A stretch of DNA of 33,147 bases from Planctomycetota bacterium (GTDB lineage: Bacteria > Planctomycetota > Phycisphaerae > Sedimentisphaerales > Anaerobacaceae): positions 664,097-697,243 of the forward strand of contig CP070715.1 in the NCBI GenBank assembly GCA_020350405.1. Direction: 5' to 3'. A model generated the notes under the pieces. The model saw only the letters and a list, made by a program, of their open reading frames with translations. It had not been told where the DNA came from and did no database searches. This document shows positions 1-33,147 of this stretch, one piece after another. How positions within the stretch are numbered: the stretch's first letter is position 1; each line of letters begins with the position of its first letter. The translations under genes were made by a program, and so were the position numbers.

Positions 1-267
1 GCGCCGCTTGAAGGGGTAGAGCCGAGCGATTTGACTGTAGAGCAGCTTGTGACAAGGGTGCGCGACGGCGGTGTTAAAGAAGTCATTATGGCGACCAATC
101 CCAATATGGCCGGCGACGGAACAGCGCTTTATATAAGCTCACTGCTGAAAGATACCGGCGTAAAAATCACCCGCCTAGCGAGGGGCCTTCCCACCGGCAG
201 CACTATCGAATACGCGAGCGGCAAGATACTTACCGACGCTATCAGAGGCCGACAAAAGCTGGAGTGA
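1..267 (+). CDS. recR: Recombination protein RecR, C-terminal part (5' end outside window)
   Basis: The reading frame is open from base 1, so the gene begins outside the window. The 88 visible residues match the end of the RecR Toprim domain: EVIMATNPNMAGDGTALYI is followed by the conserved VKITRLARGLPTGSTIEY stretch and a C-terminal RGRQKLE. RecR acts with RecF and RecO to load RecA on gapped DNA; the zinc finger and helix-hairpin-helix parts lie upstream and cannot be judged. A TTG at base 31 is internal and is not a start. The next gene begins 64 bases downstream on the same strand, with no terminator seen between them. Confidence 0.95.
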   Translation, partial: APLEGVEPSDLTVEQLVTRVRDGGVKEVIMATNPNMAGDGTALYISSLLKDTGVKITRLARGLPTGSTIEYASGKILTDAIRGRQKLE

Positions 268-331
268 GGTAGGGCTTAGCTGCTGGCGGGTATAACTTAA
301 ACCTTGTTGAGTCAGTTCCATAGACCGAGTT

Positions 332-1354
332 ATGACCTCCAAAGAACGAATCTATGCGATTTTAAACGGCGGTTCTTATGACCGACCGGCTGTTACCCCT
401 GTCTTTATGGCGTGGGCCGCGAATTACATAGGCCGTAGCTACAGCGATTATTACCTGGATGGAGACGTGCTGGCCGAGGCACAACTTGCAGTCACAAGGG
501 ACTTTAATCTGGACCAGATAAGCGCAATCAGCGACCCATGGCGGGAGGCGGCCGCTTACGGGATGGAATTTGAGTACCCTGAAGATGGTGTGGGAAAACC
601 CAAAGATTATCTTATAAAAAGCCCTCAAGATATATCGAAGCTAAAACGCTTCGACATTGAGAAGTGTGAACGGACCAGACAGCGCATCGAAAGCGTTAGA
701 AAGATGGTCGCCGAAGTAGGACAGACGCACAGTGTATTAGGTTGGGTGGAAGGCCCGTTTGCCGAATACGCCGACCTGTGCGGCGTTGAGAAGGCCCTGT
801 TGAGCCTTGTCGACGGGCCTGAGATGTTTGTCGAGGCGGCTAAGGTAATCACAGCGAATGCGATTGCCTTTGCGCTCGCTCAGGCCCAGGCCGGCGCGGA
901 CATGATTGGAATCGGCGATGCGGCGTCAGGTTTGATAAGCCCTGACATGTACGTCAAATACGTCTTACCTGCCGAGCAGCAGCTCATCTCGGCTATTCAC
1001 GAAGCCGGGGCCGCGGTAAAACTGCATATCTGCGGCAACATAAAACACGTTATCCAATACATGGCCAAAAGCGGCGCGGACATTATCGACGTCGACTGGA
1101 TGGTCCCTCTCCGCGAAGCGAGGAAGCTCGTGGGACCGCAGATTACCTTGTGCGGCAACTTCGACCCTTCCGCCGTTCTGCTCCAGGCCGGCCCCGAAGA
1201 TGTCGCCGAAGCGGCAAAACAGTGTATTGAAACCGGCGGGGAAAAATTCATTTTGATGCCGGGCTGCGAGGTGCCACCCGCAACACCCCAGGAAAATATC
1301 CGCGCGTTTTGCCCTTGCGACGGCTGTCTGATTCGGAAAGAATTGGGGTGTTGA
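332..1354 (+). CDS. Uroporphyrinogen decarboxylase family protein (MtaA/CmuA-like methyltransferase type)
   Basis: This 340-residue protein has the URO-D fold signature, but its residues fit the cobalamin/coenzyme M methyltransferase branch better than true HemE. It has a zinc-type His-X-Cys at residues 232-234 (LHICGN) and a later Cys312 in LMPGCEVPPATP, the ligand pattern of MtaA/MtbA-like proteins. The N-terminus (MTSKERIYAILNGGSYDRP) is typical of this branch. The likely role is methyl transfer to or from a corrinoid or thiol; the substrate cannot be told. No corrinoid protein or MtaB-like partner lies next to it. The ATG start has only a weak upstream purine stretch. A HemE role in haem synthesis is less likely because the HemE N-terminal active-site motif is not seen. 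Confidence 0.88.
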   Translation: MTSKERIYAILNGGSYDRPAVTPVFMAWAANYIGRSYSDYYLDGDVLAEAQLAVTRDFNLDQISAISDPWREAAAYGMEFEYPEDGVGKPKDYLIKSPQDISKLKRFDIEKCERTRQRIESVRKMVAEVGQTHSVLGWVEGPFAEYADLCGVEKALLSLVDGPEMFVEAAKVITANAIAFALAQAQAGADMIGIGDAASGLISPDMYVKYVLPAEQQLISAIHEAGAAVKLHICGNIKHVIQYMAKSGADIIDVDWMVPLREARKLVGPQITLCGNFDPSAVLLQAGPEDVAEAAKQCIETGGEKFILMPGCEVPPATPQENIRAFCPCDGCLIRKELGC

Positions 1355-1539
1355 AATTTGACCTGAAGTCTCATTTAAAGTTCAATTTTTGCGATATCCG
1401 CCAGGAGTGCTTCCGGCCGGGGGTATCTTAAGAATACTCAGCCCGTAAAATGCCTACCGACGCTATAATCGGCATACGGCAACCGCAGTAATTTTGACCT
1501 TTGCGGCAATATTGCCAACATATCTCAGCGCAGGTATGA

Positions 1540-1545
1540 TATAAT
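1540..1545 (+). promoter_or_regulatory. Candidate extended -10 promoter of rpoN
   Basis: A perfect TATAAT with an upstream TG one base away forms an extended -10 box. The best -35-like hexamer, TTGCCA at 1512-1517, is 22 bases upstream, which is too far for normal spacing, so the extended -10 would have to do most of the work. Predicted transcription starts near 1552, about 50 bases before the rpoN ATG. The rest of the 248-base gap between the URO-D gene and rpoN shows nothing else that can be named. Confidence 0.42.
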
Positions 1546-1602
1546 AGAAGGGGCAAGGATGCAGCCGAGGGGAGACTGAGTAAAGAGGTTTTGGGTGAAG
1601 TT

Positions 1603-3075
1603 ATGAAGTTGGAAATGCGACCAGATATGCGGCTGGAACAGAGGATGAAGCTCGCGCCGCGCATGATTCAGTCAATGGAGATTCTCCAGCTTCCAATCCT
1701 CGCCCTTCAGGAAAGAATCGAACAGGAGCTCAACAGCAATCCTGTCCTGGAAATGGAAGAGCCCTCAGGTTCCGAAGAGGGCGGTTCCGTTGAGCAGGAG
1801 CCCGCCGACGATATCGGAGAAAGGGACTTCGTGGTCACCACGGACGCCAACAAAGGCGAAGACTTCCAGCGGATAGACAGTCTCGATGACGACTACCGGG
1901 ACTATATGACCCAGGCCGCGTCGTTCCGCCGTCGCCTCGACACCGGTGAGCCCGACCAAAAACTTGAGGCCATAAAAAATACCGCTGCGCCACCCCAGTC
2001 GCTCCACGAGCACCTCACCGAGCAGTGGCGAATGGTAGAGGCCGAGACACCGGTGAAAAAGGCCGGCAGCGCAATCATAGACTATATTGATGACAGAGGA
2101 TATCTGACCGTAAGACTTGAGCAGTTGCACAACAAAGACCACGCTGCTTTTACGCTGGACGATTTGAAAAAGGCCCTGCAGCTTGTGCAAAAGTTGGAAC
2201 CCGCCGGCGTAGGGGCGCGCGATTTAAAGGAATGCTTGCTCATCCAGATGGCGCAATGCGCGGACGACATGAGCTTTGAGGCCCGCCTGATTTCCAAGCA
2301 TATGGACGAGTTGCTTCAGAATCGGCTGCCCGATATTGCCAAGAAAATGAACTGCGACATCGAAACGGTGAATCGCGCCATCGAGAGAATAGCGAAGCTC
2401 GACACCTCCCCGGGCCTGCAAGTCGGCAGGGACAGAAACCACGCCGTTACCGCCGACGTTATAGTCGAACCGGCGGATGATTCCGACGACTATTTGGTGC
2501 GCTTGGCCGACTCGAGCCTTCCGGGTCTGAGAGTAAACAATTACTACGCGAAAATGGCAAGGAACACCGCCACCAACGAAAAAACAAAAAAGTTCCTGCA
2601 AAATAATATCCGTTCGGCCCAGTGGATTATAGATGCGATAGAGCAGCGAAAGAACACACTGCTCAAAGTCGCACGCTCGGTCGTCAGACATCAGCGGGAG
2701 TTCTTTGACAAGGGTCAGCTCTATCTCAAACCCTTGCCGATGTCCAGGGTCGCGGACGACGTCGGTGTCCACCTCGCCACCGTCTCCAGGGCCGTCGCCG
2801 GTAAATACATCCAGTGCTCCCGGGGAATACTGCCGCTTAGAAAATTCTTCAGCGGCGGCACCGAGGCTGATAACGGTGAGCAAAGAAGCTGGGAAGCCAT
2901 AAGGGGCGAACTGCAGCGAATTATAGACGCCGAAGATAAGGCCAAGCCGCTCAGTGACGACCAGATACGTGAGAAATTAGCCGAGGCCGGCATCAAAAAT
3001 CTCGCCAGGCGGACCGTCGCCAAATACCGAAAGCTCATGAGCATCCCCGCCGCAAGATTCAGAAAGAAGTATTGA
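1603..3075 (+). CDS. rpoN: RNA polymerase sigma-54 factor
   Basis: The 490-residue protein has all three RpoN regions. Region I at residues 1-50 is glutamine/leucine rich (LAPRMIQSMEILQLPILAL) and binds activators and core. An acidic linker follows at about 55-130, then the core-binding domain, the HTH region (GVHLATVSRAVAGKYI) and the C-terminal RpoN box ARRTVAKYRK, which reads the -24 promoter element. An upstream TTG at 1591 would add four residues, but ATG 1603 has a better-placed GGTGA. Sigma-54 needs an AAA+ enhancer-binding protein; none is in this window, and no convincing -24/-12 promoter was found here. It converges on the M23 peptidase gene with 28 bases between the stop codons. 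Confidence 0.97.
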   Translation: MKLEMRPDMRLEQRMKLAPRMIQSMEILQLPILALQERIEQELNSNPVLEMEEPSGSEEGGSVEQEPADDIGERDFVVTTDANKGEDFQRIDSLDDDYRDYMTQAASFRRRLDTGEPDQKLEAIKNTAAPPQSLHEHLTEQWRMVEAETPVKKAGSAIIDYIDDRGYLTVRLEQLHNKDHAAFTLDDLKKALQLVQKLEPAGVGARDLKECLLIQMAQCADDMSFEARLISKHMDELLQNRLPDIAKKMNCDIETVNRAIERIAKLDTSPGLQVGRDRNHAVTADVIVEPADDSDDYLVRLADSSLPGLRVNNYYAKMARNTATNEKTKKFLQNNIRSAQWIIDAIEQRKNTLLKVARSVVRHQREFFDKGQLYLKPLPMSRVADDVGVHLATVSRAVAGKYIQCSRGILPLRKFFSGGTEADNGEQRSWEAIRGELQRIIDAEDKAKPLSDDQIREKLAEAGIKNLARRTVAKYRKLMSIPAARFRKKY

Positions 3076-3103
3076 CTCCGGCGCCGCCCTTATCCTCACA
3101 AAC

Positions 3104-4087
3104 CTATTCCGCAACAACAATCTGGCCTTTTATCGGTGAATAATTCATCTTCGCCTGTTTCTTGCCGTCTTCTATCACGTTCATTTTCTGAAAATAGCAC
3201 TTGATGCCCGTCCCATCCTGAATTACGGGTGTATTCTGCAGGTGGTAGTGCAAATGTGGCTGCGAGGAGTTTCCCGAATTCCCGCAAAGGCCGATGACTT
3301 GTCCCGCCTTGACCTTATCGCCAACCTTTACCTTTATACTGCCGAGTTTCAGATGGGCCAGAACAGATATTTCGTGCTCGCGATGCTGAATAAATACCGC
3401 GTTGCCCAGTCCCGAATATGGATTCATTGAGCCGGGTACATTATCTCTGACCCCCTCAATCACATCGGTTACAGTCCCATCCGCCGGCACCAGCACCTCC
3501 CTGCCGAAACTAAAGTAATCTTCGTTGGCTTTGCCCTCGCCTGAGTGCATCGCACCGTCTTCGTTGACACCAATGAAGTCAAAGGCAAACTGCTGATTAG
3601 GGACGTCGTGATGCATGTTTAGTTCCTTAGTGTCGCCGCCCCAAAAGACCAGCCACCTGTCTTTGAAAGGCAGCGACAGCTCGGTCTCGTGTTTCTCGGG
3701 GACAGGTATATCTGTAACGACGTGCGGCAGGAACCACAACCCAATGATTTTGTCCTGCATGTCGAGCACCACCTTGATGTCCAGGACACCACGTTCAAAA
3801 TATGCCGGGAAAATTGCCTGGTTGGGTGGGATATAACGCGGTTGGCCAAGCTTCTGGATTTTCCCGTATTGGGCAGATACACTCTGGAAAAAAGGCGTTA
3901 ATTTTTCAAGTGGAAATGCATCCAGCATTATTTGGCTGAAGTCGGCCTGTATTCCCGGGTAATTAGCTTCATTGATAGCTTCGACCATCCGGCCGACCAC
4001 CTTCTCAAACCGCTCCGTCGCTGCCTGCTCAGCAAACGCCGAGCCAACAACAAACAACAAGACCAAACTGATAAGTGACTTTCTCAT
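3104..4087 (-). CDS. Secreted M23 family metallopeptidase
   Basis: The protein has 327 residues and a signal peptide (MRKSLISLVLLFVVGSAFA). Residues 25-120 resemble a DUF3887-like small helical/beta domain (ERFEKVVGRMVEAINE onwards). Residues 175-285 form a LytM/M23 peptidase domain: HSGEGKANED at 181-190 gives the first His/Asp zinc ligands, LAHLKLGS holds the general His at 245, and PHLHYH at 277-282 gives the HxH ligand. VPADGTVTDV and KVKAGQVIGLCGNSG are typical of the fold. The family cuts peptidoglycan peptide bonds or crosslinks outside the membrane. Its ATG overlaps the stop of the serine hydrolase gene upstream (ATGA), so the two are probably translated together and act on the same envelope target. 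Confidence 0.9.
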   Translation of the reverse strand: MRKSLISLVLLFVVGSAFAEQAATERFEKVVGRMVEAINEANYPGIQADFSQIMLDAFPLEKLTPFFQSVSAQYGKIQKLGQPRYIPPNQAIFPAYFERGVLDIKVVLDMQDKIIGLWFLPHVVTDIPVPEKHETELSLPFKDRWLVFWGGDTKELNMHHDVPNQQFAFDFIGVNEDGAMHSGEGKANEDYFSFGREVLVPADGTVTDVIEGVRDNVPGSMNPYSGLGNAVFIQHREHEISVLAHLKLGSIKVKVGDKVKAGQVIGLCGNSGNSSQPHLHYHLQNTPVIQDGTGIKCYFQKMNVIEDGKKQAKMNYSPIKGQIVVAE

Positions 4088-5631
4088 TTTTTATTCTCCT
4101 CAAACAATACACTATGGAGCCTCGCCAACCGTCTGGCTTCCTCCCCTGGCTTCGCTGGCCGTCCTTGGTTACGCTGTATCACATCCGTACAATCTTGGCC
4201 AAGTAGGATGTTCACTATGCTATCTGAAAGAGCAAAGCACCACTTCCTTTTCAACTCTTCACTCATTTCTTCGGGAAACCACTCACACCAAAGGCACAAG
4301 GCGACAGCACTATTCTCATTTCTAATGAGTAGTCCCCAGCCTGTCATATTGTATGGAGGACGGCCGGGGCGAATCCAGGCACAGCTGCCGCCTTTGCCCC
4401 CGCTTTTGAAACCTTTTGGTGTGGCGCCAGGAGCAAAGTTCTTCGGATTCCTGTCAAACACATCGAGCACGCGTCTGCTGATGCTTTCACTCAGCAATCT
4501 ACCGGAGCCCAACAGCTCAAAATACTGGACTATGCCGCGAGCGGCTCCATGCTGCGGCAGCAGATTATCGAGAGAACAAAGCTTGTTTTTGCTATACACT
4601 CTCTTATCGAGTGCCTTTCCCAGAACACCCGCTTCCGGCAGGATTTTGTCGCTAAGGCCGCTGATACCCAGTTCGCTGGGCAGTGCATTAACACAGTCCC
4701 AGCCTACCCGAGTTGCCAAAGCACTTGTGGCCTCGTTGTCACTGACTCCAATCATTTTGTCCAAGGCCTCCGAGATAGTGCAAATCTCTTTTTCGTCTTC
4801 CCGCTCGATGGTTATGGACCCGGATAGCTCAAGCGTACCTTCATCAGCTTGTCGCATAACTTCAAGCAGCACGAATATCTTCACAATGCTGGCAAGACAC
4901 GCGGGCTGGTCCGCTCGATACTCAACGGTCTCGCCGCTCCAAAGATTCTTGCCGAAGAACCCAACTTCCCCCGGGCACTGCTTGACTAAGGCAACCAGCT
5001 GTTCTTTTGTCTGGACAGCCTGCACTTCAGGATGCCGTTCGACATCAGAAGGAATGTGAAGCCATCGCCCTTCCTGCACCTCGGCTGTCTTGAGCCCCCC
5101 GTCCAGCACATACTCCACCTTTAGAATTTTGACTTTGCCAGAAAGGGGGTCGCCTGCAATCTCGTTGGATGCTTTTATCGAGAGGGCATTTTCCCGGACT
5201 TTCTCTCTTATCTTTTTGGAAACATCTAACCACGTGTTACCGGCCCCATATCCTGCGCGAATGATATGGAGACCCTTCGCCGCACCAGAATCCGGCGAGA
5301 CAGATGGCAGCTGCTCGAAGTTTGCCATCTTAGCTGCGCCGCCCAAGGCAAGCGTAAAACTCTTATCGCTGCCAAGCTGCAACGACAGCTTAATGGGTAA
5401 ATAATAGATCGCCGCTATGCCGAAAATTAAAAGCAGGCAGCCTAACAAGCGTTCTAAAATAAATTTCCCCCCTTTGACCGGTCTGGTCAGTTTGCTTTCA
5501 GAGATAAGTCCCAGTCTCCCGCAAAGTCTCTGTTCCCACACTGTCAGCTTCTTGGGCAGCAGCGCAGCCAACGCTCCTAACAACATCGAGAACAACCCCA
5601 CAATAAGAAATGTCAAGTAAATCGTGTCCAT
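4084..5631 (-). CDS. Membrane-anchored serine hydrolase, class A beta-lactamase/DD-peptidase fold, with DUF3395-like domain
   Basis: This 515-residue protein has three parts. Two membrane segments lie at about 5-25 and 61-82. Residues 119-197 resemble the DUF3395 domain known from the C-terminus of DnaJ-C11-like proteins (AGYGAGNTWLDVSKKIREKV, then SNEIAGDPLSGKVKILKVEY). Residues 215-480 form a penicillin-recognising serine hydrolase with SIVK (S248/K251), SDN (297-299) and KSG (409-411). The deacylating Glu of class A beta-lactamases is not evident in the omega-loop region (SLDNLLPQHGA), so a DD-peptidase or sensor-like role is as likely as drug hydrolysis. It lies 63 bases after the winged-helix gene and overlaps the M23 peptidase gene by four bases. 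Confidence 0.85.
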   Translation of the reverse strand: MDTIYLTFLIVGLFSMLLGALAALLPKKLTVWEQRLCGRLGLISESKLTRPVKGGKFILERLLGCLLLIFGIAAIYYLPIKLSLQLGSDKSFTLALGGAAKMANFEQLPSVSPDSGAAKGLHIIRAGYGAGNTWLDVSKKIREKVRENALSIKASNEIAGDPLSGKVKILKVEYVLDGGLKTAEVQEGRWLHIPSDVERHPEVQAVQTKEQLVALVKQCPGEVGFFGKNLWSGETVEYRADQPACLASIVKIFVLLEVMRQADEGTLELSGSITIEREDEKEICTISEALDKMIGVSDNEATSALATRVGWDCVNALPSELGISGLSDKILPEAGVLGKALDKRVYSKNKLCSLDNLLPQHGAARGIVQYFELLGSGRLLSESISRRVLDVFDRNPKNFAPGATPKGFKSGGKGGSCAWIRPGRPPYNMTGWGLLIRNENSAVALCLWCEWFPEEMSEELKRKWCFALSDSIVNILLGQDCTDVIQRNQGRPAKPGEEARRLARLHSVLFEENKK

Positions 5632-5687
5632 TGTTTAGTCTCCATTTTTCGAGCTATTTAGCAATATCACATTTGTCTTCTGTATTC

Positions 5688-5711
5688 AGCTTGCTTATTC
5701 CGGAGCAAGCT
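5688..5711 (-). other. 8-bp inverted repeat at the end of the winged-helix gene
   Basis: AGCTTGCT at 5688-5695 and AGCAAGCT at 5704-5711 form a perfect 8-bp stem with an 8-base loop that spans the stop codon of the winged-helix gene. No T-run follows on the minus strand, so it is not a standard terminator. It could stabilise or attenuate the mRNA between the regulator and the serine hydrolase. Confidence 0.35.
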
Positions 5712-6003
5712 CCTTCAGGTTTTCCCAATATTTTTGAAACTGGTGCCGGCCTGTTCGTGTAATCTTGTAGGATGTGCGTGGAATCTTGCCCCGAAATTCT
5801 TTCTTGACCTCAATCAAACCTGCAGCCTCAAGCGTATTGATATGAGTCGCCAGATTGCCTTTCGTTACACCCAGCGTTGTCAGCAAAAAATTGAAGTCAA
5901 CCTCCTTTGCCGCACTCAGGATTTTCAAAATCGCCAATCTTACCGGCTCGTGAACAACCCTGTTAATGTTGTTATGGATCTGATGTATTTGTCTCACGCT
6001 CAC
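5695..6003 (-). CDS. Winged-helix transcriptional regulator (ArsR/MarR-like, HTH_34 type)
   Basis: This 102-residue protein is almost entirely one winged-helix domain. VHEPVRLAILKILSAAKEVDFNFLLTTLGVTKGNLATHINTLEAAGLIEV gives the helices, with TKGNLATHINTL as the recognition helix, and KKEFRGKIPRTSYKITRTGRHQFQKY gives the wing and last strand. The family usually contains small repressors of membrane-protein operons. Its start lies inside the end of the preceding membrane protein gene (32-base overlap in another frame), which suggests coupled translation and a shared job. It has no cysteine pair for metal sensing, so the signal is unknown. The likely target is its own operon promoter near 7477-7503. 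Confidence 0.86.
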   Translation of the reverse strand: MSVRQIHQIHNNINRVVHEPVRLAILKILSAAKEVDFNFLLTTLGVTKGNLATHINTLEAAGLIEVKKEFRGKIPRTSYKITRTGRHQFQKYWENLKELAPE

Positions 6004-6697
6004 TCACAAGCCTCAATTCTTTTATCTTGCGCAACATTATGCGGTTATATATATGAACTACCACCGCTGTAATCACACCGTTACCAACTATATATGCCAT
6101 TAGCGTTACAAAATATGCGTGCACCCAATCCTCGTCCGCAAATGGAATGCGAACGCCTATGGCTGTCAAACCTGCCTCGGCTATGCACAGCCCACCGAGG
6201 ACCACCCCCAGCACTTTCTCCTTATGCTTTTTGCCTACGTATAGCATAAATAGACCGAAAGATGTCAGCGCCAATGCCAAAGCCCAGCGAACCGGCATAA
6301 TGCCGAACGCACTGAGGAATGTAGGTCCCAAGACTGTTACGACATATGCTGTCCATACCCATATTGGGACTCTTTCTTCTTGCAGTTCTATAACCCCTTC
6401 TTTTTTATAAAACGAACTACCGTATCTCTTTACTAACTTACCTGTCAGCCAAGTGGATGAAACAAGTACCCATACGATGACCGCCCATCTAATGACCGTG
6501 AACCAATACATCTCCAACTGAAAGGTATATACCAGAAGACCGGCCAGTTCGCCCGCCGACAGCAGTAGAACCGCATTAAGAACCAGTATCGCCAGCGGAA
6601 TCAAAAGCGGCAGAACTCTGCTCTGCGCATACTTGTCCACCAGCTCGCTCAATCGCTCCAGTTCCGCCTTTTGCTCTTTTTCGATGTCCGCCTCCAT
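5972..6697 (-). CDS. Membrane protein of unknown function (paralogue of 6746-7438)
   Basis: I do not recognise a named family. The 241 residues start with an acidic helix (DIEKEQKAELERLSELVDKYAQSR), followed by about six hydrophobic segments and a C-terminal HIYNRIMLRKIKE tail. The neighbour upstream has the same plan and clear identity along its length: MPVRWALALALTS against MPTRWALPVALTS, and VVHIYNRIMLRKIK against LVHIYNRVILHKIK. The pair therefore arose by tandem duplication. Translation begins at an ATG behind a GAGGAGA site. The gene overlaps the winged-helix regulator by 32 bases. Possible roles are a membrane sensor for the regulator or a small transporter; the sequence does not decide. 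Confidence 0.85.
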   Translation of the reverse strand: MEADIEKEQKAELERLSELVDKYAQSRVLPLLIPLAILVLNAVLLLSAGELAGLLVYTFQLEMYWFTVIRWAVIVWVLVSSTWLTGKLVKRYGSSFYKKEGVIELQEERVPIWVWTAYVVTVLGPTFLSAFGIMPVRWALALALTSFGLFMLYVGKKHKEKVLGVVLGGLCIAEAGLTAIGVRIPFADEDWVHAYFVTLMAYIVGNGVITAVVVHIYNRIMLRKIKELRLVSERETNTSDP

Positions 6698-6745
6698 ATT
6701 ACAATCTCCTCAACCGTGTTAACGCTACTAAAAATCCGCCATGTT

Positions 6746-7438
6746 TTATTCCTGCTTACCAAACGGCCCTGCCTTTTTTATCTTGTGTAATATCACTCGA
6801 TTATATATATGCACCAGCAACGCCGTAATCAAACTGGCCCCGCCTATGTATATCATCAAGGCAGCGAAACATGAATAGAGCCAGTCTTTACCGGAAAATG
6901 GAGTTTGTACACCCGCTGCAATTACTACAGCCTCCAGCAGCAGCACCGTGCAAAATACCACACCCAAAGCTCTATTTCTTTCCTTACCACTTGCATAAAA
7001 TACAAAGACTCCTAAACTGGTTAATGCTACTGGTAAAGCCCAGCGAGTCGGCATAATCTCCTGCGCGTTTAGTGCTACCGGACCTAAGAATGTCACCACG
7101 TAGAGAACACAAGCCAGAATTGGGACCTTCTTCCGCCTTAGGTCTATTTGACCCTCTTTTTCGTAGAAACGGCACTCGTATTTAGGTAGCACCTTAACTG
7201 CCAGCCATAGCCCCGCGCCCCCTACCCCGGCCATTAAAAGCGTCACCATGCCAACCAACCACCACAAGGGTTTGCGATACATTAATTCCATCAGCACAAG
7301 TGTTAAAAGCGTCCCTGCGACTATTAGTACTACGAAGAGCAAAAGCCCTAATGACCGGCTCTGGGCGTAACGGTCTATCAGCTCACTTAAATTCTCCAGC
7401 TTAGCTTTTGTTTTTTCTTTCTCAATATCATCTGACAT
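6746..7438 (-). CDS. Membrane protein of unknown function (paralogue of 5972-6697)
   Basis: First gene of the minus-strand operon, 230 residues from ATG 7438. A TTG at 7453 would add five residues, but the GGAGA site fits the ATG. It has the same architecture as its neighbour: a charged N-terminal helix (DIEKEKTKAKLENLSELIDRYAQSR), about six hydrophobic segments and a tail ending HIYNRVILHKIKKAGPFGKQE. No catalytic or metal-binding motif was seen. The conserved soluble helix and HIYNR tail suggest that both ends face the cytoplasm, where they could contact the winged-helix protein encoded downstream; that is inference. Confidence 0.85.
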   Translation of the reverse strand: MSDDIEKEKTKAKLENLSELIDRYAQSRSLGLLLFVVLIVAGTLLTLVLMELMYRKPLWWLVGMVTLLMAGVGGAGLWLAVKVLPKYECRFYEKEGQIDLRRKKVPILACVLYVVTFLGPVALNAQEIMPTRWALPVALTSLGVFVFYASGKERNRALGVVFCTVLLLEAVVIAAGVQTPFSGKDWLYSCFAALMIYIGGASLITALLVHIYNRVILHKIKKAGPFGKQE

Positions 7439-7476
7439 TCTGTTATCTCCCAAAAACCAGTTTTTGCCACAAACCC

Positions 7477-7503
7477 ATTATACCTTGTCTTTCCCCACTT
7501 CAA
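7477..7503 (-). promoter_or_regulatory. Candidate promoter of the membrane protein/hydrolase operon
   Basis: On the minus strand TTGAAG (7498-7503) is followed 15 bases later by a perfect TATAAT (7477-7482), about 38 bases before the ATG at 7438. The spacing is short, so the -10 box is the main support. It is divergent from the arsR gene. Confidence 0.42.
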
Positions 7504-7559
7504 AATAAAAAATGAAAAATTTTTCAAAAAAATATTCGACTCTAACCGAACTATATATC

Positions 7560-7583
7560 ATTATGTGAGTACATAATCACATA
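7560..7583 (+). promoter_or_regulatory. Probable ArsR operator, two nested palindromes
   Basis: ATTATGT-GAGT-ACATAAT (7560-7577) and TATGTGA-8-TCACATA (7562-7583) are both perfect 7-bp inverted repeats that overlap each other. They lie 23 bases before the arsR ATG, in an AT-rich stretch (CTATATATCA at 7551-7560) that would hold the -10 region. Position and symmetry fit an ArsR/SmtB-type autoregulatory operator. Confidence 0.58.
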
Positions 7584-7605
7584 GTCATTTAGTTGGAAAT
7601 TTGCG

Positions 7606-7935
7606 ATGTTAACGAAGAAAAAACAGCTTTTATTCCAGAAACAGGCGGAAATCGCAAAGGCAATAGCCCATCCATTGAGAATCGCAATCGTGGATTTTCT
7701 TAAAGATGGTGAGCAGTGTGTCTGTGATATTGCCGAATACGTCGGTTCCGAAAGGTCAAATGTCTCACGCCACCTCGCAGTTATGGTCAAAGCCGGCGTC
7801 CTTGAATGTCGCAAAGAGGGCCTGAAGGTCATTTACAAACTCAAGACGCCCTGCATTCTCGACTTCTTTTCGTGCACAGCTGAGTGTTTAAAGCAGCAGC
7901 TCAAAGACACCGAAAAGCTGCTCAGCGCCCTATAG
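7606..7935 (+). CDS. arsR: ArsR family metalloregulatory repressor
   Basis: This 109-residue winged-helix protein is the first gene of the arsenic operon. AIAHPLRIAIVDFL and the recognition helix SNVSRHLAVMVKAGVL are typical of ArsR/SmtB. The CVCD motif (Cys38, Cys40) matches the ELCVCDL arsenite site of classical ArsR, and further cysteines lie at 68, 83, 90 and 94 near the C-terminus. As(III) binding would release the operator and switch on the downstream genes. The permease ATG follows 31 bases after its stop. Gene order makes arsenic the likely signal, though other soft metals cannot be excluded from sequence. Confidence 0.93.
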   Translation: MLTKKKQLLFQKQAEIAKAIAHPLRIAIVDFLKDGEQCVCDIAEYVGSERSNVSRHLAVMVKAGVLECRKEGLKVIYKLKTPCILDFFSCTAECLKQQLKDTEKLLSAL

Positions 7936-7966
7936 TTTGCCGGTTCGCCTTAAAGCGGGAATAATT

Positions 7967-9274
7967 ATGAACCGTGAATGGAAGATTTTTGCTGCACTCG
8001 TTGCGATTTTCGTTGTTGCTTACGCTCTGCCGTTGGGCAACCCCAGGATTCAGGCAGCCATTCAAGAGGCCTTTCGACTGCTTCAATGGTACGCGCGGAA
8101 TCATACGCTCGCGTGCGTTGTCCCGGCACTTTTCATTGCGGGAGCCATTATTACCTTCCTTTCCCAGAGTTCCGTGATGCGCTATCTGGGACCGGAGGCT
8201 AATCCGGTGCTCGCATACGCGGTGGCATCGGTCGCCGGTTGTGTTCTGGCGGTCTGCTCATGCAGCGTTCTGCCTATGTTTGCGGGTATCTATCAACTTG
8301 GGGCGGGTCTTGGGCCTGCCTCGGCCTTTTTATACTCCGGCCCAGCTATAAACGTCCTTGCCATCTTCTTAAGTGCTCGTGTTCTGGGTTTATCAATCGG
8401 TGCCGGCCGGGTTGTAGGTGCCGTCGCTTTCTCAGTTGTAATTGGCCTTCTTATGGCGGTTGTGTTCCGCAAGGCCGAGCGCGCAAAGGCCGCGGCAGTG
8501 CTTCAAATGCCTGAGCCCGAAAAACCCCGCCGTCACATTGGCAAGACGGCTCTGTACCTTGCGTCTATGATTGGGTTTTTGGTCTTCAGCGATTGGTTTA
8601 ACCCCGGCAATGTCGTTGTCAAGACCAGCGACGGCCGGCAGTTCAAGGCGGTTGTCATTCATGAAACGAAAGATAACGTGCGATTCCAGCTTGAAGAAAA
8701 TTTAGGCTCAGAAGAAACCGGAGATAAGATAACGCTGCCCAAAACAGAAATTGCCGAAATAACCGAGCAGCAGACGTGGGTAATCGCCGTCTATCATATT
8801 CGCTGGTACCTCGCGGGGCTATGTGGTTTGGCGGTTCTGATTATGGCGTGGCGATGGTACGAACGCGAGGAGATTCGCCAGTGGATGCAGAACACGTGGG
8901 AGTTTACCAAGCTGCTTGTGCCGCTGTTATATGGTGGCGTATTTGTCGTTGGCTTTGTAAGCGTTTTGCTGCCGGAGAAGCACGTTGCGCAGTGGGTAGG
9001 CGACAACAGCTTAAGGGCCAACCTTGTGGCAAGTGTCATCGGCACATTTTGGTATTTCGCAACACTGACCGAGATTCCCATCACGCAGGCATTGATGAAG
9101 CTCGGCATGCACAATGGACCCGTACTCGCGCTGCTTCTGGCCGGCCCCGCTCTATCACTGCCCAATATCCTTGTCATTCGAAAGGTCATGGGCAACAGTA
9201 AAACAGTTATTTTCATACTGCTGGTAGTTATGATGTCCACAATTGTCGGTATGTTCTTCGGAACGTTTTTCTAA
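7967..9274 (+). CDS. arsP: ArsP/YraQ-type permease (DUF318), likely organoarsenical efflux
   Basis: This 435-residue membrane protein belongs to the ArsP_1/DUF318 permeases. Both halves carry the family repeat: SQSSVMRYLGPEANP, then GCVLAVCSCSVLPMFAG (Cys 97 and 99) and SGPAINVLAIF in the first half, and ATLTEIPITQALMKLGM with AGPALSLPNIL in the second. ArsP proteins export trivalent organoarsenicals. ATG 7967 was chosen over TTG 7937 because a GCGGGA site precedes it. Residues about 214-268 form a soluble, beta-rich insertion (VVVKTSDGRQFKAVV onwards) between the two halves. The ACR3 gene starts 9 bases downstream. Substrate assignment rests on family and operon context. Confidence 0.88.
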   Translation: MNREWKIFAALVAIFVVAYALPLGNPRIQAAIQEAFRLLQWYARNHTLACVVPALFIAGAIITFLSQSSVMRYLGPEANPVLAYAVASVAGCVLAVCSCSVLPMFAGIYQLGAGLGPASAFLYSGPAINVLAIFLSARVLGLSIGAGRVVGAVAFSVVIGLLMAVVFRKAERAKAAAVLQMPEPEKPRRHIGKTALYLASMIGFLVFSDWFNPGNVVVKTSDGRQFKAVVIHETKDNVRFQLEENLGSEETGDKITLPKTEIAEITEQQTWVIAVYHIRWYLAGLCGLAVLIMAWRWYEREEIRQWMQNTWEFTKLLVPLLYGGVFVVGFVSVLLPEKHVAQWVGDNSLRANLVASVIGTFWYFATLTEIPITQALMKLGMHNGPVLALLLAGPALSLPNILVIRKVMGNSKTVIFILLVVMMSTIVGMFFGTFF

Positions 9275-9283
9275 CGGGAGATT

Positions 9284-10510
9284 ATGAAGTTGACATACGC
9301 TATTGATAACAACTCAGGCACAAAGCATCCTACTAAGGACAAGGGACTTAGTATTTTTGAGAAGTACCTTACGTTATGGGTGGCCGTGTGTATCGTCGGC
9401 GGTATCGTTTTAGGCAAGGTCGCCCCTGAACTGTCCAGGTACCTGGATAGTCTGGCTATATACGTGGGCAACGCTCCCATTGTATCTATTCCTATAGCCG
9501 TGTGTCTGTTCTTCATGATGTATCCCATCATGGTCAAAATTGACTTTGCTGAGGTCCTGAAAGCCGGCCGAAACGCCAAACCTGTGGGCCTGACCCTCTT
9601 TGTTAACTGGGCCATAAAGCCGTTTACCATGTACGCCATCTCGCTGTTTTTTCTGGGAACGCTGTTTTACACCTTTATTGGGCCCGATGCAATCGACCGC
9701 CTCAAGATGCCTTTTGGGCTTGATTTGCCCGTCGGCGCTACCTACGGGGTTGGGACTGTTATTGAAGTTGAAGGTATAAAGATGCTGCAGGTTCCACTTT
9801 GGAGAAGCTATCTGGCCGGCTGTATCCTGCTCGGCATAGCTCCGTGTACGGCCATGGTCTTGGTGTGGGGGTATCTCGCCAAAGGAAATGATGGGCATAC
9901 GTTGATGATGGTCGCTATCAATTCTCTGACTATGCTGCTCCTTTACGGTCCGCTGGGCGGATTCCTGCTTGGTGTCGGCAGGCTGCCTGTCCCCTGGCAG
10001 GCGCTGCTTTTGTCAATCGCTATCTACGTCGCATTACCCCTTGCTGCCGGCTACCTCTCCCGAAAATGGATAATTGCCGCCAAAGGACAAATCTGGTTCA
10101 CCGAGAAATTCCTGCACTTTCTAACGCCTGTCACGATAGTCGCCCTGCTTATCACCTTGGTCTTGTTGTTCTCATTCAAAGGAGACATCATTCTTTCCAA
10201 TCCACTGACAATTCTCTGGATTGCGATTCCCTTGTTTATTCAGACAAATCTTATATTTTGGTTGGCTTATGTGCTGGCGAGGCTTTTGAAACTTCGATAC
10301 TGCGATGCGGCCCCGTCAGCGATGATAGGAGCGTCGAATCATTTTGAAGTTGCCATTGCCACCGCGACAATGCTGTTTGGCCTGTCGTCCGGAGCTGCCC
10401 TGGCAACGGTCGTTGGCGTGCTTATTGAGGTCCCTGTGATGTTGATGCTTGTCAAGATTTGCCTCAAAACGCAGAAATGGTTCGCGGCAGATATGAACGC
10501 AGGTGTATAA
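9284..10510 (+). CDS. acr3: Arsenite efflux transporter, ACR3 family
   Basis: The 408-residue protein has about ten membrane segments and ACR3 signatures. These include [15 protein letters not shown] in the first half, [20 protein letters not shown] with the key cysteine of the fourth segment, and [18 protein letters not shown] near the end. ACR3 exports As(OH)3 using the proton gradient. A short polar N-terminal tail (about 25 residues) precedes the first segment. Its stop shares one base with the arsE start (TAATG), so the two are translationally coupled. No arsC-type arsenate reductase accompanies it, so the cell would need another source of As(III) or a reductase elsewhere. Confidence 0.95.
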
Positions 10511-10743
10511 TGAAAAAGATACAAATTCTCGGAACAGGCTGTCCTAAGTGCAGAAAGCTCGCGTCAAATGCAGAAGCCGCCGCCACAGGACTCCGAATCG
10601 AATACGAAATAGAAAAGGTAACGGACATCAATGATATCATCAGCTTCGGCGTAGCAATGACACCCGCACTCGTCGTGGACGGTGATGTTAAATCGGTCGG
10701 CAAAGTACCGTCTGTAGAAGACATAAAAAAAATCCTCGCTTAG
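10510..10743 (+). CDS. arsE: Small thioredoxin-like protein, ArsE type
   Basis: This 77-residue thioredoxin fold has an active-site CPKC at residues 11-14 (LGTGCPKCRKLASNA) and the cis-proline region VAMTPALVVDGDV. It matches the MTH895/TM0996 group of tiny glutaredoxin-like proteins. The ATG at 10510 overlaps the ACR3 stop by one base; a longer reading frame from 10459 is inside acr3 and is rejected. In the ArsEFG system, the E and F redox proteins are reported to support reduction of nitro-aromatic arsenicals, with ArsG as exporter. The name arsE is given because arsF and arsG follow directly; alone it could serve as a general redox partner. Confidence 0.82.
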   Translation: MKKIQILGTGCPKCRKLASNAEAAATGLRIEYEIEKVTDINDIISFGVAMTPALVVDGDVKSVGKVPSVEDIKKILA

Positions 10744-10787
10744 ATGACGTCTTTTTGCAACGGCCATTGAGCCAAAGGAGACGGAAT

Positions 10788-11297
10788 ATGAAGGCCAAGA
10801 CGATTGTTACGATAGTACTATTACTGTTTGCTGGCACAAGCGTTGCTTATTTGATAACGACCGAGGTGCGCTCCGGCTTAATGTCGCCTGCCACAGACTC
10901 GGACGCGTCCGAAGTTGAAAAACCAGCCGCCGAAGTCTTAGAGCCGACAAAATCAGCTGCCTCAAAGGTCGTGGTATATTACTTTCATGGAACGGCCCGC
11001 TGTATGACCTGCAGGAAGTTCGAGGAATATACCCTCGAAGCCCTTCGGGGCGCGTTTGCCGAGCAGCTTAACGATGGGCGCCTCCAGTGGCAGATGGTCA
11101 ATGTTGAGCAGCCCGGCAACGAACACTTTGTGAAAGATTATCAACTGTACACAAAGTCCATCGTTATTGTTAAAACCGAAGACGGCAAACAGGCCGGGTG
11201 GAAGAATCTAAAGGAAATATGGGAGCTGGTCCGCATTAAACCAGCCTTCGTAGAATACATTCAGGACGAGGTTAGAAACTGCCTGGAGTCAGACTGA
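10788..11297 (+). CDS. arsF: Membrane-anchored thioredoxin-like protein, ArsF type
   Basis: The 169-residue protein starts at ATG 10788, seven bases after AAGGAG. Residues 5-24 form a membrane anchor, 25-58 an acidic, alanine-rich linker and 60-165 a thioredoxin-like domain with CMTC at 72-75 (YFHGTARCMTCRKFEEYT). A further Cys166 lies near the end. This layout fits the ArsF family, described as the nitroreductase-associated subunit of ArsEFG. The domain most likely faces the periplasm. Its stop and the arsG start overlap by one base (TGATG), which supports a joint function. Confidence 0.82.
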   Translation: MKAKTIVTIVLLLFAGTSVAYLITTEVRSGLMSPATDSDASEVEKPAAEVLEPTKSAASKVVVYYFHGTARCMTCRKFEEYTLEALRGAFAEQLNDGRLQWQMVNVEQPGNEHFVKDYQLYTKSIVIVKTEDGKQAGWKNLKEIWELVRIKPAFVEYIQDEVRNCLESD

Positions 11298-11989
11298 TGC
11301 AGGAACTTATCATAGGGGCATTGTCAGCGCTGTGGTTAGGCATCCTGACTTCTATCAGCCCGTGTCCTTTGGCGACGAATATTGCCGCCATATCCTTTAT
11401 TGACAGACGTATCGGTCGGACCCGTCTAGTCTTGCTCACAGGCCTTGTCTATACACTCGGTCGGATGTTGACCTACGCGGCTCTTGGGATTCTTCTTGTT
11501 GCCGGCACTATGTCTATACCGCAGGTATCACATGTTCTCCAAAAATATATCAACAAGATACTCGGCCCAATATTGATTCTTGTGGGTATGATTCTGCTGG
11601 AGCTGATACAGATAAATATCTCCGGCTCCGGCTTGAGTGCAAAAATGCAAAAGCGGGCCGAATCATTGGGAATCTGGGGAGCAGGGCTGTTAGGTGTCGT
11701 CTTCGCACTTTCTTTCTGTCCCATCTCTGCTGCACTTTTCTTCGGAAGCCTCATCCCGGTGTCGGTAAAATGCAACTCAACCGTGGTGCTACCCGCACTT
11801 TACGGCATTGGAACCGCGCTTCCGGTGCTTGTGTTCGCACTTCTGCTTGCCTTGGGGGCTCAATCTCTCGGCAGGGCATTCAACAAACTGACCCAAATCG
11901 AACTATGGGTTCGACGTATAACAGGCGGTATCTTCATTATAATCGGGATTTATTACTGTCTCGTATACGTTTTTAACGTTTTTCAATAG
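11297..11989 (+). CDS. arsG: CcdA/DsbD-like permease, ArsG type (aminobenzylarsenical efflux)
   Basis: This 230-residue protein has six membrane segments and the DsbD/CcdA pattern of paired proline-cysteine motifs: SISPCPLATNIAAISF (Cys23) in the first half and ALSFCPISAALFFGS in the second. CcdA proteins pass electrons across the membrane; the ArsG branch is linked to export of aromatic arsenicals. The adjacent membrane-bound thioredoxin (ArsF) could be its electron partner. It is the last gene of the operon; no T-run hairpin was found in the 180 bases after it. A pure electron-transfer role, without efflux, remains possible. Confidence 0.82.
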   Translation: MQELIIGALSALWLGILTSISPCPLATNIAAISFIDRRIGRTRLVLLTGLVYTLGRMLTYAALGILLVAGTMSIPQVSHVLQKYINKILGPILILVGMILLELIQINISGSGLSAKMQKRAESLGIWGAGLLGVVFALSFCPISAALFFGSLIPVSVKCNSTVVLPALYGIGTALPVLVFALLLALGAQSLGRAFNKLTQIELWVRRITGGIFIIIGIYYCLVYVFNVFQ

Positions 11990-12073
11990 AAGTACGGCAC
12001 CAGAAAAATCGTCTCTCTCCCGGTTCACCACGTCATATAAATTTTGACCACTTTGGCTGTTTGGCATTCACTG

Positions 12074-12103
12074 TTGACATTTCGGACTGCACAGATGTAT
12101 AGT
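12074..12103 (+). promoter_or_regulatory. Promoter of the phosphomannomutase gene
   Basis: A consensus TTGACA (12074-12079) is followed by an 18-base spacer and TATAGT (12098-12103) with TG just upstream. Predicted transcription starts near 12110, giving a leader of about 59 bases before the ATG at 12169. It separates this gene from the arsenic operon. Confidence 0.62.
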
Positions 12104-12168
12104 AGTGGCACGGTTGTTTTCAGTTGGCTCAGAAAGCTTTTCGCTCCGCAAGTATGGGAATCTGAGAA

Positions 12169-13767
12169 ATGGACCCTACAATTTTCAAGGCATACGATAT
12201 AAGAGGTGTTTATCCCGATCAGGTCAACGAAGAGGACGCTTGGAAAATCGGCTATGCGTCCGCACAATTTTTGCGGTCCCTGCTTCGCGGCTACGAGCGA
12301 GGGCAGACTCGTTCACAATCCATCTGCGTCGCCCGGGATATGAGGACACACAGCGAGTCGCTGGCCGGCGCCCTCATACGAGGCATAAGCGCTTGTGGCG
12401 CGAATGTAGTCGACATTGGGATGATTGATACACCCCAGATGTACTTTGCAATCAATCATCTCGGCACCTGCGGCGGCGTCCAGGTAACCGCTTCACATAA
12501 CCCGGCAAAGTACAACGGCTTTAAAATATCCGGGGCCAAGGCCAGGCCGGTCGGAGTCGATACCGGACTAAAAGATATAGAGCATATCGCGATGGCTCTG
12601 CTGCACACGAAGGGCAGGGCAACCGGCGCAGTGAGAAAACATGATTTAACTGAGGAATACAAAAATCATGTCCTGAAATTTCTCAAGCCCGGCATAAGAA
12701 GACTGAGAATCGCTATCGACGCCTCTAACGGAATGGCCGGAAAGATGGTGCCGGCGGTCTTCGGTGATCTGCCAATGGAAATAATCCAGATTAACTTCAG
12801 ACACACCGGTACATTCAAGCACGAGCCTAATCCCCTCATTGAAGAAAATCTGGCGGAGGTCAAGCACGCCGCAAAAAAGCAAAATTGCCATTTCGGAGTC
12901 TGCTTCGACGGCGACGCCGACAGATTAATGATGGTCGATGAAAAGGGCCAAAATATCGGATGCGATTTGATAACGGCACTTATAGCACAGTACTTCTTGA
13001 ACAAAGAGCCTAAATCCACCATCGTATACGATTTGCGAAGCAGCCTGGTTGTCGCCGAAGAGGTTCTCAAGAATGGCGGCACACCGCGAAGAGAACGCGT
13101 CGGACACGCCTTTATGAAAAAGGCCCTGCGGGATTCGCACGGCGTCTTCGGCGGAGAACTCTCCGGACACTTCTATTACCGCGATAACTATTACGCCGAC
13201 TCAGGGCTAATCACTCTGGTACATGTATTGAACATTGTAAGTGACGCGAAGGTCCCCGTAAGCGAGCTTATCAGACCGCTTCGCAGATACTACACCAGCG
13301 GCGAGATAAACTTCCAGGTCGAGGACAAGCAGGCCAAGATGGATGAGCTTGCAAGAGTATATAACGACGGCAAAATCGACCGGCTCGACGGTGTTACCAT
13401 CTGGTATAAGGACTGGTGGCTTAATTGTCGGCCGAGCAATACTGAACCTTTGCTGAGACTGAATGTCGAGGCAAAAAGCAAAAATCTGCTCGATGAGAAA
13501 CTCGAAGAAATCGGGCAGCGACTCGGTAAGCCCTTCATGGAGAAAAAGCAGACAAAGAAACAAAAGCCAATCAAAGAACCAAAAGCCGCTAAAGCCAAGA
13601 AAGTAACTAAAAAGAAAAAGACAGCCAAAAGAAAAACGGTAGCTAAAAAGAAAAAGGCCACCAAGAAGAAAAAAACAGCGAAAAAGAGCAAGGCAACTAA
13701 GAAGAAAACAGTAGCTAAAAAGAAAAAAACGCCAAGAAAGAAAAGAACAACCCGAAAGAAGAAATAA
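12169..13767 (+). CDS. Phosphomannomutase/phosphoglucomutase with lysine-rich C-terminal tail
   Basis: Residues 1-458 are a complete alpha-D-phosphohexomutase: the phosphoserine loop TASHNPAKYNGFK (Ser109), the magnesium loop DGDADR (247-252), the sugar-binding GGELSGHFYYRD (328-339) and the phosphate-binding RPSNTEPLLRL (421-431). It would interconvert the 1- and 6-phosphates of mannose and/or glucose for polysaccharide and glycolipid synthesis. Residues 459-532 are an added tail of about 58% Lys/Arg built from AKKKK, TKKKK and KTAK-like repeats, like histone H1 or bacterial histone-like tails. The tail is in frame and its DNA is A-rich low-complexity sequence. Such a tail could bind nucleic acid or anionic polymer; its role is unknown. 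Confidence 0.94.
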   Translation: MDPTIFKAYDIRGVYPDQVNEEDAWKIGYASAQFLRSLLRGYERGQTRSQSICVARDMRTHSESLAGALIRGISACGANVVDIGMIDTPQMYFAINHLGTCGGVQVTASHNPAKYNGFKISGAKARPVGVDTGLKDIEHIAMALLHTKGRATGAVRKHDLTEEYKNHVLKFLKPGIRRLRIAIDASNGMAGKMVPAVFGDLPMEIIQINFRHTGTFKHEPNPLIEENLAEVKHAAKKQNCHFGVCFDGDADRLMMVDEKGQNIGCDLITALIAQYFLNKEPKSTIVYDLRSSLVVAEEVLKNGGTPRRERVGHAFMKKALRDSHGVFGGELSGHFYYRDNYYADSGLITLVHVLNIVSDAKVPVSELIRPLRRYYTSGEINFQVEDKQAKMDELARVYNDGKIDRLDGVTIWYKDWWLNCRPSNTEPLLRLNVEAKSKNLLDEKLEEIGQRLGKPFMEKKQTKKQKPIKEPKAAKAKKVTKKKKTAKRKTVAKKKKATKKKKTAKKSKATKKKTVAKKKKTPRKKRTTRKKK

Positions 13768-13780
13768 TCCAAAGCCCGCT

Positions 13781-13804
13781 CGTCTTGCTGCAAAAAGACG
13801 TTTT
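13781..13804 (+). terminator. Weak intrinsic terminator after the hexomutase gene
   Basis: CGTCTT (13781-13786) pairs with AAGACG (13795-13800) around an 8-base loop and is followed by TTTT. The stem is only 6 bp and the T-run short, so termination would be partial. Confidence 0.35.
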
Positions 13805-13818
13805 CCAAAGGTATGATA

Positions 13819-14127
13819 ATGGAAACGCACACGAAAAAATATCAGACGCCAAACGGCCCGGTAGAGGGCGTGCAGGCCAAATGGCCCGGATTTAATATCC
13901 TCCTGGTGACGGGCTCAAAGGGATTCCTCGCTTGTCCTGCCATTGACGTCAACGCCTGCCAGCGTTATGGGGTTGCCGCGGCGCTGGTCGAAAGCTCGCC
14001 GGATAATCCCATCGGAACACTCGAGCGTTTTCCCGACCGTAAGATTACGAAGACAAACGCGAAGGCCGAAGAACTTGGTATAACAGAAGGTATGAACGTC
14101 ACCGACGCCTTTGCGCTTATAGCGTAA
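13819..14127 (+). CDS. DUF1805 (YunC-like) family protein
   Basis: This small protein of 102 residues from ATG 13819 matches the DUF1805/YunC family, whose function is not known. Typical stretches are GVQAKWPGFNILLVTGSKGFLACPAIDVNACQRYG and the C-terminal AEELGITEGMNVTDAFALI. An ATG at 13813 would add two residues, but AAAGG at 13807-13811 is correctly spaced for 13819. It has no signal peptide and no obvious catalytic set beyond a conserved Cys in GFLACP. It follows the hexomutase behind a weak terminator and precedes a secreted protein by 43 bases; neither neighbour suggests a role. Confidence 0.85.
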   Translation: METHTKKYQTPNGPVEGVQAKWPGFNILLVTGSKGFLACPAIDVNACQRYGVAAALVESSPDNPIGTLERFPDRKITKTNAKAEELGITEGMNVTDAFALIA

Positions 14128-14170
14128 ATCACATTAACCACGTAAAGTATAGCAAGAGAAGGGAGAAGAT

Positions 14171-14977
14171 ATGAAAACACAAAAATATTGCCATATCTGG
14201 GGTGTTGTTGTAGTAGTTTTAGTTCTTACAGCTTTGGCCCGGCCGCAGCCGACCATACCCCACGAGGAACACACGTTGCTCGGCAATGCAAATCCGTTCC
14301 TGACCGGCATAGGTAAATTGTATGCCGTCATCCTGCCGCTCGATGCCGAGTCTAATAATCAAAGCGCGCTCTGGCAGCAACTCCAGGTAAAGCTCGAGCA
14401 AAAACTCAATAAAGCCGGCATTAAAATAATCTCTGTGCCAGTTTTCGATTCGGGATTAAGGGCCTACGACATCCCCGAGCTCAGAGTATATATTGATATG
14501 CTCAAATCCGCCCAACACCAGCAGTATGTTTTCCGTATCCAAACGTCGTTGGCCAGAGCGGTCTGCTTGACGGAGAAAGACAGTCTGCTGTTCAAGGCCG
14601 ATGTCTGGCGGGTGGCCCCTGCAATGCAGGCGGTATCGGACGAAAGCATGCCCGCAACGGTTGCAGGCGTCGTCCTCGAACAGCTTGAAGAGTTTATTCA
14701 CGCCTATCTCGTGGCCAATCAGCAGCCGGCCCAGCCTGCCGATGAGCCCAAGAGAAAAGCTCCTGTACCGCCGGTAACACGAAGAGAAGCGACCAGGTCG
14801 CCCCTAAGATCGTCCGCAGCCGAATACAAATATGTCGCATCCAAGAATAGTAAGGTGTTCCACAATTCCGAATGCCAGTGGGCAGAGAAAATCAGGCCCG
14901 AAAACCTTGTGGGCTATAACAGCAGAGACCAGGCGACAAGGGCCGGCAGAAGACCCTGCAAAACCTGCAATCCGTAG
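14171..14977 (+). CDS. Secreted protein with C-terminal Ada-like zinc-binding motif
   Basis: The 268-residue protein starts behind a GGGAGAAG site and has an N-terminal hydrophobic export signal (VVVVVLVLTALARPQP). Residues 45-200 are an unrecognised alpha/beta domain of the kind that reads a generic activity or binding module. A proline/arginine-rich linker follows. Residues about 222-268 (YVASKNSKVFHNSECQWAEK to the CKTCNP end) resemble the Ada metal-binding domain, with His, Cys and a CxxC as possible zinc ligands. In Ada this domain takes methyl from DNA, but in exported proteins it appears as a stand-alone structural module, so DNA repair is not implied here. Function unknown. Confidence 0.82.
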   Translation: MKTQKYCHIWGVVVVVLVLTALARPQPTIPHEEHTLLGNANPFLTGIGKLYAVILPLDAESNNQSALWQQLQVKLEQKLNKAGIKIISVPVFDSGLRAYDIPELRVYIDMLKSAQHQQYVFRIQTSLARAVCLTEKDSLLFKADVWRVAPAMQAVSDESMPATVAGVVLEQLEEFIHAYLVANQQPAQPADEPKRKAPVPPVTRREATRSPLRSSAAEYKYVASKNSKVFHNSECQWAEKIRPENLVGYNSRDQATRAGRRPCKTCNP

Positions 14978-15043
14978 CGGCTTCCGGGAATCCGTTTTCG
15001 AGCGCGAGGTAAGTTTGGTGTTAACAGCTTTACCGGAAAGGCA

Positions 15044-16180
15044 ATGGAAACAGACAAAGCCTCTAAGGATGAACGACAGGGCGTAATTAAAGGTCGATTG
15101 GCATCGATTGATGCACTGCGGGGATTTGACATGTTCTGGATTATCGGGGGTGGTACGGTATTTGCGAGCCTGGACGGCATATTCAAAAGCCCGGTAACCC
15201 GTTTCACAGCGCGACAGCTCCAGCACGTCAAATGGGAAGGATTTCGCTTCGAGGACCTGATATTTCCTCTTTTTCTCTTTATAGTGGGAACGGTTTTGCC
15301 GTTCTCTATCTCGCGCCGAATTGAGGGGGGGCAAAGCCGTCGCGCCCTTTACTTGCACATCTTCAAGCGCGCCAGTGTGCTTATTTTGCTCGGGTTAATC
15401 CTCAGCGGTCTTTTGCGGTTTAACTGGCCCGAGATGCGATGGTCCGGTGTGTTGCAGCGGATAGGACTGTGTTACTTTTTTGCGGCCCTCTTGGTAATGA
15501 ACACAAAGTGGCGCACCCAATTGGCAGTTGCAGCAGCCATTCTGCTTCTGTACTGGGCTGCGATGACATTGATTCCCGTACCCGGCTACGGACCGGGCGT
15601 CATCACGCCCGAGGGTTGCCTGTCATCGTACATCGACCAGAACCTGCTCCCCGGCAAAATCCCTGAGCAAAATTATGGCTACGGTGCCAACGAGGGAATA
15701 ATTTCTACCTTACCCGCCATTTGCACCACCCTCTTGGGCGTCTTGGCGGGTCACTGGCTCCGCTCAAAACACGCGGGCAGCCGAAAGCCCCTTGCTCTGG
15801 CGATAGCGGGCCTAACGTGCTTGGCCATTGGATATATTTGGGGAATGTATTTTCCTATTATAAAAAGTATCTGGACCAGTTCATACGTCCTCTATTCAGG
15901 CGGCTGGAGTTTACTGCTGCTGGCATTATTCTATTGGGTCATTGATGTCAAAGGATATAAAAAGTGGGCGTTCTTCTTTATCGTAATTGGAATGAACGCG
16001 ATTACAATATACTGTATTCAGTGGGTCGTTGGCTTTGAGGCAGTTGCCGGTTATTTCCTTGACGGTATCGCCCAGCAGGCCGGTTTGGCCAAGCCTCTGG
16101 TATTGGCGTGTGGTGCGCTGGCGGTCAAATGGCTGCTGTTGTTGTTTCTGTACCGACACAGGATATTCCTTAAGGTTTAA
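15044..16180 (+). CDS. Heparan-alpha-glucosaminide N-acetyltransferase-like membrane protein (NagX/DUF5009 type)
   Basis: This 378-residue protein has about ten membrane segments. It begins RLASIDALRGFDMFWIIGG, the signature of this acyltransferase group, followed by FRFEDLIFPLFLFIVGTVLPFS, SGVLQRIGLCYFFAALL and a long outside loop with GYGANEGIISTLPAI. The human relative moves acetyl groups from cytoplasmic acetyl-CoA across the membrane onto glucosamine; bacterial members sit in polysaccharide or amino-sugar loci and their substrates are mostly unproven. The ATG follows GGAAAGG closely. No sugar-utilisation gene is adjacent; the following small membrane protein is 14 bases away and may be co-transcribed. 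Confidence 0.88.
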   Translation: METDKASKDERQGVIKGRLASIDALRGFDMFWIIGGGTVFASLDGIFKSPVTRFTARQLQHVKWEGFRFEDLIFPLFLFIVGTVLPFSISRRIEGGQSRRALYLHIFKRASVLILLGLILSGLLRFNWPEMRWSGVLQRIGLCYFFAALLVMNTKWRTQLAVAAAILLLYWAAMTLIPVPGYGPGVITPEGCLSSYIDQNLLPGKIPEQNYGYGANEGIISTLPAICTTLLGVLAGHWLRSKHAGSRKPLALAIAGLTCLAIGYIWGMYFPIIKSIWTSSYVLYSGGWSLLLLALFYWVIDVKGYKKWAFFFIVIGMNAITIYCIQWVVGFEAVAGYFLDGIAQQAGLAKPLVLACGALAVKWLLLLFLYRHRIFLKV

Positions 16181-16194
16181 AGCAAGAAACGAAA

Positions 16195-16716
16195 ATGATA
16201 GACAATGAAACTGACGTAATCTTTCGCGAAGTACAGAGATTCAGTTTATGGCTTCGCTGGATGATTACTATCTCGATGGTTTTAGCGATAGTAATCGACT
16301 GTGTTGCGCTGCAAAAAAAGTCTTCACAGCAGGCCCCGCCTGATATACTACCGACCATTTTGCTCATAGCCGTTGGAATACTTCTGCCGATAGCCGTTTC
16401 GGTCCTTTTTTGGCTCTTGAAACTGGAAACAGAGGTTCGCACAGACGGCTTATATATTCGTTTCTTCCCGTTTCATATCCAATACAAGAAATTCACCGCA
16501 GAGGATTTGAGCGAATATTACGCCAGAACGTACAGACCCATACTCGAATACGGCGGCTGGGGAATTCGGTGCGGCTGGCGCGGGGGAAGAGCCTACAATG
16601 TAAGCGGTAACAAGGGCGTCCAGCTCGTCTTAAAAAACGGAAAACGCCTGCTCATCGGTTCTCAAAAGGCCGAAGAACTGGCCGATGCGCTTGGCTCACT
16701 AACTCAAACCGGTTAG
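16195..16716 (+). CDS. Small membrane protein, DUF6141-like
   Basis: This 173-residue protein has a short cytoplasmic start (FREVQRFSLWLRWMITI), two membrane helices at about 20-40 and 55-80 and a soluble C-terminal beta-rich domain that looks PH-like (TDGLYIRFFPFHIQYKKF, GGWGIRCGWRGGRAYNV, KGVQLVLKNGKRLLIGSQ). The start and overall order recall DUF6141 proteins, a family without assigned function; I am moderately sure of this match. It begins 14 bases after the acetyltransferase-like gene with only a weak ribosome site, which suggests an operon. Confidence 0.75.
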   Translation: MIDNETDVIFREVQRFSLWLRWMITISMVLAIVIDCVALQKKSSQQAPPDILPTILLIAVGILLPIAVSVLFWLLKLETEVRTDGLYIRFFPFHIQYKKFTAEDLSEYYARTYRPILEYGGWGIRCGWRGGRAYNVSGNKGVQLVLKNGKRLLIGSQKAEELADALGSLTQTG

Positions 16717-16739
16717 CTGCCGAAAACCGCAGCTTCTTG

Positions 16740-16768
16740 TTGCATTTTACTTGTCCGCCAGCTACCAT
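16740..16768 (+). promoter_or_regulatory. Possible promoter of the DUF1638 gene
   Basis: TTGCAT (16740-16745) and TACCAT (16763-16768) are 17 bases apart, about 37 bases before the GTG start. A second pair, TTGTCC (16751-16756) and TATTGA (16774-16779), also fits, so the exact site is uncertain. Confidence 0.3.
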
Positions 16769-16805
16769 TACTGTATTGAATTTGTGTTGATTTTTTTCAG
16801 TCTCA

Positions 16806-17525
16806 GTGAAAAAATTCCAGTTTATAATTTGCAAGGTGATGCAGAAAGAGGCCTACTTCTGTGCCGCTCGCTCAAAGAACACCATCGACATAGTACTGAT
16901 GCAGCAGGGTCTGCACAACGAGCCCGACAGGCTTCGCAGCGAGGTACAAAAGGCACTCGACCGCACTTCTGATATCCAGGGTCGAAGTTACGACGCCTCT
17001 CTGCTTGGCTACGGTCTTTGCAGCAATGGCATTGTTGGCCTCTCTGCCGAAATCCCCATCGTCGTACCACGGGGCCATGACTGTATTACACTTCTGCTCG
17101 GCTCCAAGGACAGGTACCAGCAGTACTTTGATTCGCACCGCGGCGTCTACTGGTTCAGTCCCGGCTGGATAGAAACGGGCATCCAACCCGGCAAGGAACG
17201 CTATGAACACACCCTAAAAGAGTACATCGAAAAGTACGGCGACGACAACGCCAAGTACCTTATGGAACTCGAACAGGGCTGGATGAAGGAATACAACTGG
17301 GCAACATATATCGACTGGGGCTTTCCCAATTCCGACCAGGAAAAAGAATATACCAAGCGCTGTGCCGAATTTCTCCACTGGAGCTACGACGAAGTGAAAG
17401 GGGACCCGTCACTAACGCAAAGACTCCTCGACGGCGACTGGAACAAAGATGAGTTCCTAATCGTCCGGCCCGGACAAAAAATTGACGAAGACCTCACAAG
17501 CCAGGGTATAATAAACGCCGAATAG
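16806..17525 (+). CDS. DUF1638 family protein
   Basis: This 239-residue protein matches DUF1638 (QFIICKVMQKEAYFCAARS, then IDIVLMQQGLHNEPDRLRSEVQKALD, SLLGYGLCSNGIVGL and VPRGHDCITLLLGSKDRYQQYF). The family has no proven function; in several anaerobes it occurs near corrinoid-dependent methyltransferase genes, which is worth noting because a URO-D/MtaA-like gene lies at 332-1354. The conserved cysteines (CK, CAA, LCSNG, HDC) could bind a metal or cofactor. Translation starts at GTG with no clear Shine-Dalgarno site. No signal peptide, so probably cytoplasmic. Confidence 0.87.
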   Translation: MKKFQFIICKVMQKEAYFCAARSKNTIDIVLMQQGLHNEPDRLRSEVQKALDRTSDIQGRSYDASLLGYGLCSNGIVGLSAEIPIVVPRGHDCITLLLGSKDRYQQYFDSHRGVYWFSPGWIETGIQPGKERYEHTLKEYIEKYGDDNAKYLMELEQGWMKEYNWATYIDWGFPNSDQEKEYTKRCAEFLHWSYDEVKGDPSLTQRLLDGDWNKDEFLIVRPGQKIDEDLTSQGIINAE

Positions 17526-17578
17526 AAAAATCTTTGCCATTGCTTTCGCAAACTGACGACCTTAAGTCAAACTGTTCT

Positions 17579-19690
17579 ATGGAGCAGGTAAATAGGAAAC
17601 AACACATCCTCTTAATCTACATCGCTCTGGCTGCCGGTACGTTTGCCGCCTTTGAACCGGCGCTCCATAATGATTTCGTTGGTTACGATGACCCCTATTA
17701 CGTGACCGACAATCCCAATGTTAATGTCGGCCTAACCCGCAAATCCATCGCCTATGCCCTAACCGCCGCGCACGGCGCCATCTGGAACCCCGTCACCACC
17801 CTCTCCCACATGCTTGACTGTCAGTTGTTCGGTCTAAATCCCTTCTGGCATCACCTGACAAGTTTATTGTTTCACGTCGCCAGCACTTTGCTGCTCTTTG
17901 GGATTCTCAAAAGGATGACCGGCTCACTTTGGCCCAGTGCCTTTGTGGCCGCCGCATTCGCGCTGCACCCTCTGCGTCTCGAGTCGGTCGCATGGGTGTC
18001 ATCGAGAAAAGACGTCCTGAGCGTCTTTTTCTGGATGTTGACAATGTGGGCTTACATCCGATACACAGAGCATGCCGGCATAAGGAGGTACCTGCTCGTA
18101 TTCTTGTTCCTCTGGCTGGGACTTCTGGCCAAACCTATGCTCCTGACCTTGCCGTTCGCGCTGCTTCTGCTGGACTATTGGCCCCTCAGGCGGTTTCAAC
18201 CGCCCATTAAAAAAACGACCTTGCGACTAATTGCCGAAAAGCTCCCTTTATTTGCCCTTGTAGGAGTCGTCGGTCTAATCGCATATATCGTCCCCCAAAG
18301 CCAAGGAGCATTGAAACTGACTCAGTCCTTGTCGCTAAGTACCAGATTTGCAAATGCTCTGGTTGGCTATATTGCCTACATAGGCAAGATTTTTTACCCG
18401 GCCGATTTGGTGGTCCTGTACCCACACCCCCGTGACACCTTACCGGCGTTCCAGCCGATAGCGTCACTTTTGCTGCTCGCACTCATATCGGCCGCAGTAT
18501 TCTATAAGACTTCAAATCGCCGTTACCTGAGGATGGGCTGGCTGTGGTATCTCGGAACCCTGCTGCCCGTTATCGGTCTGGTCCAGTTGGGACATCAGGC
18601 CATCGCCGACCGATATACCTATCTGCCTTCCATCGGTATCTTCATTATCGTTGCCTGGGGCGCTGCTGAGTTACTCACCAAAAGCCGGCTGCCGAAAGCT
18701 GTGCCGGCAATATCCGCAGCCGCAATACTTATCGCTCTGTCGGTATCTACCCGGGTCCAGGCACGCTACTGGCAAAACAGTCTTACCCTCTATGAACGCG
18801 CCGTTACGGTTACAAAAAATAATCACATAATGCACTACAATTATGCGAATGCCCTTCTTAGGGCCGGCCGATTCGACGACGCCCTCACGAACTTCAAGCA
18901 GGCCCTTAAAATCAATCCACAATACTTCGACGCCCGTAACGGCATCGGCAGGGCGCTCCTGAAGCAGGGAAAAACCGATGATGCCATTGCATATTTCAGC
19001 GAGATGCTCCGCCTCAAACCCGGTTATTACAAGGCACACTACAATATCGCACTGGCCATGACCGAAAAGGGCGACTACGACAACGCCATCGAACATTTCC
19101 ACAAAGCTCTGCGCGTAAAGCCCGATTGGCCTGACGCGTACTACAACATGGGCAGGGCCTTTTACCTTCAGGGCGACCGTGACGCCGCCGCCAAACAGTT
19201 TATCCGGGCCCTGCGATTAAAACCCGATTATCTCACCGCGCGCGTTAAACTCGCCCAAACCTTGACCGAAATGGGCGAAACCCCGTACGCCGTTGACCAC
19301 TATCGCAAGGCGCTTGAACTTCGACCCAACAATATCGAAATACTGACAGGCCTCGCATGGCTCCTGGCCGCTTCTGAAGATACCAAGGTCCATGCCCCCC
19401 CTGCCGCTGTTAAATTGGCCCAAAAGGCCTGCGAACTTACCAACTATGAACATATCAGGGCTCTGGACACCCTCGCTGTTGCCTATGCCGCAGCAGGCAA
19501 ACTCCCTCAGGCAATTGAAACCGCCAAAAAAGCTCTTCAGCTTGCCATCACCGCCGGCAAAAAAGACCTCGTCCGAGAAATAGACAAACGGCTCCGCTTG
19601 TATAGCGATGGACAGCCTTGTCGCAGCTTGAAGCCGGACTACGCAACTGACGAAGACACGATTGACCCGGACACGCCAGGAACGCGGTAA
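17579..19690 (+). CDS. TMTC-like membrane glycosyltransferase with TPR repeats
   Basis: The 703-residue protein joins a membrane half and a repeat half. Residues 1-395 carry about ten membrane segments with the layout of GT-C/TMTC proteins: an early FVGYDDPYYVTDNPNV loop with the acidic pair expected near the catalytic site, FWHHLTSLLFHV, and FALHPLRLESVAWVSSRKDVLS. From residue about 415, tetratricopeptide repeats follow one another (NYANALLRAGRFDDALTNFK, YNIALAMTEKGDYDNAIEHF, YYNMGRAFYLQGDRDAAAKQF and more). Eukaryotic TMTCs add mannose to proteins; bacterial relatives are largely uncharacterised. ATG 17579 is preferred to TTG 17534 since the latter only adds a polar tail. Sugar donor and acceptor are unknown. 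Confidence 0.88.
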   Translation: MEQVNRKQHILLIYIALAAGTFAAFEPALHNDFVGYDDPYYVTDNPNVNVGLTRKSIAYALTAAHGAIWNPVTTLSHMLDCQLFGLNPFWHHLTSLLFHVASTLLLFGILKRMTGSLWPSAFVAAAFALHPLRLESVAWVSSRKDVLSVFFWMLTMWAYIRYTEHAGIRRYLLVFLFLWLGLLAKPMLLTLPFALLLLDYWPLRRFQPPIKKTTLRLIAEKLPLFALVGVVGLIAYIVPQSQGALKLTQSLSLSTRFANALVGYIAYIGKIFYPADLVVLYPHPRDTLPAFQPIASLLLLALISAAVFYKTSNRRYLRMGWLWYLGTLLPVIGLVQLGHQAIADRYTYLPSIGIFIIVAWGAAELLTKSRLPKAVPAISAAAILIALSVSTRVQARYWQNSLTLYERAVTVTKNNHIMHYNYANALLRAGRFDDALTNFKQALKINPQYFDARNGIGRALLKQGKTDDAIAYFSEMLRLKPGYYKAHYNIALAMTEKGDYDNAIEHFHKALRVKPDWPDAYYNMGRAFYLQGDRDAAAKQFIRALRLKPDYLTARVKLAQTLTEMGETPYAVDHYRKALELRPNNIEILTGLAWLLAASEDTKVHAPPAAVKLAQKACELTNYEHIRALDTLAVAYAAAGKLPQAIETAKKALQLAITAGKKDLVREIDKRLRLYSDGQPCRSLKPDYATDEDTIDPDTPGTR

Positions 19691-19784
19691 AAACACATGC
19701 TGGCCGCTGAAAATTTATTTATTGGATTATTTTACCATTTGCGTTATTCTTTTTTAGCCAAAACCTAAAATCGAGGGACATAAA

Positions 19785-20504
19785 ATGAAGATTACTGCCT
19801 TTAACGGAAGTCCCTGGGGTCCCACAAGCAATACTCAGATTATAGTCGATGAGTTCCTGGCTGGGGCCACAGACGCCGGCGCAAAGACCGAAACCATCCT
19901 CCTGCAGCAGCGCGACATCAGGCCCTGTAAAGGCTGTTTCGACTGTCTGGTCAATACACCCGGAAAATGTTCGGTAAAGGACGAGATGCCCAAACTCTTA
20001 AAGAAGTTCATGGCCTCCGACATCGTGGTCTTTGCCACGCCGCTTTATATTGACAATGTCTCCGGCCCTATGAAAATCTTTATGGACAGACTCATCCAGC
20101 TCGTCGAGCCCCATTTTGAAAAGGCACCGGACGGCCGGTATCGACACCGAAAACGGTTCCCCGAGTATCCCAAGTTTGCTGTCATCGCAAACGGTCACCT
20201 GCCGGAACAGGCCATCTTTGATGTCTTAAGATTGCTCTTCAGACGCCTCGCCCGCAACATGCACACCGAGCTGGTCGCGGAAGTCTATCGTCCGACCGGC
20301 GGACTTTTAAGAAGCCAGGATATTACGTTCAAGAAGGTCATAAAAGAGTATAAGCTGCTCTTGCGCAAGGCCGGTTCCGAACTGGCCAAAGAGGGCAAAT
20401 TCACCGAGCAGACCGTTGAGCTGCTCGAAAAACAACTGATGGACCCTGACCAGTACGCCGAATACGCCAACGAACAATGGGACAACATGCTCTTAAACGC
20501 CTGA
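19785..20504 (+). CDS. Flavodoxin-fold NAD(P)H oxidoreductase, iron-sulfur flavoprotein-like
   Basis: The 239-residue protein has the FMN-binding flavodoxin-like fold of the NADPH-dependent FMN reductase/Isf group. ITAFNGSPWGPTSNTQII is the phosphate loop and FATPLYIDNVSGPMKIFMDRL the isoalloxazine region. Cysteines 48, 51, 54 and 62 form the compact C-x2-C-x2-C-x7-C pattern that holds a 4Fe-4S cluster in Isf proteins of anaerobes. The role would be electron transfer from ferredoxin or NAD(P)H, possibly to oxygen or peroxide. The C-terminal 90 residues are an extra helical part. Translation starts behind GAGGGA. It is a single gene between unrelated neighbours. Confidence 0.87.
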   Translation: MKITAFNGSPWGPTSNTQIIVDEFLAGATDAGAKTETILLQQRDIRPCKGCFDCLVNTPGKCSVKDEMPKLLKKFMASDIVVFATPLYIDNVSGPMKIFMDRLIQLVEPHFEKAPDGRYRHRKRFPEYPKFAVIANGHLPEQAIFDVLRLLFRRLARNMHTELVAEVYRPTGGLLRSQDITFKKVIKEYKLLLRKAGSELAKEGKFTEQTVELLEKQLMDPDQYAEYANEQWDNMLLNA

Positions 20505-20659
20505 CACCACCGCGCCGACTTTACAGAGGTTCTACAAAGTGTAGACGCACATCTGCATTCAGCCGGCCCCAAAGCAGACCGCGCAGGTTCTTCAACAGAT
20601 AGAATTTTTCACAATTATTGCCGTCGGCCTGGTGATGAGTCCTTAAGAAAAAATTCTTT

Positions 20660-21301
20660 ATGACCGGACAAGAACAAAATCGATTTGATGACATTTATAA
20701 AGATATGTCGCTCGATGACATCCCCTGGAATCTCGAAACTCCCCCGGAGCTCCTGGTCGAATTGGTTGACACCAGTAAAGTCCGGCCCTGCAAAGCCGTT
20801 GACTTGGGCTGCGGAGCGGGCAATTATGCCGTCTATCTCGCCGGCCGGGGATTCGAGGTTACGGGCGTCGATATTTCGCCCACAGCTATAAAAATTGCAA
20901 AAGAAAACGCCCAGAGAAAAAGCGTGAACTGTAACTTTATCGTTGCTGATGTTGTTCAGGGCCTTGATGAACTCTGCCAAACCTGGCAGTTCGCTTACGG
21001 CTGGGGCTTGTTGCACCACATCTCACCTGAGCAAAGGCAAAAGTACGTTGAGAATGTCTCTCGAATACTTGACCCCGCCAGCAAATACCTCTCCGTATCT
21101 TTTAGTCAAAAGGATACCGGTTTCGCGGGCTCACAAAGCCGCAGACAATCCCAGTTGGGCACCGTTTTATATCTTTCCTCTCAAGACCAGTTAAGAAAGC
21201 TGTTTGAAACGCACTTTCAGATAATCAACTTGCGGACAATCGAAATCGCCGGTAAATTCGAGTCTCACATTTTCAATTACGCCTTCATGCAAAGAAAGTG
21301 A
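20660..21301 (+). CDS. Class I SAM-dependent methyltransferase
   Basis: The 213-residue protein has the Rossmann methyltransferase motifs: motif I VDLGCGAGNYAVYLAGRG at 47-64, the acidic end of strand two in VTGVDISPTAIKIAKENA, and motif IV-like FAYGWGLLHHISPEQRQKYV. The N-terminal segment (RFDDIYKDMSLDDIPWNLETPP) matches the TehB/thiopurine-like small-molecule methyltransferases. The substrate cannot be told. The ribosome site is weak (AAGAAAAAA). A short hairpin (20531-20545) lies in the 155-base gap upstream. The mntP gene follows 43 bases later. Confidence 0.88.
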   Translation: MTGQEQNRFDDIYKDMSLDDIPWNLETPPELLVELVDTSKVRPCKAVDLGCGAGNYAVYLAGRGFEVTGVDISPTAIKIAKENAQRKSVNCNFIVADVVQGLDELCQTWQFAYGWGLLHHISPEQRQKYVENVSRILDPASKYLSVSFSQKDTGFAGSQSRRQSQLGTVLYLSSQDQLRKLFETHFQIINLRTIEIAGKFESHIFNYAFMQRK

Positions 21302-21344
21302 GCACAACAAAAACCGACAAATAACGGAGCGTTGGCAGACGGTC

Positions 21345-21905
21345 ATGTACCTTCTCACAATTGCAATTATAGCGGTAGGCCTGGCGATGGACGCCTTCGC
21401 CGTCTCCGTCGTGAGCGGCACGGCCTACAGGCGGCTAAAGATAAGCCACGCCCTGCGAATGGCCTTCTTCTTCGGCGCGTTCCAGGCCTTTATGCCCTTA
21501 ATCGGCTCGCTGGCAGGACTCAGCCTCAAGGACCACATAGCGGATTATGACCATTGGGTCGCCTTTGCCCTTCTGACTGCCGTCGGCGTCAAAATGATTT
21601 ATGAAGCATTCAAAATCGCCCCCGCCGAGAAAGACCTCAATCCGGCCAATGTTTTTGTCTTGCTGATCCTCTCAGTCGCAACCAGTATCGACGCCCTCGC
21701 CGTCGGAATAACGCTTCCACTCCTGCGCGTTCCGCTTGCAACAGCCGTGATAATAATCGGCCTCGTTACCTTCGCCCTTTCCTATATCGGCACGCTACTT
21801 GGCAAAAGCATCGGTCACTTCTTCGAAAGCAAAATCGAAGCTGCCGGCGGACTTATTTTGGTCGCGCTCGGCGTCAAAATATTGCTCCAGCACCTGCTAT
21901 TCTAA
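21345..21905 (+). CDS. mntP: Manganese efflux pump MntP family
   Basis: The 186-residue protein has six membrane segments and the two DUF204 repeats of MntP. The essential aspartates are present: AVGLAMDAFAVSVVSG (Asp16) in the first helix and VATSIDALAVGITLPL (Asp116) in the fourth. Length and layout equal those of characterised MntP proteins, which export Mn(II) and protect against manganese excess. No yybP-ykoY manganese riboswitch is possible in the 43 bases upstream, so regulation differs from that of E. coli, or the gene is read from the methyltransferase promoter. Confidence 0.94.
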   Translation: MYLLTIAIIAVGLAMDAFAVSVVSGTAYRRLKISHALRMAFFFGAFQAFMPLIGSLAGLSLKDHIADYDHWVAFALLTAVGVKMIYEAFKIAPAEKDLNPANVFVLLILSVATSIDALAVGITLPLLRVPLATAVIIIGLVTFALSYIGTLLGKSIGHFFESKIEAAGGLILVALGVKILLQHLLF

Positions 21906-22022
21906 GTCACCATCGCAAACAGCAGCTTGGGCTGCAAATGGCCGGATGCTTTCGCGCAGCCACTCCGGGGTATCACCATGTTGCGGCCTTCGCAAAGTCC
22001 CAAAATCCGGACCGGCGGACTC

Positions 22023-22051
22023 TTGCCAAAAAGCCCTCCGTTTGTTATAAG
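22023..22051 (+). promoter_or_regulatory. Promoter of the metallopeptidase/ATP-grasp operon
   Basis: TTGCCA (22023-22028) and TATAAG (22046-22051) are separated by exactly 17 bases, with TG one base before the -10 box. Transcription would start near 22058 and give a leader of about 95 bases. That leader holds a small hairpin (AAGAT-TTGC-ATCTT) and nothing else I can name. Confidence 0.6.
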
Positions 22052-22152
22052 ATGAAGCTGAGTCAGGTTTCGATGCGATGTGTCTCTATGCCGACTTGAA
22101 GATTTGCATCTTGTAGCTCGCATCAGGTATGCAAGGCAGGAAAGTCACTCGT

Positions 22153-23178
22153 ATGGCAAAGACACAAAAAACAAAAGATTGGCAGGAGCTGCCCGACGAT
22201 GAAATTCTGCAGATGCGGGTTCGAGACCTGCATGTGCAGGTTTCCGGCTCTGCTGTCGAACCGCTCGTAAATAGGCTCTACACAGAACTCGATGCGAAGG
22301 GCATAGGCTTTCACCCTCCTTGCTACCTCGCGGACGAGTGGCTTTGTCCTGACAAGGTGCCGATTATTGGTATACCTTTTTGTCTGGCGCATCCCCGCCT
22401 GAAGAACATCGAACAGAAAATGATGCTTGAAGTTGAGGGGGGTACCGAGCAATCTTGCATGAGATTGCTCCGTCACGAATGCGGTCACGCCCTGAACTAC
22501 GCATACAAGCTGTACGAGAGGACGCGATGGCGCGAATTATTCGGTCGTTTCTCCGCAAGGTATTCGGATTACTACCACTTTCAGCCCTATTCCCGACGAT
22601 TTGTGATACACCTGCAAGACTATTATGCACAGGCCCATCCGGATGAAGACTTTGCCGAAACCTTCGCCGTCTGGCTTACAGCCGACAGTTCCTGGCAGCT
22701 AAAGTACCGTCACTGGCCGGTCATCAAAAAACTGCGCTATGTCGACTACCTGATGAGCAGGGTTTGCAATCAGCCCCCCCTGATCACGGCTCGCCAGAAG
22801 CCTCCGTGGTCGGCGTCGCGAATGACCTCCACACTTGCAGCTTATTACCAGCGCAAACGCGCGGCTCTCGGCGCCGAGTTTCAGGGTTTTTACGATGACA
22901 GTCTCAGAACACTGTTCACCACAAAACATAGCGACTCAAAAATCAGGGCCTCAAAGCTTTTGCGTCGCCATCGACGCCGGGTCATAGACAGCGTCGCAGG
23001 GTGGACCGGACACCGCAAGTATGACATACACCAGTTGGTTAATAAATTTATTGCTCGCTGCGAAGCGCTTGAGCTGTATGCGGCAAGTAATGAGACGGAC
23101 AATGTCATAGGGCTGACCGCTTTGCTTACTGCTATCGCAAATAGTACCCTCACGCTTACGAAGAGTAAACGCAAATGA
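22153..23178 (+). CDS. Putative zinc-binding metallopeptidase
   Basis: The 341-residue protein has a zinc site HECGH at residues 108-112 (LLRHECGHALNYAYKL) and a downstream acidic helix, DEDFAETFAVWLT, that would supply the third ligand. This is the gluzincin-like layout of the putative zinc-binding metallopeptidases. There is no signal peptide, so it probably works in the cytoplasm. ATG 22153 follows CAGGAAAG by 8 bases; an ATG at 22129 would add eight residues and has a worse site. The gene overlaps the ATP-grasp gene by four bases (ATGA), so both products are made together. It might process a peptide that the ligase builds or extends; the substrate is unknown. Confidence 0.86.
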   Translation: MAKTQKTKDWQELPDDEILQMRVRDLHVQVSGSAVEPLVNRLYTELDAKGIGFHPPCYLADEWLCPDKVPIIGIPFCLAHPRLKNIEQKMMLEVEGGTEQSCMRLLRHECGHALNYAYKLYERTRWRELFGRFSARYSDYYHFQPYSRRFVIHLQDYYAQAHPDEDFAETFAVWLTADSSWQLKYRHWPVIKKLRYVDYLMSRVCNQPPLITARQKPPWSASRMTSTLAAYYQRKRAALGAEFQGFYDDSLRTLFTTKHSDSKIRASKLLRRHRRRVIDSVAGWTGHRKYDIHQLVNKFIARCEALELYAASNETDNVIGLTALLTAIANSTLTLTKSKRK

Positions 23179-24182
23179 GCCGAAGATTAAATATCACTGT
23201 TTTGGTCGATGTGGCCAGTGTACCTGACAATGACCCCCACTTCGAGAATACACCCGAAGTTCCGACGACTGAATACCATGCAGTCGATGCGCTGCGGACC
23301 TTGCGGTACAAGGTGTCCGTTTTACCGGCGGTTGATGAGATTGAAAAGATTATCAGCGGCCTGGCAGAACAGCAGCCTGACCTTATCTTCAATCTTACAG
23401 AGCAGTTCGCAGGCGACCGTCGCCTCGACAAGAACATCACCGCACTTCTTGAAATGCTGGGCACCCCTTTTACTGGAAGCGGGCCTACAGGCCTTATGCT
23501 CTGCCGCGACAAACGCCTGGCCAAGCAGCTTCTCAGTCTGCATAAGGTACGTGTTCCCGGCTTTGTCTCTCTGCCGCACAAAGGAGCAGTCTCTGTGCCA
23601 AAAAGCTTGCGATATCCCTTGGTCGTCAAACCCGCGTTCGAAGACAGCTCCGAAGGTATCTCTAATGCCTCACTGGTTGCGAACGAAAGCGCGCTTAAGG
23701 AACGGGCCCAATTCGTTCACGAACGATGGGACCAGGCTGCGATTGCCGAAGAATATATCGAAGGCAGAGAACTTTACGTCAGCATCCTTGGCAACAAAAG
23801 GTTGACCGTCTTTCCCATCCGGGAATGCCTTTTCAACTCCAGCGCCGGCGACGGCCCCCATCTTGCAACCTACCGCGTAAAGTGGAATGAGCAGTTCCGT
23901 AAAAAATGGAATATAAAATTCGGATTCGCAAAGCTTGACCCTTCGGCGGTCAAAAGAATCACCCGTGTTTGCAAGAGGGTCTATCGCGTCCTGCAAATCA
24001 GAGACTACGGCAGAATAGACCTCAGGCTGACGCCTGACAATAAACTTGTCATTCTTGAGGCCAATCCCAACCCCGACATTGCCTACGGCGAGGAATTTGC
24101 CGAAGCGGCCGAAAAAGGTGGAATCTCCTATGACGACCTTATTGACCGCATTATCCATCTTGCCCTGCGAAGATACAAATAA
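23175..24182 (+). CDS. ATP-grasp ligase, D-alanine-D-alanine ligase-like
   Basis: The 335-residue protein follows the Ddl plan. The N-terminal domain has PDLIFNLTEQFAGDRRLDKN and the LLEMLGTPFTGSGPTGLMLCRDK region. The ATP-grasp part has LVVKPAFEDSSEGISNASLV (lysine and glycine-serine loop), IAEEYIEGRELYVSILG and the metal-binding RIDLRLT with VILEANPNPDIA. It should join a carboxylate to an amine through an acyl phosphate. It is probably not the housekeeping Ddl: it is coupled to a metallopeptidase rather than to mur genes, and the final motif reads ANPNPDI instead of the usual EvNt-PG-t. The true substrates are unknown. Confidence 0.88.
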   Translation: MSRRLNITVLVDVASVPDNDPHFENTPEVPTTEYHAVDALRTLRYKVSVLPAVDEIEKIISGLAEQQPDLIFNLTEQFAGDRRLDKNITALLEMLGTPFTGSGPTGLMLCRDKRLAKQLLSLHKVRVPGFVSLPHKGAVSVPKSLRYPLVVKPAFEDSSEGISNASLVANESALKERAQFVHERWDQAAIAEEYIEGRELYVSILGNKRLTVFPIRECLFNSSAGDGPHLATYRVKWNEQFRKKWNIKFGFAKLDPSAVKRITRVCKRVYRVLQIRDYGRIDLRLTPDNKLVILEANPNPDIAYGEEFAEAAEKGGISYDDLIDRIIHLALRRYK

Positions 24183-24349
24183 GGCTCGCAGGCCAAGCCC
24201 ATCCTTCGCCCGCTGCCACAGTAACTGTTGCCATATTTATTACTCAGGTAAATATTGCGCTGGCTTGCTGGCCTCCAACCAGTGCGGGTTGCCGGTGACT
24301 ATCCGGTCGACATGACACTCTCGATTGCACGCAATATTATGTATTGGCC

Positions 24350-24377
24350 TTGCGGCGATTTGGAAAAACAATATAAT
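24350..24377 (+). promoter_or_regulatory. Candidate promoter of the DUF362 gene
   Basis: TTGCGG (24350-24355), a 16-base spacer and a perfect TATAAT (24372-24377). Transcription from about 24384 would begin after the upstream in-frame starts and so supports ATG 24450. The rest of the 267-base gap after the ATP-grasp gene shows nothing recognisable. Confidence 0.42.
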
Positions 24378-24449
24378 GGCCGCGTTGATTTCACTGGCTC
24401 GGATTATTGTAAAAAGGTCGTAAATTTCTGCAACGCAATTGCTGGTTTT

Positions 24450-25526
24450 ATGGCTTCAAAGGTTTATTTTATTAAAGGCTCGTGCAGCGACGGTGAAAAG
24501 CTAATTTCTAAAAAGGCCCGAACACTGTTCAAGGCGGGCGGCTTCGCGAACTGCTTCAGGGAAAATGACTTTACCGCCGTAAAGGTCCACGTCGGAGAAG
24601 CGGGCAACACCACGTACATAACCCCCCCCTGCATCAGAGGCCTCATAGACGAACTGCTCAAACTGAAAACAAAACCGTTTCTCACTGATACCAGTGCCTT
24701 ATACGTCGGCCGAAGGCACAATGCCATCGAGCATGCTGTTCTCGCCGCCGAGCACGGTTTCTGCGAGGCTGTCCTGGGCATTCCGTTCATCGTACCGGAT
24801 GGACTGTTCGGAACATCCGAGACGCCGGTCAAAATCAACGGCGAGCTCAACAAGGAAGTCTTCATCGCCTCAGACATTGCCAGGTCCCAATCCATCCTTT
24901 CAGTCGCCCACTTCACCGGCCACTGCGCTGCCTGCATGGGAGCTACACTAAAGACACTGGGAATGGGCTGCGCAAGCAGGAAGGGAAAGATGAGACAACA
25001 TGCCGCCCTTACGCTCAGCATCGGCGATGACTGCACGCGCTGCGGCCAGTGCTACGACCACTGCCCCGCCGATGCCATTACATTAAACGATGTCAAGGCA
25101 CACATCGACCAGGACAAATGTATCGGCTGCGCAGAATGTCTCGTCGCCTGCGGATTCAACGCCGTCGAATGCGACTGGGGCGAGGAGGACGAGGTCCTCC
25201 AAAAAAATATCGCCGAACACGCACTCGGCACGCTCGAGGGAAAACAAAACAAGTCCGTGTTTTTTAATTACCTCATCTCCGTCACAAAGGACTGCGATTG
25301 TTTCAGTGTGCCGGATATGCCCGGAATAGTCGATGACATCGGCATTCTCGCCTCTACCGACCCCGTTGCCGTCGATAAAGCGGCACTGGATATGGTGGAG
25401 GCCAAAGGCGGTAAAAAACTCGCAAAATTAATCGGATATGACAAGCTAAATCCACATTACCAGCTTGAGCACGCCCAGCGAATCGGCCTCGGAACCGCAG
25501 ATTATGACCTCGTAAACGTCGATTAG
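24450..25526 (+). CDS. DUF362 protein with two 4Fe-4S clusters
   Basis: This protein has 358 residues from ATG 24450 (MASKVYFIKG, the usual start of the family); the frame stays open upstream to 24255 but lacks family similarity there. Residues about 25-185 and 280-345 make the DUF362 domain (FTAVKVHVGEAGNTTYI, HFTGHCAACMGATLKTLGMG, ILASTDPVAVDKAALDMV). Between them lie two ferredoxin motifs, CTRCGQCYDHCPADAI and CIGCAECLVACGFNAV, each able to hold a 4Fe-4S cluster. The domain is common in anaerobes and its reaction is not established. It is cytoplasmic by sequence. A single gene with its own promoter candidate. Confidence 0.9.
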   Translation: MASKVYFIKGSCSDGEKLISKKARTLFKAGGFANCFRENDFTAVKVHVGEAGNTTYITPPCIRGLIDELLKLKTKPFLTDTSALYVGRRHNAIEHAVLAAEHGFCEAVLGIPFIVPDGLFGTSETPVKINGELNKEVFIASDIARSQSILSVAHFTGHCAACMGATLKTLGMGCASRKGKMRQHAALTLSIGDDCTRCGQCYDHCPADAITLNDVKAHIDQDKCIGCAECLVACGFNAVECDWGEEDEVLQKNIAEHALGTLEGKQNKSVFFNYLISVTKDCDCFSVPDMPGIVDDIGILASTDPVAVDKAALDMVEAKGGKKLAKLIGYDKLNPHYQLEHAQRIGLGTADYDLVNVD

Positions 25527-25570
25527 CGATTAAAATAGCAAATTTTGTTAAATATGTATCTAACTTTAGC

Positions 25571-25598
25571 TTGCATTTACCAGAAATGCTGATACAAT
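25571..25598 (+). promoter_or_regulatory. Promoter of the S24 repressor gene, predicted leaderless mRNA
   Basis: TTGCAT (25571-25576), a 16-base spacer and TACAAT (25593-25598). The ATG begins at 25606, only seven bases after the -10 box, so transcription should start at or one base before the start codon. No Shine-Dalgarno sequence precedes the ATG. Confidence 0.6.
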
Positions 25599-25605
25599 TT
25601 ACATC

Positions 25606-26382
25606 ATGTCTTTGGGCCAGATAATAAGGAAAAAACGCGAGCAGATGAATCTCACGCTCGATGAAGTCGGCAGCAGCGTCGGCTTCTCAAAGCCATATCT
25701 GTCAACCATCGAAACCGGCAAGGTAAAAAACCCTCCCAGCGATGAACTGCTCACAAAGCTCGAAAGAATCCTCGAGTTCGAGCCGGGCCTGCTCCTGCAC
25801 ATCGCGCATATGCAGCGCATTCCACCTGATATTCGTCAGCAATATGAATCCGCTGAGGCCGAAAATCAGAAATTACGAAGCTTTATCAAAAATCTCATAG
25901 ACGCAAAGCCAAATACGAAGCAGTTCGGTTCACTCCTGGCCAAAAGCAGGCTGGATACCGAAAAAGCCGAAGCTCCGCTGGCCGCTGGCCGGCTCGTGCC
26001 CGTCATAAACAAAGTCTCGGCAGGTTACCCCAGTGACTTCAACGACCTCGACTATCCCGTAGGAGTCGCCGATGATTACGTCCGATGTCCCGATTTGCAC
26101 GACCCAAGCTCCTTTGCCGTCCGTGTTGTCGGTGATTCAATGGAGCCGAAGTTCCGCGAGGGCGACATAGTGGTCTTCTCGCCCGCCGCAGAGGTCCACA
26201 ACGGCGACGACTGCTTCATTCGCTTTGCAATGCCTCACGAAACTACCTTTAAAAGAGTGTTTTTCGAACCGGATGATAGAGTCCGTCTGCAGCCGCGAAA
26301 CGAGAAATATTCACCCATAATGGTCGATGGAAAACGCATTGACGGCCTGTACCGCGCCATAATAAAATATGAAAAACTCTAA
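25606..26382 (+). CDS. XRE-type HTH / S24 peptidase transcriptional repressor (LexA/CI-like)
   Basis: The 258-residue protein joins an N-terminal XRE/Cro helix-turn-helix (residues 4-60, LTLDEVGSSVGFSKPYLSTIETGK) to a C-terminal S24 self-cleaving domain. The serine is S178 in RVVGDSMEPKFREGDIVV, the lysine K216 in ETTFKRVFF, and an Ala-Gly cleavage bond sits at 139-140 in NKVSAGYP; the Ser-Lys spacing of 38 is close to that of LexA. It should repress genes until RecA filament or another signal triggers cleavage. Its DNA-binding part is CI-like, not the LexA winged helix. No phage gene lies nearby, so a stress or SOS-like role is more likely than prophage control. Confidence 0.92.
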   Translation: MSLGQIIRKKREQMNLTLDEVGSSVGFSKPYLSTIETGKVKNPPSDELLTKLERILEFEPGLLLHIAHMQRIPPDIRQQYESAEAENQKLRSFIKNLIDAKPNTKQFGSLLAKSRLDTEKAEAPLAAGRLVPVINKVSAGYPSDFNDLDYPVGVADDYVRCPDLHDPSSFAVRVVGDSMEPKFREGDIVVFSPAAEVHNGDDCFIRFAMPHETTFKRVFFEPDDRVRLQPRNEKYSPIMVDGKRIDGLYRAIIKYEKL

Positions 26383-26492
26383 CCCTTTAAGCGCAGAGCA
26401 GATAAAATATGCAACACGCTTAGCGTAGTTCTTGGTGGTATATTGAAACGCAGGGGTCTCATTAGCTTTTTGCTTCTGTAAGAGGCTGAAAA

Positions 26493-27308
26493 ATGCAAAG
26501 GACGTTTCAGCATCAGTTGTACGCTTGCGGCGAAAGGCCGCTGCCCGCCCAAATCACGGTCGGCGAAAATTCTTACCGACTGTCTCAGGTATTTAAGAAC
26601 GATTTCTTCGCCGCGACCGCTCTTTATGAGTACTTCAACAAGTCGCAGGAACCCCTGGTACCTACGCCGCAACAAATCATCTTAAAGCTCAATCGCCAGG
26701 AGCCTTTCCTGGGCCTGCCTCTGGCATGGTTGGGCGAGATGCTATGCTCACACCAAATCTCTATCCTCCGCCACCTCAATCACTTGAACGCAACACCACG
26801 CTTTATCTCACGCTACGGCCCGACAGGACTCGTATATCAGTACATCCCGGGCCGAACGCTCGAAGAGAACACCGAAAAACTCCCCGATGATTTCTTCGAC
26901 CAGTTGCTGCAACTGCTCCGGCAGATACACCAGGCAGGCGTCGTGTACCTCGATACGAACAAGACCGACAATATTATCCTCGGCCCTGACGGCCGCCCGC
27001 ATCTCGTCGACTTTCAAATATCCCTGCATATCGGAAAACGCTTTCTGTTTTCCCGCCGGCTTGCCGAGTTCCTCCGCATTACCTTGCAAAATGCCGACCT
27101 CTACCATTTTTACAAACACAAGAGAAAACTCGCTCCTGAATTGCTGACGCCCGAAGAGTACCCCTTATCACGCCCCACAAGCAAAGCGATTCGGCTACAT
27201 CGCCTCGCCGCTACACCCCTTAGAAAACTACGCCGCAAACTCCTAAGGCACCTCCAGCCAAAAGACCCCCTCACCTCACAAAACAACCCGTCTCAGCCCA
27301 CAAAATAA
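26493..27308 (+). CDS. WaaP/Kdo-kinase-like protein kinase fold protein
   Basis: The 271-residue protein has the small kinase fold of the lipopolysaccharide kinase group. QQIILKLNRQ holds the ATP-binding lysine, SILRHLNHLNATPRFI the C-helix region, LVYQYIPGRTLEE the hinge, VVYLDTNKTDNIILG the catalytic loop (Asp and Asn present) and PHLVDFQISLHIG the metal loop, with DFQ in place of DFG. These residues suggest an active phosphotransferase, possibly on lipid A core heptose or another glycolipid. The C-terminal 45 residues are very basic and may bind the membrane. The ATG has a GAGG site close upstream. No LPS genes are adjacent. Confidence 0.84.
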   Translation: MQRTFQHQLYACGERPLPAQITVGENSYRLSQVFKNDFFAATALYEYFNKSQEPLVPTPQQIILKLNRQEPFLGLPLAWLGEMLCSHQISILRHLNHLNATPRFISRYGPTGLVYQYIPGRTLEENTEKLPDDFFDQLLQLLRQIHQAGVVYLDTNKTDNIILGPDGRPHLVDFQISLHIGKRFLFSRRLAEFLRITLQNADLYHFYKHKRKLAPELLTPEEYPLSRPTSKAIRLHRLAATPLRKLRRKLLRHLQPKDPLTSQNNPSQPTK

Positions 27309-27362
27309 CCGCTACCTTTCCCTTCGAATTTATCGTAGCAAACAGTTTACCTGCCGCCCGCA

Positions 27363-28142
27363 TTAGCTGATGTCCTGGCCCGCCACCGCCAAAACAAGCG
27401 CAAAGACCTTTGCTGCTCCCGCCTCTTTTAACGTCTTTGCGCACTCATTTAAAGTTGCGCCGGTCGTCTTAATATCATCCACAAGACAGATGCTCCGCCC
27501 CGCAAATCTATGTCCCCGCCGAACGGCAAACGCCCCGGCCACATTCCTCGCCCGCGCAGCGGGCGTCGCCATCAGCGGCTGCGATTTCGTCCGCCGGACT
27601 CTGACAAGCTCTGTATTAATCTTCGCTCTTGGATGTTTCAGCCTCTTGGCCAAAATCATCGACTGATTGTACCCGCGGGCAAATCGCCTCGACCAGTGCA
27701 AGGGAACAGGAACAAAAAATTCAATCTCGTCAATAAAGCCGCTTCCACCCAACGCGGAATTGACCAAAAAACCTAATGTCGAATCTAATTCCGTCCGGCC
27801 GTAGTACTTAAAAGTAAGTATCATTCTCTGCAGGCTCCCTGAGTAGAATCCAGACCTTGCTATCCCGTCGAAGTGTATCTTCCTGTCCTGGCAGTCAGCA
27901 CACATGCCCTCCACCAGTGCGTACCTGCTCACGTCCCGCCCGCAGCTGGGGCAGTAATCGGCGCCCGTACACGCCAGAAGCTGCCCCCAGCACTCCTTGC
28001 ACAGGCTCCGGTCGCGCTCGCAAATGCTCCGCTTGCAGTTGATACACACCGCCGGCCAGAGAAGATGATTCAATCCTCCTAACGCAAGCTCCCCTGCCTT
28101 TTTTAACCTGCCGGAAACCCCTTTTGCTCTTACCGTACCCAC
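27363..28142 (-). CDS. ComF family phosphoribosyltransferase-like protein
   Basis: The 259-residue protein has two paired-cysteine zinc motifs in its N-terminal third (CINCKRSICERDRSLCKEC, then CPSCGRDVSRYALVEGMCADC) and a type I phosphoribosyltransferase fold with SICLVDDIKTTGATLNEC as the PRPP loop. PVPLHWSRRFARGYNQS and RRTKSQPLM are also typical of ComF/GntX. The family is tied to DNA uptake in competent bacteria, but the enzyme reaction is not established. The start is GTG at 28142, seven bases after a TATAAT box. No other competence gene is nearby, although a prepilin-like gene lies 39 bases upstream on the same strand. Confidence 0.93.
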   Translation of the reverse strand: MGTVRAKGVSGRLKKAGELALGGLNHLLWPAVCINCKRSICERDRSLCKECWGQLLACTGADYCPSCGRDVSRYALVEGMCADCQDRKIHFDGIARSGFYSGSLQRMILTFKYYGRTELDSTLGFLVNSALGGSGFIDEIEFFVPVPLHWSRRFARGYNQSMILAKRLKHPRAKINTELVRVRRTKSQPLMATPAARARNVAGAFAVRRGHRFAGRSICLVDDIKTTGATLNECAKTLKEAGAAKVFALVLAVAGQDIS

Positions 28143-28149
28143 CCCGCCA

Positions 28150-28155
28150 ATTATA
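28150..28155 (-). promoter_or_regulatory. -10 box of the ComF gene, possibly leaderless
   Basis: A perfect TATAAT on the minus strand ends seven bases before the GTG start. There is no convincing -35 box at normal distance. If used, the mRNA would start at or next to the GTG. Confidence 0.38.
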
Positions 28156-28180
28156 CTATCCCTGAGCTTTAAAAACCATT

Positions 28181-28957
28181 TTATTCCAAATCGTATGCGC
28201 TGTTATCAGCCGACAGAAAACCCGTCCCCTCCGCAATATTTGCCTTCTCGGATGCATGAGCCTCGGTAAAACACTCCTCCACCGACACAACAGACCCGTC
28301 ACACCACGCAACGTTTGTCTTGCCTAAGTGCCGATACCCCTGTGTCCCCGCATACCGACCGGAGAAATTCTCATCGAGCTTGCCCCCAAACGGCGAACGC
28401 ATAAACTTGTTCGCCCCCTCGCCCCACTGCCCGTCCCCGAAAAGCGCACACTTCTCCGGCCTGCGCACCTCACCGACCTTCGACGACATAACGACCGTCC
28501 CGCTCACCACCTCGCCGTCCTTCACCGCCGCCCTGCCCGCGATGTAACTCGTATTGTAATTGTAACCCGTATACTTATCTTCCCCCCAGTTCGCCGCGCC
28601 TTTAAATGCCGCGCACTGCTGAACCCTCTCCGTCGTCTCGCCCTGCCACATAAGACCCGGCTCAACGTATCTGTTCCCCGAATCATAAACCGTCGTAAAA
28701 TCCCACGCGCACAATTTATACACCGATCCATCCATCTCTGTTACCATCGCCATCGGAAAATAATCACCGTTCCCGTTCGCATACATCTGCGCCGCCATGG
28801 CTAACTGCCGCAGATTGCTCATACACAGAACACTTTTACCCTGCTGCCGCGCCCTCGCCAGAGCAGGCATCAACACCGCCATCAGCAGAGACACCACTGC
28901 TATCACCACGAGCACCTCTGTTAATGTAAACCCTTTTCTTCGCATACAGCGTCCCAT
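28181..28957 (-). CDS. Prepilin-type protein with H-X9-DG motif (planctomycete type II secretion pseudopilin-like)
   Basis: The 258-residue protein has a class III signal and pilin helix (RRKGFTLTEVLVVIAVVSLLMAV), cut by prepilin peptidase after the glycine. The rest is a globular domain ending with HLGKTNVAWCDG, the H-X9-DG motif common in planctomycete pseudopilin-like proteins encoded in many copies per genome. ATG 28957 begins three bases after the stop of the surface protein gene; ATG 28945 gives a more usual leader (MRRKGFT) and is also possible. It is the third gene after the cobalamin riboswitch and probably on that transcript. A structural or substrate-capturing surface role is inferred. 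Confidence 0.9.
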   Translation of the reverse strand: MGRCMRRKGFTLTEVLVVIAVVSLLMAVLMPALARARQQGKSVLCMSNLRQLAMAAQMYANGNGDYFPMAMVTEMDGSVYKLCAWDFTTVYDSGNRYVEPGLMWQGETTERVQQCAAFKGAANWGEDKYTGYNYNTSYIAGRAAVKDGEVVSGTVVMSSKVGEVRRPEKCALFGDGQWGEGANKFMRSPFGGKLDENFSGRYAGTQGYRHLGKTNVAWCDGSVVSVEECFTEAHASEKANIAEGTGFLSADNSAYDLE

Positions 28958-28960
28958 CTG

Positions 28961-29956
28961 TCACTCACACTCCCAGCTGCACCCTAACCAGTTATCAGTA
29001 ACTTCGGCAACATCCGACATGTCGTTCCAGTCCGCCGCCACAATCGCAAAGTCCAGCAGGTTCACTCTGCAGTCCGCGTTAAGGTCGCCCGCAGGATACT
29101 CATGCCTGTAGTCCCCGCAGCAGCTCACATCCGAAACCGCATCCACCTCCGGCGTCCCCAAACTGCACGGGTCCTCCTCTATCCTCACGTACTGAATCCA
29201 CTTCTGCCCCGTATTCGAATCAACCGCCAGCGCAGCATAATCGTTCGCGTCAAGTCCCTTTATATCAAAACCCACACCACCCGCCGAACCATCGTAAATC
29301 TCGATTATCTCAGCAACACTGTTGCCGTCAAAATCCGCCAACGTCAAATTCGGGTCCACCGGCCTCGTCGGGTCCAGCTCCTGCCCCCACTCGTCGTTAA
29401 CATCGTCCCACCGGTAGCTCGCCGTCGCCGCAAAATCATCCGCATAAGGCCCGTCCGCAAACGTATACCAGCTCGCACCGTCCTGACTTACCGAAACTAC
29501 GCCCAGCTCTTTATAAAACACAGTCCCGACCGTTACCGTCTCCGGGTCCGAACCCGGCCCCCACGACCCGCCGGACGCTATCCGCCACCTCGCATTGCCG
29601 AACATAATAAAATCAATACCATACGGATTGTTCTCATCGTCCCCCACCCGATGATTAAAACGCAGCACAAGCTCCCCGCCGCTGCCTACCGTCACCACCT
29701 CGAACGACCGCCACGCCGGGTACACCGGCACCACCGCCATCGGCACATTCGGGCCGATATCCATATCACCGGTCGTCTCCACCGTCGGCCGGCCGAGCGC
29801 GGTACTCGCCTGATTGTATGGTTCCAGATTAATCACGTCGTACTCCACACCAGTCCCCTCAACATAGCTCACCACCTCACACGCAAAATCATTCGCATCA
29901 TATCCTGTCACCGCCAACACCAGCAACATACTTACAGCTTCTAACAAAATTGACAT
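28961..29956 (-). CDS. Exported surface protein with dockerin-type C-terminus
   Basis: The protein has 331 residues from ATG 29956, which follows GAGAGGA; a TTG at 29983 would add nine residues. After a signal peptide (SILLEAVSMLLVLAVTG), residues 25-275 form a beta-rich domain without a name I can give. It contains GIDFIMFGNARW, VVSVSQDGASWYTFADG and a TLADFDGNSVAEIIEIYDGS stretch, reminiscent of cell surface proteins encoded beside B12 riboswitches in other phyla. The end (GDLNADCRVNLLDFAIVAADWN) is a dockerin-like EF-hand repeat common in Phycisphaerae. It is the second gene downstream of the cobalamin riboswitch. B12 binding is a hypothesis only. Confidence 0.85.
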   Translation of the reverse strand: MSILLEAVSMLLVLAVTGYDANDFACEVVSYVEGTGVEYDVINLEPYNQASTALGRPTVETTGDMDIGPNVPMAVVPVYPAWRSFEVVTVGSGGELVLRFNHRVGDDENNPYGIDFIMFGNARWRIASGGSWGPGSDPETVTVGTVFYKELGVVSVSQDGASWYTFADGPYADDFAATASYRWDDVNDEWGQELDPTRPVDPNLTLADFDGNSVAEIIEIYDGSAGGVGFDIKGLDANDYAALAVDSNTGQKWIQYVRIEEDPCSLGTPEVDAVSDVSCCGDYRHEYPAGDLNADCRVNLLDFAIVAADWNDMSDVAEVTDNWLGCSWECE

Positions 29957-29998
29957 CCAACACGTCCTCTCATTTCTGCCCAAGCTGCAACATATATA

Positions 29999-30020
29999 GG
30001 CCCCACGTTCCCGTGGGGCC
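29999..30020 (-). other. Strong intergenic hairpin after the PEP-CTERM gene
   Basis: GGCCCCACG and CGTGGGGCC form a perfect 9-bp GC-rich stem with a 4-base loop between the PEP-CTERM gene and the surface protein gene. On the minus strand it is followed by TATATATG, not a T-run, so it is more likely an mRNA-stabilising or partially terminating element than a full terminator. Confidence 0.5.
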
Positions 30021-30039
30021 CGTTCTGTCCATCAACCGC

Positions 30040-30570
30040 CTACCCATACCGTCTCCTTCGAAGCAAAATTACCCCGCCGGCCAATAGCACTACCGTCGCC
30101 GGCTCCGGCACCGGAGCTCCGCCCCGACCGTAAATCCAGCCGTCCATGTCACCATCGCCGACCACCCGGCTCGACACACCATAAAGCGGCGACGTCCAGC
30201 CCGTATCACCCCAGTCTCTAATCCAGTAGTGCCACCAATCCTCGCCCCCGCCGTACCCGCCGCTGTAATGACCCAGATACTGTATGCTGTCAACAAACAA
30301 GTCCGGCTCTTCCACAGTTCCCCAGTTCGTATACGCCAAAGTAAAATCCGTAAGCTCACTGTCCAAAGTCAGCAGCAAATCCGCCCCCGTCACCGTGTCG
30401 GATGAGCTCTGACCGAAGCATACCTCAAATTCCCCTATGAACCCGTCCGACCACTCAATATACACCTCCGCCCAATTCACACCCGTCCCCACAGAAACCG
30501 GCGCCGCCACGCTCGAACTGCCCGCCAGCGCCAAAACAATGGTTAAATTCATTATTCTTCCTGAGGACAT
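30040..30570 (-). CDS. PEP-CTERM sorting domain protein
   Basis: The 176-residue protein starts at ATG 30570 behind AGGAG; the frame opens six codons earlier. It has a signal peptide (RIMNLTIVLALAGSSSVAA), a beta-rich middle with many Trp/Tyr/Gly residues (HYSGGYGGGEDWWHYWIRDWG) and a C-terminal PVPEPATVVLLAGGVILLRRRRYG: the PEP motif, a membrane helix and a basic tail, which are recognised by exosortase. It is the first gene after the cobalamin riboswitch and its terminator, so its expression should rise when B12 is scarce. The aromatic-rich middle could bind a flat ligand, but this is speculation. Confidence 0.88.
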   Translation of the reverse strand: MSSGRIMNLTIVLALAGSSSVAAPVSVGTGVNWAEVYIEWSDGFIGEFEVCFGQSSSDTVTGADLLLTLDSELTDFTLAYTNWGTVEEPDLFVDSIQYLGHYSGGYGGGEDWWHYWIRDWGDTGWTSPLYGVSSRVVGDGDMDGWIYGRGGAPVPEPATVVLLAGGVILLRRRRYG

Positions 30571-30699
30571 TTTTTTCTCCTGTACCAATTCAAAAATTTC
30601 ACAATCTTCTGTTAACTTTTCACTTCTCCTTTTTAACTTTCCCCTTTTTATGCTCTCCTTTCATTCTCACTTGCCCCTTATCGCGAGGGGCCTGTTAAT

Positions 30700-30735
30700 G
30701 AAAAAAACCGCCGTTCCCGCGAAAGGAACGACGGC
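30700..30735 (-). terminator. Intrinsic terminator, likely expression platform of the cobalamin riboswitch
   Basis: On the minus strand an 11-bp stem (arms 30725-30735 and 30707-30717, two G-U pairs) with a 7-base loop is followed by seven T residues (30701-30707). It lies 97 bases after the riboswitch and 130 bases before the first gene, the place expected for a transcription-attenuation platform. No other gene ends here, so it has no other obvious use. Between it and the riboswitch lies a repeated CCCGGCCG (30752-30759 and 30779-30786) that could take part in an alternative fold. Confidence 0.75.
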
Positions 30736-30831
30736 TTTAATACCAACACAGCCCGGCCGTAAATCAAGAATATCAACACCCGGCCGATGCCTACTTGCGC
30801 TCCAATACGCGAGAACACGCAAATAATCTAA

Positions 30832-31107
30832 CTAACTGCAGGCAGGTTTTCTGACTTGCGCCTTACCGAGAAACGCCTTCCCATCCGCTCAGCCTCCGTC
30901 TCGCGAACTTCGCAAAACCGACACCCTCTATGCGAACAGTGGAAAGGGCCGCCAAACGCCAGATTCCGCGCTTGGCAAACCTCACTTATGTCTCTCGGAC
31001 TTCCGACCTTAATCGGAGCAGACGCGCACAGCGGCGCGACCGTCTCGGATTCTAACCGAGTTCCCGTTTGACTATCCGAAAGCACACGCTTTCGGACCTG
31101 CAGTCAG
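30832..31107 (-). promoter_or_regulatory. Cobalamin riboswitch (adenosylcobalamin type)
   Basis: The minus strand carries the complete conserved layout. The 3' B12 box AGTCAGAAAACCTGCC is at 30841-30856. The core, starting GGGAACTCGGTTAGAATCC and continuing through CGCCGCTGT, is at 31023-31065. CCACTG is at 30937-30942, with a GGGAAGGCG segment before the B12 box. The closing P1 stem is CTGACTGCAG (31098-31107) with CTGCAGTTAG (30832-30841), ten pairs with one G-U. P2 is a perfect 8-bp hairpin at 31075-31096. Bound cobalamin should favour the downstream terminator at 30700-30735 and shut off the PEP-CTERM, surface protein and prepilin genes. The 670 bases between the PEP-CTERM gene and the dockerin remnant hold only this element, the terminator and a possible promoter. 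Confidence 0.93.
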
Positions 31108-31140
31108 ACTCTATTACCTTGTAAAAGACCAATCTCCCTT

Positions 31141-31169
31141 CTTCTACCAAACCGCTTGCTGCCCTTCAA
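31141..31169 (-). promoter_or_regulatory. Possible promoter of the riboswitch transcript
   Basis: TTGAAG (31164-31169) and TAGAAG (31141-31146) on the minus strand are 17 bases apart and would start transcription about 27 bases before P1 of the riboswitch. Both boxes match consensus at only four of six positions. Confidence 0.28.
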
Positions 31170-31237
31170 CAAGAAAATAATAAATTTTTTCGCCGCCCAT
31201 CCACGCAATACGCATCACGCGCGGCGCACCACAAATA

Positions 31238-31525
31238 CTACCTCAACGGGCACGGACTACTTACCGAATTCTGCCCCAGTATCCCCCGCCGCATCGCGTT
31301 CGCGATTGACCTGTCCGCCACGTTCACAACACCATCGCAGTTCACAGCACAGTCACGCAGCGTATAAGGCGCTGCCGAACCCGTCCGCCAGAATACATTC
31401 GCTATCGAACCGTCCGCGGCGTTCACCGCCCCGTAATTATTAATATCACCTAACAGTGCTATCGCGAACCAGTTTGCCTTGTACGTTACATCCTCAGCGG
31501 CAAAATGTCCCGAAGTTGTTTCATA
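31238..31525 (-). pseudogene. Remnant of a dockerin-domain protein (C-terminal tail only)
   Basis: An open frame without a start codon runs from just after a stop at 31526-31528 to a stop at 31238-31240. Its 95 residues look like the end of a secreted planctomycete protein: HFAAEDVTYKANWFAIAL is followed by two EF-hand-type dockerin repeats, LLGDINNYGAVNAADGSIAN and VNCDGVVNVADRSIANAMRR. A GTG at 31424 could start only half a domain, so this is probably a broken gene end and not a small gene. It begins nine bases after the intact Gfo/Idh/MocA gene stops, which suggests that a deletion or recombination joined the two. Confidence 0.7.
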
Positions 31526-31533
31526 TCATTGGC

Positions 31534-32787
31534 TTATGCTTTCAAACCCTTTATGACATCCGATTCCAGCTTCTCGTTTGCTTTGAGCATCTCATCGTAG
31601 GTGAGTAGGCCACCCTTGTAAGCGGCGTCACGAGCAAGAATTGATGCCAGATTGCTTCGTACGCTTGGAGCGACAGTTGTATTGGTGAACTGGCCCTTGG
31701 TTACATGGTCGTAAAATGTGGCAATGTTGGCCGAGGTACCTTCCGGATAGAGGTTGCCCGTCTCGCCTCCCTTGTAAGGATTGCTGCCAAGGATAGACAC
31801 CTTACCGCCGTAACGCGTATCAATCGCGCCGTCAAGACCATACATCGTACAGCCAATATTGCCGAAATGACCTCCATCGCATTGTTTGGCTATAAGGTTG
31901 ACAAGAACGTTATTCGGGAAATGGTATATTGCGGAAAAATAATCCCAAATATCTCCGTACTCATAGTGTTTCCGTCCGCCTGAACCATACGCACTAACAG
32001 GGTCGGCATCCAATATCCAGGTAGCAACATCTATGGCGTGAATGGTTTGTTCGACAAGAATGTCACCGGAGAGCACTTTATCCATTCCCCAGGCCTTAAG
32101 GCGAGTTTCAGGGTCAGTGGGATTTTCCTTAAGAAAAGGCTCAACTGGGTTCCAACCATGCTTCCAAACGTCGCCGCACTTAAAGGAAGCCTCACCACAG
32201 ACCAAACGGCCTATATCTCCGTACTGGGCCCGCTTGACTGCCTCGCGATAGAACTCATTTGCGCGCGTCTGGAAATCAACATAAAAGACGAGCTTCTTGG
32301 CCGTGGCCTTCTTGCCGCTCAAGCCTATGAGCTTGCAGCCGGGAACATCGACCGCGGCAGGCTTGGCCACCATAACATCAACGCCGGCGTCCACCGCCGC
32401 CGCAGCCTGCTCAGGATGAAAATATGGCGGACTCTCAATCGCCACCGCATCCACGCCCGAATCCAGAAGCTTCTTGTAACCTGACAGTGTGGCATAGCGG
32501 CGGGATTTGTCCACGCCAAACTGCTCGCCGAGTTCGTCAACTCTGTCCTGGAAGTAATCGGCGGCGGCGAATATCTCGTATTTGCCGTGCTTTTGGAACA
32601 GGTCCGTTATCCATTTTCCGCGCATGCCGCACCCGATGATTCCGAGTTTTATCTTCGAGTTGGCTTCTGTGCCCCGGACAAGGGACGGTTTCATCAGTAC
32701 AAAAGATGTAGCAGCCGCACCGGCAATAAAGTCGCGCCTCGAAATCTTCCCATCACCACCCTCGGTAGTTTTTTTCTTATCCTTCAT
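31534..32787 (-). CDS. Tat-exported Gfo/Idh/MocA family oxidoreductase
   Basis: The 417-residue protein has a twin-arginine signal (ISRRDFIAGAAATSFVLMKPSLVRG), then a Rossmann domain with IKLGIIGCGMRGKWITDLF for NAD(P) binding. AVAIESPPYFHPEQAAAAVDAGVDVMVAKPAAVDVPG contains the family's lysine-proline (VAKP) site, and the C-terminal beta-sheet domain holds EQTIHAIDVATWIL with the active-site-region histidine. Such Tat-exported members are abundant in planctomycetes and are thought to oxidise or rearrange sugars in the periplasm; the substrate is not known. The ATG follows GAGGAG by eight bases. Upstream, 76 bases away, ends a remnant of a related gene, so two copies once stood in tandem. Confidence 0.93.
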   Translation of the reverse strand: MKDKKKTTEGGDGKISRRDFIAGAAATSFVLMKPSLVRGTEANSKIKLGIIGCGMRGKWITDLFQKHGKYEIFAAADYFQDRVDELGEQFGVDKSRRYATLSGYKKLLDSGVDAVAIESPPYFHPEQAAAAVDAGVDVMVAKPAAVDVPGCKLIGLSGKKATAKKLVFYVDFQTRANEFYREAVKRAQYGDIGRLVCGEASFKCGDVWKHGWNPVEPFLKENPTDPETRLKAWGMDKVLSGDILVEQTIHAIDVATWILDADPVSAYGSGGRKHYEYGDIWDYFSAIYHFPNNVLVNLIAKQCDGGHFGNIGCTMYGLDGAIDTRYGGKVSILGSNPYKGGETGNLYPEGTSANIATFYDHVTKGQFTNTTVAPSVRSNLASILARDAAYKGGLLTYDEMLKANEKLESDVIKGLKA

Positions 32788-32839
32788 AATCGGTACTCCT
32801 CAGATAGATAAGTTAACATAATACTTTTTTATTCTCACA

Positions 32840-32857
32840 ATCGGCTCACAAGCCGAT
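32840..32857 (-). repeat. Short inverted repeat between the two Gfo/Idh/MocA genes
   Basis: ATCGGCT-CACA-AGCCGAT is a perfect 7-bp stem with a 4-base loop, placed seven bases after the stop of the truncated gene. There is no T-run on the minus strand, so it is at best a weak terminator or an mRNA-end stabiliser. Confidence 0.4.
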
Positions 32858-32863
32858 AAGCAA

Positions 32864-33118
32864 TTACAAGGTCCATCCCTGACGGTATTGACGGTGTATG
32901 TATTCATTTGCCTCGGGCAGGTTTGTGACTTTCATATCTGGGCCGTCGTAGTAGAGCTTTTTGTGCATCATGCGCAGGGCAATGTTTCCAAGCAGGACGA
33001 GCTCGGTCAATGGACCTGCGTAGTCGAAGTTCGAGCCGGCAGGCCGGCCTCCCTTGCAGGCGTTGACCCATTCGGTGTGGTGTCCCGCCGAGCGAGGAAT
33101 CGTCTTCGCCGGTCTATT
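32864..33118 (-). pseudogene. C-terminal remnant of a second Gfo/Idh/MocA oxidoreductase
   Basis: The minus strand reads IPRSAGHHTEWVNACKGGRP, then AGSNFDYAGPLTELVLLGNI, ALRMMHKKLYYDGPDMKVT and a WTL end, the typical last 80 residues of a planctomycete Gfo/Idh/MocA protein. Going upstream, the frame meets a TAA at 33119-33121, and the other two minus-strand frames are also closed within the last 35 bases, so a single frameshift does not restore it. The gene was either cut by a deletion or the window edge joins unrelated sequence. No start codon precedes the conserved part, so it is not expected to make a working enzyme. Confidence 0.72.
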
Positions 33119-33147
33119 TTATTCTTTCATTTTCGATTCCCGTATGA

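Follow-up and report, generated by a model that had tools for sequence, protein, structure and literature searches.

A conserved cobalamin riboswitch operon in a planctomycete, coding for a prepilin and two exported proteins with predicted folds of B12-binding domains

Organization of the locus

The window analysed here, a stretch of 33,147 nucleotides from the genome of an uncultured planctomycete, contains a cobalamin riboswitch, an intrinsic terminator and three genes, all of them on the minus strand. The features are listed below in the direction of transcription (window coordinates).

30824..31116 (-), cobalamin riboswitch aptamer RF00174 (cmscan, 57 bits)
30704..30738 (-), intrinsic terminator (expression platform) with a 15-pair stem, a 5-nt loop and a U tail
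30040..30570 (-), gene 1, exported PEP-CTERM protein of 176 aa (TIGR02595 and predicted fold)
30121..30492 (-), transcobalamin-beta-like domain predicted in gene 1, residues 27-150 (structurally aligned range)
30049..30114 (-), PEP-CTERM sorting signal of gene 1 (Pfam and NCBIfam searches)
29998..30021 (-), stem-loop between genes 1 and 2, a stem of 10 pairs, then ATATATGTTG
28961..29956 (-), gene 2, exported surface protein of 331 aa with a predicted BtuH-type domain and a dockerin-like tail
29123..29902 (-), predicted BtuH-like domain of gene 2, residues 19-278 (aligned to 7biz_A residues 315-592)
29024..29092 (-), dockerin-like calcium-loop segment of gene 2 (PF00404 below threshold; family profile)
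28181..28957 (-), gene 3, type IV-like prepilin of 258 aa with an H-X9-DG motif (PF07963, TIGR04294)
27363..28142 (-), ComF-like zinc-ribbon phosphoribosyltransferase gene (PF18912 and PF00156)

The riboswitch (31116-30824 in reading direction) matched the whole of the Rfam model, positions 1-189, with 57 bits against a gathering score of 31.5 (E 8.9e-12), and is the single one of its class in the 2.96-Mb genome. With 293 nt the aptamer is longer than usual and carries a large insertion within the variable region. The terminator is found 86 nt 3' of it. Of 50 homologous loci, 47 have an equivalent terminator, where shuffled sequences would give 0.1. As read from the sequence, the riboswitch putatively binds a cobamide and would act as a repressor. 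The best start of gene 1 is the ATG at 30570, with AGGAG upstream, and its stop is at 30040; gaps of 83 nt and 3 nt separate genes 1 and 2 and genes 2 and 3. An earlier note, made from the letters alone, had described this same order of a full cobalamin riboswitch, a terminator and tightly spaced PEP-CTERM, dockerin-tailed and prepilin-like genes, and the order was confirmed, with the tail as a dockerin-like segment.

The stem-loop in the longer gap is possibly a partial terminator or a processing site. At the other end, the ComF-like gene starts 38 nt past gene 3 and may be co-transcribed with the operon. It was found 3' of the pilin gene in 28 of the 50 loci of the order that carry this gene set (the module) and in none of the module loci examined in other phyla, so that its status as a fourth member is uncertain. 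No btu or cob genes adjoin the operon in its own genome. B12-independent isozymes were also considered as products of the three genes and rejected, none of them having an enzyme match.

Predicted folds of the exported proteins

The sorting signal of gene 1 was recognized by NCBIfam TIGR02595 (19.9 bits, cut-off 16) and, slightly below the cut-off, by the Pfam PEP-CTERM model (18.8 against 20.7 bits); the Pfam search, extended to E values of 10, gave this signal and scattered noise only. An exosortase is encoded in the same genome (PF09721, 178 bits). The rest of the protein was modelled with AlphaFold (pLDDT 80.6), the models of genes 1 and 2 being predicted from 15-sequence alignments. A Foldseek search of the whole PDB with the gene 1 model returned exclusively B12-carrier or DUF4430-type chains at ranks 1 to 15, at an E value of only 1.2e-3. 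The VIA Z score was 12.8 for intrinsic factor 2pmv (107 residues, rmsd 2.4 Å), 12.7 for haptocorrin and 12.2 for transcobalamin, and 6.7 for the best unrelated (non-carrier) fold. Overall, the model resembles the beta domain of these carriers and the DUF4430-type protein RUMGNA_00854 (3u7z) at Z 11-13 and rmsd 2.1-2.6 Å. Gene 1 differs from this group in having no alpha-barrel domain, in its PEP-CTERM anchor, in an identity of about 12% and in the lack of a Pfam DUF4430 match, which none of the 15 members of its family gave at E values up to 10. Sequence-only searches of solved structures did not retrieve transcobalamin. The model comparison strongly supports a fold of the intrinsic-factor and transcobalamin beta-domain type for gene 1, a predicted binder of B12.

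For gene 2 (pLDDT 83.5) the top VIA match was BtuH, 7biz, with a Z of 12.8 over 160 aligned residues (24% identity, rmsd 4.0 Å), the next one reaching 9.0; carbohydrate-binding modules also resemble this fold with a lower score. In the single protein the dockerin-like segment scored 14.1 bits with PF00404 (cut-off 22.9), and the profile of the gene 2 family retrieves solved dockerins with an E of 4e-6. In searches of solved structures by sequence, the family profiles A2, A3 and A4 missed 7biz at E values up to 5-10. Since sequence profiles detect neither BtuH nor DUF4430, both the BtuH-type and the transcobalamin-type relations come from predicted models. In BtuH2 the residues in contact with B12 are Gln333, Asn399, His476, Tyr510, Trp511 and Trp577. 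BtuH, a surface lipoprotein of Bacteroides thetaiotaomicron, binds B12 via its C-terminal domain (PMC8941943) and shares with gene 2 the predicted domain fold and the condition of a riboswitch-linked surface protein. Gene 2 differs from it in the dockerin-like tail, in the pilin next to it, in the missing btuB, which is not universal at BtuH loci either (PMC8941943), and in being overlooked by sequence profiles. The models strongly support the fold of the B12-binding domain of BtuH for gene 2, which is likewise a predicted binder. A shared fold does not prove binding, because BtuK2, unlike BtuK1, does not bind B12 (PMC12751083).

Conservation of the gene set and the dedicated prepilin

In 61 related genomes all 23 matches to the gene 1 domain (profile A5) were located 202-883 nt 3' of a cobalamin riboswitch and on the same strand, and the families of the module recur in nearly all riboswitch-bearing genomes of the order. 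The earlier note had asked whether such loci would recur in planctomycetes and end in btu genes, and some of them do. In the relatives G040 and G045 the pilin gene is directly followed by btuF-btuD-btuC, and in G048 by cobT-cobS-cobC, btuF-btuD-btuC and btuR; in G057 and G060 a BtuC-type gene lies some 5 kb further downstream, in the same orientation. The operon seems to be missing from a genome of the same genus (G001), which is explained by a run of N in that assembly at the position concerned. In two relatives a second cobalamin riboswitch precedes what reads as a putative class III ribonucleotide reductase gene.

The place of gene 1 is often held in other genomes by DUF4465 (28 genomes), with 25 matches behind a detected riboswitch and three riboswitch-less ones at contig ends. 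No genome among the 61 has both domains, and DUF4465 (PF14717) had no match in the genome of the window. BtuJ/DUF4465 proteins are proven B12 binders (PMC12751083, PMC13398666); the eight members tested, all of which bound B12, include a protein of the planctomycete Mucisphaera (PMC13398666). In about 25 sister genomes they come first behind this riboswitch, whereas the first gene of the window operon has another predicted fold. Some sister operons start with a beta-propeller protein, absent from the window operon, as a possible parallel to BtuG and related surface propellers; these propellers are PQQ-type or unclassified.

The third gene has the N-methylation motif (PF07963, 31.4 bits, cut-off 21.2; TIGR04294, 20.1 bits) and the H-X9-DG motif of the DUF1559/H-X9-DG prepilins, a type with tens of copies per planctomycete genome. 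It differs from the others in that its clade goes with cobalamin riboswitches. It stands well apart from its approximately 36 paralogs in the genome, and its best 20 relatives in the 61 genomes (at least 216 bits) are all at riboswitch loci. Among the genes of the set, the pilin is kept most constantly in related genomes, where the binder genes are swapped. It is probably not a B12 binder itself, and we infer its role in the system entirely. No pilin linked to B12 uptake was found in the open-access literature searched, and neither was the module as such.

We collected 80 loci with the gene 2 domain, and the gene 1 domain was present in 68 (20 as fusions) and the pilin in 74. Loci of this kind were found to carry cobalamin riboswitches in Kiritimatiellae, Lentisphaerae, Verrucomicrobia, Armatimonadetes and Zipacnadia, and the set also appears behind them with a permuted gene order. 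At some loci of rumen Kiritimatiellae and Verrucomicrobia no riboswitch above the gathering score was found; these may hold divergent aptamers, since neighbours score 33-50 bits only.

Proposed cobamide capture at the surface and passage of the outer membrane

The best-known surface capture of B12, a molecule of 1.3 kDa, is that of gut Bacteroidetes, which pass the captured vitamin to BtuB, a TonB-dependent receptor. In the genome studied here no TonB-dependent receptor (PF00593) was found, and the sole BtuC-type permease is about 0.93 Mb from the operon, so btuB and btuC are outside the window, as the earlier note had stated. The BtuF and BtuC genes adjoin NrdJ, a B12-dependent ribonucleotide reductase, and are unlinked to the operon.

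We consider it very probable that the operon serves the cobamide-repressed capture of corrinoids at the cell surface; the binding, the direction of regulation, the localization and the part of the pilin are proposals. When cobamide is scarce the aptamer would be empty, the terminator at 30738-30704 would not form and the genes would be transcribed; with ample cobamide, transcription would end at the terminator. The gene 1 protein would be exported and sorted to the surface by the exosortase, where its beta domain would bind the corrinoid. The protein of gene 2 has a predicted BtuH-type domain and a putative calcium-binding tail; it would bind the corrinoid too and probably acts beside gene 1. 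Gene 3 would be the pseudopilin for both, and would either hold and display them on a fibre resembling a pilus or move them across the outer membrane. The unlinked BtuFCD would then import the corrinoid for users including the ribonucleotide reductase. The predicted folds of two of the three proteins and the conserved linkage support the idea, put forward in the earlier note, of a planctomycete counterpart of the B12-binding surface proteins of Bacteroidetes. For the binding step its claim of a new function went too far, capture by BtuH-type and DUF4465-type proteins being known already; what is new is the predicted domain of transcobalamin type, the prepilin dedicated to this set and the seeming absence of BtuB.

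How the corrinoid crosses the outer membrane admits two readings. The exported pair may bind cobamide while the prepilin only helps to secrete, assemble or tether it, as a pseudopilin of a type II-like system would, and B12 enters via an ordinary porin or receptor that was not recognized, a reading to which we give slightly less than an even chance. The tens of prepilins of this type per genome make the use of pseudopilins general in planctomycetes, and seven secretins and several pilus or secretion ATPases are encoded in the genome. Furthermore, 34 of the 61 relatives have TonB-dependent receptors, and in G040 one is inside a second riboswitch operon. This reading is disfavoured by the 27 genomes in which no receptor was found, some of them nearly complete and still equipped with the module and a BtuC-type permease (17 of the 61 have both and no detectable receptor), and by the constancy of the pilin while the binders are exchanged. 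The bolder reading, pilus-mediated uptake, is a TonB-independent route in which a pseudopilin fibre carries transcobalamin-type and BtuH-type binders and its dynamics deliver cobamide through a secretin-like pore to BtuF; it would stand in for BtuB in numerous planctomycetes and in related phyla. We hold it as tentative and rather unlikely. Pili-like fibres of planctomycetes are known to bind dextran, which gets into the periplasm by an unclear route (PMC5394234).

A shortage of B12 might instead switch on adhesion proteins and a pilin with which the cell attaches to particles, algae or cells that make B12, none of the proteins binding B12; we consider this improbable. PEP-CTERM, dockerin-like and pilin features are frequent among adhesion and matrix proteins, and the gene 2 model has its lower-scoring likeness to carbohydrate-binding modules, but the top structural matches of the models of genes 1 and 2 are B12-binding domains and a proven one takes the place of gene 1 in sister genomes. 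That the riboswitch is a relic or serves something else, with these genes behind it by chance, might be suggested by their lack of B12 annotation and by the btuF-btuC locus elsewhere, but we count it as already refuted by conservation: dozens of genomes from several phyla have the set behind a cobalamin riboswitch, permuted order included, and the terminator is kept.

Surface capture of cobamide would thus pair a BtuH-type domain with the fold that humans use in intrinsic factor and transcobalamin, in a gene set that spans Planctomycetota, Kiritimatiellae, Lentisphaerae, Verrucomicrobia and Armatimonadetes and points to an undescribed mode of B12 uptake. The transit of B12 through the outer membrane in the receptor-less genomes becomes a concrete question with the dedicated pilin as the obvious candidate, and the module offers a function that can be tested for the plentiful and largely unexplained PEP-CTERM and prepilin genes of these phyla.

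The riboswitch operon in the window

The cobalamin riboswitch, the intrinsic terminator and the three same-strand genes described in the earlier note are real, as seen in the Rfam match, the 15-pair terminator stem and the gene coordinates:

31116-30824, minus strand: cobalamin riboswitch (RF00174), 57 bits, full-length model
30738-30704, minus strand: intrinsic terminator, 15-pair stem
30570-30040, minus strand: gene 1, PEP-CTERM protein, 176 aa
29956-28961, minus strand: gene 2, exported protein with a dockerin-like tail, 331 aa
28957-28181, minus strand: gene 3, prepilin, 258 aa

By these coordinates the gaps are 83 nt between genes 1 and 2 and 3 nt between genes 2 and 3. The riboswitch is the single RF00174 match in the 2.96-Mb genome (G000), and the RNA from aptamer to terminator folds far better than its shuffled versions (z -6.2). 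At 47 of 50 homologous loci the aptamer is likewise followed by a terminator, 56-200 nt downstream (0.1 expected from mononucleotide shuffles).

A strong GC-rich stem-loop lies between genes 1 and 2 (29998-30021, minus strand) with ATATATGTTG after it, and might allow the gene 1 transcript to exceed that of gene 2. Behind the pilin gene there is a gene for a ComF-like double-zinc-ribbon phosphoribosyltransferase (27363-28142, minus strand). Within the order, such a gene follows the pilin at 28 of the 50 module loci, usually less than 300 nt away. It could be co-transcribed with the module; a role in competence or in corrinoid remodelling is only speculation. Between the riboswitch and the upstream oxidoreductase gene, a short open frame (31238-31426, minus strand) resembles dockerin-type repeats (NAADGSIANVF, CDGVVNVADRSIAN); it may be what is left of a surface protein gene.

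Conservation and spread of the module

The linkage extends beyond this window, with the same families recurring behind cobalamin riboswitches across the order. RF00174 is present in 55 of the 61 same-order genomes; genome counts here and below do not represent independent events. Around 61 riboswitch loci the layout is highly constant, with one or two exported binding-type proteins and then a prepilin, the latter found at 50. Among the 11 loci with no prepilin match, several reach the contig end (e.g. L036, L041, L054, L088) and five (L058, L069, L071, L082, L086) are second riboswitches in genomes that carry the module elsewhere. At L082 (G050) and L086 (G054) a class III-like anaerobic ribonucleotide reductase gene follows about 170 nt on, at L082 with an activase-like gene next to it, an arrangement that reads as the expected B12-independent isozyme logic. 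One more of the 11, in G004 (L033, C218:453-699), has the riboswitch followed by a gene reading as ClpX and no module; the DUF4465 gene of this genome is on a different contig that ends short of the expected riboswitch position. L033 is possibly an assembly break.

Scanning 84,980 named genomes with a gene 2 profile gave 298 relatives. In the best 80 loci the transcobalamin-like domain of gene 1 was found in 68 (fused to the gene 2 domain in 20) and a pilin in 74. RF00174 was found at 13 of 16 further planctomycete loci and at gene 2-type loci of Kiritimatiellae, Lentisphaerae, Verrucomicrobia, Armatimonadetes and Zipacnadia (taxon labels as given in the record titles). An Armatimonadetes locus (L184) has the pilin first after the riboswitch, then gene 2 and then gene 1; the set is kept together despite the permuted order, which argues for a joint function of its genes.

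Predicted folds of the exported proteins

Pfam gave no family for gene 1 besides PEP-CTERM. Its AlphaFold model (built with 15 relatives, pLDDT 80.6) was compared against the whole PDB, and the first 15 Foldseek ranks were only transcobalamin, haptocorrin, intrinsic factor or the bacterial 3u7z, which we take to be a DUF4430-type protein. VIA-align gave Z 12.8 with intrinsic factor (107 residues, 2.4 A), 12.7 with haptocorrin and 12.2 with transcobalamin, the next fold reaching only 6.7. The match covers the beta domain, which in these carriers encloses cobalamin together with a second domain; the predicted model would give gene 1 that fold. A profile of this domain had 23 matches in the 61 genomes, all on the same strand and 202-883 nt past a cobalamin riboswitch. 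When sampling was widened to 294 genomes of the phylum, it appeared in eight outside the order; within the short stretches searched, RF00174 accompanied it in five (L206, L208, L209/L214/L215, L212, L213) and was not found in three (L207, L210, L211).

For gene 2 (model pLDDT 83.5) the best VIA match was BtuH, a B12-binding lipoprotein from Bacteroides thetaiotaomicron (7biz; Z 12.8 over 160 residues, 24% identity; next Z 9.0). The alignment falls in its C-terminal part (residues 315-592), the domain in which the crystal structure has B12 bound (PMC8941943). The BtuH identification rests on this second aligner because the top Foldseek list showed just weak discoidin or CBM32-like matches. AlyQ, to which BtuH is modestly similar according to its authors (PMC8941943), was also among the VIA matches. 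The folds of gene 1 and gene 2 are both assigned from predicted models, and sequence-level comparison confirmed neither. Strong full-length matches to gene 2 in the order were exclusively at riboswitch loci, the others being mostly to the dockerin-like tail alone. Gene 2 also weakly matches the Leptospira LIC_13355 lipoprotein family (NF033170, E 9e-4; a relative, E 1e-4), which might also bind corrinoids.

Elsewhere in the order, the slot of the first gene holds DUF4465 (PF14717; E 2.3e-56 in one case) or, in further genomes, beta-propeller proteins. DUF4465 is found in 28 of the 61 genomes, one copy each, 25 behind a detected riboswitch and three at contig ends. The transcobalamin-like domain is found in 19, and never together with DUF4465 (chance 2.8e-7 on the assumption, not true here, of independent genomes). 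The exchange occurs inside families f1, f2, f4 and f5 and even inside one genus (g37), and by hhalign the second gene of the DUF4465-type operons is a homologue of gene 2 (probability 99.6, E 9e-24). All eight DUF4465 members tested bind B12, one of them from the planctomycete Mucisphaera calidilacus (PMC13398666). Since the same slot, operon and switch accept a proven B12 binder, there is strong evidence that gene 1 has this role too.

Proposed corrinoid import and possible role of the pilin

In some relatives the module ends in btu genes, on the same strand after the pilin gene in G048 (L079; cobT, cobS, cobC, btuF, btuD, btuC, btuR) and after it in G040 (L070) and G045 (L076; btuF, btuD, btuC in both); cobS, cobC and part of the btu genes were identified by sequence and cluster membership. 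G057 and G060 have a same-strand BtuC-type gene about 5 kb downstream, and next to the module G007 has a convergent corrinoid salvage cluster (cobS, cobT, cobU, btuC clusters). The window's own genome has BtuF-like, Dph6/DUF71-type ATP pyrophosphatase, BtuC-type and BtuD-like genes (L112, 4964-7686, plus strand) beside a B12-dependent ribonucleotide reductase (1346 bits, cut-off 859); the place of the pyrophosphatase gene within a btu locus hints at a role in B12 metabolism. The genome-wide search found no RF00174 at this locus.

No TonB-dependent receptor was found in this 84% complete assembly, with zero first-look candidates; in all, none was found in 27 of the 61 genomes, near-complete relatives included. 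The pilin module and a BtuC-type permease occur together in 17 of these 27, and seven of the 17 have a completeness of 90% or higher. Other relatives do have such receptors, so the module does not simply take their place in every genome. In G040 a second cobalamin riboswitch operon (L071) contains cobC, cobU, cobT, cobS, a TonB-dependent receptor and btuF-btuD-btuC; BtuB-type and pilin-type systems therefore coexist in that genome.

The pilin is the least certain step of the mechanism. Every one of the 20 best relatives of gene 3 (216 bits and above) sits at a riboswitch locus, and matches elsewhere score below about 100 bits (the window's genome alone has 37 prepilin matches), indicating a dedicated clade and not just any pilin. 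This genome also has an exosortase, seven secretins and many pilus/secretion ATPases. In planctomycetes gold-labelled dextran binds to pili-like fibres, and macromolecules get into the periplasm (PMC5394234). A capture fibre would suit a pilin dedicated to corrinoid binders; that the pilin serves only tethering or secretion is at present at least as likely. The earlier note had proposed that the three exported proteins could capture corrinoids at the surface or pass them inward. The mechanism best supported is that, at low cobamide, transcription would read through the terminator, the two exported proteins of predicted B12-binding folds would capture corrinoid at the surface and the ABC transporter would import it.
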